Assembly (NCBI GenBank): GCA_023667045.1
Contig: JAMPAU010000001.1
Span: 713,819 to 777,818 of the forward strand
Origin: Ruminococcus flavefaciens
GTDB lineage: Bacteria; Bacillota; Clostridia; Oscillospirales; Ruminococcaceae
Length of the DNA stretch: 64,000 bases
Reading direction: 5' to 3'
This document shows, piece by piece, positions 1 through 64,000 of the stretch (within the stretch, counting starts at the first letter, position 1; every line of letters begins with the position of its first letter). Position numbers and translations under genes: made by a program. Below the pieces are notes generated by a model that saw only the letters and a program-made list of their open reading frames with translations, was not told the DNA's origin and did no database searches.

Positions 1-282
1 TTTCGTAAATTTTCAGTAAACTTTTACAGATAAATATTACCGTCGTGATACCGGCGAGGGAATTTGTAGCTATATTATGTTGTTTACGTCGGTTACGTCG
101 ATATAGACGATATTTTTTATAAAAATAATATTATAGAATCATATAATATAGTTATTGATTATTATACAGAAAAAAACAAACAATATGTGATAATAAAAAG
201 TTCTTAAAAAATACCGGCGTTATCGGCGTATCGTCATTTTGGCTGTGTATAGCCTTAAATTCAACAGCGATATTTACAATAA

Positions 283-450
283 TCCCTTGACATTATCACT
301 GTTTCCGGTTCATATGTTCCAAAGGCACAATTTACAGCGGTAATCCAGAACAACGTCTTAATGGAAGATAAAGAATGTAATTCTCCGTCAATAGCAGGTT
401 GGGTTGCTCTTGGAAAATCAATTGACAGTTTCAGACATAATCATACATAA
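283..450 (+). other. possible C-terminal gene remnant
   Basis: A 55-codon open stretch with no convincing start or ribosome binding site, ending in TAA just before the sigE terminator. It reads like the tail of a protein (…PSIAGWVALGKSIDSF…), but I do not recognise a family. The rest of positions 1-457 is AT-rich with no gene visible. It may be chance coding or a decayed gene end. Confidence 0.2.
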
Positions 451-457
451 TAAAAAT

Positions 458-500
458 CTCCTCACCGCCGGATTTGCTTCAGCGATGAGGAGTTTCTTTT
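458..500. terminator. bidirectional terminator after sigE
   Basis: The stem CTCCTCA (458-464) pairs with TGAGGAG (486-492). A T-rich tract follows on the plus strand and GATTTTTATT follows on the minus strand. It lies 10 bases beyond the sigE stop codon. Confidence 0.8.
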
Positions 501-501
501 A

Positions 502-1200
502 TTATGTTATGCTTTCGAGTTTTACACGGAGCTTATGTATAATTTTCTTTTCAAGACGTGATATATATGACTGTGAAATGCCTATCTGTTCAGCTACTTC
601 TTTCTGAGTTTTTTCCTTACCGTCTATAAGCCCAAAACGCATTTCCATTATTTCACGCTCACGGTCGCCGAGTTCTGCAACGGCACTTCTCAGTATTTCA
701 CGTTCTGCCTCTGTTTCTATTCCCTTGTTTACAACGTCGTCTTCTGTGCCGAGTACGTCCGATAGGAGAAGTTCATTTCCGTCGTAATCTATGTTAAGTG
801 GTTCGTCAATAGAAAGGTCGTTGCGGTACTGTGAGGACTTACGCAGAAACATAAGTATCTCGTTTTCGATGCACCTTGATGCATACGTTGCAAGTTTTAT
901 GTTTTTTGTCGGACAGAAAGTATTCACTGCCTTGATAAGTCCGATAGTACCTATTGACACGAGGTCTTCGAGACCTATTCCGGTTGATTCAAATTTTTTA
1001 GCTATATATACAACAAGCCTTAAATTATGCACAATAAGCCTGTCACGTGCTGACGGGTCGTTTTTAATTAGACCCTCAAAAACTTCTTCCTCTTCCTGTC
1101 GGGAAAGCGGAGGGGGCAGTGTGTCCGAACCGTTAATATAGAAAACGTCTCCGCTTAAGATGTCTCTGAATTTTTCAAGAATTATTTTCAGAATATTCAT
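502..1200 (-). CDS. sigE: RNA polymerase sporulation sigma factor SigE
   Basis: The early mother-cell sigma factor of sporulation, 232 aa. It carries the family's near-invariant stretches: LPPPLS near residue 28, [13 protein letters not shown] and GLIKAVNTF in region 2, [33 protein letters not shown], and the region 4 helix-turn-helix [21 protein letters not shown]. SigE is made as a pro-protein. Here the pro-sequence before DVFYINGSD is only about 17 residues, shorter than the roughly 27 of Bacillus subtilis. The ATG has an AGGAG site. spoIIGA, its processing protease, is directly upstream. sigG, often next in Bacillus, is not seen within the 500 bases left in the window. Confidence 0.96.
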
Positions 1201-1222
1201 AATTATTCTCCTGTTCTCTGTG

Positions 1223-2032
1223 TTATCTTTTTAGAAGTTTCGGGTTGAAGACAGCGTTTCCGGAGTTTTCGCCAAGACCTACCACAGCGTCTACTTTTTT
1301 ATATTCACCGCTGAGACTGTTTTTTATCAGAATTTCGTCCGGTCGGAAAACAGTTATAAATCCGCTGTCCGATATGGTGGAACAGGGTAGAAGCCGGAAA
1401 CCTTTCAGCAGACTGCCTTTTTCTGCTATACCGCTGAATCTTTTTCTGTCGCATACTATAACCGGACAGCCTGAAAAGAAGTCTGTTAGTGAATTTCCTG
1501 TATCTGCCAGACCGTCGAGAGTTACAATGCTTTTACCATACTTTATTATAACACTGTAGCGGTCTGTGCCGTCTGGCGTGCGGTCAAGGAAATTTCCGGT
1601 TATATATACAAGAAAATACATAACGGCGGTAGTCACGACAAGCAAAAGCAGTGAAAAGTCTATGTAGAAGTAAGAGTTATTAAAGTGAATAAATTCGGGT
1701 CTGAGCCATGAATATACTGCATATACTGTGCCGGCAAGTATAAAGTTTGCTGTAAGAAATGATATGATATTTATTACAGTGCGTTTTTTCCCATGAAATC
1801 CAAAGGCTATGATTACTATTGTAACCACTGCAAAGAGTTTTATTATAATATTCAGATATGTATTCAGATGAGGTGCAAGTATAAGCAGTGAATAAATACT
1901 GCCATATACGGCAGAAATCAAACATCTCTTGAAACTCACAGGCGAATGGGTCAGCCTTGCCGTCATGCGTATAAGAAAATAATTTACATATATATTCAGT
2001 ATAATTAAGACATCAATATAAATAGTCTGCAT
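1223..2032 (-). CDS. spoIIGA: SpoIIGA sigma-E processing peptidase
   Basis: A membrane aspartic protease that removes the SigE pro-sequence after a signal from the forespore. It is 269 aa. The N-terminal ~150 residues hold about five hydrophobic helices. The soluble C-terminal half carries the aspartyl-protease motif D177-T-G-N-S-L. The ATG follows GCAGGAGGTACGGA, a strong ribosome binding site. It sits 22 bases upstream of sigE in the same direction, the usual order, so protease and substrate are co-transcribed. Confidence 0.95.
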
Positions 2033-2117
2033 TCCGTACCTCCTGCAATTACTTGTCTTTATTTATTATAATGCGTTTGAAGTGCGAAATATGTCGTATT
2101 CACGTACCTAAAACAAA

Positions 2118-2145
2118 AAAGATACAGCCATATGACTGTATCTTT
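2118..2145 (-). terminator. terminator after the helicase/small-protein operon
   Basis: AGATACAG (2120-2127) pairs with CTGTATCT (2136-2143). On the minus strand it is followed by TTTTTTGTTTT. It separates the operon from spoIIGA-sigE. Confidence 0.75.
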
Positions 2146-2161
2146 CTTACTATTTTTACTA

Positions 2162-2263
2162 TTAAAGGAAAGGCACTATTATAGCACCGACTATCATAAG
2201 AATCGCCACTATCAGCACGGCAATTCTTTTAGCGTTAGTTTTTTCGTGGTTGTTACGGCTCAA
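2162..2263 (-). CDS. 33-residue single-pass membrane peptide, TTG start
   Basis: Reads LSRNNHEKTNAKRIAVLIVA… and ends …IIVPFL. It has a short basic, polar N-terminus followed by one hydrophobic helix of about 18 residues. The TTG start lies 8 bases after AGAGGTGA, a clear ribosome binding site, and an intrinsic terminator follows. It sits 13 bases beyond the DEAD-box helicase stop, so it is probably the last gene of that transcript. No family is recognised and no function can be given. It is called from the ribosome site, the topology and the terminator. Confidence 0.6.
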   Translation of the reverse strand: MSRNNHEKTNAKRIAVLIVAILMIVGAIIVPFL

Positions 2264-2276
2264 ATCTTATCACCTC

Positions 2277-4001
2277 TCAGTGTTTGTTTTTGACACGTTT
2301 TTTGCGGTTAGGTATGTAATCGCTGTAGACTTCAGATTTTTTTCTGTTTCCGTATGCACGGCTTTTGCGGTCAAATTTAGGCTTGTCCCTGTTATCAAGA
2401 CGTTTTCCTCTGACTTCCCTTACTGCTCCGCTGTAAAGCTTTACCTCTACTTGATTGCCGTTTATCTTCATCGGGTTAGTGCTGTCAAGTATGTATTCTT
2501 TTTCGGCTTCTGGGATTTCAACGGTTGTGTGCGTATCGAATATATCTATTTTTCCGAAATCCCGTCCGGACATACCTGTTGCGTCAACCAAAGCCCCCAA
2601 GATAAAGTTAGGCGCTATTCTCTTGTTTCGACCTATATTTATATCGACCTTTACAGTTTTAGCACCTTTTCTGCCTTTTTTAAGAGGACGTGGCATATCA
2701 AATTCCGGAAGTGATTCTGTTTCTTCTTTCAGTCTGCCGGAAATAATTCTTGCACATACTTCACGGCTGTCAATACCCATTTCGGAAAGTCTTTCAATAA
2801 TCTCGTAAGCCTCGTGGGAAACTTCATTTATTCCGGCAATCTCCGAAATAATATTTTCCTTTTTCATGGCTATTATTTCGGACTTTTGCGGTAACTGTTT
2901 TTCCTGTATAGTTGCTTTTGTGTATTTTTCTATTTCACGGAGTTCATAAAACTGTCTTCTTCCGCTGATGAGTGTATAGGCTGTTCCGGTACGACCAGCA
3001 CGACCTGTACGACCTATGCGGTGGATATAGTATTCATTATCCTGTGGTAAGTCGTAATTGAATACAGCGTCAACACCGCTTACATCTATGCCACGTGCGG
3101 CAACGTCTGTAGCAACGAGTATTTCGGCTGACTTGTTCTTGAAACCGTTCATAACCTGAGTACGCTGTGACTGTTTCATATCGCCATGTATGCCGGAGGC
3201 TCTGAAACCGGATTTTACGAGTTCTTCCGTGAGGTCGTCAACCATTTTCTTTGTATTGCAGAAAATCATAGCAGAGGACGGAGCGTATGCCGACAATAAT
3301 AATTTAAGTGCATCGGTTTTGCGACCCATAGCAACCTCAAAATAATACTGTTCAATAAGCTCGACTGTTTTCTGTGCCGACTTTATTTTTATCTGCACGG
3401 GATTATGCTGATATTTTTCTGTTATTGCAAGAATAGCAGGTGGCATGGTAGCAGAGAATAAAACGGTCTGTCTTTCTTCCGGCACTTCTGAGAGTATCAG
3501 TTCAATATCTTCTCTGAAACCCATATTTAACATCTCGTCGGCTTCATCAAGAATCACACAGCGGAGATTATTGAGTTTAAGAGTTCTCCGTCTCATGTGG
3601 TCCATGACACGTCCGGGAGTTCCTATGACGATATTCGCACCACGCTTTAATTCGTGTATCTGTTTTTCCATGCTTGCTCCGCCATAAACTGACACTGCCT
3701 TTACGCACTTTTTGTATTTAGCAAACTTGCGTATTTCCTCATGTGCCTGCATTGCAAGCTCACGTGTAGGGCATAGTATGAGTACGCTTACATGATTTCT
3801 GTCTGTCTCAGTGATACTCTCAACGGCGGGTATGCCGAAAGCAGCGGTTTTGCCCGTTCCGGTATTTGAGCGTCCGATAACGTCTTTTCCCTCTAAAAGC
3901 AGAGGAATACTTTCCTGTTGAATTTCGGTCATCTCTGTGAAACCGAGTTCATCAACAGCCTGAATAAGTTCCTGTGATAAATTCAATTCGTTAAAATGCA
4001 T
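2277..4001 (-). CDS. DEAD-box ATP-dependent RNA helicase (DbpA/CshA type)
   Basis: An RNA helicase with all family motifs in order: Q-motif (GFTEMTEIQQESIP), Walker A SNTGTGKT, PTRELA, TPGR, DEADEM, SAT, DVAARGIDV and HRIGRTGRAG. The C-terminal ~75 residues match the DbpA-type RNA-binding domain (RNKRIAPNFILGALVDATG), followed by a basic tail. This layout is typical of enzymes acting in ribosome assembly or RNA decay at low temperature. I place the start at the ATG of MHFNELNLSQ, 7 bases after AAAGG, rather than at an ATG five codons upstream that has no spaced site. The product is 574 aa. Confidence 0.94.
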   Translation of the reverse strand: MHFNELNLSQELIQAVDELGFTEMTEIQQESIPLLLEGKDVIGRSNTGTGKTAAFGIPAVESITETDRNHVSVLILCPTRELAMQAHEEIRKFAKYKKCVKAVSVYGGASMEKQIHELKRGANIVIGTPGRVMDHMRRRTLKLNNLRCVILDEADEMLNMGFREDIELILSEVPEERQTVLFSATMPPAILAITEKYQHNPVQIKIKSAQKTVELIEQYYFEVAMGRKTDALKLLLSAYAPSSAMIFCNTKKMVDDLTEELVKSGFRASGIHGDMKQSQRTQVMNGFKNKSAEILVATDVAARGIDVSGVDAVFNYDLPQDNEYYIHRIGRTGRAGRTGTAYTLISGRRQFYELREIEKYTKATIQEKQLPQKSEIIAMKKENIISEIAGINEVSHEAYEIIERLSEMGIDSREVCARIISGRLKEETESLPEFDMPRPLKKGRKGAKTVKVDINIGRNKRIAPNFILGALVDATGMSGRDFGKIDIFDTHTTVEIPEAEKEYILDSTNPMKINGNQVEVKLYSGAVREVRGKRLDNRDKPKFDRKSRAYGNRKKSEVYSDYIPNRKKRVKNKH

Positions 4002-4079
4002 TATAATTCCTTTCATTAAAAACCAGTCTTATAATATCATACCATAAATTCCGGAAAAGGTCAAGACCTGCACAAAAAT

Positions 4080-4110
4080 AAAATACGGATATTGACTATC
4101 CGTATTTTAG
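4080..4110 (-). terminator. terminator after metY (first copy)
   Basis: AAATACGGATA (4081-4091) pairs with TATCCGTATTT (4097-4107), an 11-bp stem with a 5-nt loop, flanked by T-rich sequence on both sides. Confidence 0.8.
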
Positions 4111-4116
4111 TGTATA

Positions 4117-5397
4117 TTACTTTATTGAATCAAATCCATGCTGTAAATCTGCTATGATGTCGTCTATGTGTTCTGTGCCGATTGACAGGCGTATTGTGTT
4201 TGGTTTGATACCGGCTGAAAGAAGTTCGTCCTCATTCATCTGTGAGTGGGTTGTGGAAGCAGGGTGAATTACAAGTGACTTAACGTCAGCAACGTTTGCG
4301 AGCAGTGAGAATAATTCAAGGCTCTCTGTAAATTTCTTTGCAGTTTCGGCGTTGCCCTTTATCTCGAATGTGAAAATAGATGCTGAACCATTCGGGAAGT
4401 ATCTGTCATAAAGTTCTTTCTGCTTGCCTGTTTCGAGAGACGGGTGGTTTACCTTTTCGACCTGTGGGTGATTATTCAGAAAATCAACTACTTTAAGGGC
4501 GTTTTCTACATGGCGTTCAAGACGGAGCGAAAGTGTTTCAAGACCTTGCAGGAGCAGGAAAGAATTAAAAGGTGAGATAGTAGCACCTTGGTCACGCATG
4601 AGGGTTGTACGGATTTTCATGATATATGCGATATTTCCGCAAGCCTCTGTAAATACTACTCCGTGATATGACGGATTAGGCTTTGAGAGTGTCGGGAACT
4701 TATCATTTTGAGACCAGTCGAATTTACCACTGTCAACGATTACACCGCCCATCACTGTACCGTGACCGCCTATGAACTTTGTAGCCGAATGAACTACAAT
4801 ATCTGCACCATGTTCAATAGGTCTGAGCAGGTATGGAGTGGCAAAGGTATTATCCACGATAAGCGGAATGCCGTGTCTGTGTGCAACCTCAGCGATTGCT
4901 TCAATGTCAATAACGTCTGAATTAGGGTTGCCTAAAGTCTCAGCGTAAATTAATTTAGTATTCGGCTGGATTGCCTTTTCAAAGTTTTCGGGGTCTGACG
5001 GATTAACGAATGTAGTAGTAAGTCCCTGCTCAACAAGAGTATTTGCAAAGAGATTATATGTACCGCCATAAAGATTAGTTGAGGAAACAATATGGTCTCC
5101 GGCTGTGGCGATATTCTGGACAGCATATGTTATTGCTGCTGAACCCGACGCAGTAGCCAATGCACCTGCTCCGCCCTCAAGGGCTGTTATTCTTTTTTCA
5201 AAAACGTCAGATGTTGGATTCATGAGACGTGTATATATATTTCCGCTCTCAGTAAGTGCAAAACGTCCGGAAGCCTGTGCGGAGTCCTTGAATACATAAG
5301 AGGTGGTGGCGTAAATCGGCACTGCACGTGCGTCTGTGGTAGGGTCGGGGGATTCCTGACCTGCGTGTACCTGTATTGTTTCAAATTTATAACTCAT
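4117..5397 (-). CDS. metY: O-acetylhomoserine sulfhydrylase (homocysteine synthase), copy 1
   Basis: A PLP enzyme of the Cys/Met metabolism family that makes homocysteine from O-acetylhomoserine and sulfide. It starts [14 protein letters not shown] and carries GSAAITYA, the cofactor-region aspartate in IVDNTFATP, and the Schiff-base lysine in [11 protein letters not shown]. The length of about 426 aa is typical. The start is the ATG 10 bases after AAAGG; two earlier in-frame ATGs lie too close to that site. It has its own promoter and an inverted repeat at the transcription start, so sulfur-responsive repression is plausible. A second copy lies directly upstream on the same strand. Confidence 0.93.
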
Positions 5398-5421
5398 TAT
5401 TATCATACCTTTCATATTTAT

Positions 5422-5440
5422 TCCTACTTATCTAATAGGA
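5422..5440 (-). promoter_or_regulatory. inverted repeat at the metY transcription start
   Basis: TCCTA-N9-TAGGA lies 8-26 bases downstream of the -10 box, overlapping the expected start of transcription. This is a usual position for a repressor operator. An Rrf2/CymR-type cysteine regulator is a guess from gene context, not read from the site. Confidence 0.5.
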
Positions 5441-5447
5441 TATATAT

Positions 5448-5476
5448 ATAATATCATACTTTTTTTCATTTGTCAA
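5448..5476 (-). promoter_or_regulatory. sigma-A promoter of metY copy 1
   Basis: On the minus strand TTGACA (5471-5476), a 17-nt spacer, then TATTAT (5448-5453). Confidence 0.8.
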
Positions 5477-5497
5477 TAGGAAAATCAAAAAAAATAA

Positions 5498-5527
5498 AAA
5501 ATGCGGATATTTTATTATCCGCATTTT
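5498..5527 (-). terminator. terminator after metY copy 2
   Basis: AAAATGCGGATA pairs with TATCCGCATTTT, a 12-bp stem with a 6-nt loop, just beyond the stop codon at 5533. Confidence 0.85.
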
Positions 5528-5532
5528 ATAAA

Positions 5533-6798
5533 TTAATCTATTGCATTGAATGCCTGTTCGATGTCTGCTATTATATCGTCAACATTTTCAAGACCGCATG
5601 AAAATCTAATCATACCGCCGTTGATTCCGGCAGCTACTAACTGTTCTTCTGTAAGCTGACGGTGAGTTTCGCTTGCGGGGTGGAGTACACAGGTTCTTAT
5701 ATCTGCAACGTGTACTTCATTTGATGCGAGTTTAAGGCTGTCCATGAACTTTATAGCGTTAGGTCTTCCGCCCTTGATTACAAAGGATATTACGCCACTG
5801 CAACCGCTGAGATACTTCTGTGCGAGTGCATAACCCTTGTCAGATTCAAGAGCAGGATATGTAACTGATTCAACCTTGTCTGAACTCTCAAAATATTTTG
5901 CAACTTTAAGAGCGTTTTCACAGTACTGCTTCATTCTTACGGCGAGGGTTTCGAGTCCGAGATTGAGCAGGAAAGAAGAATGTGCAGACGGATAACAGCC
6001 GAAATCTCTCATCAACTGCATTCTTGCTTTTGTAATGTATGCGGACTTTCCGTAAGTCTGAACGTATGAAATGCCGTGATATGATTCGTCCGGCTCTGTG
6101 AACTCTGGGAAGTTGCCGTTTGCCCAGTCGAAATTACCGCTGTCAACGATTACACCGCCTGTCTGTACTGCATGACCGTCCATGTACTTGCTTGTAGAAT
6201 GAATGACAATATCAGCACCAAATTCAATAGGACGGCAGAGTATAGGGGTTGCAAAGGTATTGTCCACTATGAGAGGTACATTATGGGCGTGTGCGATACG
6301 TGCGAACTTTTCAATATCAAGTACTGTGAGTGCAGGGTTGGCTATGGTTTCGCCGAACATTGCTTTTGTGTTAGGCTTGAAAGCCTTGCCTATTTCTTCT
6401 TCACTGGCATTGGGGTCAATATATATGCACTCAATGCCGAGTTTCTTCAATGTGTAAGAGAAAAGATTTATAGTACCGCCGTATATTTCGGGAGAACTTA
6501 CGATACTGTCTCCGGCTTTGCAGATATTAAGTATAGAAAGAAGTGTAGCTGCCTGTCCGGAGCTTGTACACATAGCACCTATACCGCCCTCAAGCTTTGC
6601 TATTTTTTCCTCGATAGCCATTGTGGTGGGGTTCTCGAAACGTGAGTAAATAAGGCTCTTTGTTGGGTCGTCGAATACAGCGGCTACTTCCTCAGTAGAA
6701 TCATATACATAGGTTGTACTCTGCACTATCGGCACAACTCTCGGCTCGCCGTTTTTTGGCTTATAGCCCTCATGCAGACACTGTGTTTCAATTTTCAT
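5533..6798 (-). CDS. metY: O-acetylhomoserine sulfhydrylase family enzyme, copy 2
   Basis: About 421 aa, a paralogue of the neighbouring metY. It has the same PLP-family landmarks: [20 protein letters not shown], and lysine in HSTSKYMDGH. Divergence is considerable, so the two copies may differ in sulfur donor or substrate. The start is MKIETQCLHEG, directly after AAGGAGG with an 11-nt spacer. A longer reading adds 22 residues encoded by the terminator region and is rejected. The leader holds tandem tRNA-like element A and a terminator just before the ribosome site, so expression is probably controlled by attenuation. Confidence 0.9.
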   Translation of the reverse strand: MKIETQCLHEGYKPKNGEPRVVPIVQSTTYVYDSTEEVAAVFDDPTKSLIYSRFENPTTMAIEEKIAKLEGGIGAMCTSSGQAATLLSILNICKAGDSIVSSPEIYGGTINLFSYTLKKLGIECIYIDPNASEEEIGKAFKPNTKAMFGETIANPALTVLDIEKFARIAHAHNVPLIVDNTFATPILCRPIEFGADIVIHSTSKYMDGHAVQTGGVIVDSGNFDWANGNFPEFTEPDESYHGISYVQTYGKSAYITKARMQLMRDFGCYPSAHSSFLLNLGLETLAVRMKQYCENALKVAKYFESSDKVESVTYPALESDKGYALAQKYLSGCSGVISFVIKGGRPNAIKFMDSLKLASNEVHVADIRTCVLHPASETHRQLTEEQLVAAGINGGMIRFSCGLENVDDIIADIEQAFNAID

Positions 6799-6814
6799 AA
6801 AAAACTCCTCCTTG

Positions 6815-6863
6815 TAAAAATAAAAAAGTCCATGCGGACTGTATTTTTTATTTAAAGTCCGCA
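6815..6863 (-). promoter_or_regulatory. candidate attenuator: terminator against alternative pairing in the metY copy 2 leader
   Basis: Reading the minus strand, AGTCC (6836-6840), GCAT loop and GGACT (6827-6831), then TTTTTTATTTTT, form a short intrinsic terminator. The overlapping AGTCCGCA (6833-6840) can instead pair over 8 bp with TGCGGACT (6856-6863). Of that segment, 6857-6863 is the 3' acceptor strand of the tRNA-like module upstream. The three helices cannot coexist, which is the logic of a transcription attenuator. The trigger is unknown. Confidence 0.5.
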
Positions 6864-6993
6864 TACGGAGTTAAACCGTAATCTTTCCCCTTAGCAGAGG
6901 GAACGCTTTTTCGTTAAGCTATGCGGAAATGCCGGACGGATAACCGTATCCCTTTCATGTGGTGAAAATGCTTTAAAATTAAGCTACCGGCAA
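6857..6993 (-). ncRNA. tandem tRNA-like RNA element A
   Basis: Two cloverleaf-like modules abut head to tail. Module 1 (6993-6929, 65 nt) has acceptor TTGCCGG/CCGGCAT, TA at positions 8-9, D-like arm GCTT/AAGC with 7-nt loop, 5-bp anticodon-like arm TTTTC/GAAAG with 7-nt loop, 4-nt variable region, and a short ACGG-TTAT-CCGT arm. Module 2 (6928-6857, 72 nt) has acceptor TTCCGCA/TGCGGAC, D-like arm GCTT/AAGC, a 7-nt loop CTGCTAA on a 6-bp stem, and a full T-arm TACGG-TTTAACT-CCGTA. Neither D-loop has the GG pair of real tRNAs, and the 1-72 pair is mismatched. The first nucleotide coincides with the predicted transcription start. Confidence 0.65.
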
Positions 6994-6998
6994 ATAAT

Positions 6999-7027
6999 AT
7001 TATAACATAATATTACTTTTTTGTCAA
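6999..7027 (-). promoter_or_regulatory. sigma-A promoter of element A
   Basis: TTGACA (7022-7027), a 17-nt spacer, TATAAT (6999-7004) on the minus strand. A perfect consensus. Transcription would start at about 6992, the first base of element A. Confidence 0.88.
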
Positions 7028-7033
7028 CAGTAA

Positions 7034-7063
7034 AATAAAAAAGTCCCCGATAATTTCAAGGAC
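7034..7063 (-). terminator. terminator after the PepSY gene
   Basis: On the minus strand GTCCTT and GGGGAC form a 6-bp stem (7043-7063) followed by TTTTTT. It ends the PepSY transcript just before promoter A. Confidence 0.65.
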
Positions 7064-7071
7064 AGTTTTTA

Positions 7072-7469
7072 TTAGTCTCTTTCGACAAAAGAATGAAGTA
7101 TATCGCCGTTTTCAGCGTCAATATAATATTCGTATTCGTGACGTTTATAGTTGAAGTCGATTTCATATACTGTTTTGCCGTACTTGTAATCAAAATCAAT
7201 ATCCAAATCATAGATGTCATTTTCGCTTAATCCTGTATCATTAAGGGCAGTATCTATGGCAGTCTGCTTGGAAATATACTTATTAGTATTTAAATTATTA
7301 CCTGTATTGTCGCTGGCAGTTATCATGCTGTTGTTTGGATTATTTCTGTAGTCAGTTGAGTTGTTATCTTTTAAAAGAAGTACAATGATTATAGCAAGCA
7401 ACAAAATAACTATAACAAGCAAAACAGGTACTATCAGTTTTTTATATCAAATTTTTCTTTTTTATCCAT
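7072..7469 (-). CDS. PepSY-domain membrane-anchored protein with a probable frameshift
   Basis: The C-terminal half (KYISKQTAIDTALNDTGLSE… through …YYIDAENGDIL) is a PepSY domain, a small extracytoplasmic fold. A hydrophobic helix precedes it. The uninterrupted frame begins only inside the helix (MLVIVILLL, 7422), without a ribosome site. A better start is the ATG at 7469, 8 bases after AGG, giving MDKKEKFDIK. That frame reaches TGA unless one A is added to the run of six A at 7438-7443, after which it reads KLIVPVLLVIVILL without a break. Either an indel in the A-run or RNA polymerase slippage would explain it. The gene follows tandem tRNA-like element B. Confidence 0.7.
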
Positions 7470-7492
7470 TAAAAAAACCTGCTTTCTTTAAA

Positions 7493-7630
7493 GACCGTTT
7501 GCGGAGTTGAACCGCAGTCTCCACAACTGTGGGGAGGTGGTGTTCTGGCGTTGAACTATACGGAAGTGTCAGACGGATAACCGCACCGCCAGCGTGGGAG
7601 GCTGGAGTTCTTTACTTAAACTACTGACAA
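7493..7630 (-). ncRNA. tandem tRNA-like RNA element B
   Basis: Same layout as element A. Module 1 (7630-7566, 65 nt): acceptor TTGTCAG/CTGACAC, TA, D-like arm GTTT/GAAC, anticodon-like arm CCAGC-CTCCCAC-GCTGG, and short arm around loop TTAT. Module 2 (7565-7493, 73 nt): 5' strand TTCCGTA, TA, D-like arm GTTC/GAAC with loop AACGCCA, a 20-nt third arm closed by CCAC/GTGG, and T-arm TGCGG-TTCAACT-CCGCA, whose loop fits the tRNA T-loop consensus. Its acceptor pairing is the weakest of the set (about 4 bp). The element lies between promoter B and the PepSY ribosome site; no clear terminator was seen in between. Confidence 0.65.
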
Positions 7631-7634
7631 TATT

Positions 7635-7663
7635 AATATAACATATTTTTTACAGTTTGTCAA
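7635..7663 (-). promoter_or_regulatory. sigma-A promoter of element B
   Basis: TTGACA (7658-7663), a 17-nt spacer, TATATT (7635-7640) on the minus strand. The predicted start is at about 7628-7630, the first base of element B. Confidence 0.85.
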
Positions 7664-7670
7664 TAGAAAA

Positions 7671-7697
7671 ATAAAAAAATCCAGTCCCGAAAGACCG
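7671..7697 (-). terminator. terminator closing element C
   Basis: On the minus strand CGGTC (7693-7697) and GACTG (7682-7686) form a 5-bp stem with a 6-nt loop, followed by GATTTTTTTATTTTT. It lies between element C and promoter B, so element C is probably a separate transcript of about 175 nt. Confidence 0.6.
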
Positions 7698-7710
7698 AAT
7701 TATATCTAAA

Positions 7711-7848
7711 ATCCGCATATGGAGTTTAACCGTAGTTTCTACAGATTTGGAGGATGTAGCGTTTTGACACTGAACTATACGGAAGTGTTAGGCGGATAAC
7801 CGCATCTGTGTCCTAAGGAGACAGTCTCTAAACTTGAGTTACTGACAG
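7711..7848 (-). ncRNA. tandem tRNA-like RNA element C
   Basis: Third copy. Module 1 (7848-7785, 64 nt): acceptor CTGTCAG/CTAACAC (one C-A mismatch), TA, a weak 3-bp D-like stem, an anticodon-like hairpin with TGTC/GACA, and short arm GCGG-TTAT-CCGC. Module 2 (7784-7711, 74 nt): acceptor TTCCGTA/TGCGGAT, TA, D-like arm, third arm CTACA/TGTAG with an 11-nt loop, and a T-arm with 7-nt loop TTAAACT. It is flanked by its own promoter and a terminator and leads into no gene, so it looks like a stand-alone small RNA. Confidence 0.62.
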
Positions 7849-7852
7849 TATT

Positions 7853-7881
7853 ATTATAGCATGGTATTTTTTATTTGTCAA
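7853..7881 (-). promoter_or_regulatory. sigma-A promoter of element C
   Basis: TTGACA (7876-7881), a 17-nt spacer, TATAAT (7853-7858) on the minus strand. Divergent from the SDR gene promoter, with only 8 bases between the two -35 boxes. Confidence 0.88.
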
Positions 7882-7889
7882 GAATAAAT

Positions 7890-7918
7890 TTGACATTCCG
7901 GTAAATTTATGGTAAAAT
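7890..7918 (+). promoter_or_regulatory. sigma-A promoter of the SDR gene
   Basis: TTGACA (7890-7895), a 17-nt spacer, TAAAAT (7913-7918), 28 bases before the start codon. Confidence 0.8.
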
Positions 7919-7946
7919 AGCTGTAACAATATCAAGGGGGAATTTT

Positions 7947-8972
7947 ATGAAGATATGTCTGATGTGCCGTCAGCGGAATATGGAAAATTACGGAATATGT
8001 CCGGACTGTCAAGAACTAAATAATAAAATGCGTGGTCTGACGTGCGACCTCATCGGAAAAAACGCCGTCGTAACCGGAGGAAGAATTAAAATCGGCTATG
8101 CGGTATGTCTGAAACTGCTCAGAATGGGTGCAAACGTAATAGCCGTCACACGCTACCCCAAAAACGCCCTTGAAACGTACTCAAAAGAACCCGACTTCGA
8201 GGATTTCAAGGACAGGCTTTTTATTATAGGTTTCGACCTCATGAGAGTTGACCGTATACACGAACTTATCGAATATATCGGCAGTATATTTAATAACCGT
8301 CTTGACATACTTGTAAATAATTCCGCACAGACTGTAAAAAAATCCTCCGCATACTATGCCGAATTGCAGATGAAAGAAAATTCAATTGAGGATAAAACAG
8401 GTTTCAGACAGCTTTTGTCTATGTGTACGCCGGAAGAAAAATCTTTTTCGATTATTCCGAGTAATCAGCTTGTTGATTACGGCGAACAGCCTAATAAAAA
8501 TTCATGGGTACGCCGTCCGGAAGAAATATCTCCGCAGGAACTTTTAGAAGTACAGCTGATAAACGTTACCGCTCCTTTTATGCTCACAAACGGTCTTAGA
8601 AAGTACCTTGCACACGGCAAGGAAGAAAAGTCGTGGGTTATAAATGTAAGTTCAGTGGAGGGGCGTTTTAATACTAAACAGAAACTTGCACGCCATGTAC
8701 ACACCAACATGGCTAAAGCTTCGCTGAACATGATGACGCACTCTATAGCTTCTGATTTTGTCCGTGACGGAATTTATGTATATTCATGCGACCCTGGTTG
8801 GGTATCTAATCAGTTTCCGCCTGCTTACGAAATAAGCATTAATTTCAAACCCTATCTGACTTATGAAGACGGTGCTATGAGAATACTTTATCCGATTATA
8901 AAGAATTTCCATGAGGAAAAAATCAAGGATTATGGTATGTTTTACAAGGATTACAGAATTATTGACTATTAA
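7947..8972 (+). CDS. SDR-family oxidoreductase-like protein with N-terminal CxxC pairs
   Basis: 341 aa. Residues 1-21 hold two CxxC pairs (C4/C7 and C18/C21), a small zinc-ribbon-like head. A Rossmann domain follows, with the nucleotide motif TGGRIKIG (43-50) and an NNSAQT version of the structural NNAG motif (124-129). The catalytic region has Ser at SSVEG (235-236) and Lys257 in HTNMAKASLNMM, but the position of the catalytic Tyr (K minus 4) is Thr253. It may therefore be a binding protein or use altered chemistry. The ATG follows AAGGGGG. It is a single-gene unit with its own promoter and terminator. Confidence 0.85.
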   Translation: MKICLMCRQRNMENYGICPDCQELNNKMRGLTCDLIGKNAVVTGGRIKIGYAVCLKLLRMGANVIAVTRYPKNALETYSKEPDFEDFKDRLFIIGFDLMRVDRIHELIEYIGSIFNNRLDILVNNSAQTVKKSSAYYAELQMKENSIEDKTGFRQLLSMCTPEEKSFSIIPSNQLVDYGEQPNKNSWVRRPEEISPQELLEVQLINVTAPFMLTNGLRKYLAHGKEEKSWVINVSSVEGRFNTKQKLARHVHTNMAKASLNMMTHSIASDFVRDGIYVYSCDPGWVSNQFPPAYEISINFKPYLTYEDGAMRILYPIIKNFHEEKIKDYGMFYKDYRIIDY

Positions 8973-9003
8973 TCAGCGGTCAAGCCGTAAGCTCAACCGC
9001 TGA
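8973..9003. terminator. bidirectional terminator between convergent genes
   Basis: TCAGCGGT (8973-8980) pairs with ACCGCTGA (8996-9003), an 8-bp stem between the SDR stop and the stop of the Ro-like gene. Confidence 0.7.
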
Positions 9004-9008
9004 TAAGT

Positions 9009-10472
9009 TTATTTTATTTTTGCATATCGTTCTGAAGAAAGAACTTTTTCCATGACTGCAACCGGTGAAAGTTCGCCGGAAATAGTCATATCAAATACAG
9101 ACTGTGAAAATCCCGAAACAAGAGCCACGCCGGTTTCTGACATACTCACAGGCATATTAGAATGTCTGCTTGCTACATTCCAGAAAACAACGTCCGGAAG
9201 ATTATAGCCGTTTTTATTATATTTCCTCTGCATTATATGAAACAGAGTATCATTGTTACCGCCGTCTATGCAGTAGTCAAATTCCATATCTGATATTATA
9301 TAGATTTTTGAGGGGAGTTCTTCCTGTGGGAGTTTATTCTTTATGGCTGTTTTAAGAATCAGATTAAATACTGCTTCAAGGTCTGTATTTGCATATTCAG
9401 TGAAAGTCTGACAGTATTCTACTTTTTCATATATGTCCTTACCTTTGATTTCTATAAGTCTCGGCATATTAGAAAAAGTAATAAAGTGATTTGCAAACCT
9501 GCCCTTGTTGTGTTCGGCGAAATATATTCCGAGCGAAAGTGCAACGTCTATAGGACGTACGGAATTTATCGCACTCCATGTCATAGAACCGGAAGTATCT
9601 ATCACTGCTATGGCGTTTTCGTTATTCTCTCCATAAGCCGGAAGATTATTCCACGTTACATCAAGGGATAGTCTTTCATTCGCTTCTGCACCGCAGTCAC
9701 AACGGCGTACTATCTCATACGGATAAAGCACTGACGTATTAAGTTTCTGTTCGCCTTTCTGTACAGATTCAAGATAGTCTGCATAACGCTCCCCATCGTG
9801 TCTGATAAAAGCCTTACGGTACTTAAACATAGCACATGAGGGCTGTTTTGAATAGTCAAAAGTATAGTCTGCAATCCTCAGACGGTTTTCAAGTATGTCA
9901 ATATACTTTCTGAGTTCTGAAAGCGTCTGACGGTACTTTTTTTCACTCATGCCGAGAAGTCGGGCTATTTTCTTTCCCATTATCTTAGTATCAGCAGACG
10001 AGGCATTAACTGACGGAAGCCACTTTGCAAGCAAGGAGACCTGCTCATTCCTTTGTTTTGATTCTACATCTTCGTCAAGCTGTCTTTTTATTTCGCTGAC
10101 GGCTTCTTCTTCGCATTTAGTTCCGATAAGCACCAGTAAATCGTCAAAACGTCCGTACTCCGCAAAGTAGGGAACATTTCTTTTTACCGAATCGGGTGCG
10201 TACCTTGACAGAGTATTTATTGCCGTTCTGAAAAAGCGTCTTTCACCGAGACCGCCTCTTGCGTCCCTTGCATAAAAGACTATTTTCATGGTCTTTTCGG
10301 GATTTTCATTGTATGCACGGATTACTGCTTTGGAAATCTCTTTTTCGTCGGCATTACGCATTGCACCTGCTCTGAAGAAAAGGTCAAGGCAGTGATTTCC
10401 GGTTGTGGAGTGGGTTAAAGCACCGTTTTCTGTGAATGTAAGGTTACTTTCCTTTTTCAAAAAATCCAGCAT
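9009..10472 (-). CDS. Ro60/TROVE-like protein (DUF2828 type) with von Willebrand A domain
   Basis: 487 aa. The N-terminal ~270 residues are helical (FYARDARGGLGERRFF near 66-81, PYFAEYGRFDDLL near 101-113) and resemble the HEAT-like ring of Ro60/DUF2828 proteins. The C-terminal part is a vWA domain whose metal site DTSGSM begins at D292. Ro60 orthologues bind misfolded RNAs and Y RNAs and act with exonucleases in RNA quality control. The start is the ATG after CAGGAGGTATTTT; an upstream reading adds 8 residues without a ribosome site. The 650 nt upstream hold repeated hairpins, and two WYL regulators point the other way, as in Ro/RNA-repair loci. Confidence 0.82.
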   Translation of the reverse strand: MLDFLKKESNLTFTENGALTHSTTGNHCLDLFFRAGAMRNADEKEISKAVIRAYNENPEKTMKIVFYARDARGGLGERRFFRTAINTLSRYAPDSVKRNVPYFAEYGRFDDLLVLIGTKCEEEAVSEIKRQLDEDVESKQRNEQVSLLAKWLPSVNASSADTKIMGKKIARLLGMSEKKYRQTLSELRKYIDILENRLRIADYTFDYSKQPSCAMFKYRKAFIRHDGERYADYLESVQKGEQKLNTSVLYPYEIVRRCDCGAEANERLSLDVTWNNLPAYGENNENAIAVIDTSGSMTWSAINSVRPIDVALSLGIYFAEHNKGRFANHFITFSNMPRLIEIKGKDIYEKVEYCQTFTEYANTDLEAVFNLILKTAIKNKLPQEELPSKIYIISDMEFDYCIDGGNNDTLFHIMQRKYNKNGYNLPDVVFWNVASRHSNMPVSMSETGVALVSGFSQSVFDMTISGELSPVAVMEKVLSSERYAKIK

Positions 10473-10489
10473 AAAATACCTCCTGTTTA

Positions 10490-10538
10490 TTAACAAGGCA
10501 CATAAAACTGTAGAAGCTGTAAATGCCTTTCTTGTTAA
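10490..10538 (-). ncRNA. hairpin in the leader of the Ro-like gene
   Basis: TTAACAAGGCA (10490-10500) pairs with TGCC-TTTC-TTGTTAA (ending 10538), an 11-bp stem with an internal bulge, 9 bases before the ribosome site of the Ro-like gene. Its loop carries the 20-nt repeat also found at 10736. Confidence 0.45.
10499..10518. repeat. 20-nt repeat, copy 1
   Basis: CACATAAAACTGTAGAAGCT. It matches 18 of 20 positions of the copy at 10736-10755, and both copies lie in loops of hairpins whose stems differ in sequence. Confidence 0.7.
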
Positions 10539-10557
10539 AAGCTAAAAAAAAGTTTTC

Positions 10558-10611
10558 AAGGTTCAGTAATCAATTCTATAGTTGAATGAAATAAATTGCT
10601 GTGTGAACCTT
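10558..10611 (-). ncRNA. stem-loop of 54 nt upstream of the Ro-like gene
   Basis: Perfect 8-bp outer stem AAGGTTCA/TGAACCTT. On the minus strand the 5' side reads GGTTCACACAGCA, a motif repeated in the next two copies. Candidate Y-RNA-like structure; no expression evidence is available. Confidence 0.45.
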
Positions 10612-10623
10612 TCCGGCTTTTGC

Positions 10624-10708
10624 ACGGTTCTTTCTTTATCAGAGTGCCTGCAAACAATAGTTTCGGCGTTCTCTGTCCCTGCAAAGAAATTTCTGCTGTA
10701 TGAACCGT
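10624..10708 (-). ncRNA. stem-loop of 85 nt upstream of the Ro-like gene
   Basis: 7-bp outer stem ACGGTTC/GAACCGT. The minus-strand 5' side reads GGTTCATACAGCA, nearly identical to the neighbouring stem-loop, although the interiors differ. A third copy of the motif (GGCTCACACAGCA) is at 10985-10973. Confidence 0.45.
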
Positions 10709-10735
10709 TAAGAGAGTGTGTTTTTTAAGCAGAAA

Positions 10736-10755
10736 CACATAAAACTGCATAAGCT
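10736..10755. repeat. 20-nt repeat, copy 2
   Basis: CACATAAAACTGCATAAGCT, enclosed by ACACATA/TATGTGT pairing. Matches copy 1 at 18 of 20 positions. Confidence 0.7.
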
Positions 10756-10972
10756 ATGTGTAATGGACAGCATTTATTATATGCCCCAGATATAAAAATA
10801 CTGTCCGTAACCTCATTTCACGACTCAGAAAATTAAATTGTATCCCTATGCACCCGAATATCATGAAAAAACTTCACGTTTCCGGCGGTTATTGTAATAA
10901 CAATGCTGTTGTCGCTGTTGCGAACCTTTATCAGCTATACGCCATTCAACAAATGAATTTCATAAGTACGTC

Positions 10973-10985
10973 TGCTGTGTGAGCC
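10973..10985 (-). repeat. third copy of the GGYTCAYACAGCA motif
   Basis: 13-nt motif, reading GGCTCACACAGCA on the minus strand, also at 10597-10609 and 10694-10706. The segment 10760-11090 otherwise holds a GGACAG/CTGTCC stem (10766-10806) and no gene that I can support. Confidence 0.55.
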
Positions 10986-11122
10986 GTTCCGTTTGGTATG
11001 TACTAAGTATATCACAGATTATGGAAATAATCATATAAAAAAATCTGCGAACTTATTCGTATCAGCACTTGAAAAAATATTCCTTTTCTGTTATTATTAT
11101 ATATTGAAAGGTTGTGAAAGGC

Positions 11123-12382
11123 ATGGGCGGATTTTCTGAACTGGTTAAGAATTTCGACAAGACAAGAGACTATATACACGATTTCTTTATTTATGGTTTT
11201 AAAGTAAGAGGTGACTTCACACAAAAAAGTCTCCGTACGTATGACGACGAAAAAAGACGTGTGGAAAGCTGGCTGGGCAACTATATAAAATACAACCATT
11301 CCGCAAGAGGCAAAAAAACTTCAATATCTGTTGACAGCGGAAATATTCATGAAAATCCACTGTATCAGGCTTACTACTCAAAAAGCTTTACCGATAACGA
11401 TATAAAACTTCACTTCTTTATTATTGACATTCTGCATGACGGCGAAACACTGACCCTCAAAGAAATAGTAAACAGAATTGATGAGAATTACAGCGAAATC
11501 TTTGACGTTCAGACCATAAGAAACAAACTTACGGAATACGTTAAAGAGGGAATTATAATCTGTGAAAAAAACGGCAGAGTATCAAGTTTCCATCTCTCTC
11601 CAGACAGGACAGACCATTTTCTGAAAAGCTATAACGGACTTACAGACGCTGTGAAATTCTTTTCTGAAACTCAGAAATTCGGCATTATCGGAAACAGCAT
11701 TCTTAAATCAGAAAACCTAAAAAACGACCTTTTCGTTATAAAGCATAACTACATAGTGCATACCCTTGAAGATATTATACTTCCGGAAATAATAACTGCA
11801 ATCGAACAGAAAAAATATATATCAGCCGTTTCGTTTTATGCTGAAAAAAATAACGACGACCTGATTAATATTATTCCTATGCAGATTATGTCATCAGTTC
11901 AGACGGGAAGACGTTATTTAGCAGGTTATATTACATCTCAGCAACGCTTCACTTCACTTAGGCTTGACTTTATAAAAAGCATAAAGACAGGCGATATATG
12001 CGATTATTATGACGCAATATATGACAGGTTTATATATGAAAGAAACTACTGTTTCGGCGTGTCGTTTGGTTCTTGGAATAAATCACAGAAACTTGAAACT
12101 GTTATTATTGATTTCTGTATAGACGAAAAAAACGAAAGCTTTGTCATTGACCGTCTCAGACGTGAAAAAAGAAACGGAGTTCTTATAAAAACAGGCGACA
12201 ATTCATTCAGACTTACAATAAAGGTTTTTGATTCAAATGAAATAATGCAGTGGGTTAAGACTTTTGTAGGCAGAATAACTTCCATAAAAGGCGACAACAC
12301 AACAGTTATAAACCGTTTTTACAAAGATATATGCCGTATGCACAATATATACAAGGAAAGACAATATGACGATATTTCATGA
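11123..12382 (+). CDS. WYL-domain transcriptional regulator, first of a pair
   Basis: About 419 aa. The N-terminal half holds helical, winged-helix-like segments (TLKEIVNRIDENYSEIFDVQTIRNKLTEYVKEG). The middle (KYISAVSFYAEKNND… then RRYLAGYI) matches the WYL ligand-sensing fold. The C-terminal ~80 residues fit the WCX extension. WYL proteins bind nucleic-acid or nucleotide ligands and control defence and RNA-repair loci. The ATG at 11123 lies 11 bases after AAAGG; a GTG 9 bases earlier is the alternative. A promoter (TTGAAA-17-TATTAT) is directly upstream. It is divergent from the Ro-like gene and overlaps the next gene by 17 bases. Confidence 0.75.
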   Translation: MGGFSELVKNFDKTRDYIHDFFIYGFKVRGDFTQKSLRTYDDEKRRVESWLGNYIKYNHSARGKKTSISVDSGNIHENPLYQAYYSKSFTDNDIKLHFFIIDILHDGETLTLKEIVNRIDENYSEIFDVQTIRNKLTEYVKEGIIICEKNGRVSSFHLSPDRTDHFLKSYNGLTDAVKFFSETQKFGIIGNSILKSENLKNDLFVIKHNYIVHTLEDIILPEIITAIEQKKYISAVSFYAEKNNDDLINIIPMQIMSSVQTGRRYLAGYITSQQRFTSLRLDFIKSIKTGDICDYYDAIYDRFIYERNYCFGVSFGSWNKSQKLETVIIDFCIDEKNESFVIDRLRREKRNGVLIKTGDNSFRLTIKVFDSNEIMQWVKTFVGRITSIKGDNTTVINRFYKDICRMHNIYKERQYDDIS

Positions 12383-13346
12383 AATATACAGCAGTTATTT
12401 CCGGATAGCCTCTGAAATACTTAAACTTCCGGTTATTACAGAAAAAAATATAAACAGAATTATAAATGAACATGGTTTCCGTGACACAATGCTTTTTCTT
12501 CCGCAGAAATTTATTTCCCGAAACGGCTGGGGTCTGCTGAAAAACACAGGTGAAAAATTTATCCCTGTCATAAAAAACAAGCCCGTTTCTATACTTACAG
12601 AAATACAAAAGCAGTGGATAAGGGCAAAACTTGACGACCCTAAGATAAATCTATTTCTTGAAAGCAGTACTGTGTACGCACTGAAAGAACGTCTGAAAAA
12701 TGTAAAACCGCTTTACAGAGACGAGCATTACCGTTATACTGATAAATTCATGGACGGCGATGACTTTTCTGATGTGAATTATCAGAAAAATTTCCGGACA
12801 GTACTAAGTGCCGTAAAAAATCATGAAATACTTAAAATAACTTTCAACAGCAAAAATAACCAAAAACTCATAGGTTTTTATATTCCACTTAAAATACAGT
12901 ATTCGCCGAAAAACGACCGTTTCAGACTGCTGGCTTTCAGAATGCATGAAAATGAAGTTTCCGGCAGTGCTACCATAAATATAGGCAGAATTACCGGAAT
13001 TAACCGAACCGGCAAGGTATGGGAAGATGATATTTCTATGGAAGATTATTTCAGTCAGCAGAAATGCCGTGAACCTGTCACGGTTATAATATCGGAAGAA
13101 AGAAACGCCATACAGCGTTTTTTTATGGAGTTCGCACCTTTTGAAAAACGTGCTGAATTTGATTTGTCTTCCGGAAAGTGTACCGTTGAAATATGGTACG
13201 ACCGACAGGACGAAACAGAATTACTTATACGCCTGCTCAGTTTTGGTCCTGTGATAGAGGTTACAGCACCGCATGAGTTTAGGCGGCAAGTACAGGAGAG
13301 AGTTACAAGACAGTATGATTTACTGCATAAAAAAACGCTGATATAA
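12366..13346 (+). CDS. WYL-domain transcriptional regulator, second of a pair
   Basis: 326 aa. The central region (HEILKITFNSKNNQKLIGFYIP followed by FRLLAFRMHENE) fits a WYL domain, and the last ~80 residues (VTVIISEERNAIQRFF… then LLSFGPVIEVTAPHEFR) fit the WCX extension. The N-terminal 130 residues are less clear and show no obvious helix-turn-helix, so it may work with its partner as a heteromer. It overlaps the first WYL gene by 17 bases, with the ribosome site AAGGAAAG inside that gene, so the two are translationally coupled. A terminator follows. Confidence 0.75.
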   Translation: MTIFHEIYSSYFRIASEILKLPVITEKNINRIINEHGFRDTMLFLPQKFISRNGWGLLKNTGEKFIPVIKNKPVSILTEIQKQWIRAKLDDPKINLFLESSTVYALKERLKNVKPLYRDEHYRYTDKFMDGDDFSDVNYQKNFRTVLSAVKNHEILKITFNSKNNQKLIGFYIPLKIQYSPKNDRFRLLAFRMHENEVSGSATINIGRITGINRTGKVWEDDISMEDYFSQQKCREPVTVIISEERNAIQRFFMEFAPFEKRAEFDLSSGKCTVEIWYDRQDETELLIRLLSFGPVIEVTAPHEFRRQVQERVTRQYDLLHKKTLI

Positions 13347-13359
13347 TACCAGCGTTTTT
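13331..13359 (+). terminator. terminator after the WYL pair
   Basis: AAAAACGCTG (13331-13340) pairs with CAGCGTTTTT (13350-13359), followed by ATTTTTT. It overlaps the last codons of the gene. Confidence 0.75.
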
Positions 13360-13364
13360 ATTTT

Positions 13365-14000
13365 TTATATTACATATTTTGTATGGAAATCTATAAAGTC
13401 GTTTTCACTGAAATCCGGAATACTGCCGTACACATCAAGCATAAGCCGGATTATTGCAACAGACTTTGCCTGTGTATTTATGCTTTTATTCGGGTTAAAC
13501 TCTATATCCGTGAAATGCGTATATTTCTTTATTTCTTTAATCTCATCATCAGAAAGAGAGTTCTTTACAGCTTTTATATAGATATAGTCGTAAAACAGCG
13601 TTTTCGGAAAAAGTGGGAAAATATCGCCATTATAGTCAAAATATTTCAGCTCTCCGGAACTTTTCAGACGTGGGTCTCTTTTAGCGTCTTTCGGCGGAAC
13701 TTCAAGCAAATCCCTGTAAGCACCTCCGGCAGTGAAAATCTTTGAACTCTGAAAAATATTCTCCAGTGTGTAGCCGTCAAGTTTCAGATTAAACGCACTT
13801 AGCTTTGCGCCGAAAGGATTTCTGCTTTTTGTGCTTACTTCAAGAGGGTTTGCAATGCTGTCAGCTTTTAAAATCTCATTATGCAGACTGTCAATTGATT
13901 TCTGCTTCTGTGATACTGCAAATCCAGAACACCATTCAAAAGAATAATTCCTTACCGCAACTTTATTATTGCTGACGTAATATGCGGGTCTTTCAGCCAT
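13365..14000 (-). CDS. orphan NADAR-type protein (DarT1-antitoxin-like)
   Basis: 211 aa. It matches, from memory, the NADAR proteins that pair with DarT1 ADP-ribosyltransferase toxins: MAERPAYYV start, SGFAVSQKQKSIDSLHNEI, EVSTKS, KLSAFNL, LENIFQSSKIF, AKRDPRLKSSG, and FTDIEFNPNKSINTQA. Those partners remove ADP-ribose from guanine in DNA. No DarT toxin gene is adjacent: the neighbours are the Maf fusion upstream and convergent WYL genes. It may be a lone protective enzyme, or the toxin may have been lost. The ATG follows TGAGGTATAATT, directly after the previous stop. Confidence 0.7.
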   Translation of the reverse strand: MAERPAYYVSNNKVAVRNYSFEWCSGFAVSQKQKSIDSLHNEILKADSIANPLEVSTKSRNPFGAKLSAFNLKLDGYTLENIFQSSKIFTAGGAYRDLLEVPPKDAKRDPRLKSSGELKYFDYNGDIFPLFPKTLFYDYIYIKAVKNSLSDDEIKEIKKYTHFTDIEFNPNKSINTQAKSVAIIRLMLDVYGSIPDFSENDFIDFHTKYVI

Positions 14001-14002
14001 AA

Positions 14003-15838
14003 TTATACCTCAGTGATTTTTCTTGCCTCAATGTAAAATCTCTTGTCTTCGGCATGACCCATAGAAAAAGTCTTGCGAGGCAAAGCACCGTCTTTTATTA
14101 CGGTCGGGAAAAGCTGTGACTTGTCCATGTCGGGCAGAATAAAACCTATGCCGTTGTGTTTTTCAGCGAGATTCTTGACAGTCTCCGTGCCATGAATGTA
14201 GTCAATTTTACCGCCGTTTGACTTTATATATCCGTCAAGGAAATTCTGCAAAGAGCCGACAGAAAGGTTAGAAGACTTTTTATTTATATACAGTTTCTTT
14301 TCCGTGCCGTTGCATGACATGATGATATACTGGTCGGAGATTTCAGTTTCGGAAAGTCCGAGTGAATCAGTCATTTCAGAGATGAGTTTATCACAGTCAA
14401 CATCATATACAAGACGGTGTATAGCCTCAAATTTAAGAGCATCGCTGTGGAGATTTACTATTTCAGCGAGGGCATAGCGTGCAGGGTGTCCGGAAAAATC
14501 CATATCCGGATTTGATTTTTTAAGCTGTTCATAAAATTCCTTAGCAGTAGCAAGCGAGTGGTTGCCGTCGCCCATAGCATAAAGAAGTACCGGAGATTTT
14601 TCAAGGTTATATTTCCTGTTAAATTTTTCGGGTTCAGAGAGTTCGCACAGTGCGGAGTCAATTTTTTTCTGTGCCTGTTCATTGAGAAGATAGCCTTTTA
14701 TACTGCCACCATTCTGCATGAGTTCAAAGTCATATAGTTTTTCCATATCCTGTTCAGAAAGAGATTCAATCACGGTATTTTCGGGGTCGTCAATCAGAAT
14801 CATTATGTGAGGTAGTTCAAGAGCAGCACCCTGACGTACCTTAATGCGTGGAGGTATTCTCTCAATAACAGTAGCCTCTGTAGCACGTACCTGTGAGGTA
14901 CTGCCCTTTGAAAAGTCATATTCTTCAAGGTCTATCGCTCCTACAATACCCTTGCGGACAATGCCATTGCTCTGTACTCTCTCGACGTAAACCATAGCGT
15001 TTTTGTATTCCTTGAAAATTCCGTCAGAAATGTATTTATCCATTGTGTCATGGATATTTTCTATTCTCTCGGAAACGTCATCATCTTCAAGGAAGATTTC
15101 CGGCAGTATAAGGTTGAGTGTGGACGGTTCGTTGCCGACTGTGCTGTATACCTCGTTCCAGTATTCCGGCTCGCTGGTGTACTGATCGCAGGCAATAACT
15201 GACCATTTATTCATGTTTACGTTTTCCGGAATTAATATATCCGCATTGTGAAAAGCTGTTGTGTTCATGTTTTTTTCCTCCAGTAATTTTATAAATTTTT
15301 TTAATTCTTGGTTAAGTTGTGAGACAGGCAGACCCACAACGTTGAAATAGTCGCCGTTGATTTTTTCGATAAGCAGTGACCCTTTACCCTGTATGCCGTA
15401 CCCTCCGGCTTTATCAAAAGGTTCGCCGGTAGAGATATACCATTCAATGTCTTTTTCGGAGAGTTTCCTAAAAGCAACGGAAGTTGTTTTTGAGTTAAGC
15501 GAAAAATTACCACCGCCGATTATACAGTAGGAAGTTGTAACGCTATGGACTTTTCCGGAAAGCATTCTGAGAAATTTTCTGCATTCGTCGACATTTTTCG
15601 GCTTGCCTAGTACCTTTCCGCCTATCTGCACTACAGTATCACAGCCGATAACTATATCATCGGGGTATAGTTCGGAGGCTTTTCGTGCCTTTAGTTCAGC
15701 AAGGTAATCCGACGGCTGACAGGGGTAATTCTCCGGTATTGTTTCGTCAACGTCTGTTGAGATACATTCAAAGTCATCTGTAATCAGTTTCATGAGTTCA
15801 CGCCGTCTTGGTGATGCTGTGGCGAGTATTATCTTCAT
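14003..15838 (-). CDS. Maf nucleotide pyrophosphatase fused in frame to a DUF1015 protein
   Basis: 611 aa in one open frame. Residues 1 to ~190 are a Maf/YhdE pyrophosphatase that hydrolyses non-canonical or UTP/TTP-type nucleotides: ILATASPRRREL at the start, GCDTVVQIGGKVLGKP, AGGYGIQGKGSLLIEKINGDYFNVVGLP. From about residue 191 (MNTTAFHNADILIPENV) the rest is a full-length DUF1015 protein, with LLYAMGDGNHSLATAKEFYE near its middle. No stop separates them. However, the junction codes for LEEKNM with GGAGG exactly 8 bases before the ATG of the DUF1015 part, so a separate short product is likely as well. Confidence 0.85.
   Translation of the reverse strand: MKIILATASPRRRELMKLITDDFECISTDVDETIPENYPCQPSDYLAELKARKASELYPDDIVIGCDTVVQIGGKVLGKPKNVDECRKFLRMLSGKVHSVTTSYCIIGGGNFSLNSKTTSVAFRKLSEKDIEWYISTGEPFDKAGGYGIQGKGSLLIEKINGDYFNVVGLPVSQLNQELKKFIKLLEEKNMNTTAFHNADILIPENVNMNKWSVIACDQYTSEPEYWNEVYSTVGNEPSTLNLILPEIFLEDDDVSERIENIHDTMDKYISDGIFKEYKNAMVYVERVQSNGIVRKGIVGAIDLEEYDFSKGSTSQVRATEATVIERIPPRIKVRQGAALELPHIMILIDDPENTVIESLSEQDMEKLYDFELMQNGGSIKGYLLNEQAQKKIDSALCELSEPEKFNRKYNLEKSPVLLYAMGDGNHSLATAKEFYEQLKKSNPDMDFSGHPARYALAEIVNLHSDALKFEAIHRLVYDVDCDKLISEMTDSLGLSETEISDQYIIMSCNGTEKKLYINKKSSNLSVGSLQNFLDGYIKSNGGKIDYIHGTETVKNLAEKHNGIGFILPDMDKSQLFPTVIKDGALPRKTFSMGHAEDKRFYIEARKITEV
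15266..15281 (-). promoter_or_regulatory. internal ribosome binding site and start codon in the Maf-DUF1015 frame
   Basis: On the minus strand GGAGG (15281-15277), 8 bases, then ATG (15268-15266). It is in frame with the fused reading and sits exactly at the domain junction. It could make free DUF1015 protein besides the fusion. Confidence 0.6.
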
Positions 15839-15842
15839 TGTA

Positions 15843-16258
15843 TCACTCCTTTATTAAAATTTTACCATATATTAGTGGCACATATACTTCCTTCCGGAAT
15901 AAGCGCAATGTCTGCCGGTTTTCTGTGGCTTCTGCAAATACCTGCTCTTTTGTTTCGTTTTCCGGATATATCTGTTTACCCTCGAATGATGTAAGCAACT
16001 GTATTACAAGATTTACATCTGTCGCAAAAAGCTCAGAATTTTGCAGACGGCTTTTATCAAACAAGCTATGTATTAAAATTTCTTTTTCGCTGTATTCATC
16101 TACTTCAATAGCGAAACGTCTTTTTAATCCGGTAACATTGTTATAGCCGTTCCGCTCCAGATGTACATACGCTGTTCAAAATTATCAGACGCAGTTTTTC
16201 CGATTTTTATAAGACCGGGAACAACTGTTTCCATTATGTAAATAATTCCTTTTGCCAT
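15843..16258 (-). pseudogene. frameshifted GIY-YIG/T5orf172-type protein
   Basis: The first frame reads MAKGIIYIMETVVPGLIKIG… from an ATG after GGAGATTAAAAA, typical of small GIY-YIG-superfamily (T5orf172) proteins. It stops after about 44 codons. The next frame continues the same protein without overlap: ERNGYNNVTGLKRRFAIEVD onward, ending …VPLIYGKILIKE. A single added base near 16155-16160 restores one reading of about 139 aa. This is either a real one-base deletion or a sequencing error. It sits in the rlmD-Maf gene string. Confidence 0.75.
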
Positions 16259-16261
16259 TTT

Positions 16262-17614
16262 TTAATCTCCTTTGTTACAAGACATAAGAACAACGCACTC
16301 AACGTGCTTTGTACGTGGAAAAAAGTCAGCACCGCATACTTTTTCAGCAGTGTAGCCAAGTTCATTGAAAAGTTTAGCGTCTCTTGCGGAAGTAGCAGGA
16401 TTGCATGAAATCATTACTATTTTTTCCGGTTCAGCCTCTGCAACAGTCCGGATGGTCTCCGGCGAACAGCCCTTACGTGGCGGGTCGAGTACTATTATAT
16501 CCGGATTTATATTAAGTCTTTTAAAGACTTCTCCGGCATCACCGCAGTGAAACTCAGCGTTTTCTATATTGTTGGCGACTGCATTTTTACGGGCGTTTTC
16601 CACTGCTTCCGGAATAACTTCTACTCCAATAACTTTCTTTGCATTTTCTGCCATTGAAAGACCAATAGTACCTGCTCCGCAGTACAGGTCGGCGATAACT
16701 TCATTTCCGGACAGTCCGGCAAATTCAAGAGCCTTTCTGTAAATCTTTTCCGCCTGAACAGTATTCACCTGATAAAAAGACAAAGGTGAGATTTCTATTT
16801 TATTACCGCACATAGTATCTGAAATAGTATCTTTTCCGAAAAGAGTAACGCATTTTTTTCCCATAATAACATTAGTCCTGTCGGGATTGATATTCATGAC
16901 TATGCTCTTTATATCCGGAAACTTTTCAGTTATACTTCTGCACATTGCCGAAAACTGTCTTGACACATCTTTTCTTGCCACAAGACATAGCATTATCTTG
17001 CCGGAATAATTTCCTCTCCTTATGTATATATGACGCATTATTCCGGTATGCGTACTTTCTGAATATACAGATATTTTATGTGAATTTATATATTCAAGTA
17101 TGTATTCAATAATATCACGGAAAATCTCCGGCTGTAAAACACAGTCTTTAACCGGAATAACAGTATGAGTACGCTCTGCATAAAAACCGCACACTGCTTT
17201 GCCGTCAGCTACAGTCAGTGGATACTGTGCTTTATTTCTGTAGCGGACTGTTTCTTCTGCTCCTATAAAATCCTCAAATTCCGGATTCAGACCGCCTATT
17301 CTCCGGAAAGCGTCTTTTATTATATCGTTTTTTATTCTGCATTCTGCATCATAGCTCATATGCCGGAAAACACACCCACCGCACTTTTTATACACCGGAC
17401 AGTCAGCGTTTATTCTTTCCGGCGAGGGAGTTATAATTTCACTGATAATGCCGTATGCATAGCTTTTCAGTACCTTTACTATTTTGATTTTTAAAATGTC
17501 ACCTACTGCCGTATCTGGTACAAAAACCGCCATGCCATCCGATTTACAGACACCGTTTCCGTCAGAGGTCATACCGGTTATCTCTGCGGTTATAAATTGA
17601 TTTTTTTCAAGCAT
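16262..17614 (-). CDS. rlmD: 23S rRNA (uracil-C5)-methyltransferase, RlmD/RumA family
   Basis: 450 aa. An N-terminal TRAM RNA-binding domain (residues ~1-60) is followed by an iron-sulfur cysteine set (CPVYKKCGGCVFRH). A SAM-dependent methyltransferase domain then has ADLYCGAGTIGLSMA, DPPRKGCSP and the catalytic Cys in ISCNPATSARD. It converts a uridine in 23S rRNA to 5-methyluridine; the exact position cannot be read from sequence. The ATG follows AAGGAGATAACTGA and lies inside the 3' end of hemZ (25-base overlap), so the two are coupled. Confidence 0.9.
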   Translation of the reverse strand: MLEKNQFITAEITGMTSDGNGVCKSDGMAVFVPDTAVGDILKIKIVKVLKSYAYGIISEIITPSPERINADCPVYKKCGGCVFRHMSYDAECRIKNDIIKDAFRRIGGLNPEFEDFIGAEETVRYRNKAQYPLTVADGKAVCGFYAERTHTVIPVKDCVLQPEIFRDIIEYILEYINSHKISVYSESTHTGIMRHIYIRRGNYSGKIMLCLVARKDVSRQFSAMCRSITEKFPDIKSIVMNINPDRTNVIMGKKCVTLFGKDTISDTMCGNKIEISPLSFYQVNTVQAEKIYRKALEFAGLSGNEVIADLYCGAGTIGLSMAENAKKVIGVEVIPEAVENARKNAVANNIENAEFHCGDAGEVFKRLNINPDIIVLDPPRKGCSPETIRTVAEAEPEKIVMISCNPATSARDAKLFNELGYTAEKVCGADFFPRTKHVECVVLMSCNKGD

Positions 17615-19056
17615 TCAGTTATCTCCTTTTTCTTTTCCATAAGCTTATCGAAACTTCCTATATACTCATACGGAAATTTATAATTGTGTATTCTTGTTAT
17701 CCTGTTGTCCGGATATACAAGTTTTGTGGAAGCACCACTGCCTGCTCCAACTATAGTCTGAGTTTCGTCCATTATGTAGATATTGTAGTAGCTTTCAAAA
17801 CCCTTTTTAGCATAGCCGACGTTTTCAAGATTATCAACTGTATTCTTCTGACGGTACATATAATACGGCAGATAGTCATTACTCATGAGTTTTTCTATGC
17901 TGTAGTCAACCATTTCAGAGGCGGGATTTGTGATATTGGCTTTTCCGTCCGGAAAAAGACTGGCAGAGCGTTTTAAAGTAAGAGTATGTACAGTTATGCT
18001 TTCGGGTGAAATATCAACAATTCTGTCAAGAGTATTCCGGAAACTATTAGCCGTCTCTGTAGGAAGTCCTGCTATTAAGTCTGTATTTATATTTTCAAAA
18101 CCAACTTTTCTTGCAAGCTCAAAAGCCCTGAGAGCGTCTTCACCGGTATGCCGGCGACCTATTACTTTCAGTACGTCGTCATTTAAAGTCTGCGGATTTA
18201 TTGAAATGCGTTCTGCACCGAGTTCCTTTATTATTCGGAGTTTTTCTTCTGTGATAGTATCGGGTCTTCCTGCCTCAAAGCTGTATTCACGGATTTTATC
18301 AAGGTCAAAATTTTTCTGTACGCATTCCATAATAGTGCGTATATCCTCAGCCGGAATAGCACTCGGAGTACCACCCCCGAAATATATAGTGTCGATTTCA
18401 TTTCCGGCTTCTTTTATAATACGGCTTATAATTTCGAGTTCACGGCAGAGACATTTAACATAGTCCGGTATTAATTTACCAGCCGATTCTATCGAATGCG
18501 ATACAAAAGAGCAGTAACTGCACCTTGACGGACAGAAAGGTATTGATATATACAGACTTACAGCCTTGCGGTTTATCTTTTCGATTATCGGCAACTGGTT
18601 TACAGCCGTATCATATGCCAGTTTCAGCTTGTCTGGAGAGAGTTCATATTTTTCCGTAAGGATATTGCTGATTTCTGTAAAGTCTTTTCCCTGTGCGATA
18701 AGTTCGGTTACTTTCTTTACCGGACGTATTCCTGTCATAAGTCCCCACGGCTGATTTATTCCTGTCTTATCCCTAAGAATGTGATATATAATCCTGCACA
18801 ATTCATGCTCTGTATATTTATCATCATCTGTCGGGATATTTTTTTCATTGTGGAAAACTTCCCCGTCAAGCCGTATATCCGCATAAATCCTGTTATTTTC
18901 CACTCCTGCAACAACAAAAGACTCGCCTGTTGCATTCTGTATATCGTCCGAAAAGTTAAATTTTTCTGTCTGAAAAAACATTTTCAAAGTGGACTCAATT
19001 TCATATTTAAAAGAATTGCCGATTAAGATAACCGGCATTTTAAAAAGATTATTCAT
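17590..19056 (-). CDS. hemZ: HemZ-type radical SAM protein (coproporphyrinogen dehydrogenase family)
   Basis: 488 aa. An N-terminal domain of ~150 residues typical of HemZ is followed by a radical SAM core with the iron-sulfur motif CPSRCSYC and IDTIYFGGGTPSAI, then SINPQTLNDDVLKVIGR and a HemN-type C-terminus. The usual annotation is oxygen-independent coproporphyrinogen III oxidase, but HemZ activity has not been firmly shown, so the function is inferred from the family. The start is the ATG one base after the stop of the hydrolase gene upstream; an in-frame ATG 17 codons earlier would overlap that gene. Confidence 0.85.
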   Translation of the reverse strand: MNNLFKMPVILIGNSFKYEIESTLKMFFQTEKFNFSDDIQNATGESFVVAGVENNRIYADIRLDGEVFHNEKNIPTDDDKYTEHELCRIIYHILRDKTGINQPWGLMTGIRPVKKVTELIAQGKDFTEISNILTEKYELSPDKLKLAYDTAVNQLPIIEKINRKAVSLYISIPFCPSRCSYCSFVSHSIESAGKLIPDYVKCLCRELEIISRIIKEAGNEIDTIYFGGGTPSAIPAEDIRTIMECVQKNFDLDKIREYSFEAGRPDTITEEKLRIIKELGAERISINPQTLNDDVLKVIGRRHTGEDALRAFELARKVGFENINTDLIAGLPTETANSFRNTLDRIVDISPESITVHTLTLKRSASLFPDGKANITNPASEMVDYSIEKLMSNDYLPYYMYRQKNTVDNLENVGYAKKGFESYYNIYIMDETQTIVGAGSGASTKLVYPDNRITRIHNYKFPYEYIGSFDKLMEKKKEITECLKKINL

Positions 19057-19057
19057 A

Positions 19058-19687
19058 TTATTTTCTGAATCTCCTAAAATATGGATTAGATTTTTTTTCG
19101 TATTCAAGTTCGGTCTTGTCGCCGTGACCTGTCAGTATTGTATAGTTTCCGCTGATTTTATAAAGTCTTTCAAGCGAATCAATCATAAGCTCCGGACTAC
19201 TGCCTGCAAAGTCAGTTCTGCCTATTGAACAGCAGAAAAGCGTATCGCCGGAGAATATAGTATCATCGCATATATAGCACACGCTTCCCATAGAATGACC
19301 AGCAGTATGCATAACTCTAAATTCATACTCGCCGTCTGTAATAACATCGCCGTCATGAATAACTGTATATCTGCTTACCGGATTAAACTTCATGCATGAG
19401 ATTGAATCAGCCAGTGAAAGCCCTGCACTGTTGAGCATGGGAGCGTCATTTTCGTGAATAAAGACCTCTGCCCCTGTCTTAACGGCGACTTCCTCAACGC
19501 CGTTCATATGGTCAAAATGTCCGTGAGTGAGAAGTATCTTACTGAGCTTTAATTTTTTCATATTAAGGAACTCCAGTAAAAGCCTTGAATCACCGCCGAT
19601 ATCTACAGCCACACACTGATTAGGGGTGGTTAAGGCTATGTGGCAGTTGGCACGGAGTTCACCAAGCTGTAATGTATTAACTATCAT
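19058..19687 (-). CDS. metallo-beta-lactamase-fold hydrolase (glyoxalase II-like)
   Basis: 209 aa with the binuclear metal motif THGHFDHMNG (HxHxDH) near residue 75, AGHSMGSVCY, FSGDTLF and TGHGDKT, all in the expected order for the short glyoxalase II-like branch. It probably hydrolyses a thioester of low-molecular-weight thiol conjugates; the substrate is unknown. The ATG follows AAGGAGGTCGATAAATTT. It is the first gene of a coupled set with hemZ and rlmD. Confidence 0.88.
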   Translation of the reverse strand: MIVNTLQLGELRANCHIALTTPNQCVAVDIGGDSRLLLEFLNMKKLKLSKILLTHGHFDHMNGVEEVAVKTGAEVFIHENDAPMLNSAGLSLADSISCMKFNPVSRYTVIHDGDVITDGEYEFRVMHTAGHSMGSVCYICDDTIFSGDTLFCCSIGRTDFAGSSPELMIDSLERLYKISGNYTILTGHGDKTELEYEKKSNPYFRRFRK

Positions 19688-19708
19688 AAATTTATCGACC
19701 TCCTTGAA

Positions 19709-19987
19709 TTAATCAAATAATGTTTCCCAGTGTCCAGTGTTATTTTTTTCTTCAGCCAAATCCAGCAGTAACATCAAGTCCGGATTCTTCTTTTACTTCC
19801 TTTACTGTATTTTCTGCCACTGACATATCCCCATTACACCAACCGTTTTGTAGCTTATCATTTCTGCTGAAATATCCCTTATTCTTTGATAGCTTTCAAT
19901 ATCAAATTTATCTTTTCCATAAAAAAGACCGCTCTGGGCAACAGACTGTAATTCTATTGCCCAATGCAACCATTTTTGTCAATTCAT
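19709..19987 (-). pseudogene. decayed NUDIX hydrolase
   Basis: Three blocks of one NUDIX protein remain on the minus strand. The N-terminal domain (QKWLHWAIELQSVAQSGLFY… to …AEMISYKT) is followed by a piece of the NUDIX box region (WCNGDMSVAENTVKEVKEES, then GLDVTA) and the C-terminal end (NNTGHWETLFD-stop). There is a TGA as third codon, an internal deletion with frame change, and a second deletion before the tail. It fills the gap between rel and the hydrolase gene. Confidence 0.75.
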
Positions 19988-19997
19988 GCTTCCCGTG

Positions 19998-22274
19998 TCA
20001 TATAGAGGCACGCTCAACAGATATTACGCCCTTTATTCTTCTCAGCTTGTCGAAAAGATTTTTAAGCTGTTCGGTACTGGAAATAACTATAGTACTCTCA
20101 AAGAGTGCGTTTCCGTTTTTCAGCATTCTTGAAGAAGAATGCATTATAGGTACTCTTGCTTCAAGAAGTATTCCGGAAATATCATGCACAAGACCTACAC
20201 GGTCAACGGCGATAACCTCAAAGCTTGTCTGTAGCTGTGAGTTGCAGTCTTCAGACCACTGTATATCATACCACCTGTCCAGCTCCTCCGGAATATTTCT
20301 TCTGACAGCTGACGTATAGTTTGTACACTTTGTAGTATGTACTGAAATTCCGTATCCTCTTGTTATATATCCCACAATATTGTCGCCGGGCAGAGGATTA
20401 CAGCACTGTGCAAACTTAACGGCGAGGTCTTCAACCTTGTCAAGTATAATGTTGTTTCTTCCAGAAGTCTTAGACTTTACAAGAGGAAAAACAGACTGTT
20501 TGCTCTCTGTATTTTCGTACATCTTCTGATATTTGTCTTTAAGACGGAGAATAATTTTAGAAAGGGAAATACCGCCGTAGCCTATTGAAGCATAGAAATC
20601 GTCAATGTTTTCGCAGTTGTATTTTTTCAAGTCATCGCTCAGAAACTCATTGTATTTTTCTTCCGGAAGATTAATTTTATTGCGGATAAACTCATTTTGA
20701 AGCTGAGCCTTTCCCTCTTTTATATTTTCCTCACGGCGTTCTTTCTTAAACCATGAGCGTATCTTTGAGCGAGCCTCAGAGGTTGTGACTATATTCAGCC
20801 AGTCACGGTTAGGACCTCTTTTTTCGTCCTTGCAGGTTAGTATTTCGCACCTTTCGCCTGTCTGGAGCTTATAATCAAAAGGCACAATCTTGCCGTCCAC
20901 CTTAGCACCGGACATCTTATGACCGACTTCTGTATGAATCTTATATGCAAAGTCAATTACATTAGCACCAATCGGCAGAGATATAGGAAGACCTTTAGGT
21001 GTTATTACAGTGATTGTATCTGGTGTGAGGTCTGTTTTTATAATGTCGAATATATCTTCAACGTCGTCGGAAGTCTGTTGCATTTCAATAACCTTGCGTA
21101 CCCATGCAAGACGTTCTTCCATTTTATCCTTGCCTTTGAGACCCTCTTTGTATTTCCAGTGAGCAGCTATACCGTATTCAGCGGTCTCATGCATATCCCA
21201 AGTTCTTATCTGTACCTCAAAGGGTATACCCTCTTTGCCGAGTACGGTAATGTGCAGTGACTGATACATATTTTCTTTCGGACAATGTATATAGTCCTTG
21301 TATCTGCCCGGTATAGGCGTAAACATAGCCTGTATCAGACCAAACACATTAAAACATTCATTTTCGGTTGAAACTATAACACGCACGGCGTACTTGTCAT
21401 AAATTTCGTCAATGGTCTTGCCTTTCAGGAAAATCTTCTTGTAAATGCCGTATATGCTTTTTACACGACCGTCCACGAAAGGCGGTTCAGAAAACATATT
21501 TGAGGACTGAAGATACTGAGAAATACGTGACTTTATAGATTCTATAAAAGCCTCACGTTCTTCTTTTTTGCTTTCAAGGATATTTTCGATTTCGGCATAA
21601 GCATAAGGGTCAAGGTAGTGAAAAGACAGGTCTTCAAGTTCTTCCTTTACCGACTTTATGCCAAGACGGTGGGCAATAGGTGCATAGATATTAAGAGTTT
21701 CATGGGCTATGCGTTTTTGCTTTGCTGTATGGCAGTATTTAAGGGTTCTCATGTTGTGCAGTCTGTCGCACAGCTTTATAATCATAACCCGTATATCATG
21801 AGACATGGCAAGGAGAATTTTACGGATATTCTCCGCACGCTGTTCATTCTTGTTAAGATACGGTACTCTGCCGAGCTTTGTAACGCCGTCAACAAGCAGT
21901 GCCACGTCCTGCCCGAATCTCTTTTTGATGTCGTTAAAGGTAGCCGGAGTATCTTCAACAACGTCATGGAGCAGGGCGGCACATATAGTGTCAGTATCCA
22001 TTCCTAATTCAAGCAGGATATATGCAACGGCGAGCGGATGTGTGATGTAATCCTGACCGGACGAACGTTTCTGACCCCTGTGGGCTTTTTCCGCAAACTG
22101 ATAAGCAGAAATAATCTTGCTGAGGTCGTACTGTTTGTCATCTGTAAGAATCTTCTGGATAAGCGTTTCAATTGTGAAATTGTCATCATAATCCGGAATG
22201 CTTTTCAGAAAATCAGAAGTCATTTCAGAGCCGTTTTCTGCTGAAACAGCGTTTTCAGTTTTTTTAGAATCCAT
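19998..22274 (-). CDS. relA: bifunctional (p)ppGpp synthetase/hydrolase Rel
   Basis: 758 aa. The HD hydrolase domain (HRGQKRSSGQDYITHP and AALLHDVVEDTPAT, residues ~55-100) comes first, then the synthetase domain (GRVKSIYGIYKKI, AVRVIV). These are followed by a TGS domain (DTITVITPKGLPISLPIGA), a zinc-finger-like segment (CCNPLPGD) and a C-terminal ACT domain. It makes and degrades the stringent-response alarmone on stalled ribosomes. The start is the ATG after GGAGAATTAATT; an earlier in-frame ATG overlaps the ribosome site. It follows recJ by 24 bases, the usual Firmicutes order minus apt. Confidence 0.95.
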   Translation of the reverse strand: MDSKKTENAVSAENGSEMTSDFLKSIPDYDDNFTIETLIQKILTDDKQYDLSKIISAYQFAEKAHRGQKRSSGQDYITHPLAVAYILLELGMDTDTICAALLHDVVEDTPATFNDIKKRFGQDVALLVDGVTKLGRVPYLNKNEQRAENIRKILLAMSHDIRVMIIKLCDRLHNMRTLKYCHTAKQKRIAHETLNIYAPIAHRLGIKSVKEELEDLSFHYLDPYAYAEIENILESKKEEREAFIESIKSRISQYLQSSNMFSEPPFVDGRVKSIYGIYKKIFLKGKTIDEIYDKYAVRVIVSTENECFNVFGLIQAMFTPIPGRYKDYIHCPKENMYQSLHITVLGKEGIPFEVQIRTWDMHETAEYGIAAHWKYKEGLKGKDKMEERLAWVRKVIEMQQTSDDVEDIFDIIKTDLTPDTITVITPKGLPISLPIGANVIDFAYKIHTEVGHKMSGAKVDGKIVPFDYKLQTGERCEILTCKDEKRGPNRDWLNIVTTSEARSKIRSWFKKERREENIKEGKAQLQNEFIRNKINLPEEKYNEFLSDDLKKYNCENIDDFYASIGYGGISLSKIILRLKDKYQKMYENTESKQSVFPLVKSKTSGRNNIILDKVEDLAVKFAQCCNPLPGDNIVGYITRGYGISVHTTKCTNYTSAVRRNIPEELDRWYDIQWSEDCNSQLQTSFEVIAVDRVGLVHDISGILLEARVPIMHSSSRMLKNGNALFESTIVISSTEQLKNLFDKLRRIKGVISVERASI

Positions 22275-22298
22275 AATTAATTCTCCTTCCATAAATAA

Positions 22299-24317
22299 TC
22301 AGTTTAGTTTTTTCCTAAGCGAAATAAATACCGGTGCAGAATCAAGGTCTGATTTTTTATCAGTCTTTACACGCTTTATAACGGAAGTTTCAGACGAAAC
22401 CGTGACAAGTCCGAGCTGACGGAGAGCCTCCACAGCTACAGAAAATTTGCAGTAATTGATTTCCGGACAGAACTTCATATATAGTTGGTCGGAAGATATG
22501 CCGGCTTCAAGAATATTCTTGTATATCTTTACTGTATCGTCACGTGTCGGGAGCATACTTCTGTAGTAGTTTGCCGGAAGTTCTTCGCCACGCATAAACA
22601 TCTCAAAGGCGTTCTTTGCAGAAAAGTATTTACTCTGCTCAAATCTTTTCGGTCGAATATCTTCAATAAAGAGATTTACGTTTTTGTTGCCGTTGTATTC
22701 GTTTATACCCAATGTAACAATCATATCGCATATATCTCCGGATTTTACCATAAGAGAAGACGGCGACATGAAAAATGCTAGTGCTTCCACTCTTAAACCG
22801 CCTGTCTCTATACGTAGCTTGCTGTGTTTTCCGTCAGACAGAGATATTATTTCATTAACACGTGCATTGCATATAAGAAAACGTGGCTTTTCGTTTTCAC
22901 AGCCGTAAGGTTCAAGGATTTTCAGATTATCTATACTTTCAACGCTAATCATTTCGGGCGAAAGAATAGCGTCCGCCTTGATAGTAAGCAAAGGCATATA
23001 CTTATGATTTTCAAGGGCGTATTTTTCAATAAGTGCATGAAAATCATCTTTCATACCCTCTTTTATCGTAAAACCGCCTGCTCCCATATGCCCGCCGAAT
23101 TTTTCAAGAGTTTCTGAAGCGTATGTCAAAGCACTGAAAACGGAAAAATCCCCGAAAGCACGAGCAGAGCCTCTTATTTCGCCGTCGTTTTCGGAGGCTA
23201 TAAAGCACGGTTTTCCGAAACGCTCCTGAATGCGTGAGGCGACAATTCCTATAACGCCGTGATGCCAGTTTTTTCCGCAGATAAAGATAACTCTCTCACG
23301 TATTATAGGCGGATTTTCGTCAATCATTTTGTAAATATCGCTGATTACTCCGGACTCTGCACTTTTTCTTTCCTCGTTCAGTTCGTCAAGGTCTTCTGCA
23401 AGATATAAAGCCTCGTCGTATACTTCGCTCAGAAAAAGCTTTGTTGCCATTCTTGGAGAGCCGAAACGTCCGGAGGCGTTTATACGTGGTGCAAGCCTAA
23501 AACCTATCGCTGAAGTATCAATAGCCTTTTTTATCTTGCATACTTCTTTCAGTGCAATAAGCGACGGTCTGTCAGTATTGTCAATAAGTTTCATACCGTA
23601 AGAGACAAGAGAACGGTTTTCACCTGTGAGACTTACAATATCGGCAACAGTAGCTATTGTTGCAAGGTCGCCGAATTGTTCAAGTGCAACGGTATAATCA
23701 CCGCCCTCAATAGCAGAAACGAGTTTAAGGGCAATACCTGCACCGCACATATACTTAAAAGGCGAATTGCAGTCATGACGATGAGGGTCTACTATAGCCT
23801 CAGCACGTGGGAGAGTTTCGCCCTGCTGGTGATGGTCGGTAATGACGAGCTTCATGCCGAGAGAATATATATATTCTGCCTCGTTTATCGCCGATATTCC
23901 GTTGTCAACGGTAAGTATCAACTTTGCTCCGGCTGAAAATATCTCATCTATTGCATTGTTGTTAAGACCGTACCCCTCTGAACGCTCCGGAATATAATAC
24001 ATAACGTCAGCACCTATTTCCGAAAGGTATGAATACATGATAACAGTAGACATAATGCCGTCACAGTCATAGTCTCCGTAAATGCATATTCTGTCATTAT
24101 TGTCAACGGCAGTTGTTATAACGTCAACAGCTTCTTTCATGTCCTTTATAAGAAAAGGGTCTGAAAGTTCTTTTGCTCCGAGCTTGTCAATAACTTCTTC
24201 CGGAGAGGAATAGCCCTGTGAAGCAAGCACCGTTGCCGTAAGCTGTGACACACCGCACTTTGACATAATCTCATGTACAATACTGCTGTCGGGATTCTGT
24301 GCAACCCATTTTTTCAT
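22299..24317 (-). CDS. recJ: single-stranded-DNA exonuclease RecJ
   Basis: 672 aa. DHH phosphoesterase motifs are in order: ICIYGDYDCDGIMSTV (motif I), VDNGIS, TDHHQQGETLP (DHH proper), VDPH. A DHHA1 domain follows with KFGGHMGAGGFTI, then an OB-fold domain (KLRIETGGLRVEALAF) and a C-terminal extension of ~100 residues. It degrades single-stranded DNA 5' to 3' in mismatch and recombination repair. The start is MKKWVAQNPDS, 6 bases after AAAGGAGG. Confidence 0.95.
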   Translation of the reverse strand: MKKWVAQNPDSSIVHEIMSKCGVSQLTATVLASQGYSSPEEVIDKLGAKELSDPFLIKDMKEAVDVITTAVDNNDRICIYGDYDCDGIMSTVIMYSYLSEIGADVMYYIPERSEGYGLNNNAIDEIFSAGAKLILTVDNGISAINEAEYIYSLGMKLVITDHHQQGETLPRAEAIVDPHRHDCNSPFKYMCGAGIALKLVSAIEGGDYTVALEQFGDLATIATVADIVSLTGENRSLVSYGMKLIDNTDRPSLIALKEVCKIKKAIDTSAIGFRLAPRINASGRFGSPRMATKLFLSEVYDEALYLAEDLDELNEERKSAESGVISDIYKMIDENPPIIRERVIFICGKNWHHGVIGIVASRIQERFGKPCFIASENDGEIRGSARAFGDFSVFSALTYASETLEKFGGHMGAGGFTIKEGMKDDFHALIEKYALENHKYMPLLTIKADAILSPEMISVESIDNLKILEPYGCENEKPRFLICNARVNEIISLSDGKHSKLRIETGGLRVEALAFFMSPSSLMVKSGDICDMIVTLGINEYNGNKNVNLFIEDIRPKRFEQSKYFSAKNAFEMFMRGEELPANYYRSMLPTRDDTVKIYKNILEAGISSDQLYMKFCPEINYCKFSVAVEALRQLGLVTVSSETSVIKRVKTDKKSDLDSAPVFISLRKKLN

Positions 24318-24420
24318 ATAAAACCTCCTTTGCAATGAGTAAGTAAATATATTATATCACTGTCCGGTAATTTTTTCAATAGTACAGTAATTAAATTTTT
24401 TCATTAAAATATTATCTGAT

Positions 24421-24450
24421 TTTCTTGTATTATCACAGATTGTATGATAT
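24421..24450 (+). promoter_or_regulatory. sigma-A promoter of the small lipoprotein pair
   Basis: TTGTAT, a 17-nt spacer, then TATAAT (24446-24451 region), divergent from recJ. Confidence 0.65.
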
Positions 24451-24473
24451 AATAATTAAGTGTGAGGTATACT

Positions 24474-24557
24474 ATGGATAATTATTTTTTTGAACATCTC
24501 ACGCACTTTTTTGTAAATAATCAACAAAAAGTGAGGTGGCTTTATGAAAAGATTTAA
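24474..24557 (+). CDS. 27-residue leader peptide overlapping the lipoprotein gene
   Basis: ATG six bases after GAGG. It reads MDNYFFEHLTHFF… and ends …RWLYEKI, with its TAA 11 bases inside the next gene in another frame. A CACTTTTT/AAAAAGTG hairpin inside it (about 24502-24532) runs into GTGAGGTGG, the ribosome site of the lipoprotein. Translating the peptide would open this hairpin, so it is probably a translational coupler. No family is recognised. Confidence 0.4.
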   Translation: MDNYFFEHLTHFFVNNQQKVRWLYEKI

Positions 24558-25017
24558 AGTTATAATTACGGTTATTTTAATTATAATGCTGATGTCTTAT
24601 GTAACAGGCTGTATGCATGATGACAGTGAAGTTTTGGAAAACATAGTATCGGCATCAGATATAGCAAGAATTGAAATAGAGAGTACAAATTATTATCCTT
24701 ATTATTATAGCAAATATATAGTTGATTTCGAAAGCAATACTGTTATGATAACCAGCGGAGACAGTCAAGGCGAGGAAGAAAAAACCAGAAATTTCAGCGA
24801 AGAAAAAAAGGAAAATTTCGTCCGTAAAGCTAATATGTATGGCTTTTTCAACTGGAAAGAATCATATGAACCTATGGGAGAAGTAGATGACGGCAGATGT
24901 GAATACTTCCTTACAATATATAATGACGGCTCACAGCATGAAACATGGTGCGATAACGCCTATCCTATTACATATGACGAAATGTGGGACGCTTTCTTTG
25001 AAATGATAAGGGAGTAA
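24544..25017 (+). CDS. small lipoprotein of unknown function
   Basis: 157 aa. The N-terminus has a basic start, a hydrophobic helix and a lipobox-like YVTGC (Cys23), so it is probably attached to the outer face of the membrane. The mature part is acidic. It shares the block ENFVxKANMYGFF-WKESY and the overall plan with the next gene, so the two are tandem duplicates. I do not recognise the family. The ribosome site GTGAGGTGG is inside the leader-peptide hairpin. Confidence 0.75.
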   Translation: MKRFKVIITVILIIMLMSYVTGCMHDDSEVLENIVSASDIARIEIESTNYYPYYYSKYIVDFESNTVMITSGDSQGEEEKTRNFSEEKKENFVRKANMYGFFNWKESYEPMGEVDDGRCEYFLTIYNDGSQHETWCDNAYPITYDEMWDAFFEMIRE

Positions 25018-25021
25018 GATT

Positions 25022-25492
25022 ATGAAAAAAGTTAAACTTAAAATAATAATTCCGGCACTAATAATGATTGCGGTGACGGTATTTGCAGTGTGGTATTTTT
25101 CTTTTTCTGACAGGAAAAGCCCGTCCGATATAGTAAGCATAAAAATAAGTTCCGAAGCACCACTTTTCAGTCGATATAATAAATATTTCATTGACTTCAA
25201 CAGCAATACTGTTACAAAAACTGAAAGGGACGGCGACGACGAAAAAGAAAAAACTACTCATTTCAGCGACGTGGACAAGGAAAATTTCGTCAATAAAGCT
25301 AATATGTACGGTTTCTTCAGTTGGAAAGAATCATATTTGGGCAAACGTCCTAATGACAATTATCTGATCGGTATCTGTATAACCTATAGTGACGGTTCGG
25401 AGCAGGATATATGCTTTCAAAGTCCGAATATACCACCCAGTTATGAGACAATGCAAGATGTTTTTCTTGAGACTTTCGGCTGTTTAATATAA
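25022..25492 (+). CDS. small membrane-anchored paralogue of the preceding lipoprotein
   Basis: 156 aa. One N-terminal membrane helix (residues ~8-27, IIIPALIMIAVTVFAVWYF) with no lipobox cysteine, so it stays as a signal anchor. The rest aligns with the preceding protein around YFIDFNSNTV, HFSDVDKENF and KANMYGFFSWKESY. It begins 4 bases after the previous stop; ribosome site GGGAG. Function unknown. The duplication with one lipidated and one helix-anchored copy suggests a working pair. Confidence 0.75.
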   Translation: MKKVKLKIIIPALIMIAVTVFAVWYFSFSDRKSPSDIVSIKISSEAPLFSRYNKYFIDFNSNTVTKTERDGDDEKEKTTHFSDVDKENFVNKANMYGFFSWKESYLGKRPNDNYLIGICITYSDGSEQDICFQSPNIPPSYETMQDVFLETFGCLI

Positions 25493-25525
25493 AAATCCGG
25501 AGCAGGTTAATACTGTTCCGGATTT
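25493..25525. terminator. bidirectional terminator
   Basis: AAATCCGGAGCAG pairs with CTGTTCCGGATTT (13-bp stem with one mismatch, 7-nt loop) between convergent genes. Confidence 0.8.
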
Positions 25526-25531
25526 CTGTTA

Positions 25532-25870
25532 TTAAAGTCTGATAAATTCAATGCCCAGTACGCCGTACTGTTCTTGTTTTTCTCTTGGGTAAAAATCGTC
25601 CATGTGGTCGGGGTCTGGAATTTCTTCCGGTTTATAGCCCATTTTTTCCTTAGGAATTTCCGCATACAGTTGACGGAAACTGTCAAAGTGATGTAGAGCG
25701 ATAACTTCAACGGTTAATTTTTCGTCGGGGCTGTCAAGGTGTGAAAACTCTATATAATCCCCTGTTTTAATCTGCTTTCTTTTTTCGTCATTCAGACGTA
25801 ATTCAACAGTTTTTCTGCCGTCTGAAATTTTCTGGAAAGGCTCATTTTTTAGGTGCATTCTGTGTATCAT
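25532..25870 (-). CDS. ASCH-domain protein
   Basis: 112 aa, the size of a single ASCH domain, a PUA-like fold thought to bind RNA or modified nucleotides. Typical landmarks are HLKNEPFQKISDGRKTVELRLND at the start, TGDYIEF in the middle, and YGVLGIEFIRL at the end. Its start overlaps the stop of the phosphoesterase gene upstream by 4 bases (ATGA), so both are made from one message. The role is unknown. Confidence 0.85.
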   Translation of the reverse strand: MIHRMHLKNEPFQKISDGRKTVELRLNDEKRKQIKTGDYIEFSHLDSPDEKLTVEVIALHHFDSFRQLYAEIPKEKMGYKPEEIPDPDHMDDFYPREKQEQYGVLGIEFIRL

Positions 25871-26535
25871 TCTATAACCTCCACATTGTCATATAGTATC
25901 TGAAATTTATCATTCACGAGGCGGTTTCTGTGGAAATGCCCTGCAAACCATTTTTTAAAGTCAAGTTTTCCGTAAAGGCATTCAAGCCAGACAGTAAGCT
26001 CAATGTCATTAATATCCGGCACAAGACCTATACAATATATCATGGATTCCGGTACGGTATGGGTAATAACATAATCTGCCTTGTAACCGCATTTTTCAAG
26101 AGTTTCGCCGGCGGTTTTGTAGTCGTCGCTGTCCGGAAGTTCTTCTGCCCACCAGCTTACGCCCTCTTTGCGAAGTGATTTGTCAACTGAGTAAGCACCG
26201 CCCATTGTGAAGAACGTTTTTCCCTCTATCGTGAAAAGCTGTCCACGCATAAGATGAACAATATTTCCGGCTATCCTGTGTACTTTACCGCCGTGCCATT
26301 CCTCAACCGGATATGTATTGAGCAGGCTGAAGTCTTCATGGTTGCCGTCAATAAAGGCAATGTTAAAGGGCAGGGCAGTAAGTTTGGCAAGCAGAAATCT
26401 GTGACGGGGGTCGTCCCATACAAAGCCGAAATCTCCGCATACAATGATGGTATCGTTTTTAGACGGCTTATAATCTCGTATTCTGTAGATAAAATCATTG
26501 TATTCGCCGTGAGTATCTCCTGTAATGTAAATCAT
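25867..26535 (-). CDS. metallophosphoesterase
   Basis: 222 aa of the calcineurin-like phosphoesterase fold. Metal ligands are visible in GDTHGEY (residues 6-12), CGDFGFVWDD, DGNHEDF, the histidine of ITHTVPES, and FAGHFHRNR near the C-terminus. It could be a phosphodiesterase or phosphatase; the substrate cannot be told. The ATG follows GGGGTGATATT. Coupled to the ASCH gene by a 4-base overlap. Confidence 0.87.
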   Translation of the reverse strand: MIYITGDTHGEYNDFIYRIRDYKPSKNDTIIVCGDFGFVWDDPRHRFLLAKLTALPFNIAFIDGNHEDFSLLNTYPVEEWHGGKVHRIAGNIVHLMRGQLFTIEGKTFFTMGGAYSVDKSLRKEGVSWWAEELPDSDDYKTAGETLEKCGYKADYVITHTVPESMIYCIGLVPDINDIELTVWLECLYGKLDFKKWFAGHFHRNRLVNDKFQILYDNVEVIE

Positions 26536-26688
26536 ATAATATCACCCCTCATATATAAATATAATCCTAAAAAATATATTTTGCAAGCCTGTAAGTCAGT
26601 TTTCGGAAAATGTTCACAGAATGTTTACAATTTCAACCGCACACATCACCCTGCTCAGACGTTATACACTATGAAGGGAGGTTTATAT

Positions 26689-27150
26689 GTGTCAATCGAT
26701 TTGCACAGTCAGTATGACAAGATATACAGATACTGCTATATTCGGGTTCAAAGCCGTGAAAAAGCTGAGGACATAACACAGGAAACCTTCCTTCGTTTTC
26801 TGGAAAAACCGCAGTATCACAACAAAAATAAAGACTTGCAGTACCTCTATACAATAGCTAAAAATATATGTATAGACGAATACCGCAAAAAGAATACAGA
26901 GGAACTGCCCGACGATTTGCCGGACAATTCCTGTAATGAAGAAACGATACTTACGAGCGTCGCACTGAACCACGCTCTTGAAAAACTGCCCGACGAGGAC
27001 AGGGAAATAATTCTGCTCCGCTACGTAAATGAAGAACCCGTCAGCGTGATAAGCAGACTGTATAATATATCAAGATTTGCACTTAACCGCAGGATAAAAA
27101 ATATTCTTACAGCACTGCGGAATGAGTTTGAAAGGGAGGATTTGAAGTGA
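26689..27150 (+). CDS. ECF-type RNA polymerase sigma factor
   Basis: 153 aa with sigma region 2 (YDKIYRYCYIRVQSREKAEDITQETFLRF) and region 4 (LEKLPDEDREIILLRYVNEE… then …RRIKNILTAL), the minimal set for an extracytoplasmic-function sigma. The start is GTG 7 bases after GGGAGG; a much longer open frame upstream is not gene-like. It overlaps the next gene, a membrane protein with the expected anti-sigma layout, by 4 bases. Together with two dockerin genes downstream it forms a sensing unit for cellulosome-type secretion. Confidence 0.88.
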   Translation: MSIDLHSQYDKIYRYCYIRVQSREKAEDITQETFLRFLEKPQYHNKNKDLQYLYTIAKNICIDEYRKKNTEELPDDLPDNSCNEETILTSVALNHALEKLPDEDREIILLRYVNEEPVSVISRLYNISRFALNRRIKNILTALRNEFEREDLK

Positions 27151-28523
27151 ATAAAAAGTCAAAAAAGACTTTAAAAAATGCTTTTAATATTCCTGAACCA
27201 AACCGGAAAGAACAGTTTTTCAACAGCCTTGAAACTAAACCGGAAAAACGTTTTTTTCCAAGTATTCCGCTGTATCTTTCAACGGCAGTCACTGCACTGA
27301 TTGTATTAGGAGTGTGGGGCGGTATAAAAAATCTCCCCTATTTTCAACCGCCCGAAACTACAGATACACAGATTTACAGTGTAAGCACTTCAATGACAAA
27401 TAATACGGAAAATAATATTATTATCACTACAACCGCCTTGTCGTCTTCCGGCAGTGATATAGTTCAGACTACTGCTGTAACTGAAATATCATATAAAAAA
27501 TCCGTTCAGACTACAGCCACGTCCGGAACAGCCACAAAAGAAACACAAACTCAGAATACCACTCTGACCTCACGCCGTACAACAGGCACTCAAACTACAG
27601 ATGTGACGACTTCCGGAAATCAGAATAAACCACCCGACGAAACAGAAGAAAATAATTCACTGCCCGAAACTACCAGAAGCACAGCTGTTACCGCACGTAC
27701 TTCTGCAACTCATAAAACAACCGTTGCAACCACTACAGCCACACAGATAAAGACTACCGCATCGCTATTATATCCACAAATTGCCACCCAGACGACAACA
27801 AAATTTCAGAATTATACGCCTCCTAATACTACCACTCCGCATAGTGAGGACGAAGCACAGATAGTTACTACTACCACTGAAAATAATGGCACTGCTCCTC
27901 CTTCTGTTGATGTACCAAAGCCGACTGAAAATGACTTCACAGTAACACCGACAGTACAGTATTATCCGTCCGGTGATGCCATAGATATACGTACACTGCT
28001 TTCTAATGATAGTATATTTCCGCCGGAATTTGACCCCTCTCTGACAAACAGCGTACAGAATATAGAAAGTATAATAAAAGATTCAGACTTGATTGTTTTA
28101 GCTACCGTCAACAAAGTAATATATACCGGCATTGACAGCAAACCATACACTCAGGAGAATATCACTGTTTTAAATGCTATTTACGGATTTATTCCGGAGG
28201 GTGCTAAAATTTCCGTATACAGTAAGGGCGGATATATTCCTGCCTCTGAATACTCCCCCGATATGTCTATTGACCTTGAAGAAGCTATTGAAAATAACTC
28301 AACTCTTTTCGACCCGTCTTTAAACAATAGCACTCCCTGTGAAAACAACATCTATTTGTACCTGCTCAATACAAACGACGGAGATTTTCCGGACGGCAGT
28401 TACTCCCTTACGACCCTAAGTGATGTAAGCAAATTCCGTTACGAAAACGGCAACTATATAAATGTAAACAACAATAATCTTGTTCTGTCTTCCGAAGAAC
28501 TTCATGATTATATATACAATTAA
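27147..28523 (+). CDS. probable membrane anti-sigma factor with Thr-rich linker and extracellular domain
   Basis: 458 aa. A short cytoplasmic N-terminus (residues 1-42) is of anti-sigma size. One membrane helix (~43-62) is followed by a linker of about 200 residues very rich in Thr (~65-265), and a folded extracellular domain (~280-458, DSDLIVLATVNKVIYTG and so on). This plan, gene order and 4-base overlap fit Ruminococcus/Clostridium anti-sigmas that sense polysaccharide, but I recognise no carbohydrate-binding module in the outer domain. The ligand is unknown. Confidence 0.72.
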   Translation: MNKKSKKTLKNAFNIPEPNRKEQFFNSLETKPEKRFFPSIPLYLSTAVTALIVLGVWGGIKNLPYFQPPETTDTQIYSVSTSMTNNTENNIIITTTALSSSGSDIVQTTAVTEISYKKSVQTTATSGTATKETQTQNTTLTSRRTTGTQTTDVTTSGNQNKPPDETEENNSLPETTRSTAVTARTSATHKTTVATTTATQIKTTASLLYPQIATQTTTKFQNYTPPNTTTPHSEDEAQIVTTTTENNGTAPPSVDVPKPTENDFTVTPTVQYYPSGDAIDIRTLLSNDSIFPPEFDPSLTNSVQNIESIIKDSDLIVLATVNKVIYTGIDSKPYTQENITVLNAIYGFIPEGAKISVYSKGGYIPASEYSPDMSIDLEEAIENNSTLFDPSLNNSTPCENNIYLYLLNTNDGDFPDGSYSLTTLSDVSKFRYENGNYINVNNNNLVLSSEELHDYIYN

Positions 28524-28535
28524 GGAGTTTTTTAT

Positions 28536-29723
28536 ATGAAAAAATTTTTATCAGCTTTAATGTCAGCTACAATGGCTTTATGTGCCGTGCCGATGACTTC
28601 CAATGCAGACTATGTAGAGTATACACTTCCCTATCAACCGGCAACGAGTGATGCAGACAGAGAAGAAATTTACAAACTAATAAGCCATGTAGAATACTAT
28701 GTTGACGGAAATTCAGTTGTCTTTAACGGCGGAGGCAGTGACGACTTTGTGACAGTCACCGCACCCGACGCATATTTCACAACAGAAAGAACTGAAAATG
28801 ATTTTATTTTCACGCCGGAGCAGGACGGTAAGTATATAGTTTCACGGGTATATCTTGTCAGTGAACCCATATATTACCCTATTGAACTGGAAATTTTTTA
28901 CGACCTCATGGCAGACGTTACAGCACCTGCCGGTTATGGTTACGTCGAAGGAAAGTGTGATTATTACTTTCCGCTCATAAAGAACTTTGAAATAACATAC
29001 AGTTCCGAGACAGGCACAGAAGTTAGCTTACTGGGCGAACGCGACTATATGAATTATTCAAATGTAGGCGAGATAGCCGGTATATCTTCCGTAAAAAAGG
29101 AAGACGAGTTCATAGAAATGGAAACGGACGAGATTTTCAATGACGCAAGCTATTATATTCTTGCCTCGCAAGTTTCACCAACTCCGTTTATATACTTTGA
29201 TTATGTCGACGAAAACAAAAAAGACAAGTCCGTTTTATGCGTTAGAAACGGGTATGCGTGGGCTGATGGTGCTATTACAGTTACCGGAAACGCTGAAAAA
29301 ACAGATACTTTCAGTGGCGGAAGTGCTATCAGCGGTGATTTAGCGCAATCAACTTGTGATGTAGTTTTCTATACGCTTATAGAACCTACCGGCGACGGTC
29401 TCGCTGAAATATATTACGACCCTAATTATAATAATCCGTATGATGTATATATTCAGCCGCTGACAATGATTCTTAACGTCGAGGACGGACAGTTTATCCC
29501 ACATATTGAGACAATCGGCGATGATTTCATGTACGGCGACATGAATTTTGATTATGAAGTAAATATTGCCGACGCTGTTCTTATGAATAAATATCTTTTA
29601 GGCACAGCCAAATTTACTTCCACACAATATCAATGTGCCGACCTTAATTGTGACGGAACTGTTGATATATTCGATATGGTTCTTTTCAGACAGGAACTTA
29701 CTACAGGAAAGGAGTTAAATTAA
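28536..29723 (+). CDS. secreted protein with C-terminal type I dockerin, first of a pair
   Basis: 395 aa. The signal peptide is MKKFLSALMSATMALCAVPMTSNA. A ~300-residue domain of unknown type follows. The C-terminal 60 residues form a dockerin with two calcium-loop repeats: GDMNFDYEVNIADAVLMNKY and DLNCDGTVDIFDMVLFRQEL. Dockerins plug enzymes or structural proteins into cohesin scaffolds. The central domain shows no glycosidase motif I know. The next gene is a close paralogue starting at the overlapping TAATG, with an almost identical signal sequence. Confidence 0.85.
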   Translation: MKKFLSALMSATMALCAVPMTSNADYVEYTLPYQPATSDADREEIYKLISHVEYYVDGNSVVFNGGGSDDFVTVTAPDAYFTTERTENDFIFTPEQDGKYIVSRVYLVSEPIYYPIELEIFYDLMADVTAPAGYGYVEGKCDYYFPLIKNFEITYSSETGTEVSLLGERDYMNYSNVGEIAGISSVKKEDEFIEMETDEIFNDASYYILASQVSPTPFIYFDYVDENKKDKSVLCVRNGYAWADGAITVTGNAEKTDTFSGGSAISGDLAQSTCDVVFYTLIEPTGDGLAEIYYDPNYNNPYDVYIQPLTMILNVEDGQFIPHIETIGDDFMYGDMNFDYEVNIADAVLMNKYLLGTAKFTSTQYQCADLNCDGTVDIFDMVLFRQELTTGKELN

Positions 29724-30904
29724 TGAAAAAATTTTTATCAGCTTTAATGTCAATGACGGTTGCTTTGTGTGCTGTGCCTGTTGTTTCGGTTGCAGAGAAC
29801 GGCGAGACAGCAAGCAAACCGCTCCCCTACACTATATCCGGCGATACGCTTACTTTTGAGGGCGATAAAAATTATGACTACATAATAAGTACACACTCTG
29901 ATTTCAAAACCGAAAGAACTGATGATACTTACAGTTTCACGCTGGAAGAAAACGGTAAGTATATGATTTCAAGGGTATGGCTTGAGGAAAACATTATAGA
30001 CTATCACATTGACGTTGACACCCTTTATAACCTTATACCCGATACTGACACTGAAATTCACCCTGTTATCAATGAGGGTATAGACTGTCATTGTCATTAT
30101 TTCTATCCGCATATTCAAAATTTTGAAGTTATATACTATACAAGTACAGGCATTAAAGAAGTCATTTTTTTAGGCGAACATTCTTTTTATAATAAAAATA
30201 CCGTTGAAGAAATAAAAACAAAACCCTCATTGACGTGTTATGACTATACGGAAATGGAAACGTCGGATATTTTAGACCAGTCAGTTTATTACGCCCTTGC
30301 CTCCTCGCATATGTTGCTTGATGATTCAGGTGCGTTTTTCATGTACTATGATTACGGCTGGAATGACGAAAAAGACAGGTCGCTTTTCTGCGTTGACAGC
30401 GGACATTATAATCAGCAATACCCCGATTATATTGACATATCCGGCAACGCTACAATAACCAAAACCCTTGAGGGTGCAAGCTTTGTTGATGGCAACCTTG
30501 AATGCCCTACTCCTGATATGGTTGAATATACCATTATAGAGCCTTTCGCCGACGGATTCGCTGAAGTATATTCGTTTATTGTAAGCCCTATGTCGTCAAC
30601 TATACTTACAATTGAAAACGGAAAGTTTATACCTCAGCGTCATTCACTGGGGTGTGAATTACCCGAATACGGCGATATTAACATTGACGGATATATAAAT
30701 ATTGCCGACGCTGTTATATTCCAGAGGTATCTTTTAGGACAGACAAATCTTACACAAACACAGTATGCTTGTTCCGACTTGAATTATGACGGAACTGTTG
30801 ATATATTCGATATGGTTCTTTTAAGACAGCAGATTATTGAAGTCAATAATCTTGGTGTAAACTATTCCGGCGATGAATGCGGAAAAAATCCGGAAATTTC
30901 CTAA
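29723..30904 (+). CDS. secreted protein with C-terminal type I dockerin, second of a pair
   Basis: 393 aa, a paralogue of the gene before it with the same order: signal peptide (MKKFLSALMSMTVALCAVPV…), a central domain sharing TERTDDTYSF and GKYMISRVWLEE-type blocks, and a dockerin with GDINIDGYINIADAVIFQRY and DLNYDGTVDIFDMVLLRQQI. The start overlaps the previous stop by one base after AAGGAG. Tandem duplication behind an ECF sigma suggests both are made on the same signal. The function of the central domain is unknown. Confidence 0.85.
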   Translation: MKKFLSALMSMTVALCAVPVVSVAENGETASKPLPYTISGDTLTFEGDKNYDYIISTHSDFKTERTDDTYSFTLEENGKYMISRVWLEENIIDYHIDVDTLYNLIPDTDTEIHPVINEGIDCHCHYFYPHIQNFEVIYYTSTGIKEVIFLGEHSFYNKNTVEEIKTKPSLTCYDYTEMETSDILDQSVYYALASSHMLLDDSGAFFMYYDYGWNDEKDRSLFCVDSGHYNQQYPDYIDISGNATITKTLEGASFVDGNLECPTPDMVEYTIIEPFADGFAEVYSFIVSPMSSTILTIENGKFIPQRHSLGCELPEYGDINIDGYINIADAVIFQRYLLGQTNLTQTQYACSDLNYDGTVDIFDMVLLRQQIIEVNNLGVNYSGDECGKNPEIS

Positions 30905-30918
30905 CTGCAAAAAAACTA

Positions 30919-30947
30919 TTGACAAAGTGAAAACAATGTGCTATAAT
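30919..30947 (+). promoter_or_regulatory. sigma-A promoter of the riboflavin operon
   Basis: TTGACA (30919-30924), a 17-nt spacer, TATAAT (30942-30947), just before the FMN riboswitch. Confidence 0.9.
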
Positions 30948-30953
30948 GAAAAC

Positions 30954-31061
30954 GTCTTCAGGGCAGGGTGTAATCCCCTACCGGCAGTTAAAGTCTGCGA
31001 GCCTACGGGTTGATTCGGTGAAACTCCGAAACCGACGGTTAAAGTCCGGATGTGAGAAGAT
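30954..31061 (+). ncRNA. FMN riboswitch (RFN element)
   Basis: Carries the family's conserved stretches in order: GTCTTCAGGGCAGGGTG, ACCGGCAGTTAAAGTCTGCG, GGTTGATTCGGTGAAA, ACCGACGGTTAAAGTCCGG and the closing GAGAAGA. It binds FMN and, with the terminator that follows, stops transcription of the rib operon when FMN is plentiful. Confidence 0.96.
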
Positions 31062-31086
31062 ATTATTATTCCACGCTGTATCTATG

Positions 31087-31117
31087 CCCCGAAACATACG
31101 CTTTCGGGGTATTTTTT
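31087..31117 (+). terminator. riboswitch-controlled terminator
   Basis: CCCCGAAA (31087-31094) pairs with TTTCGGGG (31102-31109), followed by TATTTTTTT. It ends just before the ribD ribosome site. Confidence 0.9.
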
Positions 31118-31131
31118 TATAGGAGGTGCTT

Positions 31132-32217
31132 ATGAACCACGAAGAATACATGAAAATAGCCGTCGAACTTGCTGAAAAAGGCATGGGCTTTGTAAATCCT
31201 AATCCAATGGTGGGAGCGGTAATCGTCAAGGACGGAAAAATTATCGGCAGAGGTTACCACAGAAAATACGGCGAACTCCACGCCGAAAGAAACGCTTTTG
31301 CTGACTGTACTGAAGACTGTTCCGGTGCGGATATGTATGTTACTCTTGAACCTTGCTGTCATCACGGAAAAACTCCGCCGTGTACTGATATAATAATTGA
31401 AAAAAATATCAGACGTGTCTTTATAGGTTCGTCAGACCCTAACCCGAAAGTTGCCGGAAAGGGCGTACAGATTCTGAGAGAACACGGCATAGAAGTGACA
31501 GAGGGCGTTTTAAAGGAAGAATGCGACCGAATCAATGAGATATTTTTTCATTATATAACTACCGGAAAACCTTTCGTCACCATGAAGTACGCAATGACTA
31601 TGGACGGAAAAATTGCTTGCCGTACTGGTCTTTCAAAGTGGATAACCGCCGAACCGGCAAGACAGTATGTTCAGCATGAACGCATGAGGCATTCTGCTAT
31701 AATGGTAGGTGTAGGAACTGTTATCGCTGATAACCCTATGCTTAACTGCCGTCTTGAAAATAGTCGTAATCCGGTGCGTATAGTATGCGATACAAATTTG
31801 CGTACTCCCATAGACTGCAACATAGTTAAGACTGCAAAAGAAATCCCGACTGTCATTGCCACCTGCTCAGATAATACGGAAAAAATAACCCAGTATGAAA
31901 AATTCGGCTGTCGTGTCATGAGAGCTGGAGAATCTGAAAACCATATTGACTTAAAAAACCTTATGGATAAAATCGGTGCTGAAAAAATTGATAGTATACT
32001 TTTAGAGGGTGGAAGTGAATTAAACTATTCCGCACTTAAAGCAGGTATAGTAAATAAGATTCAGGCGTATGTTGCCCCTAAAATCTTTGGAGGACAGGAC
32101 GCTAAAACGGCAGTTTCCGGTTTCGGCGTTGACTGTCCAGATAGTGCCTATCATATCGTACGCACAGCAGTTAAACGCATAGGCGACGACTTTCTAATAG
32201 AAGGCTGGGTGAAGTGA
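31132..32217 (+). CDS. ribD: RibD, bifunctional riboflavin deaminase/reductase
   Basis: 361 aa. The N-terminal deaminase domain has the zinc motif HAE (GELHAERNAF) and EPCCHHGKTPPC. The C-terminal reductase domain (from about 145) has TGKPFVTMKYAMTMDGKIA and LLEGGSELN. It carries out the second and third steps of riboflavin synthesis from GTP: deamination, then reduction of the ribosyl side chain. The start is the ATG after AGGAGGTGCTT; a reading two codons longer begins inside the ribosome site. First gene of the FMN-controlled operon, adjacent to ribE. Confidence 0.96.
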   Translation: MNHEEYMKIAVELAEKGMGFVNPNPMVGAVIVKDGKIIGRGYHRKYGELHAERNAFADCTEDCSGADMYVTLEPCCHHGKTPPCTDIIIEKNIRRVFIGSSDPNPKVAGKGVQILREHGIEVTEGVLKEECDRINEIFFHYITTGKPFVTMKYAMTMDGKIACRTGLSKWITAEPARQYVQHERMRHSAIMVGVGTVIADNPMLNCRLENSRNPVRIVCDTNLRTPIDCNIVKTAKEIPTVIATCSDNTEKITQYEKFGCRVMRAGESENHIDLKNLMDKIGAEKIDSILLEGGSELNYSALKAGIVNKIQAYVAPKIFGGQDAKTAVSGFGVDCPDSAYHIVRTAVKRIGDDFLIEGWVK

Positions 32218-32859
32218 ATGTTTACCGGAATAATTGAAGAAGTCGGAACGGTCAAGGAAATCCGCCACAGCGGTGACAGTTCTTTTATAAAGATTCAAGC
32301 GGAAAAAATCTTTGAAGATATGCATATCGGCGACAGTATAGCGGTTAACGGTCTGTGCCTCACCGTGACAGAATTTGGTAATAATATTTTCCGTGCGGAC
32401 GTTATGAACGAAACTTTAAACCGTTCGTCTCTCGGCAGTCTTAAACAGGGCAGTCCGGTTAATCTGGAGCGTGCCATGTCTGCAAACGGTCGTTTCGGGG
32501 GGCATATAGTTTCCGGACATATCGACGGTACGGGCATTATCTCAGATATAAAAAATGACGGCATAGCCATATGGTACACGGTCAGCACTAAACCGGAAAT
32601 TATGCAGTATATCGTTGAAAAAGGTTCAATAGCCATTGACGGCATAAGTCTGACGGTAGCCAAAGTTACGGAAAGCAGTTTCAGTGTTTCGATAATTCCG
32701 CATACTGCCGGAAATACTATTCTTTCCTATAAGAAAATCGGCGATACTGTCAACCTTGAAAATGACATTATCGGAAAGTATATCGAAAAATTCACCTGTC
32801 CGGAAAAAAGCAAGAGCAGTATTTCAATGGGATTTCTTGCGGAGAACGGTTTTATATAA
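32218..32859 (+). CDS. ribE: riboflavin synthase alpha chain
   Basis: 213 aa with the two lumazine-binding barrels of this enzyme. MFTGIIEEVGTV begins the first, with VNGLCLTVTEF, and the second has GGHIVSGHIDGTG and IDGISLTVAKV. It dismutates two molecules of 6,7-dimethyl-8-ribityllumazine to riboflavin. The ATG follows the ribD stop directly, so translation is coupled. Confidence 0.96.
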   Translation: MFTGIIEEVGTVKEIRHSGDSSFIKIQAEKIFEDMHIGDSIAVNGLCLTVTEFGNNIFRADVMNETLNRSSLGSLKQGSPVNLERAMSANGRFGGHIVSGHIDGTGIISDIKNDGIAIWYTVSTKPEIMQYIVEKGSIAIDGISLTVAKVTESSFSVSIIPHTAGNTILSYKKIGDTVNLENDIIGKYIEKFTCPEKSKSSISMGFLAENGFI

Positions 32860-32868
32860 GGAGAAAAA

Positions 32869-33360
32869 ATGGACATCGACGAAATAATAAGATATATCCG
32901 TGTCGGAGCAGGATATGTTGAAGTAGCACGTGACTATATGTATGACGGAATGTGTCGGCGTACTTTTATAAGGAAAAACAAAATTCAGATTGATTTCTGC
33001 ACAGCCGATGAAATCGAACTCAACGAGGGCGAAACTACTTTTTATTTCGGCTATGAAACTTTTGATGATGTTATAAAGTCGGCTGAAAAGTTTCTGCACT
33101 CCCCTGTCTCCGAGTGGACTAACTACAACCGCACATGGAATGAATGGCATTTCCCCGAACTTGCTGAAAATTCTGTCCGGAATTTCTTTGAGGACTTACA
33201 GAAACGCAGACTTGTTTTTCCGGAAAATTTCAGCTATATGCGTATATGCAACGTTTACGCACTGGGAGTTTTTCTTGGGAAAATATCCCCCGATAATATC
33301 ACCGCTGACATAAACTTGACAGAATTATTTAAACTAAACCATGATTTTACAGAATATTAA
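32869..33360 (+). CDS. unknown protein inside the riboflavin operon
   Basis: 163 aa, ATG after AAGGAGAAAAA. It is acidic and rich in aromatic residues, with no signal peptide or membrane helix and no motif that I recognise. It sits 9 bases after ribE and 13 before ribBA, in the same direction, so it is co-transcribed under the FMN riboswitch. It does not resemble the classic rib enzymes or a RibU-type transporter. It could be an inserted gene or an accessory factor; no function is proposed. Confidence 0.75.
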   Translation: MDIDEIIRYIRVGAGYVEVARDYMYDGMCRRTFIRKNKIQIDFCTADEIELNEGETTFYFGYETFDDVIKSAEKFLHSPVSEWTNYNRTWNEWHFPELAENSVRNFFEDLQKRRLVFPENFSYMRICNVYALGVFLGKISPDNITADINLTELFKLNHDFTEY

Positions 33361-33373
33361 GGAGGTTTGTTAA

Positions 33374-34573
33374 ATGTTTGAATACAACACTATAGAAGAA
33401 GCTGTACAGGCTCTCCGCAACGGCGAAATTATCCTCGTCACTGACGACGAAAACCGTGAAAATGAAGCTGATATGATTTGTTCGGCTGAATCTGCTACTA
33501 CAGAAAACGTCAACTTTATGGCTACTCACGCAAAGGGTCTAATCTGTATGCCGATGAGCCGTGAACTCTGTCAGAAACTCTGTCTTCCGCAGATGGTCAG
33601 CGAAAATACAGACAATCACTGTACGGCTTTCACAGTAAGCATAGACCACGTCAACACTACTACCGGCATTTCTGCTGAAGAACGTGGCTATACTGCACGC
33701 ATGGTAGTTGACGACAACGCCAAGCCGGAAGATTTCCGCCGTCCCGGACATATGTTTCCGCTTACCGCTAAGGACAACGGCGTTCTGGAGCGTGACGGTC
33801 ACACAGAGGCAACAGTTGACCTTATGAAAATCGCCGGACTTAAAGAGTGCGGTCTCTGCTGTGAGGTCATGCGTGAGGACGGCACTATGATGCGTTCTGG
33901 AGAGGTGCAGGAAAAAGCTAAGGAATGGGGTTTCAAGTTTATAACCATTCAGGCTATAAAGGAATATAGAAAAACTCATGATGTACTTGTTGAACGTGTG
34001 GCAGATACTAAACTTCCGACAAAATATGGCAACTTCCGTGCAATAGGCTTTATAAATAAGCTCAACGGCGAACATCATGTAGCACTCGTCAAGGGCGATA
34101 TAGACGACGGACAGGATATTTTATGCCGTGTGCATTCTGAATGCCTTACAGGTGACGCTTTCGGCTCTCTGAAGTGCGACTGCGGACAGCAATTTGCCTC
34201 TGCTATGCAACAGATTGAAAAAGAGGGGCGTGGAGTTCTTCTCTACATGAGACAAGAAGGACGTGGCATTGGTCTTATAAATAAGCTCCGTGCATACGAG
34301 TTGCAGGATAAGGGCATGGACACACTTGAAGCAAATATAGCACTCGGATTTCCAGGAGATATGCGTGAATACTATATAGGCGCACAAATTCTCAGAGATT
34401 TAGGCTGTAAAACTCTCCGTCTGTTGACTAATAACCCCGATAAAGTTTATGGTTTAAGCGGATTTGGTCTTGAAATAAAAGAACGTGTACCGATACAAGT
34501 ACAGGCTACCGATTACGACCTTTTCTATCTTAAAACAAAAAAAGACAAAATGGGTCACATATTAAATTATTAA
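33374..34573 (+). CDS. ribBA: RibBA, DHBP synthase/GTP cyclohydrolase II
   Basis: 399 aa. The N-terminal 3,4-dihydroxy-2-butanone-4-phosphate synthase has [30 protein letters not shown] and GHTEATVDL. The C-terminal GTP cyclohydrolase II (from about 205) has the zinc cysteines [15 protein letters not shown], and [10 protein letters not shown]. It supplies both starting materials of riboflavin synthesis, from ribulose-5-phosphate and GTP. The ATG follows AAGGAGGTTTGTTA. Confidence 0.97.
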
Positions 34574-34587
34574 GGAGGATTATTAAA

Positions 34588-35061
34588 ATGAAAATTTATG
34601 AGGGAAAACTTGTCGCCGAAAATACACGAATCGGCATTGTTGTAGCAAGATTTAACGAATTTATCACTTCCAAACTTCTCGGCGGTGCTGTCGACACTCT
34701 GAAAAGACACGGCGTTGATGAAAGCAATATCCATACCGCATGGGTACCCGGTGCTTTTGAGATTCCGCTTATTGCCAAAAAAATGGCAGACTCCAGAAAG
34801 TATGATGCTGTAATCTGTTTGGGTGCAATAATAAGAGGTTCAACTTCTCATTACGACCTCGTATGCAATGAAACTTCAAAGGGCATTGCACAGGTGTCAC
34901 TTAACAGCAACATTCCGGTGATGTTCGGTGTTATCACAACAGAAAACATTGAGCAGGCTATTGAGAGAGCAGGTTCTAAAGCTGGTAACAAGGGCAGTGA
35001 GTGTGCTGAGGGTGCTATTGAAATGATTAATCTGATAAGAGAGATTGACAAGAATGACTAA
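34588..35061 (+). CDS. ribH: 6,7-dimethyl-8-ribityllumazine synthase
   Basis: 157 aa, full length for lumazine synthase. Landmarks are [41 protein letters not shown] with the catalytic His, and [16 protein letters not shown]. It condenses the RibD pathway product (after dephosphorylation) with dihydroxybutanone phosphate. The ATG follows AAGGAGGATTATTAAA. It overlaps the HAD phosphatase gene at its end. Confidence 0.97.
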
Positions 35062-35707
35062 TCTTATCTTTGATTACGACGGTACTATACACAATTCCAT
35101 GAAAACTTACGCTCCGGCTTTCCGGAATACTTGTCAGTGGCTTTACGAAAACGGCTATACGCCTGAACTCAAAGAGTATTCCGACAAACAGATAAGCTAC
35201 TGGTTAGGTTTCAACTCTACTGATATGTGGCAGATGTTCATGCCCGACCTTGACCCAGTAATTCGTGAAAAAGCCCGTGTAATGCTTGGCGAAGACATGG
35301 CTGAAAGAGTTGACAAGGGTGAGGGTGCATTATTTGAGAACGCCGAAAAAGTCCTTGAAACGCTGAAAAATAAAGGCTACAACCTTATCTTCCTTAGCAA
35401 CTGCCGTGTACATTATATGGAACGTCACAAGCGTGTTTTCGGACTTGACAGGTTTTTTAGCTATTTCTACTGCTGTGAGGATTTTAATTTTATTCCGAAA
35501 TATGAGATTTTCCGGAAAATAAAACCTGTTCACGACGGTGATTTCATTGTTATTGGCGACCGTTTTCACGATATTGAGACGGCTGTAAAAAACAATCTTC
35601 ATTCAATAGGTTGCGGATATGGCTATGGTTCTCCAGAAGAACTTGTAAACGCTGATATTATTGTGAATGATATAATTGAAATTCCGGATATTGTTGATAG
35701 TTTTTAA
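35054..35707 (+). CDS. HAD-superfamily hydrolase, candidate riboflavin-pathway phosphatase
   Basis: 217 aa with HAD motifs DYDGTIHNS (nucleophile Asp near residue 7), IFLSNCR, and [13 protein letters not shown]. The start is the ATG overlapping the last codons of ribH by 8 bases; a TTG three codons earlier is less likely. The riboflavin pathway needs a phosphatase to remove the phosphate from the RibD product, and HAD enzymes such as YcsE do this in Bacillus. Position as last gene of the FMN-controlled operon makes this the best guess, though not shown. Confidence 0.8.
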
Positions 35708-35711
35708 TTAT

Positions 35712-35746
35712 AAAGGAGAGTATTAAGGGTATACTCTCCTTTTTTT
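35712..35746 (+). terminator. terminator of the riboflavin operon
   Basis: AAAGGAGAGTAT pairs with ATACTCTCCTTT (12-bp stem, 8-nt loop), followed by a T run. The next 300 bases to 36060 are AT-rich; I see no gene or structure in them. Confidence 0.88.
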
Positions 35747-36063
35747 GTTTTTATTTTTTTGAATTATTTTTACATTTGTTCGTATAATATATATTATAAG
35801 TTTAAAATTAACCTAATAATAACTAAAAAATTATAAGCTAAAAGAAAGAGATTATAATTGGTGATATATTAAGCTGTGATTTAGGTATAAATACTATCAC
35901 AGAAAATCTGTTGATTATTTAGGCAGATAAGAAAAAACACAATATTAATACTGCTAATTTAGCCGTATCTAAAAATTGATTATAAATTGGCGTTTTAAAT
36001 TTTCGGACTAAGTTACTTTTAGTGTACAGGATTACAAAAAAATTGATTAGTATTAAAAATAAA

Positions 36064-36094
36064 TTCACCCCATGAAAATATTCCATGAGGTGAA
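36064..36094 (-). terminator. terminator of the ABC fusion gene
   Basis: On the minus strand TTCACCTCATG and CATGGGGTGAA form an 11-bp stem, followed by TTTATTTTTAAT. Confidence 0.75.
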
Positions 36095-36101
36095 TAAAAA
36101 A

Positions 36102-39065
36102 TCAGTCTGTTCTGAGTGCTTCAACAGGGTCTTTCTTTGAGGCTACTCTTGACGGAATAAGTCCGGCAATAATGGTAAGTAACATACTTATCGCAACAAG
36201 CACAACTCCTGCCGTAACAGGCACATAAGCATTAAGAGTATCAAGAGTTGTTAGAGAATGAATAATCAGATTTATAGGTATTGTAAGCAATGCTGAAACA
36301 CCTATACCAATAAGTCCGGCAGTAAGACCGACTATCATAGTTTCTGCATTGAATACAGTAGAAACATCATGTTTTGACGCACCTATTGCACGGAGTATAC
36401 CAATTTCCCTTGTTCTTTCAAGAACTGAAATATATGTGATAATTCCAATCATGATAGAAGATACAACAAGCGATATTCCTACAAAGGCAATAAGCAGATA
36501 TGATATACCGCTTATAATTCCGGTAACCGACGACATCAGCAGTGCTACATAGTCGGTATAGTGAATAACGTCGCTCTCGTCAACTGAATCATTGTAGGAT
36601 TTTATAGCGTCTGCTATATCGTCCTTATCCTCAAAGGACTTTGCATATATGCTTACTGCTGACGGTTCAGAAATATCAGCCTTTCCGAGCATTTTCAGAT
36701 TATCTTCATATGTAGAACTGGATAACTCAGCAGGAGTGAAGTTCTCATAGACTTGAATATAAGCCTCGTCTGGCAGTTTCATTTTGTCGAGTTCCTTTGC
36801 AAGCTCTTTGTCGGAATATTCAGCAAGCTTTTTTTCAGTTTCAGCAGATACTTCTGCCATATACTGCATACTCACCACTCCGAATAATGAGTTATTGAAA
36901 TCTTCTTCGTTCATAGTCTTGATGTAATCCGCAACCTGTGAAGCCTCAACACCCATTTGCTGTGCATAAAATTCCGCAACTGCCGTCTGTTTTTCCGTAT
37001 CGGACATCTTTGAAATAGTTGTCTGTACAGTTTTCATCATTTCGTCTTCATTCGGGAGTGCTGAAACAAAACGGTAAACTTCCGCTTTCTTTTCATCTGA
37101 CGAACTTTCTATATAATTCTTAGCAGTAGAGATTTTTTCCTTGTCATCGGGTTCTTTGTAATCGTCCGTCATAAACTGCGAACCATTAATTATATCAGTT
37201 TCGGGATTATCAATCTGAGCTTTTACTATGTCGCTGTTGTTTGCCTGCTCAATTATATGCTGTGTAAGCATTGGAGTATATCCGATATATCCAGATATCA
37301 TGCTTGTCTTGCTGTCTTCATTCGGACGGATAAAACCTACTATTTTCAGTTCTGTGCCGATGTCTTCAGAAGTATACAGATAGTCAAGACCTGCTTCAGT
37401 AGCAGTAATGTCAGTGTAACTGCTACCGTCCTCATTGTGCTGATAGTACTCACAAGGAAGTATTATCTTGAATTTCTTTTCTGTGATTTCGTCAAAGCTC
37501 CATTCAACCTGCCCGTAATCATCAATAGTCTCTCCGCTCATAGCTGACTTAAGGATTTCAGAAAAATTATCAGTATCTTTCAGACCCATTGCATAGGCTA
37601 TAATGTCGGGAAGTTCATTATCTCTGGTAAGCACCACAACAGCCTCGTCGTAATTTTCCGGCCACCTGCCGTCTACTATATCGTACTGACTTTTTACAAT
37701 GTCGTTTACCTGAGTGCCGTCTTCTGATGCGAGAAGTTCAGTCATTACATTCAGACCCATCATTGAAACTTCCGAACCTGCCATTGAGCTATCCATCATG
37801 CTTGACATATCGTCAGAACCGCCTACGCCGAGAGCGTTTGCATACATTTCCATGAAATCAACTTTCATAATATCGCCGTTTGGTGTCTGAGTAAATATAG
37901 GCATATTCACGTCATAGGTATATGAGACTATAGTTGACTTATCTTTTATAACTTCACTGTTATCGACAAATTCCTTGAAAGCCTTCATGTTGTTTACCTG
38001 TTTTGCAGATGAGTTCATAGTATTGAACATATCATACATAGCGGTATTGGCATAAACCATATTGTCGTCTTCTGTACTCTCTTCGCCGTCTTCCTCGTTA
38101 ATCATCATAGAGGCGAGCAGTTCAGAGGTATCAGTAGTTTCTTTCATAATCTGCAAAGGATAAGAAGAAAGTGTTTCTTCCTGTACGCCGTTTATATAGT
38201 CGTTTATACCAGTTGACAGAGATAAAATAGTTGCAATGCCGATAATACCTATAGAACCAGCAAAAGCCGTAAGTAGCGTTCTTCCCTTTTTAGTCATGAG
38301 GTTATTCATGGAGAGGGAAACAGCAGTACCGAAAGACATAGAAACACGTTTTTTGCGTGCCGGCTGTGCTTCCATAGCCTGCTCTGGTTCGTAGGGGTCG
38401 CTGTCGTCGGTAAGCTGACCGTCTTTTATGCGTACTATTCTTGTTGCGTATTCTTCAGCAAGCTCTGGATTGTGAGTAACCATTATTACAAGTTTATCAT
38501 TAGCTATTTCTTTAAGGAGCTCCATAACCTGTATACTTGTTTCGCTGTCCAAAGCACCAGTCGGCTCATCGGCAAGCAGAATATCCGGATTATTTATCAA
38601 TGCTCTTGCAATTGCAACTCTCTGCATCTGACCGCCGGACATCTGATTAGGCTTTTTGTGCAGTTGATTTCCGAGACCTACCTTTTCAAGTGCCTCTTTT
38701 GCACGGCGTTTTCTTTCAGACTTTGAAACGCCCGAAATAGTCAGTGCCAGCTCGACATTTGCGAGTACAGTCTGATGAGGGATAAGGTTATAGCTCTGAA
38801 AGATAAAACCTATTGAATGATTTCTGTAAGCGTCCCAGTCTCTATCCTTGTACTTTTTGGTAGAAACGCCATTTATTATCAGGTCTCCGGAAGTGTAGTG
38901 GTCAAGACCTCCGATAATATTCAGCATGGTTGTTTTACCACAGCCGGAATGTCCTAAAATAGCCACAAACTCATTTTCACGGAAAGTTACATTAACTCCG
39001 TTGAGTGCAGTGACTTTGTTTTCGCCGTTTCCGTACTGCTTGAAAATTTCTTTTAACTGTAACAA
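36102..39065 (-). CDS. MacB-like ABC transporter, ATPase fused to FtsX permease
   Basis: About 987 aa. The ATPase (residues 1-~230) has Walker A GHSGCGKTT, signature MSGGQMQRVAIARAL, and Walker B LLADEPTGALD. A first membrane helix (~265-300, TLLTAFAGSIGIIGIATILS) is followed by an extracellular region of about 500 residues and three C-terminal helices of an FtsX permease (SVTGIISGISYLLIAFVGIS onward). Such fusions export peptides or lipids, or act in envelope stress. The start is TTG 9 bases after AAAGG, since the longer frame has no ribosome site. It stands alone with its own promoter and terminator. Confidence 0.88.
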   Translation of the reverse strand: MLQLKEIFKQYGNGENKVTALNGVNVTFRENEFVAILGHSGCGKTTMLNIIGGLDHYTSGDLIINGVSTKKYKDRDWDAYRNHSIGFIFQSYNLIPHQTVLANVELALTISGVSKSERKRRAKEALEKVGLGNQLHKKPNQMSGGQMQRVAIARALINNPDILLADEPTGALDSETSIQVMELLKEIANDKLVIMVTHNPELAEEYATRIVRIKDGQLTDDSDPYEPEQAMEAQPARKKRVSMSFGTAVSLSMNNLMTKKGRTLLTAFAGSIGIIGIATILSLSTGINDYINGVQEETLSSYPLQIMKETTDTSELLASMMINEEDGEESTEDDNMVYANTAMYDMFNTMNSSAKQVNNMKAFKEFVDNSEVIKDKSTIVSYTYDVNMPIFTQTPNGDIMKVDFMEMYANALGVGGSDDMSSMMDSSMAGSEVSMMGLNVMTELLASEDGTQVNDIVKSQYDIVDGRWPENYDEAVVVLTRDNELPDIIAYAMGLKDTDNFSEILKSAMSGETIDDYGQVEWSFDEITEKKFKIILPCEYYQHNEDGSSYTDITATEAGLDYLYTSEDIGTELKIVGFIRPNEDSKTSMISGYIGYTPMLTQHIIEQANNSDIVKAQIDNPETDIINGSQFMTDDYKEPDDKEKISTAKNYIESSSDEKKAEVYRFVSALPNEDEMMKTVQTTISKMSDTEKQTAVAEFYAQQMGVEASQVADYIKTMNEEDFNNSLFGVVSMQYMAEVSAETEKKLAEYSDKELAKELDKMKLPDEAYIQVYENFTPAELSSSTYEDNLKMLGKADISEPSAVSIYAKSFEDKDDIADAIKSYNDSVDESDVIHYTDYVALLMSSVTGIISGISYLLIAFVGISLVVSSIMIGIITYISVLERTREIGILRAIGASKHDVSTVFNAETMIVGLTAGLIGIGVSALLTIPINLIIHSLTTLDTLNAYVPVTAGVVLVAISMLLTIIAGLIPSRVASKKDPVEALRTD

Positions 39066-39096
39066 TAAATTCACCCTTTCTTTTAAGATACGGTTT

Positions 39097-39125
39097 ATTA
39101 TAGCATACTGACAAATATTTGTCAA
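39097..39125 (-). promoter_or_regulatory. sigma-A promoter of the ABC fusion gene
   Basis: TTGACA (39120-39125), a 17-nt spacer, TATAAT (39097-39102) on the minus strand. Confidence 0.85.
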
Positions 39126-39176
39126 TTATTTTCACAAAAATTTCATAAACCCCGTTAAATAAAATTTTAACCTAAT

Positions 39177-39210
39177 AAAGCACCTCCGCATATCACAGCA
39201 GAGATGCTTT
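39177..39210 (-). terminator. terminator after prs
   Basis: AAAGCATCTCTGC pairs with GCGGAGGTGCTTT (two mismatches) 10 bases beyond the prs stop. The T tract is weak on the minus strand and stronger on the plus strand. Confidence 0.55.
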
Positions 39211-39219
39211 ATTTTTTAA

Positions 39220-40362
39220 TTATTTCATGCCATATTTTTTAAGAAGATTCTGAATTTTTTCATGGGGGTCAATAATCTTGCCGATAGAAGTATCATGATT
39301 GATAGCCTCAATGAAATAAGCGATATACTTTGAAACGTCAACTTCATGAAACCACGGTCTGCTGAGGAGTTCAGGAGTTCTGTAAGTAAGATTAGTACCA
39401 AAAACGCCGTCTATATAGCCGTCTGCATAAGCCTTATCGAACTTTTCAAGACCATTTGTAAAGATAGCATATGTAGCGTAAGTGAAAATTCTCTTTGCTT
39501 TCTTTTCCTTGAGATTGTATGCAAGGTCAAGCATAGACTCACCGGAAGAAATAATATCGTCTGCAACAAAAACGTCCTTGCCCTCAACGGAGTTGCCGAG
39601 ATATTCGTGAGCGACAATCGGGTTTCTGCCGTTTACTATAGTCGAATAGTCACGTCTCTTATAAAACATACCCATTTCAACGCCGAGTACGGAAGCATAG
39701 TACATATTTCTGTTTAAAGCTCCCTCGTCGGGGCTTACAATCATGAACTTTTCCTTTGAGCAATCAATATCCTTTATGTCTCTGAACAGTGTCTTTAATA
39801 CTTGATAGGTAGGCATAACGTTGTCAAAACCCATAAGCGGTATAGCATTCTGCACTCTGGGGTCGTGAGCGTCGAAAGTAACGATATTAGAAACGCCCAT
39901 AGCCTCAAGTTCCTGTAAAGCACAAGCACAGTCGAGTGATTCACGGTAACTTCTTCTGTGCTGTCTGCCACCATAGAGATTAGGCATGATAACAGTAATT
40001 CTGTGAGCCTTACCGCTGGCAGCCTGAATGATTCTCTTTAAGTCTTGGAAATGGTCGTCGGGAGACATGGAATTTTCCATACCGAAATAATTGTACTTGA
40101 TGTTGTAGTTTCCTACATCAACGATTATAAACAAGTCCTTGCCACGAACAGTAGACTTGATGAGACCCTTTCCGTCGCCGGAAGAAAAACGAGGACACTC
40201 GCTCTCAATAAGAAAAGTATCAGTTTCATAGCCTGCCTTTGCCGACCACTCTACGAGGTACTTGTCGATTTTATCGCCGATTTCCTTAACGCTCTCCATA
40301 GCGATAATGCCTATCGGCGGTACGTTTGACTGACTGAATAAATTTTCACTTGAAGCTATCAT
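39220..40362 (-). CDS. prs: ribose-phosphate pyrophosphokinase
   Basis: 380 aa, longer than the usual ~315. It makes PRPP from ribose-5-phosphate and ATP. It shows the ATP-site motif YGGRQHRRSYRESL, FDAHDPRVQN, SPDEGALNRN and the PRPP-binding loop VFVADDIISSGESML. The extended N-terminal region (~45 residues) and C-terminal tail are seen in a divergent clostridial class. The ATG follows AAAGGAAAGATTTTTA. ppa lies 27 bases upstream on the same strand, a fitting partner because it removes pyrophosphate. Confidence 0.9.
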   Translation of the reverse strand: MIASSENLFSQSNVPPIGIIAMESVKEIGDKIDKYLVEWSAKAGYETDTFLIESECPRFSSGDGKGLIKSTVRGKDLFIIVDVGNYNIKYNYFGMENSMSPDDHFQDLKRIIQAASGKAHRITVIMPNLYGGRQHRRSYRESLDCACALQELEAMGVSNIVTFDAHDPRVQNAIPLMGFDNVMPTYQVLKTLFRDIKDIDCSKEKFMIVSPDEGALNRNMYYASVLGVEMGMFYKRRDYSTIVNGRNPIVAHEYLGNSVEGKDVFVADDIISSGESMLDLAYNLKEKKAKRIFTYATYAIFTNGLEKFDKAYADGYIDGVFGTNLTYRTPELLSRPWFHEVDVSKYIAYFIEAINHDTSIGKIIDPHEKIQNLLKKYGMK

Positions 40363-40388
40363 TAAAAATCTTTCCTTTCGCTTTTTTA

Positions 40389-40919
40389 TTATTTACAGAA
40401 ATTTTCGATATAGCTTTCTATATCTTCCGCAATAATCTGCTTTGCAACGTCAGCGTTTTCCACTTCATTGACTGCCGTTGTCTTGTGTTCGAGTTCCTTG
40501 TATACTGAGAAGAAATGGCTCATCTCGTCAAAGATATGAGTTGGTATCTGGTCAATATCCTTGTAGATATTGTAGTTAGGGTCATCAAACGGAATGGCAA
40601 TAATTTTGTCATCGTGGTGACCGTTGTCAAGCATTCTTATAACGCCTACCGGATAGCATTTTACAAGGGTAAGCGGTATGAGCTTTTCAGAACAGAGAAC
40701 AAGCACGTCAAGGGGGTCGTTATCGTCTGAGTAAGTTCTGGGGATAAAGCCGTAGTTTGCCGGATAGTGAGTAGAAGTGTGCAGGATTCTGTCCATTTTT
40801 ATAAGACCGGTATCCTTATCGAGTTCATACTTGATTTTACTTCCCTTGCCGATTTCTATAACTGCTACAAAGCTTTCGGGAGTAATTCTTTTAGGGCTGA
40901 TTTTGTGCCAGATATTCAT
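40389..40919 (-). CDS. ppa: inorganic pyrophosphatase, family I
   Basis: 176 aa. Soluble type I pyrophosphatase with GSKIKYELDKDTGLIKMDR, the metal-binding DDNDPLDVLVL, and VIRMLDNGHHDDKIIAIP. It hydrolyses pyrophosphate from biosynthetic reactions. The start is MNIWHKISPKRITPESF after GGAGGTAACCAA; 30 residues further upstream in the open frame belong to the promoter region and are rejected. Confidence 0.94.
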   Translation of the reverse strand: MNIWHKISPKRITPESFVAVIEIGKGSKIKYELDKDTGLIKMDRILHTSTHYPANYGFIPRTYSDDNDPLDVLVLCSEKLIPLTLVKCYPVGVIRMLDNGHHDDKIIAIPFDDPNYNIYKDIDQIPTHIFDEMSHFFSVYKELEHKTTAVNEVENADVAKQIIAEDIESYIENFCK

Positions 40920-40981
40920 TTGGTTACCTCCGCATAAATCCGGATTTTTACAAGCCGGAAAAATATTATCTGCTACTAATA

Positions 40982-41009
40982 AGTATACCATGTTTTCACA
41001 ATTTGTCAA
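40982..41009 (-). promoter_or_regulatory. sigma-A promoter of ppa-prs
   Basis: TTGACA (41004-41009), a 16-nt spacer, TATACT (40982-40987) on the minus strand. The rest of 41010-41180 holds no feature that I can support. Confidence 0.75.
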
Positions 41010-41240
41010 TAACGCTGTGAAAATTCGGCAATATGATGTAAAATATCAAAAATTACGGAAAAACTTTCAGCTTTTGTCACCTCTAAAAGCATATTTACAT
41101 GGAGAAAAAACAGAGACCGAAAAATTATATTAACAAATAATGAATTAGTCTGATTATTAATATATTATAATTCTATTGATTTTTTCTGAAAATTACTGTA
41201 GAATATATATAAAGAGTTTTTTTAAGGAGATGATACTATA

Positions 41241-43172
41241 ATGCCCGTTTACAGAATTGCAGTAATTATCGCAGGAATTGACCAGAGCTATCAGAGTGCA
41301 ATCCTGAACGGTATTTCTGCCTCTGCCACTGAATGTTCAATAAATGTAGAAGCCTTTATATCTTTTATCGGGTCAATGGGCAACCCAGTACATGATACAG
41401 GAGAATTTAATATTTTTAATCTCCCCGATTTTAAAAATTATGACGGTGCTATACTTCTTACCAATACTATTGACTATCCGCCTGTTGTTGAAAGCATTCT
41501 GAACCGTATAAAAGAAGCCGGAATACCCGCAGTAAGCATGGATAATGATATTCCCGAATTATACCACATAGGCATTGACAATAAAAAAGCTATGCGGAAA
41601 ATCACTGAACATATGATTAAAAAACACGGTTTTACAAGATTCAGCTATATTTCCGGTCCTGCCGATAATCCGGAAAGTGCCGACCGCCTTAACTCTTTCC
41701 GTGAGGTTCTTTCGGAAAACAACATAAGCATTGACGAAAAAAATATATTCTATGGGGATTTCCGCTCGCCGTCCGGAAAAAGCGGTGCGGAATATTTCCT
41801 AAAAACATGGACTGAACTGCCCGACGCTGTTATATGTGCAAATGACGTTATGGCGGTATCTGCTATAAACCGTCTCACAGAAGCCGGCTACAGAGTACCG
41901 GAAGATATAGCCGTGACAGGATTTGACAATACATACAATTCACATAATTACCAGATAGAAATAACATCAGTAGACCGACCGCTTGAACTCTCCGGACAAC
42001 TTGCCTGTAAAATGCTTTTCAATCACTTTAATAATATCCCCCAGGAAAGAAGTATTATTCTCGATATGTCGGCAAGATTTACTGAAAGCTGTGGCTGTTC
42101 TGCAATAAATCCCCCTAATCTTAATGATTTCCGTGAGTTCAACTACCATAACTATACACGTCTTGAAAAATCACATAGCTATATGTCTCTTTTCAATCAC
42201 CTTTCATGCGTTCTTCTCGGAAGTAATACATATGAACAGTATATAGAATGCCTTAAAAATTTTGTCGGCGAAATACGACCGGAAGAATTTTATTTTTGTC
42301 TGTGCGAAAACTGGAATGCTGAATCTCTCACAGATGAAAATTCCTATCAAGAAAGCGAAGACGCACCTATACCGTCTGAATATACCGAAAATATTATTGT
42401 GCCTATTTCATACAAGCAGGGAATATTCTATGACAGCATAACCATAAAAAAGAGCGACGTTCTGCCACCTCCGGCAAAAACAGTAAAATCTGGGCGTTTC
42501 TATTACCTTGTTCCTCTGCATTTCGGTACACGCTGTCTCGGATATATGGCAATCCTAAATCCACGCATAAATCTGCACAACTCAATGTTTGAGACATTAT
42601 GCATAAATATAAGCAATTCACTTGAAAATATAAGAAAACTCATGTGTCTTAATACCGCCGTCAAGCACCTGCGTAAACTCTATGCACAAGATACATTCTC
42701 CGGAATATACAACAGAAACGGCTTTATCAATGCGACCCGTGAAATATACAACAACTGCATAGCAGAACAGCGTGACATTATGCTTATGTTCATAGACCTC
42801 GACGGACTGAAAGGAATAAATGATACTTTCGGTCACGATGTGGGCGACGTGGCTATATGCAATATCGCTGACGTTCTGCGTATCTCATGCACTGAAAATG
42901 AAATATACTGCCGTTTTGGCGGTGATGAGTTTATAGTTTTCGCCTCAGACTACGGCGAACACGATGCAATAAAGCTCACTCAGAAAATAGAAAACAACAT
43001 AAAAAAAATAAACGATACCAAACTATACCCCTTTGAACTCAATGCAAGCACTGGATATATAATAGCACGTCCGAAACAGAATGAAGGCATATTCCATTTT
43101 GTAACTGAGGCTGACAAGGTAATGTATAAGCAGAAAAGACGCAAGAAACTTTCAAAATACCTAAAATCATAA
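41241..43172 (+). CDS. diguanylate cyclase with LacI-like periplasmic-binding sensor domain
   Basis: 643 aa. Residues 1-~280 form a type I periplasmic-binding fold as in LacI/GalR effector domains (VIIAGIDQSYQSAILNGI, PDAVICANDVMAVSAINRL, AVTGFDN), without a DNA-binding head or signal peptide, so it is cytoplasmic. A linker of ~190 residues follows, then a GGDEF domain with DLDGLKGINDTFGHDVGD and an intact GGDEF (560-564). The usual RxxD product-inhibition site before GGDEF is not apparent. It would make cyclic di-GMP in response to a small ligand, perhaps a sugar. The start is weakly supported by AAGGAGATGATACTATA. Single gene. Confidence 0.85.
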   Translation: MPVYRIAVIIAGIDQSYQSAILNGISASATECSINVEAFISFIGSMGNPVHDTGEFNIFNLPDFKNYDGAILLTNTIDYPPVVESILNRIKEAGIPAVSMDNDIPELYHIGIDNKKAMRKITEHMIKKHGFTRFSYISGPADNPESADRLNSFREVLSENNISIDEKNIFYGDFRSPSGKSGAEYFLKTWTELPDAVICANDVMAVSAINRLTEAGYRVPEDIAVTGFDNTYNSHNYQIEITSVDRPLELSGQLACKMLFNHFNNIPQERSIILDMSARFTESCGCSAINPPNLNDFREFNYHNYTRLEKSHSYMSLFNHLSCVLLGSNTYEQYIECLKNFVGEIRPEEFYFCLCENWNAESLTDENSYQESEDAPIPSEYTENIIVPISYKQGIFYDSITIKKSDVLPPPAKTVKSGRFYYLVPLHFGTRCLGYMAILNPRINLHNSMFETLCINISNSLENIRKLMCLNTAVKHLRKLYAQDTFSGIYNRNGFINATREIYNNCIAEQRDIMLMFIDLDGLKGINDTFGHDVGDVAICNIADVLRISCTENEIYCRFGGDEFIVFASDYGEHDAIKLTQKIENNIKKINDTKLYPFELNASTGYIIARPKQNEGIFHFVTEADKVMYKQKRRKKLSKYLKS

Positions 43173-43203
43173 AAAAGGACTGTTTTTCACAACAGTCCTT
43201 TTT
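43172..43203. terminator. bidirectional terminator
   Basis: AAAAAAGGACTGT pairs with ACAGTCCTTTTT between convergent genes. Confidence 0.8.
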
Positions 43204-43206
43204 ATA

Positions 43207-43689
43207 TCACATAGAAAGGATGATTTCCTTTCCGCTTTTCTGATACTGCTCGACTTCAACTCCGCACTTCTTAAACAAAAACTGCGAGGCTGTTACGTTG
43301 TCAGTGCCGTCATATTTATTGCTGTAATAAACAACCCTCTTTATTCCGGACTGAATTATAGCCTTTGCACATTCATTGCAAGGAAAAAGAGTAACATAAA
43401 GCGTACAGCCTTTGAGGTCAGCGGAATTTCTGTTCAGAATGGCGTTGAGTTCCGCATGACATACAAACGGATATTTTGTATCAAGTGAAGACTCCGCACT
43501 GCGTTCCCAAGGCATTTCGTCATCGTCACAACCTGTAGGCATACCATTGTAGCCTACCGCAACTATCTTGTTATCGCCGTTTACTATACACGCCCCTACC
43601 TGAGTAGAATTATCCTTGCTTCTTTCGGCAGAGAGCATTGCCACGCCCATGAAATACTCGTCCCAGCTTATGTAATCGGTTCTTTTCAT
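43207..43689 (-). CDS. comEB: deoxycytidylate deaminase (ComEB-like)
   Basis: 160 aa, zinc-dependent cytidine-deaminase fold. It has the catalytic HAELNAI and zinc cysteines PCNECAKAI, plus [12 protein letters not shown]. It turns dCMP into dUMP for dTMP synthesis. The symbol comes from the Bacillus homologue; there is no competence context here. The ATG follows AAAGGAGTTTTTACA. Confidence 0.9.
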
Positions 43690-43749
43690 TGTAAAAACTC
43701 CTTTCAGAAATTATAGTAATTATACCATAAAAGCCGTAATATGTCAAGA

Positions 43750-45315
43750 CTACATGAGAGGAGCAATTATTTTAAGAATACCGCCCCAGAACTTATAGAA
43801 AAACTTTTCTTTCTTTATTGTCTCTGGAGTAACTTCACGGCACTTTTCAAGCGTTTCACTGAAATCACGCTCAATATCCGAAATGCATTCAGTTTTATAC
43901 ATATATGTTGCACATTCAAAATGATGATAAAGACTGCGGTAATCAAGGTTTATAGTACCGACTACTGCCTTTTCATCGTCGCAAGACCATACTTTAGCAT
44001 GAACGAATCCTGGTGTATACTCGTATATCTTCACGCCGGACTTTATAAGCGACTTGTAATGAGACTTTGCAAGTGCATAAGCCATTTTTTTATCGGGAAT
44101 ACCTGGCAGGATTATTTTAACGTCAACACCTCTCTGTGCCGAAAACTTTAGGGCTGTTTCAAGTGCGTCATCCAGAATAAGATAAGGTGTCATTATGTGG
44201 ACATAATCTGTAGCACGGTTGAGAATATCCATATATACGCTCTCGCCCACCTTGTAATCATCAAGTGGCTGGTCGGCATACGGCATAATGTAGCCTCTGC
44301 TTTCGGGATTTTTGTACACGTCTGTAATGAACTCATCCCACTGAGGAGTTTTTTCATTTATATTCCACATCTGAAGAAACATCAGAGTAAAACTCTGCAC
44401 TGCCTCGCCTTTCAGCATAACAGCCGTATCTTTCCAGTGACCGAAACGTTCTATTTTATTTATATACTCGTCAGCAAGGTTTATACCGCCGTTGAAGGCA
44501 ACCTTTCCGTCTATCACAAGTATCTTGCGGTGGTCACGGTAATTATAGTGCGTGGAAATAAAAGGTCTTATAGGCGAAAAGTTCTTGCATTTTATGCCGA
44601 GTTTACCGACACGCTCCGGATAGTCAAAAGAAAGAGTAGAAATCTCGCACATTCCGTCATACATCACACGGACATCAACACCCTGTTTTGCTTTTTCCTC
44701 AAGAATGCCGAGAATCTTTCCCCACATATAGCCCTCGTCAAGTATGAAATATTCAAGAAAAATAAATTTTTCTGCCTTTGAAAGTTCGTCAACGAGTGCG
44801 TCAAATTTTTCCTCACCCGACGAAAAATATGTAACGTCGGTATTGGCATACACCGGAAAACAACCGCTTTTATTTAGATAACTGCACAAATCGTCAGTAC
44901 ATGAGTTTACTATATCGGGACAGTTTATCACTTTGCCGTCCTGAGCGAGCTTATCCTTTGTTTCGGTAACAAGATAGTTTACACGTTCTTTCAGTGTGTA
45001 GTTGCCTATATCTTTTCTTGTGAACCACAGCAGAATAGTAGCCGGAACAGGCGACATCATTATTATAAAAAGCCATGTAAGCTTACTGGAAGAATCCATT
45101 TCAGAGCTGAAAAGATATATCACCATTATTATTGAAAATAAAGTCTGAAATACACTGAAGTGCGGAAAATATTCATAAAACCATGCATAGATGACAAGAA
45201 GCATAAGCAACTGAAATGCAATCAACGCACCTATTATAAGCAGACGGCTGAATATAAGTCTAAGCAGACCTTTCTTTTTCTTCGGAATAAGCCGTATTAT
45301 TTTTTCCTTTTCCAT
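43750..45315 (-). CDS. cls: cardiolipin synthase
   Basis: 521 aa. Two or three N-terminal membrane helices (~20-70) are followed by two phospholipase D motifs: HRKILVIDGKVAFNGG in the first half and HAKVWSCDDEKAVVGTINLD in the second. It joins two phosphatidylglycerols to cardiolipin in the membrane. The second HKD motif is the longer form found in Cls. The ATG follows AAAGGAGATTTA. It has its own promoter at 45457-45485. Confidence 0.92.
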   Translation of the reverse strand: MEKEKIIRLIPKKKKGLLRLIFSRLLIIGALIAFQLLMLLVIYAWFYEYFPHFSVFQTLFSIIMVIYLFSSEMDSSSKLTWLFIIMMSPVPATILLWFTRKDIGNYTLKERVNYLVTETKDKLAQDGKVINCPDIVNSCTDDLCSYLNKSGCFPVYANTDVTYFSSGEEKFDALVDELSKAEKFIFLEYFILDEGYMWGKILGILEEKAKQGVDVRVMYDGMCEISTLSFDYPERVGKLGIKCKNFSPIRPFISTHYNYRDHRKILVIDGKVAFNGGINLADEYINKIERFGHWKDTAVMLKGEAVQSFTLMFLQMWNINEKTPQWDEFITDVYKNPESRGYIMPYADQPLDDYKVGESVYMDILNRATDYVHIMTPYLILDDALETALKFSAQRGVDVKIILPGIPDKKMAYALAKSHYKSLIKSGVKIYEYTPGFVHAKVWSCDDEKAVVGTINLDYRSLYHHFECATYMYKTECISDIERDFSETLEKCREVTPETIKKEKFFYKFWGGILKIIAPLM

Positions 45316-45456
45316 TAAATCTCCTTTCTGTCATATGAATAAATTTATTAAGGTTTTCAGCTTTTGTCAGTGCTGTCTGCAAATCACCTCTCTTTTTTTG
45401 GGACAGAAAAATCAATCTCCGATACGTCATCACTCCAATCCTATCTGCCTCTGCTT

Positions 45457-45485
45457 ATTATATCACATCTGCACAGATATGTCAA
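45457..45485 (-). promoter_or_regulatory. sigma-A promoter of cls
   Basis: TTGACA (45480-45485), a 17-nt spacer, TATAAT (45457-45462) on the minus strand. About 140 nt of leader before the gene show no clear structure. Confidence 0.85.
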
Positions 45486-45530
45486 TATATGCCGGATAAG
45501 CACTTCTGTAAAAAAATCTTTCACAGAGCC

Positions 45531-45559
45531 TTGACAAATGCTGAAAAGTATGATATTAT
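45531..45559 (+). promoter_or_regulatory. sigma-A promoter of the ABC exporter
   Basis: TTGACA (45531-45536), a 17-nt spacer, TATTAT (45554-45559). Confidence 0.83.
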
Positions 45560-45566
45560 AATCAAG

Positions 45567-45584
45567 CAGGGTATCTTTACCCTG
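45567..45584 (+). promoter_or_regulatory. inverted repeat at the exporter transcription start
   Basis: CAGGGTA-TCTT-TACCCTG, a perfect 7-bp palindrome centred about 20 bases after the -10 box. It may be an operator or an RNA hairpin. Confidence 0.45.
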
Positions 45585-45596
45585 TATTATTTGGAT

Positions 45597-45620
45597 ATTA
45601 GTTAGCTTCAACTAACTAAT
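45597..45620 (+). promoter_or_regulatory. GTTAG-N6-CTAAC operator upstream of the exporter
   Basis: ATTAGTTAG-CTTCAA-CTAACTAAT, a 9-bp palindrome with 6-nt spacer. The same core is found twice before the DUF3793/flavodoxin operon. The half-site resembles DtxR/IdeR iron boxes. Confidence 0.6.
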
Positions 45621-45640
45621 TTCAGAAAGAAGGAGATATA

Positions 45641-46339
45641 ATGTTTCTTGAAATCAGTGGCATCAAAAAACACTTCGGTGAGGGCGAAAGCAGAGTTGAA
45701 GTGCTAAAAGGAATTGACGCAAGCATTGAAAAGGGCGAAATATGCGTTCTTCTTGGTCCTTCGGGTTCAGGAAAATCCACCCTGCTCAATATCATAGGTG
45801 GCATAGACAGTGCGGACAGCGGTTACATATCAATAAACGGTGAAAAAACCGCCGACATGAGCGAAAAAAATCTCACACTTTACCGCCGTAAACATCTGGG
45901 GTATATCTTTCAGATGTATAATCTTATTCCTAACCTAAATATAAAGGAAAATATTGAAGTCGGTGCATATCTTAGCGACAATCCGCTTGACGTGGACGAA
46001 ATACTTAAAACTCTCGGTCTCTATGAACACCGCCACAAACTGCCTAATCAGCTATCCGGCGGTCAACAGCAAAGAACGGCTATCGGACGTGCTATTATAA
46101 AAAACCCCGATATTCTGCTGTGCGATGAGCCTACAGGTGCTTTGGACTACAAAACATCAAAGGAAATACTAAAGCTCATTGAAAACCTTAATCAGAAATA
46201 CGGCAGTACCATTGTTATGGTAACTCACAACGACGCAATAAGAAATATGGCTGACAGAGTAATAAAACTTCGTGACGGCGTAATACGCAAGAATTACACC
46301 AATGAAGAAAAAATCTCTGCTGAAGACCTCGACTGGTAA
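45641..46339 (+). CDS. ABC exporter ATP-binding protein
   Basis: 232 aa of the LolD/MacB/SalX class. Walker A GPSGSGKST, Q-loop YIFQMYNLIP, signature LSGGQQQRTAIGRAI, Walker B ILLCDEPTGALD, and the switch His in VMVTHND. It powers the FtsX-type permease directly downstream. The ATG follows AAGAAGGAGATATA. Gene order, operator and spacing (12 bases) mark a two-gene unit; the substrate is unknown, possibly a metal-related compound or peptide. Confidence 0.9.
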   Translation: MFLEISGIKKHFGEGESRVEVLKGIDASIEKGEICVLLGPSGSGKSTLLNIIGGIDSADSGYISINGEKTADMSEKNLTLYRRKHLGYIFQMYNLIPNLNIKENIEVGAYLSDNPLDVDEILKTLGLYEHRHKLPNQLSGGQQQRTAIGRAIIKNPDILLCDEPTGALDYKTSKEILKLIENLNQKYGSTIVMVTHNDAIRNMADRVIKLRDGVIRKNYTNEEKISAEDLDW

Positions 46340-46351
46340 AGGAGGAAGTTT

Positions 46352-48616
46352 ATGAAAAATCCTCTTACCAAGAGATTTCCGAAAGAAATTAAAAGCGAAT
46401 TTGGAAAGTATTTTATAATCTTTATTTTCATCGCCGGCACAATAGCTTTTGTTTCGGGCTGGAATGTAGCCGGAAACAGTATGGCAACCGCCTATGACGA
46501 GGGCTTTGAAAAGTACAGCATTGAAGACGGAAACTTTGAACTCTATTCAGAGGCTGACAATGAACTTCTTTCGGCACTCGAAGATGACAGTCTAAAAGTA
46601 TATGAAAACTTCTACAAAGAACGCAGTACAGAAGAAATCGACAGCACGCTGAGAATATTCAAAAAGCGTGACGAGGTAAACCTTGAATGCCTTATGGACG
46701 GTGAATTTCCGGAAACAGACAGCGAAATTGCAATAGACAGAATGTATGCAGACAATAATGAAATCTCTGTCGGCGATACTCTCACATTAGATGGCAGTGA
46801 ATTTACAGTAAGCGGTCTGGTGGCTCTCTCGGACTACAGTGCATTGTTTTCAAGCCCCTCTGATATGATGTTTGATGCTGTTAAATTCGGCGTTGCTGTA
46901 GTAACAGAAGACTGTTTTGATTCTTTCGGTGAAAATGGTCTGCATTACGACTATTCATGGAAGTACAGCGAACGTCCCGAAGACGATACTGAAGCAAAAG
47001 AACTTTCAGAAGATTTTCTTGAAAAGCTCGCCGAACAGTCAGCCATACACGGAAACGCTGTTACAGGATATATCCCCGAGTACACAAACCAAGCTATTAT
47101 CTTTACTGGAGACGATATTAAAGGCGACAATACATTCATAAATATGTTTCTTTATATAGTGGTGGCAATTATTGCTTTTGTATTTGCAGTCATAACAGGA
47201 AACACAATAGCGAAGGAATCAACGGTAATAGGCACTCTCCGTGCAACAGGCTACTCAAAGGGCGAACTTATCCGCCACTACATGACAATGCCGATGATTG
47301 TAACGCTTGCCGGTGCGGTTGTCGGAAATATACTCGGTTATACTCTTTTAAAGGATTTCGCCGCTTCTGCATACTATGGAAGTTACAGCCTGCCGACCTA
47401 TCAGACATTATGGAATCCGACAGCCTTTGTGAATACAACCGTTATACCGCTTGTAATCATGTGTGCGATAAACTTCATAATGCTCTCAAGAAAACTGAGT
47501 CTCTCACCGCTTAAATTCATACGCCGTGACCTCAGCAGAAAACCAAAGAAAAAAGCCTTTAAACTTAACACCAAAATAGGAATCATGAAACGTTTCAGAC
47601 TGCGTGTTATCTTCCAGAATATCCCGAATTATGTTATTATTTTTGTCGGTGTATTCTTTGCCAACGCTATACTTATGTTCGGTATGCTCTTTACTCCTAT
47701 GCTTGACAAATATCAAGATGATATAACTTCAAATCTTCTTGCAGAACACCAGTATATGCTTAAATCTCCGGTGGAAACAACCAACGAAACCGCTGAAAAA
47801 TATACTGCTGATTCTTTTAAAACTCCAGAGGGAAAAATTCCGGCAGAAGACGCTGTTATATACGGAATAGAAGAAAACAGCAGATATGTGGATATTGATT
47901 TCGGCGACGGCGTTTATATATCAAATGCCTATGCAGAAAAACACGGCATAAAAACAGGCGATGAAATCACTCTCAACGAAAGATTCGGGGACAGTGAGTA
48001 TAAATTCAAGGTTGACGGAATCTATTACTATCCTGCCTCAATTGCAGTATTCATGAATATATCTGACTTCAACAGCACATTTGAAAAGGATTCGGATTAT
48101 TTCAGCGGATATTTTTCAGAAGATGAAATCACCGATATAGACAGTGCCTATATCGCCTCTGAAATAACAGAAGACGACCTAACGAAAACTTCACGTCAGC
48201 TTAAACTCTCTATGGGCAGTATGATGAATATTTTTCTTGTTTTCGGCGTTGTGATGTTCACAATGATAGTATATCTGCTTTCAAAGCTCATCATTGAAAA
48301 AAATTCACAGTCAATATCAATGACTAAAATATTAGGCTATACAAACAATGAAATAAACAACATATACATAATGACAACTTCTATTGTTGTACTTCTTTCA
48401 ATGCTTGTTACTATTCCGATTGTAAACATTGCTCTCAAAGTGGCATTCAAGTATTTTCTTCTTACATATTCCGGCTGGTTGCCTTATTACGTTGCACCGT
48501 CGGTATATATCAAAATGGCAATAATGGGAATTGTTTCATATTCAATCATAGCATTCTTCCAGACAAAAAGAGTTAAAAAAGTTCCTATGGCTGACGTGCT
48601 TAAACATTCAGAATAA
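46352..48616 (+). CDS. FtsX-family ABC exporter permease
   Basis: 754 aa. One N-terminal helix (~20-38) is followed by an extracellular domain, then three helices (~265-400), a second helix (~430-450) with extracellular domain, and three C-terminal helices (~630-745). That is the ten-segment, two-FtsX-domain plan of antimicrobial-peptide-type exporters. The ATG follows AAAGGAGGAAGTTT. Paired with the ATPase before it. No two-component system stands next to it, unlike BceAB systems. Confidence 0.85.
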   Translation: MKNPLTKRFPKEIKSEFGKYFIIFIFIAGTIAFVSGWNVAGNSMATAYDEGFEKYSIEDGNFELYSEADNELLSALEDDSLKVYENFYKERSTEEIDSTLRIFKKRDEVNLECLMDGEFPETDSEIAIDRMYADNNEISVGDTLTLDGSEFTVSGLVALSDYSALFSSPSDMMFDAVKFGVAVVTEDCFDSFGENGLHYDYSWKYSERPEDDTEAKELSEDFLEKLAEQSAIHGNAVTGYIPEYTNQAIIFTGDDIKGDNTFINMFLYIVVAIIAFVFAVITGNTIAKESTVIGTLRATGYSKGELIRHYMTMPMIVTLAGAVVGNILGYTLLKDFAASAYYGSYSLPTYQTLWNPTAFVNTTVIPLVIMCAINFIMLSRKLSLSPLKFIRRDLSRKPKKKAFKLNTKIGIMKRFRLRVIFQNIPNYVIIFVGVFFANAILMFGMLFTPMLDKYQDDITSNLLAEHQYMLKSPVETTNETAEKYTADSFKTPEGKIPAEDAVIYGIEENSRYVDIDFGDGVYISNAYAEKHGIKTGDEITLNERFGDSEYKFKVDGIYYYPASIAVFMNISDFNSTFEKDSDYFSGYFSEDEITDIDSAYIASEITEDDLTKTSRQLKLSMGSMMNIFLVFGVVMFTMIVYLLSKLIIEKNSQSISMTKILGYTNNEINNIYIMTTSIVVLLSMLVTIPIVNIALKVAFKYFLLTYSGWLPYYVAPSVYIKMAIMGIVSYSIIAFFQTKRVKKVPMADVLKHSE

Positions 48617-48629
48617 TAAGTAAAAAATA

Positions 48630-48670
48630 CCTCTGAAAGACAATACATAATCTTCAGAGGTGTTTTTTTT
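48630..48670 (+). terminator. terminator of the exporter operon
   Basis: CCTCTGAA (48630-48637) pairs with TTCAGAGG (48653-48660), then TGTTTTTTTT. Confidence 0.85.
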
Positions 48671-48690
48671 GCTGATTAAAGATAAGCCGA

Positions 48691-48719
48691 TTGACTTGAA
48701 AAGGAAAATATGATATAAT
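48691..48719 (+). promoter_or_regulatory. sigma-A promoter of the folate operon
   Basis: TTGACT (48691-48696), a 17-nt spacer, TATAAT (48714-48719). An 11-codon frame (MNRTYQEGEYY) begins at 48726, about where transcription should start, and ends in TAATG on the first gene. Its reality is uncertain. Confidence 0.75.
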
Positions 48720-48760
48720 AAAAAAATGAACCGTACCTATCAAGAGGGAGAGTATTATTA

Positions 48761-49246
48761 ATGAACCTTGAAATCACAAACAGAATACTGAAAAACGAAA
48801 CATACCGCAAAGAACTTGAAAAGCTGAAAGCACTCGAAAAAGACCGTGTTTTCTGCGGTCACGGCATTGAGCATTTTCTTGACGTGGCAAGAATAGCTAT
48901 GATTATATGCACGGAAAAGGGCATTGACGTAATGCCGGATTTGATTTATTCTGCTTCCCTGCTCCACGATATAGGACGTTCAAGAGAATACACTGAAAAC
49001 ATTCCGCACCATATTGCAGGAAAAGAAACAGCGGAAAAAATCCTTGAAGAAGTGGAATGCTGTGAGGATATGAAAAAAAGCATTCTGAGCCTTATAATAA
49101 ATCACAGAAATCAGAAAAACGAAAAAGATACTCTGGAAAATATCTTCTACATTGCTGACAAAAAGTCACGCCTGTGCTTTGCCTGTGAATCACATGATAT
49201 ATGCAACTGGTCGGAAGACAGAAAAAATCTTAATATCGAGGTGTGA
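48761..49246 (+). CDS. HD-domain phosphohydrolase, first gene of the folate operon
   Basis: 161 aa with HD metal ligands in GHGIEHFLDVARIA, SASLLHDIGRS and NHRNQKN. It ends in a Cys-containing tail (SRLCFACESHDICNW). HD proteins of this size hydrolyse nucleotides or phosphate esters. Standing at the head of folP-folBK-folA, it could process a pterin precursor such as dihydroneopterin triphosphate, or simply be linked. The ribosome site is GAGGGAGAG. Confidence 0.8.
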   Translation: MNLEITNRILKNETYRKELEKLKALEKDRVFCGHGIEHFLDVARIAMIICTEKGIDVMPDLIYSASLLHDIGRSREYTENIPHHIAGKETAEKILEEVECCEDMKKSILSLIINHRNQKNEKDTLENIFYIADKKSRLCFACESHDICNWSEDRKNLNIEV

Positions 49247-49248
49247 AT

Positions 49249-50064
49249 ATGCTGATAGGAAACAAAAATTTTGATTTGGATAACAACTGCTATATAATGG
49301 GTATACTCAATGTTACACCCGATTCTTTTTCAGACGGCGGAAAATTCAATAATATTGATTCTGCATTAAGGCATACCGAGCAGATGATAAATGACGGTAT
49401 GGATATTCTGGACATAGGCGGAGAATCAACACGTCCCGACTATACAAAAATCTCAGACGAAGAAGAAATTTCAAGAATAGTGCCGGTTATCGAAGCGGTA
49501 AAGCAGAGATTTGATATTCCTGTTTCACTCGATACGTACAAACACAGAGTTGCAGAGGCAGGAATAAACGCCGGTGCTGACCTTATCAATGATATATGGG
49601 GTCTGAAATACGATGGCGGTGAAATGGCAGAGCTTATTGCCGGAAAAAATATCCCATGCTGTCTCATGCACAACAGAAAAAACAAATACTATATAAACTT
49701 CATGGAAGACGTTATTTCAGACATGAAACAAACCACAGACATTGCCCTCAGAGCAGGAATAAAAAAAGACAACATAATACTCGATATAGGAGTGGGATTC
49801 GCTAAAAGCTATGAAAACAACCTTGAATCCATAGACCGCATTGATGAATTTCGTGAACGTCTTGGCTATCCGGTTCTGCTGGGTACTTCACGCAAGTCTG
49901 TTATCGGTCTCGCTCTCGGACTTCCGGCAGACCAGAGAACAGAAGGTACGCTTGCCACTACTGTAGCCGGAGTAATGAAAGGCGTATCAATAGTGAGGGT
50001 TCACGATGTAAAGGAAAACGCAAGAGCCGTTAAGATGATAACGGCAGTAATGAAAGGATACTGA
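49249..50064 (+). CDS. folP: dihydropteroate synthase
   Basis: About 271 aa TIM barrel. IMGILNVTPDSFSDGG, DIGGESTRPDY, ISLDTYKH-like VSLDTYKHRVAEAG, DIWGLK, and LLGTSRKSVIG are the family's conserved strand-loop segments. It joins p-aminobenzoate to the pterin pyrophosphate and is the target of sulfonamides. The start is the ATG 7 bases after GAGG; a GTG two codons earlier overlaps the previous stop. Confidence 0.95.
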   Translation: MLIGNKNFDLDNNCYIMGILNVTPDSFSDGGKFNNIDSALRHTEQMINDGMDILDIGGESTRPDYTKISDEEEISRIVPVIEAVKQRFDIPVSLDTYKHRVAEAGINAGADLINDIWGLKYDGGEMAELIAGKNIPCCLMHNRKNKYYINFMEDVISDMKQTTDIALRAGIKKDNIILDIGVGFAKSYENNLESIDRIDEFRERLGYPVLLGTSRKSVIGLALGLPADQRTEGTLATTVAGVMKGVSIVRVHDVKENARAVKMITAVMKGY

Positions 50065-50065
50065 T

Positions 50066-50887
50066 ATGGACGAAATCCGCATTGATAATCTTAAAATATT
50101 TGCACATCACGGAGTTTTTGAACACGAAAACATAAACGGTCAGAACTTCTATGTAAACGCCGTACTATATACAGATACCGAAAAAGCAGGAATATCCGAC
50201 GAACTCGAACACTCCACAGATTATGGCAGTGTATGTCAGCTTATCGGAAAAGTTATGACAGAAAATACCTTTAAACTCATCGAAACCGCCGGACAAAAAA
50301 CTGCTCTTGAAATATTGAAAAACTTTCCGCTGGTAAAAAGCGTTGACATTGAAATAAGAAAACCGGAAGCACCTATTGATATGGATTTTGAATCAGTCTC
50401 TGTGAAAATACACAGAGGTTGGCACGACGCTGTGATAGCACTTGGTTCAAATATCGGCGACAGCAGAAACTATATTGAAAACGCTGTAAAACAGTTAAAA
50501 GAAAGCGAATATATAAAGGATATTAAAGTTTCTGACTTCATCACCACAAAACCTTACGGATATATCGAACAGTCAGACTTTCTGAACAGTGCGTTATTCT
50601 GCCGGACTGTCCTTTCACCACACGGACTTCTTGAACTCATGCACTCCATAGAAAACATCGCCGGACGTACTCGTGAAATACACTGGGGACCTCGCACACT
50701 AGACTTAGACCTCATCTTCTATGATAGTAATATAATCGACACCCCCGACCTTACTGTACCTCACATTGATATGCATAACCGCTCTTTTGTCCTTGAACCT
50801 GTCAGTCAGCTTGTGCCTTACTACAGACACCCAGTACTAAATATGACGGTTTCACAGCTACTGGAAAGGCTTGACAGAAATGATTAA
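50066..50887 (+). CDS. folK: fused dihydroneopterin aldolase/HPPK (FolB-FolK)
   Basis: 273 aa. Residues 1-~118 are FolB (IDNLKIFAHHGVFEHENINGQ, with the catalytic Lys in VEIRKPEAP). Residues ~121-273 are FolK, the pyrophosphokinase (VIALGSNIGDSRNYIENA, GPRTLDLDLIFYD). The protein carries two successive steps of folate synthesis, aldol cleavage and pyrophosphoryl transfer, and its product goes to FolP made from the gene just before. Such fusions are common in Firmicutes. Confidence 0.94.
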   Translation: MDEIRIDNLKIFAHHGVFEHENINGQNFYVNAVLYTDTEKAGISDELEHSTDYGSVCQLIGKVMTENTFKLIETAGQKTALEILKNFPLVKSVDIEIRKPEAPIDMDFESVSVKIHRGWHDAVIALGSNIGDSRNYIENAVKQLKESEYIKDIKVSDFITTKPYGYIEQSDFLNSALFCRTVLSPHGLLELMHSIENIAGRTREIHWGPRTLDLDLIFYDSNIIDTPDLTVPHIDMHNRSFVLEPVSQLVPYYRHPVLNMTVSQLLERLDRND

Positions 50888-51365
50888 TATAATAGTTGCC
50901 GTTGCAAAAAACGGCGTAATAGGTTCAGACGGAAAAATACCGTGGGATATTCCCGAAGACAAAGCGTATTTCAAGAAAATCACGTCCGGCGGTATAGTCA
51001 TTATGGGTCGCAGGACGTTTGAGGAAATAGGCTCTCCGCTCCCCTATCGCTATAATATTGTGGTATCTGGCAGTAAGGTTTTTCACGGCGAAAATCTTAC
51101 AACCACCCCCGACCTTATAACCGCTCTGAACACAGCACGCATATATGCACTGGAAAACAACATAAAGGAGATTTTTCTGTGCGGTGGTGAAAAAATATAC
51201 AAACAGGGTCTTGACTATGCTGACCGCATATACATTACCGAAATAAACACTGAATACGCCGGAGACGTTTTTTTTCCTAAGTTTAATAAAGATGATTTCC
51301 GTCTTTCAGAATGCAACTGCACGGAAGACTTACGGCTCTGCTTTAAAGTCTATGAACGCATATAA
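50880..51365 (+). CDS. folA: dihydrofolate reductase
   Basis: 161 aa. IIVAVAKNGVIGSDGKIPWDIPEDKAYF carries the active-site acidic residue; IVIMGRRTFEEIG and FLCGGEKIYKQGLDYADRIYITEI bind NADPH. It reduces dihydrofolate to tetrahydrofolate and is the target of trimethoprim. The ATG overlaps the end of the FolB-FolK gene by 8 bases; the open frame's TTG three codons earlier is less likely. Last gene of the operon. No folE is seen in the window. Confidence 0.94.
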   Translation: MINIIVAVAKNGVIGSDGKIPWDIPEDKAYFKKITSGGIVIMGRRTFEEIGSPLPYRYNIVVSGSKVFHGENLTTTPDLITALNTARIYALENNIKEIFLCGGEKIYKQGLDYADRIYITEINTEYAGDVFFPKFNKDDFRLSECNCTEDLRLCFKVYERI

Positions 51366-51371
51366 AAGAAA

Positions 51372-51400
51372 AAAACTGCTGACAACCGGCAGTTTTTTGT
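51372..51400 (+). terminator. terminator of the folate operon
   Basis: AAAACTGC pairs with GCAGTTTT around an ~9-nt loop, followed by a T run. Confidence 0.8.
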
Positions 51401-51406
51401 ATTATC

Positions 51407-51438
51407 TAAAAAAACCGCCATGACTTAGCACAGCGGTT
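51407..51438 (-). terminator. terminator of the flavodoxin operon
   Basis: On the minus strand AACCGC and GCGGTT form a stem, followed by TTTTTTTAG. Confidence 0.75.
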
Positions 51439-51464
51439 ATACTGAAAGGAACTATTACACGTAT

Positions 51465-51872
51465 TTACTTTGCGAAATTTTCACCAAATTTTCTGCATTC
51501 TTCGAGGTCGTCATCGGACGGAGTTTCATTTATTATAAGACCTTCGCCATTAAAAAGCACTGCACCGTTTCCGCTGACACGTTCTTCCCAGTTACGCATC
51601 CATTCGCCGTCTCCCCAGCCGTAAGAACCGAAAAGGGCTATTGTTTTTCCTGCAAGAGAACCCTCTACAGATGTAAAAAACGGCTCAAACTCGTCTTCTT
51701 CCAGAATCTCAGCACCCATTGCCGGACAGCCGAATGCGATTCTGTCATAATCGGCGATGCTTCCGCTGAAATCAGAAACAGCGAAAAGCTCTGCACCTGC
51801 TCCCTCTGCGATAGCCTGAGCCATCATTTCGGTATTGCCAGTACCGCTCCAGTAAATAACTGCATTTTTCAT
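51465..51872 (-). CDS. flavodoxin
   Basis: 135 aa, short-chain flavodoxin. The FMN phosphate loop SGTGNTEMMA is at residues ~9-18; later loops are FGCPAMGAE and FGSYGWGDGEW, whose aromatic residues flank the flavin. It is a low-potential electron carrier often made in place of ferredoxin when iron is short. The start is MKNAVIYWSG. It follows the DUF3793 gene by 16 bases under two GTTAG-N6-CTAAC operators, which supports iron control. Confidence 0.92.
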   Translation of the reverse strand: MKNAVIYWSGTGNTEMMAQAIAEGAGAELFAVSDFSGSIADYDRIAFGCPAMGAEILEEDEFEPFFTSVEGSLAGKTIALFGSYGWGDGEWMRNWEERVSGNGAVLFNGEGLIINETPSDDDLEECRKFGENFAK

Positions 51873-51888
51873 GATAAAAAACACTCCT

Positions 51889-52461
51889 TTAATATATTTT
51901 CAGTGCCTGATACAAATCAACGCCCTGATTTAATTTATTGCACAGAAAATTTCTGCACCTTACATAATTATTGAATGTGCGTCTTGCCTTTTCTTCGTTT
52001 CCGTATACTTTCCAGTAACCGCACAGCTTGTAGTTTCCGCCTTTGTTTTCCATAAAGCCTATAACGTCTTCAATAGGATAATCCAAAAACACGCCTATTT
52101 CATGGGGAAAAGTTTCATTTTCAGATATACGCACGCCCAGACGGTTCAGATATTCTTCTGCTGAAAAATCCTCAGAGTAACCGAAATATGACAGCAGACT
52201 TTTCACGGCACAGTCGGAAAGACGTTTCTGCATGAGCTTTTCATTATAAATCAGCAAAAGCGAACGTTCTTCATAATCATACAGCTTGATGATTTTTAAA
52301 TTTTTTCTGTAAGCTCTGCTGTTGAATGTATTGATATGACTGCATATATCAAACTCTGATGTTGAAAGTGAAACAAGACTTGCACATTTTATTCCTAAAA
52401 GAGTAGGTGCAGTATGCAATGCAAGTTTCTGACTAAAATTTTTATATTCTGTTTTCGACAT
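51889..52461 (-). CDS. DUF3793 family protein
   Basis: 190 aa. It has the look of the DUF3793 family: LALHTAPTLLGIKCASL near the N-terminus, LLIYNEKLMQKRL, PHEIGVFLDYPIEDVIGFMENKG, YCKLCGYWKVYGN-like YKLCGYWKVYGNEEKA, ending in NQGVDLYQALKI. The family has no known biochemical function but is often found beside flavodoxin genes, as here, and is probably linked to iron or redox state. Its start after GGCGGTGAATTT is clear. Confidence 0.82.
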   Translation of the reverse strand: MSKTEYKNFSQKLALHTAPTLLGIKCASLVSLSTSEFDICSHINTFNSRAYRKNLKIIKLYDYEERSLLLIYNEKLMQKRLSDCAVKSLLSYFGYSEDFSAEEYLNRLGVRISENETFPHEIGVFLDYPIEDVIGFMENKGGNYKLCGYWKVYGNEEKARRTFNNYVRCRNFLCNKLNQGVDLYQALKIY

Positions 52462-52482
52462 AAATTCACCGCCTGCAATAAA

Positions 52483-52499
52483 GTTAGTTTAATCTAACT
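52483..52499 (-). promoter_or_regulatory. GTTAG-N6-CTAAC operator, gene-proximal copy
   Basis: AGTTAG-TTTAAT-CTAACT, 22 bases upstream of the DUF3793 start codon. Same core as at 52540 and 45597. Confidence 0.6.
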
Positions 52500-52539
52500 A
52501 TTATGTATTAAAAATAGCAGTTTATTCTGCTTTTTTAAG

Positions 52540-52555
52540 GTTAGTATCCGCTAAC
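52540..52555 (-). promoter_or_regulatory. GTTAG-N6-CTAAC operator at the transcription start
   Basis: GTTAG-TATCCG-CTAAC begins 9 bases downstream of the -10 box, an expected repressor position. A small AGCAG/CTGCT hairpin followed by ATTTTT (52511-52531, minus strand) lies between the two operators and could be a leader terminator. Confidence 0.6.
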
Positions 52556-52563
52556 TTGTATAT

Positions 52564-52592
52564 AGTATATCACATTCCGGAAATTTTGTCAA
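52564..52592 (-). promoter_or_regulatory. sigma-A promoter of the DUF3793/flavodoxin operon
   Basis: TTGACA (52587-52592), a 17-nt spacer, TATACT (52564-52569) on the minus strand. Confidence 0.85.
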
Positions 52593-52676
52593 GAGTTTTT
52601 TAAAAAAAATTTTCATATCCGGAAGTTTTCTGCATACCGGACATGAAAATACATAAAAGCCTTAATTTTTTATCTG

Positions 52677-53501
52677 TTATTCTATAATATTAAGTTTTTT
52701 AATGAAATTATCTTCTTGAAGATGAGTACGGTATCTTTTAGGAGTAAGACCAGTATATTTCTTGAAATCACGCACAAAATGCGACTGGTCGAAATATTCA
52801 AGGTTCACGGCAATCTCTGTAAGCGTATGCCCTAAAGGTTCATTGAGTGCGGAAACAGCATTCTGAAAACGTACTATCTCAGCAAATTTCTTTGGACTGA
52901 GACCAGTTTCATTATGAAATAGCTTATCTATATAGCGTTCAGTATAGCCTGTTTCAAGAGCTATTTTTTCTATTGCAATACGTCCGGCAGAGCGGATTAT
53001 CATATTAGCAGAATGAAGCACAAGCAGATTACTGTTTTCAAGAGGAGACAGTCTTTTATAGATACTCATATATGAACGCATGAAAATACTTATCTGCATA
53101 CGGAAATCATCTGTACTGCATATACCCTCAGTCATGCGTTTGTCATTTATAAGACTTTCAAAAGGAATCTGATTATTCACGAGTTCTTTCATTATGCCGG
53201 ATTTTTCCAGAACGGGATTATATCCCGGCAGAAAACGCACGCCGAAATAACATGAATTTTCCCTAAACATCATCATTTCTGATTTAAGGACAGTACCGCA
53301 GATTCTCGCATATGGACGTATCGGGTCACAGCAGAATACCATATCCACACAGCCGTCCGGAATCACGTACTGAGGTTCACTGCCTGTCCTGAACTGATAA
53401 AAATGTACAATCCCAAGCTGATTTACAATGCATTTTGAATATGATTCAGAAAGAGTCACAAAAAAAGGCTGTTTAGGGGTCATATAAATCTGTTTTTCCA
53501 T
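52677..53501 (-). CDS. AraC-family transcriptional regulator
   Basis: About 274 aa. An N-terminal sensing domain of ~150 residues (FRTGSEPQYVIPDGCVDMVF, VRFLPGYNPVLEKSG) resembles the DUF6597 type. The two C-terminal helix-turn-helix units are IEKIALETGYTERYIDKLFHNETGLSPKKFAEIV and LTEIAVNLEYFDQSHFVRDFKKYTGLTPKRYR, the latter the standard AraC signature. The start is MEKQIYMTPKQP after GGAGAAGCGAAAT. It likely controls the permease/PII/oxidase genes upstream of it, which have two matching promoter boxes. Confidence 0.88.
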   Translation of the reverse strand: MEKQIYMTPKQPFFVTLSESYSKCIVNQLGIVHFYQFRTGSEPQYVIPDGCVDMVFCCDPIRPYARICGTVLKSEMMMFRENSCYFGVRFLPGYNPVLEKSGIMKELVNNQIPFESLINDKRMTEGICSTDDFRMQISIFMRSYMSIYKRLSPLENSNLLVLHSANMIIRSAGRIAIEKIALETGYTERYIDKLFHNETGLSPKKFAEIVRFQNAVSALNEPLGHTLTEIAVNLEYFDQSHFVRDFKKYTGLTPKRYRTHLQEDNFIKKLNIIE

Positions 53502-53575
53502 ATTTCGCTTCTCCTTTACTATTTTCTGAATAATTATATCACGTCTTACATATAAATGCAATACCCGACGGAAAA

Positions 53576-53607
53576 AACAGGAAGTCCTGTATTCAGGATT
53601 TCCTGTT
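53576..53607 (-). terminator. terminator after the permease gene
   Basis: AACAGGAAATCCTG pairs with CAGGACTTCCTGTT on the minus strand (14-bp stem with one mismatch, 4-nt loop). It ends the PII/permease operon. Confidence 0.78.
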
Positions 53608-53631
53608 TTTTTATATTATATAATAAGTAAA

Positions 53632-55110
53632 TTATTTTTCCGGTCTTGTACCTGTGTTGAAATCAGCAGGCATACTTTCAATTTCCGGTTTTGCGTCAAG
53701 GTGAAGACGTTCTGCCATTTTGGGATTATGATTAATCTGATAAAGGTCTGTCTCCATTGCCATTACCTCTTTAATCTGATACACCTTAAACAGAGGGCGT
53801 TTCATGACATATTTAATCCATATCACCGCATACACTGAAAGCACAGCAAGAACAATCAGAAAAATAGCATATATCTTTTTCTTTACATTCCAGTCAGAAT
53901 CAATATTGTAAATCATAAATGCATTTCCGATAATGCCTATAACCGGAATCACACAGCCGAGCGGAAGCTTAAAAGTCCTCGGAGCTTTAGGAAGACGTTT
54001 CCTTAAAATAATTACATCACAGTGAAGAATGATATATGAAAAAATCCAGAACGTACAGCCTGTCAGAATAAGAAAAGTTAGCTGGTCGCTTGTTGAAAGA
54101 CCTGTCGCATTTATTATGATAACGGCAAGCGAAACCATAAGCAGTCCAACGTATGGTGTACCACGCTTGTTTTTTCTCATGAAAACGGCAGGAAGAAGAT
54201 TTATCTTTGCCATTCCTGAACAAATCTGAGATATTGAAAAAAGTGCTGTGTTGATTGTACTGATAACGGCAAGCAGTGAGATAATCGTCATCCATACAGT
54301 GCCGAGTTTGCCATAAAGCAATTTTCCGTAAAGTATATGCGGTACGGTACTTTCGCCGAGTTCTTCCCATGGTGTATAGTGGCTGAATCCTATCGTCACA
54401 AAAATCTGCATAACGAGAATTGCAACAAGACTTATTACCATACCAAGAGGTACGTTAAAGCGTGCGTTTTTTACCTGTGAAGAAATCGGCACGATAAATT
54501 CAACGCCTATAAAAAGGAAAAACGCAAGACCAAGCAGTGAAAATATATCTCCGCAGTTTGAGGAAATAACCGCCTCCTGCTCAACGACTTCTCCAGTACC
54601 GAGATTAAGACAGCCCATAATTCCAAGAAATGCAAGCGAACCGATAAGACTGTATGCAACAATATTCTGAATCTTTGCGAACATATCAACACCGAAAAGA
54701 TTAAGCACGGTAAGCAGTATAACCAGCACAACCGAATAAACCCACCCCGGAATATCTACTCCGGAAAAAACACTGCTCAAAGTATTGCCGAACATAGCCG
54801 CCTCAGAACTTCCCATTATCGTCTGACAGGTAAGATAGCCCCCTACCGTGATGACAATTGATACAAAAGGTCCGAAACACGCTAAAGTATACTGTGCCAT
54901 ACCGCCTGTCAGATTCGGCATAAGTGCATTAAGTTCACAGATTGAAAGAGCCGTAAGTATATTGAATGCACAGGCAATCACCATTGTTATAATGAAAGGC
55001 GTACCGATTGTGGCTGAACCTTGTCTGATAGAGAGCAGACAGCTTGTTGCTACAATAAGTCCCACACCAGTGGCTACAACACTTGGCAGACCAAGTTTTT
55101 TCTCTTTCAT
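53632..55110 (-). CDS. APC-superfamily amino acid permease
   Basis: 492 aa with about twelve membrane helices. The first begins GLPSVVATGVGLIVATSCLLS with the unwound-helix substrate motif of APC transporters. The C-terminal ~50 residues are a hydrophilic tail. It probably imports an amino acid or amine for the oxidase operon upstream. The ATG follows AAAGGGAGAAAACTTTT. It begins 18 bases after the PII-like gene, an arrangement like that of amtB with glnK. Confidence 0.85.
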   Translation of the reverse strand: MKEKKLGLPSVVATGVGLIVATSCLLSIRQGSATIGTPFIITMVIACAFNILTALSICELNALMPNLTGGMAQYTLACFGPFVSIVITVGGYLTCQTIMGSSEAAMFGNTLSSVFSGVDIPGWVYSVVLVILLTVLNLFGVDMFAKIQNIVAYSLIGSLAFLGIMGCLNLGTGEVVEQEAVISSNCGDIFSLLGLAFFLFIGVEFIVPISSQVKNARFNVPLGMVISLVAILVMQIFVTIGFSHYTPWEELGESTVPHILYGKLLYGKLGTVWMTIISLLAVISTINTALFSISQICSGMAKINLLPAVFMRKNKRGTPYVGLLMVSLAVIIINATGLSTSDQLTFLILTGCTFWIFSYIILHCDVIILRKRLPKAPRTFKLPLGCVIPVIGIIGNAFMIYNIDSDWNVKKKIYAIFLIVLAVLSVYAVIWIKYVMKRPLFKVYQIKEVMAMETDLYQINHNPKMAERLHLDAKPEIESMPADFNTGTRPEK

Positions 55111-55128
55111 AAAAGTTTTCTCCCTTTA

Positions 55129-55488
55129 TTATTTTTCACTTTCCGTCACTGCCTCATAGCCTTCTTCGCCTGTCCGTACACGTATGACGTTAGTTACATC
55201 TGAGACAAATATCTTGCCGTCACCGATATGTCCGGTATAGAGTTCTTTCTTGACAAATTCAAGCAGAGACTCTACTTCTTCGGTCGGAAGAACCATCATT
55301 ACTACCTCTTTAGGCAGAAGACTGATATTCTTCTTTTCCTCCACCTCAAATTCCTGAGTACCATGCTGTACGCCACAGCCAAGTACCTGATATACTGTCA
55401 TACCGCTGATATGAAACTTTCCGAGTGCTTTTTTCAGCGGTTCGATTTTGGAAATACCCGTAATGATTTCCACTCTTGATAAAGACAT
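55129..55488 (-). CDS. PII-family signalling protein, atypical
   Basis: 119 aa. The PII C-terminal signature YTGHIGDGKIFVSDV (84-98) is intact, and Q41 after GCGV matches the PII glutamine that binds ATP/2-oxoglutarate. The T-loop (about 43-59, GTQEFEVEEKKNISLLP) is short and lacks the uridylylated Tyr51 of GlnB. PII proteins bind ATP, ADP and 2-oxoglutarate and gate membrane partners; here the partner next door is an APC permease, not an ammonium channel. It is the first gene after a promoter with the shared 19-nt box. Confidence 0.88.
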   Translation of the reverse strand: MSLSRVEIITGISKIEPLKKALGKFHISGMTVYQVLGCGVQHGTQEFEVEEKKNISLLPKEVVMMVLPTEEVESLLEFVKKELYTGHIGDGKIFVSDVTNVIRVRTGEEGYEAVTESEK

Positions 55489-55522
55489 AATAAATCCTCC
55501 TAAATATATTATTTCAAAAAGA

Positions 55523-55560
55523 AAAGGTATCGTGATTCCTTACGGATTCCCGACACCTTT
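55523..55560 (-). terminator. terminator-like leader hairpin of the PII/permease operon
   Basis: AAAGGTGTCGGGAATCC pairs with GGAATCACGATACCTTT (GTAA loop), then TCTTTTT. It lies between the promoter at 55576 and the PII start codon, so it would interrupt the message unless antiterminated. It may also end the oxidase operon. Confidence 0.65.
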
Positions 55561-55575
55561 GTCCTTTATGGTTAT

Positions 55576-55618
55576 ATTCTACCACATACAGCAGAAATAA
55601 AATTGTAAAAAACAGAAC
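55576..55618 (-). promoter_or_regulatory. promoter with shared 19-nt box, PII/permease operon
   Basis: The -10 box TAGAAT (55576-55581) lies 18 bases from the box AAATTGTAAAAAACAGAAC (55600-55618, plus-strand reading). The same box with one change lies at the same distance from the oxidase operon's -10. There is no good -35, which suggests an activator site. Confidence 0.6.
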
Positions 55619-55619
55619 A

Positions 55620-56729
55620 TCAGAAACGGTCGTATCTGAATGCCGACAAGTCAAGGACTGTTTCCTGCTCAGTAGCAAGCTGTGATAAAAGCAGTCCCAC
55701 AGCCGGAGCTATGCCGAATCCGTGACCGCTGAAACCACAGGCAAGAATCAGTCCCGGCACTTCGTCTACCTTGCTGATAACAGGTACATGGTCTGCACAG
55801 CTGTCCATCCAGCCCGCCCAACTGCGTACAACCTTAATATCTGAAAGTGACGGAAAATAGTGCATGATTCCACGACAGGCAGAAGATACAGCAATGCTTG
55901 AAGAAAGAGGTTTGCCGGGCTTTGCATACGGTTCATATCCGGAATTAAGACCGAATACAAAAGAACCGTGATTAGTCTGATGTCCGTAAAAATCAGCGTC
56001 GGCAGTACCGAGCATCTGCCAGAACATAGGAGCGACCGCTTCAGTTACGAGAGTTTCCAGAAGAACAGGCTGCATAGGTACGTCAATACCAACAGTAGAT
56101 GCAATAAACCTGCTTTCATATCCTGCTGAAAGAATAATCTTATCGCCCTCATATATATTGCCGGATTCTGTAACAACCTGTCGTGCCTTGCCTTTGATTT
56201 TGCGGATTTCTGTTACCTTTTCGCCGGAAATAAAATGAGCTCCCAGACGGCGTGCCATTTTATAATAACCCATTGTAGCAGTGAGGGGATTTGCATGACC
56301 GTCAGTGGCGCACCAGCTTGCACAGGTTACAGCCTCAGAAAGATAAGGGTTTATCTGCCTTGCTTCATAGCCGTCAATCATCTTCACGTCAAGACCGCAC
56401 TTCACGGCACGGTCAGTGAGACCGTCAAGAATCTGCCTGTGTTTTTCAGTACAGCCAAGACGGAGATTTCCCTGCTGATGATATTCAACGTCAGTATCAA
56501 GCATATCTGATAAATCTTTCCAGATATTTTTAATAGCATACATCACAAGAGGCAATTCACGTGGATCACGACCGGACTGACGAACACCTCCGCCGTTTCG
56601 TGTAGAGCCACCATTGCCGATATTGTCACTGCCTTCCAGTACAATTACGGAAACACCCTTTTCAGCGAGATTATAAGCCGTTGCACAGCCGATAATACCG
56701 CCTCCGATAATAATTACTTCAGCGTTCAT
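55620..56729 (-). CDS. FAD-dependent amine/amino-acid oxidase subunit (DAO family, HcnC-like)
   Basis: 369 aa. N-terminal FAD fold IIGGGIIGCATAYNLAEKG, the glycine-rich NGGGVRQSGRD, and C-terminal CGFSGHGFGIAPAVG, typical of D-amino acid, sarcosine or opine oxidases. With the BFD-like, FAD/ferredoxin and 2Fe-2S proteins upstream it matches the subunits of opine or hydrogen-cyanide-synthase-like dehydrogenases, where this chain oxidises the amine and passes electrons to the others. The substrate is unknown. The start overlaps the previous stop by 4 bases. Confidence 0.85.
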   Translation of the reverse strand: MNAEVIIIGGGIIGCATAYNLAEKGVSVIVLEGSDNIGNGGSTRNGGGVRQSGRDPRELPLVMYAIKNIWKDLSDMLDTDVEYHQQGNLRLGCTEKHRQILDGLTDRAVKCGLDVKMIDGYEARQINPYLSEAVTCASWCATDGHANPLTATMGYYKMARRLGAHFISGEKVTEIRKIKGKARQVVTESGNIYEGDKIILSAGYESRFIASTVGIDVPMQPVLLETLVTEAVAPMFWQMLGTADADFYGHQTNHGSFVFGLNSGYEPYAKPGKPLSSSIAVSSACRGIMHYFPSLSDIKVVRSWAGWMDSCADHVPVISKVDEVPGLILACGFSGHGFGIAPAVGLLLSQLATEQETVLDLSAFRYDRF

Positions 56730-57046
56730 TCTGTTTCCTCCTTGTCTTTTGCAAGAATATACATCTCAACCGGACGCATAGGCGACCTGCCTGTTGCCGG
56801 CTCAAGTTCGTCCGGTCTCACGCCTAATTCTCTTGCCACAATACCCTTTACAAGCTTTGTACAGGTCTGTCCTTGACATAGACCCATTCCGGTACGCAGA
56901 TAACGGCGTATCTCTGTAAGAGTAAACATACCGTCATGCACGGCTTTTCTGATTTCGCCCTTTGTGATTTCTTCACAACGGCATATTATTATATCGTCAT
57001 CGGGTGCAGGAATATACTCACCGATATTACGGTTTCTGTCGTTCAT
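56726..57046 (-). CDS. BFD-like [2Fe-2S] protein
   Basis: 106 aa. Four cysteines are placed as in bacterioferritin-associated-ferredoxin domains: CRCEE near residue 20 and CQGQTC near residue 57. In opine-type dehydrogenases this domain is often fused to the large FAD subunit; here it is separate. It would carry electrons between the two flavoproteins. It overlaps both neighbours by 4 bases (ATGA), so the subunits are made together. Confidence 0.85.
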   Translation of the reverse strand: MNDRNRNIGEYIPAPDDDIIICRCEEITKGEIRKAVHDGMFTLTEIRRYLRTGMGLCQGQTCTKLVKGIVARELGVRPDELEPATGRSPMRPVEMYILAKDKEETE

Positions 57047-58629
57047 TCTGCATACTCCTTTCTGAAAAATCTTGCTTTCATTGCATACTCTTTTGCGACT
57101 TTCATAGTCAGCAGATTTGTATGGTCAAATGCTCCGGCACTTCTCACGCCTACAACTTCCGCCTCACAGATAACCTCGCCTTTTCTGTTGAGAGCAACGC
57201 CTTTATCTTTTTTTGCCGGCAAAGGCAGAAACTCATAAGGCAGGGTTATTTCAGCCGTACCGTCTCCGCAGTCTTCATTCACAAGGAAAATAGCCTGTCC
57301 GGAACATGAAGCAACACACATACCACAGCCGGTGCATTTTACGTCAGGGTCAACAGACGGAAGTGCAGTAATATTCTTTCCTATTCTTATGCAATGTTTC
57401 GGGCAAGCGTCCTGACACGGATTACATGGGATATTCTGAGTGCATTCAATAACAGGGTGAACTCCTGCACTGTGAGTAACTCCCGGAAATCTTTCAATTT
57501 CTTCCTCGTCAATGAATCCATGCCGGAGAAGATTCTGTGATATAGCCACGCCTTCTTCTGTCTCCGTAATCATCTTGCCACGCATACCCGGTGCAAACAT
57601 TCCCTGTCTAAGTCCGTCAAGTGCGGATTTCTGCTTTTCAACCTCTGCCATGCATTCTTCCTGTGTGATAAAGCCGAGCTTTGCCGCTGCGGAAATTCCT
57701 GCTATTCTGCCCTCAATCATTGCACTTGAGGCTTCTTCAATTCCGGAAACGTCTCCGGCAACATATATTCCGGAAACAGAAGTTTCGCCGTACTCGTCTG
57801 CTATCGGCACAAACCCTGCCTTTGCCGGATTGTCTTCCATTTCACAGCCAGCCATATCGCACAGCTTTGACATAGGCGAAAGACCTACAGCAAGACATAT
57901 TGTATCAACATCAAAGTGCTTTTCTGTTCCGGCTACAATCTGCCAGTTCTTGTCTACTTCTCCTATAGTAACGCCTGTTACATGGTCATCGCCGTCTGCC
58001 GAGACAATCGTATGTGAAAGGTAAAAAGGCACTCCGCAACGTGCGACTTTCGAGGCGTGTACTCCATAACCGCCGATACGCTGAGATGCGTCAGCCAATG
58101 CAACCACTTCACAGCCTGCCTGCAACAACTGAAAACTTACAACAAGACCTACATTTCCCGAACCAAGCATAAGCACACGCTTGCCAGGCAGAGTGCCATG
58201 CAGATTCATCATAGTCTGTGCCGCACCTGCTCCGATTACGCCGGGAAGTGTCCAACCGTGAAAAGTCACCATGTTTTCGCTTGCACCTGTAGCAATAAGA
58301 ATTGTATCTCCCTTTACGTGTTCTATATGTTCGCCGATTTTCACGGTTACTTCCTTTTCCGGAAAAATTCCTGTCACAATGGCATTCAGAACAACTTCAA
58401 CGCCAAGTGCAGAGGCTTCAGCGAGCAACTCCTCTCCTATCTTAAAACCACGTATCTTTGCCTTGTGTTCCTTAGAACCGAAAAATTTATGAATCTGTTT
58501 GAAAAGCTGACCGCCGGGCTTGGCGTTTTCGTCGTATACAATAACGTGCATACCACGCTTTGATGCCTCAATGGCGGCAGAAAGACCAGCCGGACCTGCT
58601 CCTACTACAATCATGTCATAACGTTTCAT
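57043..58629 (-). CDS. FAD/NAD-dependent oxidoreductase with two [4Fe-4S] clusters (HcnB-like)
   Basis: 528 aa. FAD motif VVGAGPAGLSAAIEASKRG at the N-terminus, second nucleotide motif MLGSGNVGLVVSFQLL near 150-165, and IYVAGDVSGIEEASSAMIEGR. Two ferredoxin-type cluster motifs follow near 415-455: CNPCQDACPKHC and CTGCGMCVASC. Standard HcnB/OoxA proteins lack the ferredoxin insert, so this version may deliver electrons to ferredoxin rather than to quinone or oxygen, which suits an anaerobe. Confidence 0.86.
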   Translation of the reverse strand: MKRYDMIVVGAGPAGLSAAIEASKRGMHVIVYDENAKPGGQLFKQIHKFFGSKEHKAKIRGFKIGEELLAEASALGVEVVLNAIVTGIFPEKEVTVKIGEHIEHVKGDTILIATGASENMVTFHGWTLPGVIGAGAAQTMMNLHGTLPGKRVLMLGSGNVGLVVSFQLLQAGCEVVALADASQRIGGYGVHASKVARCGVPFYLSHTIVSADGDDHVTGVTIGEVDKNWQIVAGTEKHFDVDTICLAVGLSPMSKLCDMAGCEMEDNPAKAGFVPIADEYGETSVSGIYVAGDVSGIEEASSAMIEGRIAGISAAAKLGFITQEECMAEVEKQKSALDGLRQGMFAPGMRGKMITETEEGVAISQNLLRHGFIDEEEIERFPGVTHSAGVHPVIECTQNIPCNPCQDACPKHCIRIGKNITALPSVDPDVKCTGCGMCVASCSGQAIFLVNEDCGDGTAEITLPYEFLPLPAKKDKGVALNRKGEVICEAEVVGVRSAGAFDHTNLLTMKVAKEYAMKARFFRKEYAE

Positions 58630-58954
58630 TTTTCACATCTCCCTCCGGTGATTCTGCACTTACACCATACTGTGTGCGTATTTCCATGCCTTCCTCTAAA
58701 GGAGTAATGCAGGTGCGGACATTAGGCTTGCCATTTACTACCATAACACAGTCCGTACAGCGACCTATAGCACAGAATATTCCTCTCGGCTTGTGTTCTT
58801 TTTTCGTGTAGCGGTGAACCATAACACCAGCGTTTTTGAGAGCTATAGCGATAGGTTCTCCGGCATATCCGCTGAGAGTTTTTCCGTCAAAGGTAAAAGA
58901 AACCGTATCGCCTTTGTCGTATGTACCAAGAATAGGGTGTTCCTGTATTCTCAT
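58616..58954 (-). CDS. [2Fe-2S]-binding small subunit (HcnA-like)
   Basis: 112 aa with plant-type ferredoxin cysteines CAIGRCTDC and a fourth in VRTCITPL. It begins MRIQEHPILG and has the DGKTLSGYAGEPIAIAL element typical of HcnA/SoxD-like subunits. It overlaps the large FAD subunit by 14 bases. It forms the small electron-transfer part of the oxidase complex. Confidence 0.87.
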   Translation of the reverse strand: MRIQEHPILGTYDKGDTVSFTFDGKTLSGYAGEPIAIALKNAGVMVHRYTKKEHKPRGIFCAIGRCTDCVMVVNGKPNVRTCITPLEEGMEIRTQYGVSAESPEGDVKNETL

Positions 58955-58972
58955 AACTTTTTCCTCCTGCCG

Positions 58973-60106
58973 TCATATCATCTGCGGAGAATCCCACAGT
59001 TTTAGTTTTGTGCCTATGCCTTTTTCCAGTGCATTACGGTAAACAACAGTACCCCATGCTATATCTTCAACAGGCATACCGCCTACCGAATAAACAACTA
59101 TCTCGTCTTCTCTGCGGTGTACCGGAATTTTACCGGTCAGCACATCGCCGAGGTCGTCAATCTGCTCTGATTTCATTTTTCCCTCTGCAATCAAGTCCAT
59201 AACACGAACTGCCGGAATAGGAACTGTATTGTATGCATTGGGTTTCATTTCTTCTTCCCAAGCCTCATAGAGCATGATGTTATCGGTTACTGTCCTTGCA
59301 CGGTTTATAATAAAGTCGTCGTCAAAACGCAATGCAGCGGTAGAGCATATAACAGCACCGGACTTTATCCATTCTTCTGCAATATATGGGTATTCTTCGG
59401 GATTGCCTGTAGGCGTGGAGGTGCTAGCGTAAACAATATCCGAATCACGTACAGCTTCCTCTATCGTATCAACCGCAAATACATTTAACTGCGGATATTC
59501 TTCTTTTGCATAATCAACAAACTTCTGCAAAGAATCTTTTCCCCTGCCCTTTATCTTGACGGTTTTAATATCAGGGCGTACCGACATAACAGCCGAAAGA
59601 GCGGTTTTACTCATAACTCCCGGTCCGATTATGCCGACTGTTTCAGCGTCTTCCCTTGCGAAATATTTATATCCCACACCCGGTACAGCTCCGGTACGAT
59701 ATGCCGAAAGAATATTAGCGGACATATAAGCCAAAGGCACGCCAGTGTCCTTGTCGTTCAGAGTAAGCATAAGCACTGAGCGTGGCAGACCTTTTTCTTT
59801 GTTGGCACAGTTTGAGCCGTACCATTTCATACCAGCCATATCGAACTTACCACCCAGATAAGCCGGCATTGCCATGAAACGCCTGTCCGGACCATCTACC
59901 GGCATTTCCGGAAACGGTGAAGTCTCCGGAAACATCACCATACAGCCATGTGAGTTTCCGTTTGCACCACCCATGCGGTAATTGCCGACTTTCATCAGCC
60001 TGAACATTTCTTCCATAGCCTCTATACAGCCTGCCATATCCTTTACTCCAGCAGAAATCATATCGTCTTCATTTAAATACAGAAATTCGACTTTAGGATA
60101 GCCCAT
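58973..60106 (-). CDS. ornithine cyclodeaminase/mu-crystallin family protein
   Basis: 377 aa, longer than the usual ~330. A Rossmann segment VGIIGPGVMSKTALSAV (GxGxxx) and the substrate-side MKWYGSNCANKEKGLP, SAYRTGAVPGV and ASTSTPTG belong to the family, which includes ornithine cyclodeaminase, ketimine reductases and alanine dehydrogenases. As first gene of the oxidase operon it could reduce or deaminate the imine formed, or make the substrate. Some databases label such operon partners tyramine oxidase subunit B, a name I cannot verify. The ATG follows TGGAGGAAATATAA. Confidence 0.83.
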   Translation of the reverse strand: MGYPKVEFLYLNEDDMISAGVKDMAGCIEAMEEMFRLMKVGNYRMGGANGNSHGCMVMFPETSPFPEMPVDGPDRRFMAMPAYLGGKFDMAGMKWYGSNCANKEKGLPRSVLMLTLNDKDTGVPLAYMSANILSAYRTGAVPGVGYKYFAREDAETVGIIGPGVMSKTALSAVMSVRPDIKTVKIKGRGKDSLQKFVDYAKEEYPQLNVFAVDTIEEAVRDSDIVYASTSTPTGNPEEYPYIAEEWIKSGAVICSTAALRFDDDFIINRARTVTDNIMLYEAWEEEMKPNAYNTVPIPAVRVMDLIAEGKMKSEQIDDLGDVLTGKIPVHRREDEIVVYSVGGMPVEDIAWGTVVYRNALEKGIGTKLKLWDSPQMI

Positions 60107-60135
60107 TTATATTTCCTCCATGATAATAAAATAAA

Positions 60136-60171
60136 AAAGGAGTACGAATCATCTCTGATACGAACTCCTTT
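60136..60171 (-). terminator. terminator-like leader hairpin of the oxidase operon
   Basis: AAAGGAGTTCGTATCA pairs with TGATTCGTACTCCTTT (16-bp stem, one mismatch, GAGA loop), then TTTATTTT. It starts at about +5 of the transcript and precedes the first gene, so read-through must be regulated or partial. It is similar in layout to the hairpin at 55523. Confidence 0.72.
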
Positions 60172-60182
60172 GTTCTGTGCTT

Positions 60183-60225
60183 ATTATACTGCTTTTCAGA
60201 ATAAAAAAATTGTAAAAAACGGAAC
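60183..60225 (-). promoter_or_regulatory. promoter with shared 19-nt box, oxidase operon
   Basis: TATAAT (60183-60188), 18 bases, then AAATTGTAAAAAACGGAAC (60207-60225, plus-strand reading). The box differs at one base from that of the PII/permease promoter. Confidence 0.62.
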
Positions 60226-60262
60226 TGCTTATTATTACTGCCATGACCGACATAAACAAAAA

Positions 60263-60299
60263 AAGACACGCCATTTCCTCTCAGAAAACGACGTGTCTT
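60263..60299 (-). terminator. terminator after tRNA-Pro
   Basis: AAGACACG pairs with CGTGTCTT, followed by TTTTTG on the minus strand, 4 bases beyond the tRNA. Confidence 0.8.
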
Positions 60300-60302
60300 A
60301 TA

Positions 60303-60378
60303 TGGTCTGAGTGACGGGACTTGAACCCACGGCCTCTACCACCCCAAGGTAGCGCGCTACCAACTGCGCCACACCCAG
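60303..60378 (-). tRNA. tRNA-Pro (UGG)
   Basis: 76 nt including an encoded CCA. Acceptor stem CTGGGTG/CACTCAG with discriminator A. D-arm starts GGCGCAGTTGGTAGCGC; the anticodon loop is CTTGGGG with anticodon TGG; the T-arm has GGTTCAAGTCC. It has its own promoter and terminator. Confidence 0.97.
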
Positions 60379-60411
60379 ACTTTTTGTTGATTACCTCAAC
60401 CAACGTATATT

Positions 60412-60440
60412 ATTATAGCATATGTTTTTCAATTTGTCAA
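60412..60440 (-). promoter_or_regulatory. sigma-A promoter of tRNA-Pro
   Basis: TTGACA (60435-60440), a 17-nt spacer, TATAAT (60412-60417) on the minus strand, 34 bases before the mature 5' end. Confidence 0.87.
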
Positions 60441-60517
60441 GGCTTTTTTGAAAAAAATTTCCAAAAAAATATTATTTTTTATTTTAAGCAAAACAATCAA
60501 CGATATACTGCTGAAAA

Positions 60518-60541
60518 CGGACTGTCTAAAAAAACAGTCCG
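60518..60541 (-). terminator. terminator after the sortase locus
   Basis: CGGACTGT pairs with ACAGTCCG around an 8-nt loop, 8 bases beyond the stop of the membrane protein gene. Confidence 0.75.
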
Positions 60542-60548
60542 CTGATAA

Positions 60549-61424
60549 TCACTGAGATTTTTTATGCAGTTTATTGAATACGCCGTAAATCACTATAAAA
60601 CAAATGCCTATAAGCAACACGGCAATGTGTACCGCCATGAAAGCCTTAGTAAGTCCGTACATAGCACCAGTAAAAGTTCTGAATACCTGTGGCTGTTTGA
60701 TAACAAACGCATCAAAATAATTAGAGCCGACAAGATATGCACTCGGTACAGTACCCAGCAGACCGGCAACAAGTGCTGAAACTCCTGCCCAGTAAAGTAC
60801 GCTGGAAATACTCTTTACATTCACAAGTATCAAAAGCACTGCAAGAAATGCTGACACTCCTATACATACCGCCATAATTTTTCCGATACGGCTGTATATG
60901 CTTGAAACTTTTGATAATACCCCATGTTCCTTTAATGTAGAATACTTATATATATCACAATAGTTTCCGGTTACACGATAGGCATTTTCTATTGTGCTTG
61001 AAATCTTCTTATTGTATACATCATCTTTTTCGTAATTGTTAGCGTCGGCATAACTACTGAAAAAATCTTCTATACTCTTTTCAAGGTTTTCATTTTTCGG
61101 GACTTCAACATCTGCCTGCTCACCCGACTTCAATGAAGTGAAAAGTGCTTTAGTGTATATATCTGTCACTTCATGTATATAGCTTTCGTCAAGTGCGTTC
61201 ATGTATACGTCTGCCGGAATGCCTGTAGTATTATACTGTCCGGCGAAATACTTTTGCAGTTCTCCCCTTGCTGACGAATATATATTATTTTCCTCAGCAA
61301 GCTGAATACTCTTTGTTTCTGTAACGTTTATCCGGACAATTGCCACAAATGCAGTAGCTATTATCATAAAGACAAGCAATACCGATATTAAAAGCGACAA
61401 AATGTAGGTGCTTAACTTTTTCAT
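60549..61424 (-). CDS. membrane protein of the sortase locus
   Basis: 291 aa. One helix at the N-terminus (STYILSLLISVLLVFMIIATAF), an extracytoplasmic domain of ~130 residues, then three helices (~175-285). The start is the ATG after GGAGGTGCAGGA, overlapping the sortase stop as ATGA. I do not recognise the family. The coupling to a sortase and a candidate sortase substrate suggests a helper in surface-protein display, but this is inference only. Confidence 0.72.
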   Translation of the reverse strand: MKKLSTYILSLLISVLLVFMIIATAFVAIVRINVTETKSIQLAEENNIYSSARGELQKYFAGQYNTTGIPADVYMNALDESYIHEVTDIYTKALFTSLKSGEQADVEVPKNENLEKSIEDFFSSYADANNYEKDDVYNKKISSTIENAYRVTGNYCDIYKYSTLKEHGVLSKVSSIYSRIGKIMAVCIGVSAFLAVLLILVNVKSISSVLYWAGVSALVAGLLGTVPSAYLVGSNYFDAFVIKQPQVFRTFTGAMYGLTKAFMAVHIAVLLIGICFIVIYGVFNKLHKKSQ

Positions 61425-62092
61425 TCCTGCACCTCCCCAGTATAGAATTTCTTTTTGGTGAGTTCGCATATAACGCCCACTCTGCCGTCGGGAGAGCCTA
61501 AAATATCCTTTTTGCAGGTATAGAGGGTAAGCTTTGTCTCCTCAGACGGAACAACGTACTTGTCATTGTCTTTATTAAATTCGATAAGTTCCTTTACCTT
61601 ATAAGTAAACTGTCCATAATTGGTATTTATTGTAATAACGTCTCCAACTGTCAGACTGCTAAGTTCTGAAAAGAAAGTATCTTCATGAGCAGATATAACT
61701 GAGTTGCCGTCTTCTCCGATAACCACAGAACTGCTTGACTGACACGCACCTCTTTCAAAAAGCTCGCTGTCACTGCCCCAGTATACAGGCACGTCAACAC
61801 TAAAAGAGTCGCTTTTTATTATGGCATAGAGTTCTGCAAACTGTGGGCGTATAATCTCTCCAGTTTCGTCAGTTTCGCCGGAAAAATCCTCTTTGATTTC
61901 ATTTTCCCTTATAACAAGACCTCTCGTACTGCCGTCGGGATTTATCTTAAAATCGTCCATAAAAGCAAGATTAAGATATACTTTAACTTTATCATACGGC
62001 TTTATCATGGTAACGATAAACACCCCTAAGCATATTAAGCACACGATAAAGGGGGTTATTATATGGAGTACTTTTTTTGAACTTTCTTTCAT
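61421..62092 (-). CDS. sortase
   Basis: 223 aa transpeptidase with an N-terminal signal anchor (~9-28). The catalytic triad is visible: His in VISAHEDTFF, Cys in LTLYTCKKD (TLxTC motif), and Arg in SPDGRVGVICEL. In sortases the His context is more often GHR/GHN; here it is AHE. It cuts sorting signals and links proteins to the wall or to pilins. The gene just upstream encodes a protein with a matching C-terminal anchor, and the two overlap by 4 bases. Confidence 0.85.
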   Translation of the reverse strand: MKESSKKVLHIITPFIVCLICLGVFIVTMIKPYDKVKVYLNLAFMDDFKINPDGSTRGLVIRENEIKEDFSGETDETGEIIRPQFAELYAIIKSDSFSVDVPVYWGSDSELFERGACQSSSSVVIGEDGNSVISAHEDTFFSELSSLTVGDVITINTNYGQFTYKVKELIEFNKDNDKYVVPSEETKLTLYTCKKDILGSPDGRVGVICELTKKKFYTGEVQE

Positions 62093-62904
62093 TTTTCCTC
62101 TCCGGTTCTGAAATATTTTGCAACAACAGCGAGAAGTATTCCGGCAACTGCTATAAGTCCGGCAGACAGTGCAAAAAGCCCCCTGCGGTCGTATCCAGTA
62201 TCTTCAACCAGTGAAGAACCTACGTTAGCCATGCCGACAAGTTCGCCCTCGTCGTTTCTCATAGAAAGTGAAATATTATCGTCGCTGATTTCCTCAACGC
62301 TGACGTTTACGCCGAGTGCCTCGCTTGCATTCACCATAGAATCAACAACTTCTGCTTTCTGCTCAACCGGAAGCTGTTTCATAATACTTTTCTTTTCTTC
62401 CGGCGTAAGATTATCAAGGATAACCTGTTGCTGTTCTGGCGTAAAACTGCGTATATAGTCCATTTTTTCGTCATAGGAAAGCTTAATGAAATCACTGGTG
62501 GGGATTCTTGTAAAAGAAGAACCGTCGCTCATCTGTAGGGTAATACCGCCGGAAACGTTATTGTCATCTGGAGAATCCGGTTCAGTTATGACTTCTCCGC
62601 CAGAAGATGTCGTAGTAGTAGTGGTTGTAGTCGGCTGAGGATTCTGCGATGCAGTGGTTAGAAAAATACCCTCTGCTTCGTAAAGTTTATAAATAGCATA
62701 GTCCAAATCCTCCTCGGTGTATTTACCTGGATTGGCATAATACTCATTATATCCCTGCTGAATAGTTTCCTCAGGCTGACCCAACTCTCTCGCAACCCTC
62801 GCCACATCGTCTATAGTTGTCGCATTAGCGGTCATAGAACATAAAAGCATTCCTGCCGTTATACCTGCTCCGACCGCTAACTTTATAAAAGATTTATTTC
62901 TCAT
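62089..62904 (-). CDS. secreted protein with C-terminal anchor, likely sortase substrate
   Basis: 271 aa. Signal peptide of ~28 residues ending TANA, a Thr-rich linker (~90-98), a helical middle (FTPEQQQVILDNLTPEEKK), and a C-terminal tripartite end: VEDTG, a hydrophobic helix, and KYFRTGEEK. VEDTG stands where LPxTG would be expected, so it is probably a variant sorting signal read by the sortase encoded next to it. The overlap of 4 bases ties the two. The biological role is unknown. Confidence 0.78.
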   Translation of the reverse strand: MRNKSFIKLAVGAGITAGMLLCSMTANATTIDDVARVARELGQPEETIQQGYNEYYANPGKYTEEDLDYAIYKLYEAEGIFLTTASQNPQPTTTTTTTTSSGGEVITEPDSPDDNNVSGGITLQMSDGSSFTRIPTSDFIKLSYDEKMDYIRSFTPEQQQVILDNLTPEEKKSIMKQLPVEQKAEVVDSMVNASEALGVNVSVEEISDDNISLSMRNDEGELVGMANVGSSLVEDTGYDRRGLFALSAGLIAVAGILLAVVAKYFRTGEEK

Positions 62905-62935
62905 TATAACATAACCTCCTTAATTCCATACTTCA

Positions 62936-62964
62936 ATTATATCTTTTTTCGGCTTTATTGTCAA
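62936..62964 (-). promoter_or_regulatory. sigma-A promoter of the sortase locus
   Basis: TTGACA (62959-62964), a 17-nt spacer, TATAAT (62936-62941) on the minus strand. Confidence 0.85.
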
Positions 62965-63034
62965 GCAGAATAATAATTTTAACATATTTTCAGAATATCA
63001 TCACAAAAATATCAAAATTTTTTTCAAAAAACTC

Positions 63035-63063
63035 TTGACATTTCAGTTTTTATGTGATATACT
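63035..63063 (+). promoter_or_regulatory. sigma-A promoter of tRNA-Leu
   Basis: TTGACA (63035-63040), a 17-nt spacer, TATACT (63058-63063), 30 bases before the tRNA. Confidence 0.85.
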
Positions 63064-63093
63064 ATTAAAGTAAGTTTGAGACAAATTAATTAT

Positions 63094-63177
63094 GCCGCTG
63101 TGGTGGAATAGGCAGACACAAGGGACTTAAAATCCCTCGGAGTAAAATCCGTACCGGTTCAAGTCCGGTCAGCGGCA
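63094..63177 (+). tRNA. tRNA-Leu (UAA)
   Basis: 84 nt, class II with a long variable arm. Acceptor GCCGCTG/CAGCGGC plus A73, anticodon arm AGGGA-CTTAAAA-TCCCT with anticodon TAA, T-arm GGTTCAAGTCC. CCA is not encoded (the next bases are CTA). The 220 bases after it are AT-rich and hold no gene that I can support. Confidence 0.96.
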
Positions 63178-63400
63178 CTATAAGTATTTTATCCTGTATT
63201 TCAGCATTTTGAATGACTGTTAATGACTTATAGTAGAAAATCTTCGTTGAGTTTGAAAATTTTTTACTGTCTACTGCATCTCAGTTCATTGGTTCATTTT
63301 TTTAACTTTGGCAAACGTAATGGACTTTTATCTTGTATTTTTTATATTTTGTCGTTTTGGTGAATATTCAGTTTTTTGTCAGCGACATTTTAAACAACAT

Positions 63401-63438
63401 AAAATCGGACTTGTTGAAGTTCGGTTTTATTTTTTTAA
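63401..63438. terminator. terminator between tRNA-Leu and the MORN-repeat gene
   Basis: AAAATCGGACTT pairs with AAGTTCGGTTTT (one G-T pair, 4-nt loop), followed by ATTTTTTT on the plus strand. It is over 200 bases from the tRNA, so it may serve the minus-strand gene or be left from a lost gene. Confidence 0.6.
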
Positions 63439-63471
63439 CCGAAATTTTTCTACCATACAGCCAAAACTATT

Positions 63472-63870
63472 TTATGCCTCACCCTGATTTATAGTATTAC
63501 CATTTTCATCATATTCAATGTATTTGTAGTGGCAATCATTTTTATAATAATTTCTTATCCTCTTTATTAATCCATTTTCATACCATTCATATGATTTTCC
63601 GACTAAATTTCCCTTATTAAATACTCCGTAGCTTTTAGGTTTGCCAGAAAGATAAAAATCAACAGATAATCCATGTTTTTTACCATTTTCATAATATGAA
63701 TAATATGCAAGGATATCATTATCATATATCTCATATAACAGCCCTGTAAAAAGAACTCCTTCACAATTACCTATCAAGTAATCACACCAACAAATTTCTT
63801 CACCGTCAAAATATGTTCCATGTTCAATAACATATTCTTTTGATAGTATATTCAATTCATTTGGTTTCAT
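63472..63870 (-). CDS. MORN-repeat protein (YwqK-like)
   Basis: 132 aa. Repeats of the YxxNGKxxG type are visible: YYENGKKHG, FNKGNLVGKSYEWYENGLIKRIRNY, YIEYDENGNTINQG. The family includes YwqK, described as an antitoxin-like partner in some Bacillus loci and common in secretion or toxin islands. The start is MKPNELNILSK after TTTGGAGGAATT. No toxin is seen beside it; the next plus-coordinate sequence is an integrase fragment, so this end of the window may be a mobile region. Confidence 0.75.
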   Translation of the reverse strand: MKPNELNILSKEYVIEHGTYFDGEEICWCDYLIGNCEGVLFTGLLYEIYDNDILAYYSYYENGKKHGLSVDFYLSGKPKSYGVFNKGNLVGKSYEWYENGLIKRIRNYYKNDCHYKYIEYDENGNTINQGEA

Positions 63871-63932
63871 AATTCCTCCAAAGTATTTCAAATTATTTTG
63901 AATTAAAAGCAACATATCATATCAAATGCAAA

Positions 63933-64000
63933 TTAATGACTAATTGTGTTCGCTGTCAGACCGCTGTTGTATTTGTCGTTGTAGAACTGCTGAATCTGCA
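63933..64000 (-). pseudogene. integrase (tyrosine recombinase) fragment, runs off the window
   Basis: The minus strand reads QIQQFYNDKYNSGLTANTIS-H-stop. This matches the end of the core-binding SAM-like domain of phage-type integrases (pattern …FYN…SGLS..TI..IH). In intact enzymes the chain continues for ~250 residues; here it stops at once. It lies 760 bases from tRNA-Leu, a common integration site. The upstream part is beyond the window. Confidence 0.5.

Follow-up and report, generated by a model that had tools for sequence, protein, structure and literature searches.

Tandem tRNA-like RNAs linked to SDR-like and LRR protein genes in Ruminococcus and relatives: a candidate RNA-protein system

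Three two-module RNAs in the window

The window is a 64,000-nt stretch of a Ruminococcus flavefaciens genome (GCA_023667045.1, contig JAMPAU010000001.1, positions 713,819 to 777,818). Its minus strand carries three RNA genes of ~139 nt each, copy A (6994-6856), copy B (7631-7492) and copy C (7849-7710). A metY-like gene for an O-acetylhomoserine sulfhydrylase lies downstream of copy A (5533..6798, minus strand), and a gene for an SDR-like protein is divergent from copy C (7947..8972, plus strand). An earlier note, made from the sequence alone, had described the RNAs as pairs of tRNA-like modules, and we confirmed this plan: in every copy a module 1 of 65-66 nt is followed, without a gap, by a module 2 of 73-75 nt.

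In copy A, module 1 (6929..6994; all module, promoter and terminator coordinates given here are on the minus strand) has a 6-bp acceptor-like stem, a 4-bp D-like arm, a 5-bp anticodon-like arm with the loop ACCACAT and a 4-bp T-like arm with the loop TTAT. Its module 2 (6856..6928) follows the class I tRNA plan, with the loop CTGCTAA and the T-loop TTTAACT, and lacks an encoded CCA. Module 1 of copy B (7566..7631) carries the anticodon-like loop CTCCCAC, and that of copy C (7785..7849) the loop TCCTTAG; the T-like loop is TTAT in all three, as the earlier note had stated. Module 2 of copy B (7492..7565) has the expected T-loop TTCAACT, and that of copy C (7710..7784) has an enlarged anticodon-like loop containing CTCCAAA. 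The paired changes previously cited in support of folding were all found. The acceptor-like stems are likewise present, although they were drawn with 6 bp and an unpaired outermost position rather than the 7 nt first described, and those of C module 1 and B module 2 contain one mismatch each.

Near-perfect sigma-A promoters precede all three copies, in agreement with the earlier description. They read TTGACA-17-TATAAT in copy A (-35 at 7022..7027, -10 at 6999..7004) and copy C (7876..7881 and 7853..7858), and TTGACA-17-TATATT in copy B (7658..7663 and 7635..7640), and they end 3-4 nt before the model start. Transcription of copies A-C is predicted to start at, or 1-2 nt from, the first paired base. 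By eye, a hairpin with a T run resembling an intrinsic terminator follows copy A (6821..6841) and copy C (7671..7698), whereas the GC-rich hairpin that had been proposed for copy B is absent, with only a T run there.

Other features were observed nearby. After copy B, on the same strand (7072-7480), an ATG-opened frame stops at once and a PepSY frame lies in another frame. A DUF2828-DUF7788 gene (9009-10496, minus strand) adjoins two WYL/WCX-like frames (11114-13346, plus strand); DUF2828 occurs in 64 of 125 genomes of the genus. Pfam identified a protein with a NADAR-DarT1-type antitoxin domain (13365-14000, minus strand), and an FMN riboswitch (30950-31065, plus strand; 111 bits) precedes riboflavin-biosynthesis-like frames (by eye).

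In the Rfam scan proposed in the earlier note, tRNA was the sole family that these RNAs matched at cut-off. The tRNA model RF00005 gave 41.7 bits for A module 2, 30.0 for B module 1, 28.8 for C module 2, just under the cut-off of 29, and 23.3 for B module 2; matches to other Rfam families were sub-threshold and far below their own cut-offs. ARAGORN called A module 2 a tRNA-Ser(GCT). Module 2 shares with tRNA the class I plan, TA at positions 8-9 and the T-loop, and is evidently tRNA-derived.

Distribution, fold and promoters of the family

A blastn search found matches in 8 of 60 genus genomes, own genome included. We built a covariance model, R1, from the three window copies; at E ≤ 0.01 it matched 31 of 125 genus genomes, 27 of which were judged real on reading. 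The R1 matches in G053, G099 and G119 proved to be ordinary tRNAs and were left out of the counts, as were G111 (a 70-nt match), L146:5982 and L153:86, while G083 (29 bits with R1) was retained because it closely resembles L047. With a second model, R2, built from 38 sequences, the tally for the taxonomic family was 167 of 297 genomes, in which matches below ~57 bits were taken, by score, as ordinary tandem tRNAs. Outside the genus, G151, G226, G261, G415 and G236 were clear and G358 (64.9 bits) was doubtful, its module 2 resembling a common tRNA; L088, near the ~57-bit line at 58.8 bits, was read as ordinary tRNAs. A scan of the order (394 genomes) found G670, from another family. The scan of 398 genomes of the phylum with R2 gave no accepted homologue, three matches of ~60 bits being ordinary tRNAs on reading. 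Scans of more than 40 genomes were run with stricter filters, at which weak matches are lost. Outside Ruminococcus-like bacteria, the RNAs occur rarely and patchily.

The earlier note had made recurrence of the two-module plan with covariation the test of its own proposal, and both were found in homologues. Among 38 aligned homologues, pairing holds in 94.7% of cells, and changes on both sides occur in 30 of 39 pairs, values that none of 500 shuffles reached on either measure. In 109 sequences beside SDR genes, a set that overlaps the first and like it was fitted to the model and hence leans towards its pairs, 95.3% of cells pair, 38 of 39 pairs have compensatory double changes, and 1035 cells are double-changed versus 249 in shuffles. 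Slid controls paired in only 36-47%. Acceptor-, D-, anticodon- and T-like arms are present, with TTC[AG]A in the T-loop of 86 of 134 module 2 sequences and a short T-like arm in module 1. In the divergent L047 and L050, module 1 seems to have a single hairpin where its D-like and anticodon-like arms would be (by eye), so it is under weaker constraint than module 2.

A promoter score of at least 10/12 was reached upstream of 90 of 132 unique elements (1.25% of shuffled upstreams), and at least 9/12 upstream of 92 (7.6% of shuffled upstreams); among these 92, the spacer is 17 bp in 86 and the -10 box ends 3 nt before the model start in 82. The 40 elements scoring below 9 include 34 that lie directly behind another element (≤75 nt), and 86 of the 92 elements not so placed score at least 9/12. 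Arrays contain up to nine units (L165), with seven in L169 and L172 and six in L164 and L170. The low scores of elements behind others suggest that each long array has one leading promoter; in the window, unlike the long arrays, there is one promoter for each unit.

These data bear on whether the RNAs are a functionless tRNA gene cluster, either decaying or selfish. A patchy distribution, with one of 394 order genomes besides own matched at E ≤ 1e-10, would suit such a cluster, but compensatory change in nearly every pair and promoters before most elements that do not follow another one make it extremely unlikely.

Linkage to SDR and LRR genes

The genomic partner, which the earlier note lacked, is the divergent SDR gene, with an LRR gene after the SDR in most relatives. 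Searching from the SDR side, we obtained 61 loci in named records, often from the same genomes as the earlier sets or close kin, so that the following counts are not independent: the RNA was present in 50 of the 53 loci with at least 300 nt upstream, divergent in 48 and co-oriented in 2, at a distance of 42-143 nt in 48, and an LRR gene lay ≤200 nt downstream of the SDR in 39 of 54 loci with at least 1 kb of downstream sequence. The SDR orthologues of L149 and L163 lacked the RNA upstream.

Starting from the RNA, we examined 39 loci with flanks using a gene caller, which found the SDR in 18, a full-length LRR partner in 20 and either in 32; the SDR beside L116 was missed by the caller and is present by SDR profile search. 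The seven loci without either partner in the examined stretch include two that reach a contig edge (L132, L136) and five that do not (L139, L140, L141, L146, L147). Where an LRR but no SDR is present, the RNA lies upstream on the same strand in 10 loci and is divergent in 3. Nearness is thus kept and orientation is not, as the RNA is divergent or co-oriented according to locus type. In L126 and L129, the RNA and LRR gene stand behind a phage-tail/contractile-system-like cluster (by eye).

Within the genus, the SDR profile detected 19 of 125 genomes, 18 of which have the RNA, adjoining the SDR in 17; G044 has an interrupted SDR on a contig other than that of the RNA, and in G097 only a contig-edge piece was seen. 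An LRR profile, built from RNA neighbours and searched against all 125 genomes, gave 17 full-length matches of at least 389 bits in 15 genomes, all 17 within ~1.6 kb of an RNA; the next match scored 125 bits. Fisher p values for the SDR and LRR partner linkage were 3e-14 and 2e-12 (hand-entered counts, uncorrected for relatedness). The window's own genome has no LRR partner (best match 105 bits) and instead carries two metY-like genes after the RNAs. The system as a whole is rare: among 343 phylum genomes, SDR profile A12 detected one, own genome only.

The metY-like gene was our first candidate for a regulatory target. The terminator-like hairpin of copy A stands between this RNA and the ribosome-binding site of metY and can, through its 5' half, base-pair with the 3' acceptor strand of copy A (by eye), as would suit a cis-acting attenuator or leader of the downstream gene; a 5'-leader layout would also agree with the copies next to metY and with the 10 LRR loci in which the RNA is co-oriented. 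However, the complementarity is lost in some relatives, for example in the copies nearest metY in L026 and L012 (by eye), metY neighbours the RNA in just 10 of 39 loci, and in 48 of 50 SDR loci the RNA is directed away from the conserved SDR gene and so is not the 5' leader of a controlled gene, as a riboswitch would be. We dropped cis-regulation of metY because the acceptor-terminator pairing is not conserved and orientation is against it, and an attenuator in general is very improbable.

Another neighbour is the DUF2828 protein, a putative Ro60-like (TROVE) protein. It was considered as the partner of a Y-RNA-like RNA since bacterial proteins of the Ro60 type bind Y RNAs that mimic tRNA. Its gene is 1.2 kb away in the window and near the RNA in 6 of 39 loci, but it occurs in 18 of 27 RNA-positive versus 46 of 98 other genus genomes (Fisher p 0.08), and the RNAs have no long closing stem as in YrlA. 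This partnership is highly improbable and was set aside, co-occurrence not being significant.

The SDR-like protein has N-terminal CxxC pairs and an SDR fold, and it matches classical SDRs in the PDB. Active classical SDR enzymes have the catalytic motif YxxxK. On alignment to 2hq1, every aligned partner SDR reads TNMAK at this site, with threonine in place of the catalytic tyrosine in 11/11 and 10/10 sequences of two overlapping sets. The usual partner arrangement is an SDR without catalytic tyrosine, then a gene for a BspA-type LRR protein. The model of the LRR protein (pLDDT 88) has a helical C-terminal part, and its 13 Foldseek matches in the PDB at E ≤ 0.001 are all BspA/TpLRR-type LRR proteins. 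A DUF434-DUF5616 homologue occurs in 4 of 61 SDR loci, fused to the LRR in two and after it in two (Pfam was run on the two fused forms). PADLOC assigned none of its families to the five proteins scanned.

Two alternatives assign the partner proteins a different role. In the first, a type III-like toxin-antitoxin system, the RNA would be an antitoxin holding an LRR toxin inactive, with DUF434-DUF5616 as effector where present. The 10 loci with the RNA and then the LRR gene on the same strand, the arrays of repeated RNA units, and the two fusions and two further genomes with the homologue behind the LRR are in keeping with this idea. Such a system nevertheless seems unlikely, given that DUF434-DUF5616 homologues are confined to those four SDR loci, that own genome retains RNA and SDR without the LRR, and that no nuclease is among the 13 structures matched by the LRR model in the PDB. 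In type III toxin-antitoxin systems, RNA repeats neutralise an endoribonuclease whose gene lies downstream. Their RNAs are not known to be tRNA-like; what they share with this family is a series of structured RNA repeats with a terminator ahead of a protein-coding gene, as in some of our loci. The usual layout here is divergent.

In the second alternative, the SDR would be a tRNA-binding scaffold that processes or modifies these odd tRNAs in the manner of SDR5C1, the dehydrogenase of human mitochondrial RNase P. According to PMC10602865, the presence of SDR5C1, not its activity, is needed for efficient pre-tRNA cleavage, which offers a parallel to an SDR that lacks the catalytic tyrosine and is linked to tRNA-like RNAs. 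Against this, the neighbour clusters represented in ≥4 or ≥5 loci included no recurrent methyltransferase or PRORP-like gene (judged from first residues), and transcription is already predicted to begin at the acceptor base. We regard such a maturation role as quite unlikely; the likeness is that of an SDR protein working with tRNA, without a nuclease or methyltransferase partner seen in our family, and we do not claim membership.

The pairing extends beyond the genus. It holds in G670, whose SDR is 65% identical to that of L164, and on a phage-like IMG/VR contig, where the SDR is 41% identical to the query and a tandem tRNA-like RNA (68.5 bits) lies 98 nt from the SDR match and is directed away from it. 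A Deinococcus plasmid encodes an SDR 39% identical to the window's, with a tRNA-like element called Ala(TGC) 58 nt before the annotated SDR start and two small hairpins with the loops CTGCTAA and CTCCAAC before the SDR. As R2 scored only 22.5 bits there, this form is a resemblance and not a model match, and it may be a degenerate version of the SDR-RNA pair. No tRNA-like element was found near the SDR relatives of two Streptomyces, one Tsukamurella and one Capsulimonadaceae. In L247, another IMG/VR relative, an LRR-like reading frame directly follows the SDR (by eye), and there is no tRNA-like element within 270 nt upstream. The SDRs of L241 and Deinococcus matched none of 50,697 phage records and four records among 72,556 plasmids, and a pattern scan for the SDR motif in viruses found nothing.

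tRNA-like loops and a proposed role in trans

Certain anticodon-like loops recur. Classed by simple motif rules, the GCT loop (motif [CT][TC]GCTAA) occurs in 22 of 52 SDR-proximal units, and the order GCT, then CTC or TTC, then CCA opens the arrays of L164, L165, L166, L170, L172 and L202; L169, L180, L154, L185, L188 and L196 open with another order. Module-1 loops follow NCCNCAN in 37 of 59 seven-nt cases.

Such loops raise the question of whether these are genuine, if unusual, tRNAs serving translation. ARAGORN labels many module 2 sequences as tRNAs with varied anticodons, and D-loop GG is present in units of the long arrays. The earlier note had held that this GG is absent, which is true of all three window copies but not of the family, where 62 of 134 module-2 D-loops have it, as compared with 42 of 42 own-genome tRNAs in the stretches fetched. 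An encoded CCA near the end is rare (5 of 132 elements versus 33 of 42 of those tRNAs), and T33 is found in just 6 of the 59 seven-nt module-1 loops. Ordinary tRNAs for GCT, CTC, CCA, GCC, TCC, GTC, TTC and ACG exist in own genome, so decoding needs none of these RNAs; among them are Trp(CCA), Glu(CTC) and a normal Ser(GCT) tRNA of 89 nt, whereas the Ser(GCT)-type module of the window is without a long variable arm. A role in translation is accordingly very unlikely. Taken as a family, the RNAs depart from tRNA in the use of abutting pairs as the unit, in the reduced module 1, in lacking CCA in 127 of 132 elements and in the partial occurrence of D-loop GG. A separate tRNA-like element with a four-base anticodon (G000:C35:57353-57422) was left unassigned by ARAGORN.

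With the fold, promoters, array organisation and gene linkage established by computation, we consider it probable that these genes encode stand-alone noncoding RNAs of a tandem tRNA-like family, which work in trans with one or more proteins encoded next to them. Action in trans is in itself very likely, since orientation to the partner genes varies, the RNAs have their own promoters and their folds are conserved. The simplest reading of the gene linkage is that the RNA binds the SDR, the LRR protein or both, and it probably does form a complex of this kind.

In the mechanism we propose, each RNA would be transcribed from its own sigma-A promoter, beginning with the first base of the acceptor-like stem or one beside it, and would fold into two tRNA-like modules, the first reduced and the second nearly full. 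It would then work in trans with the SDR-like protein, usually together with the BspA-type LRR protein, in a ribonucleoprotein of which SDR and LRR could be the binding and effector parts. The tRNA-mimicking anticodon arms might be bound by tRNA-directed factors, as in a sensor or decoy. That the RNAs are sensors or decoys for tRNA-targeting factors is a tentative suggestion drawn from the anticodon-like loops; the recurrence of these loops and the occurrence on phage-like and plasmid DNA would be compatible with such a tRNA mimic.

Among known systems, YrlA offers one point of comparison. According to PMC8394870, it is a bacterial noncoding RNA that acts with the Ro60-like protein Rsr, the rsr and Y RNA genes lying together in some bacteria, and it combines one tRNA-like domain with a large stem, formed by its paired 5' and 3' ends, to which Rsr is tethered. 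Our family resembles YrlA in size and in having a tRNA-like domain, but differs in its linked SDR and LRR genes and in its structure, for which the pairing supports two separate modules, each closed on itself, and no large 5'/3' stem. Phage-encoded tRNAs with altered anticodon loops, proposed as replacements for depleted tRNAs, are also comparable; the present family differs in its paired modules and dedicated SDR/LRR genes, and most loci seen are off phage records.

The earlier note did not recognise these RNAs as a published class, and we likewise found none in Rfam 15 or in a search of titles and abstracts of mainly open-access journal articles. Relatives in other gut bacteria mostly lie next to the same unusual SDR-like gene, and this linkage suggests an RNA-protein system that is as yet undescribed. 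tRNA mimicry is seen in few bacterial RNA classes, and within that literature we found none described as tandem arrays, here of up to nine units, with SDR/LRR genes. In annotation, a tRNA finder mislabels genes of this family as ordinary tRNA-Ser, tRNA-Glu or tRNA-Trp. The family can be tested at once because its linked partner proteins are named, rare and conserved. It may represent a system that spans more than a single phylum and also occurs on phage-like and plasmid DNA, in which arrays of tandem tRNA mimics with recurring anticodon loops (GCU, CUC, CCA and others), bound by a catalytically altered SDR and an LRR protein, could possibly report or buffer attack on the cell's tRNAs.
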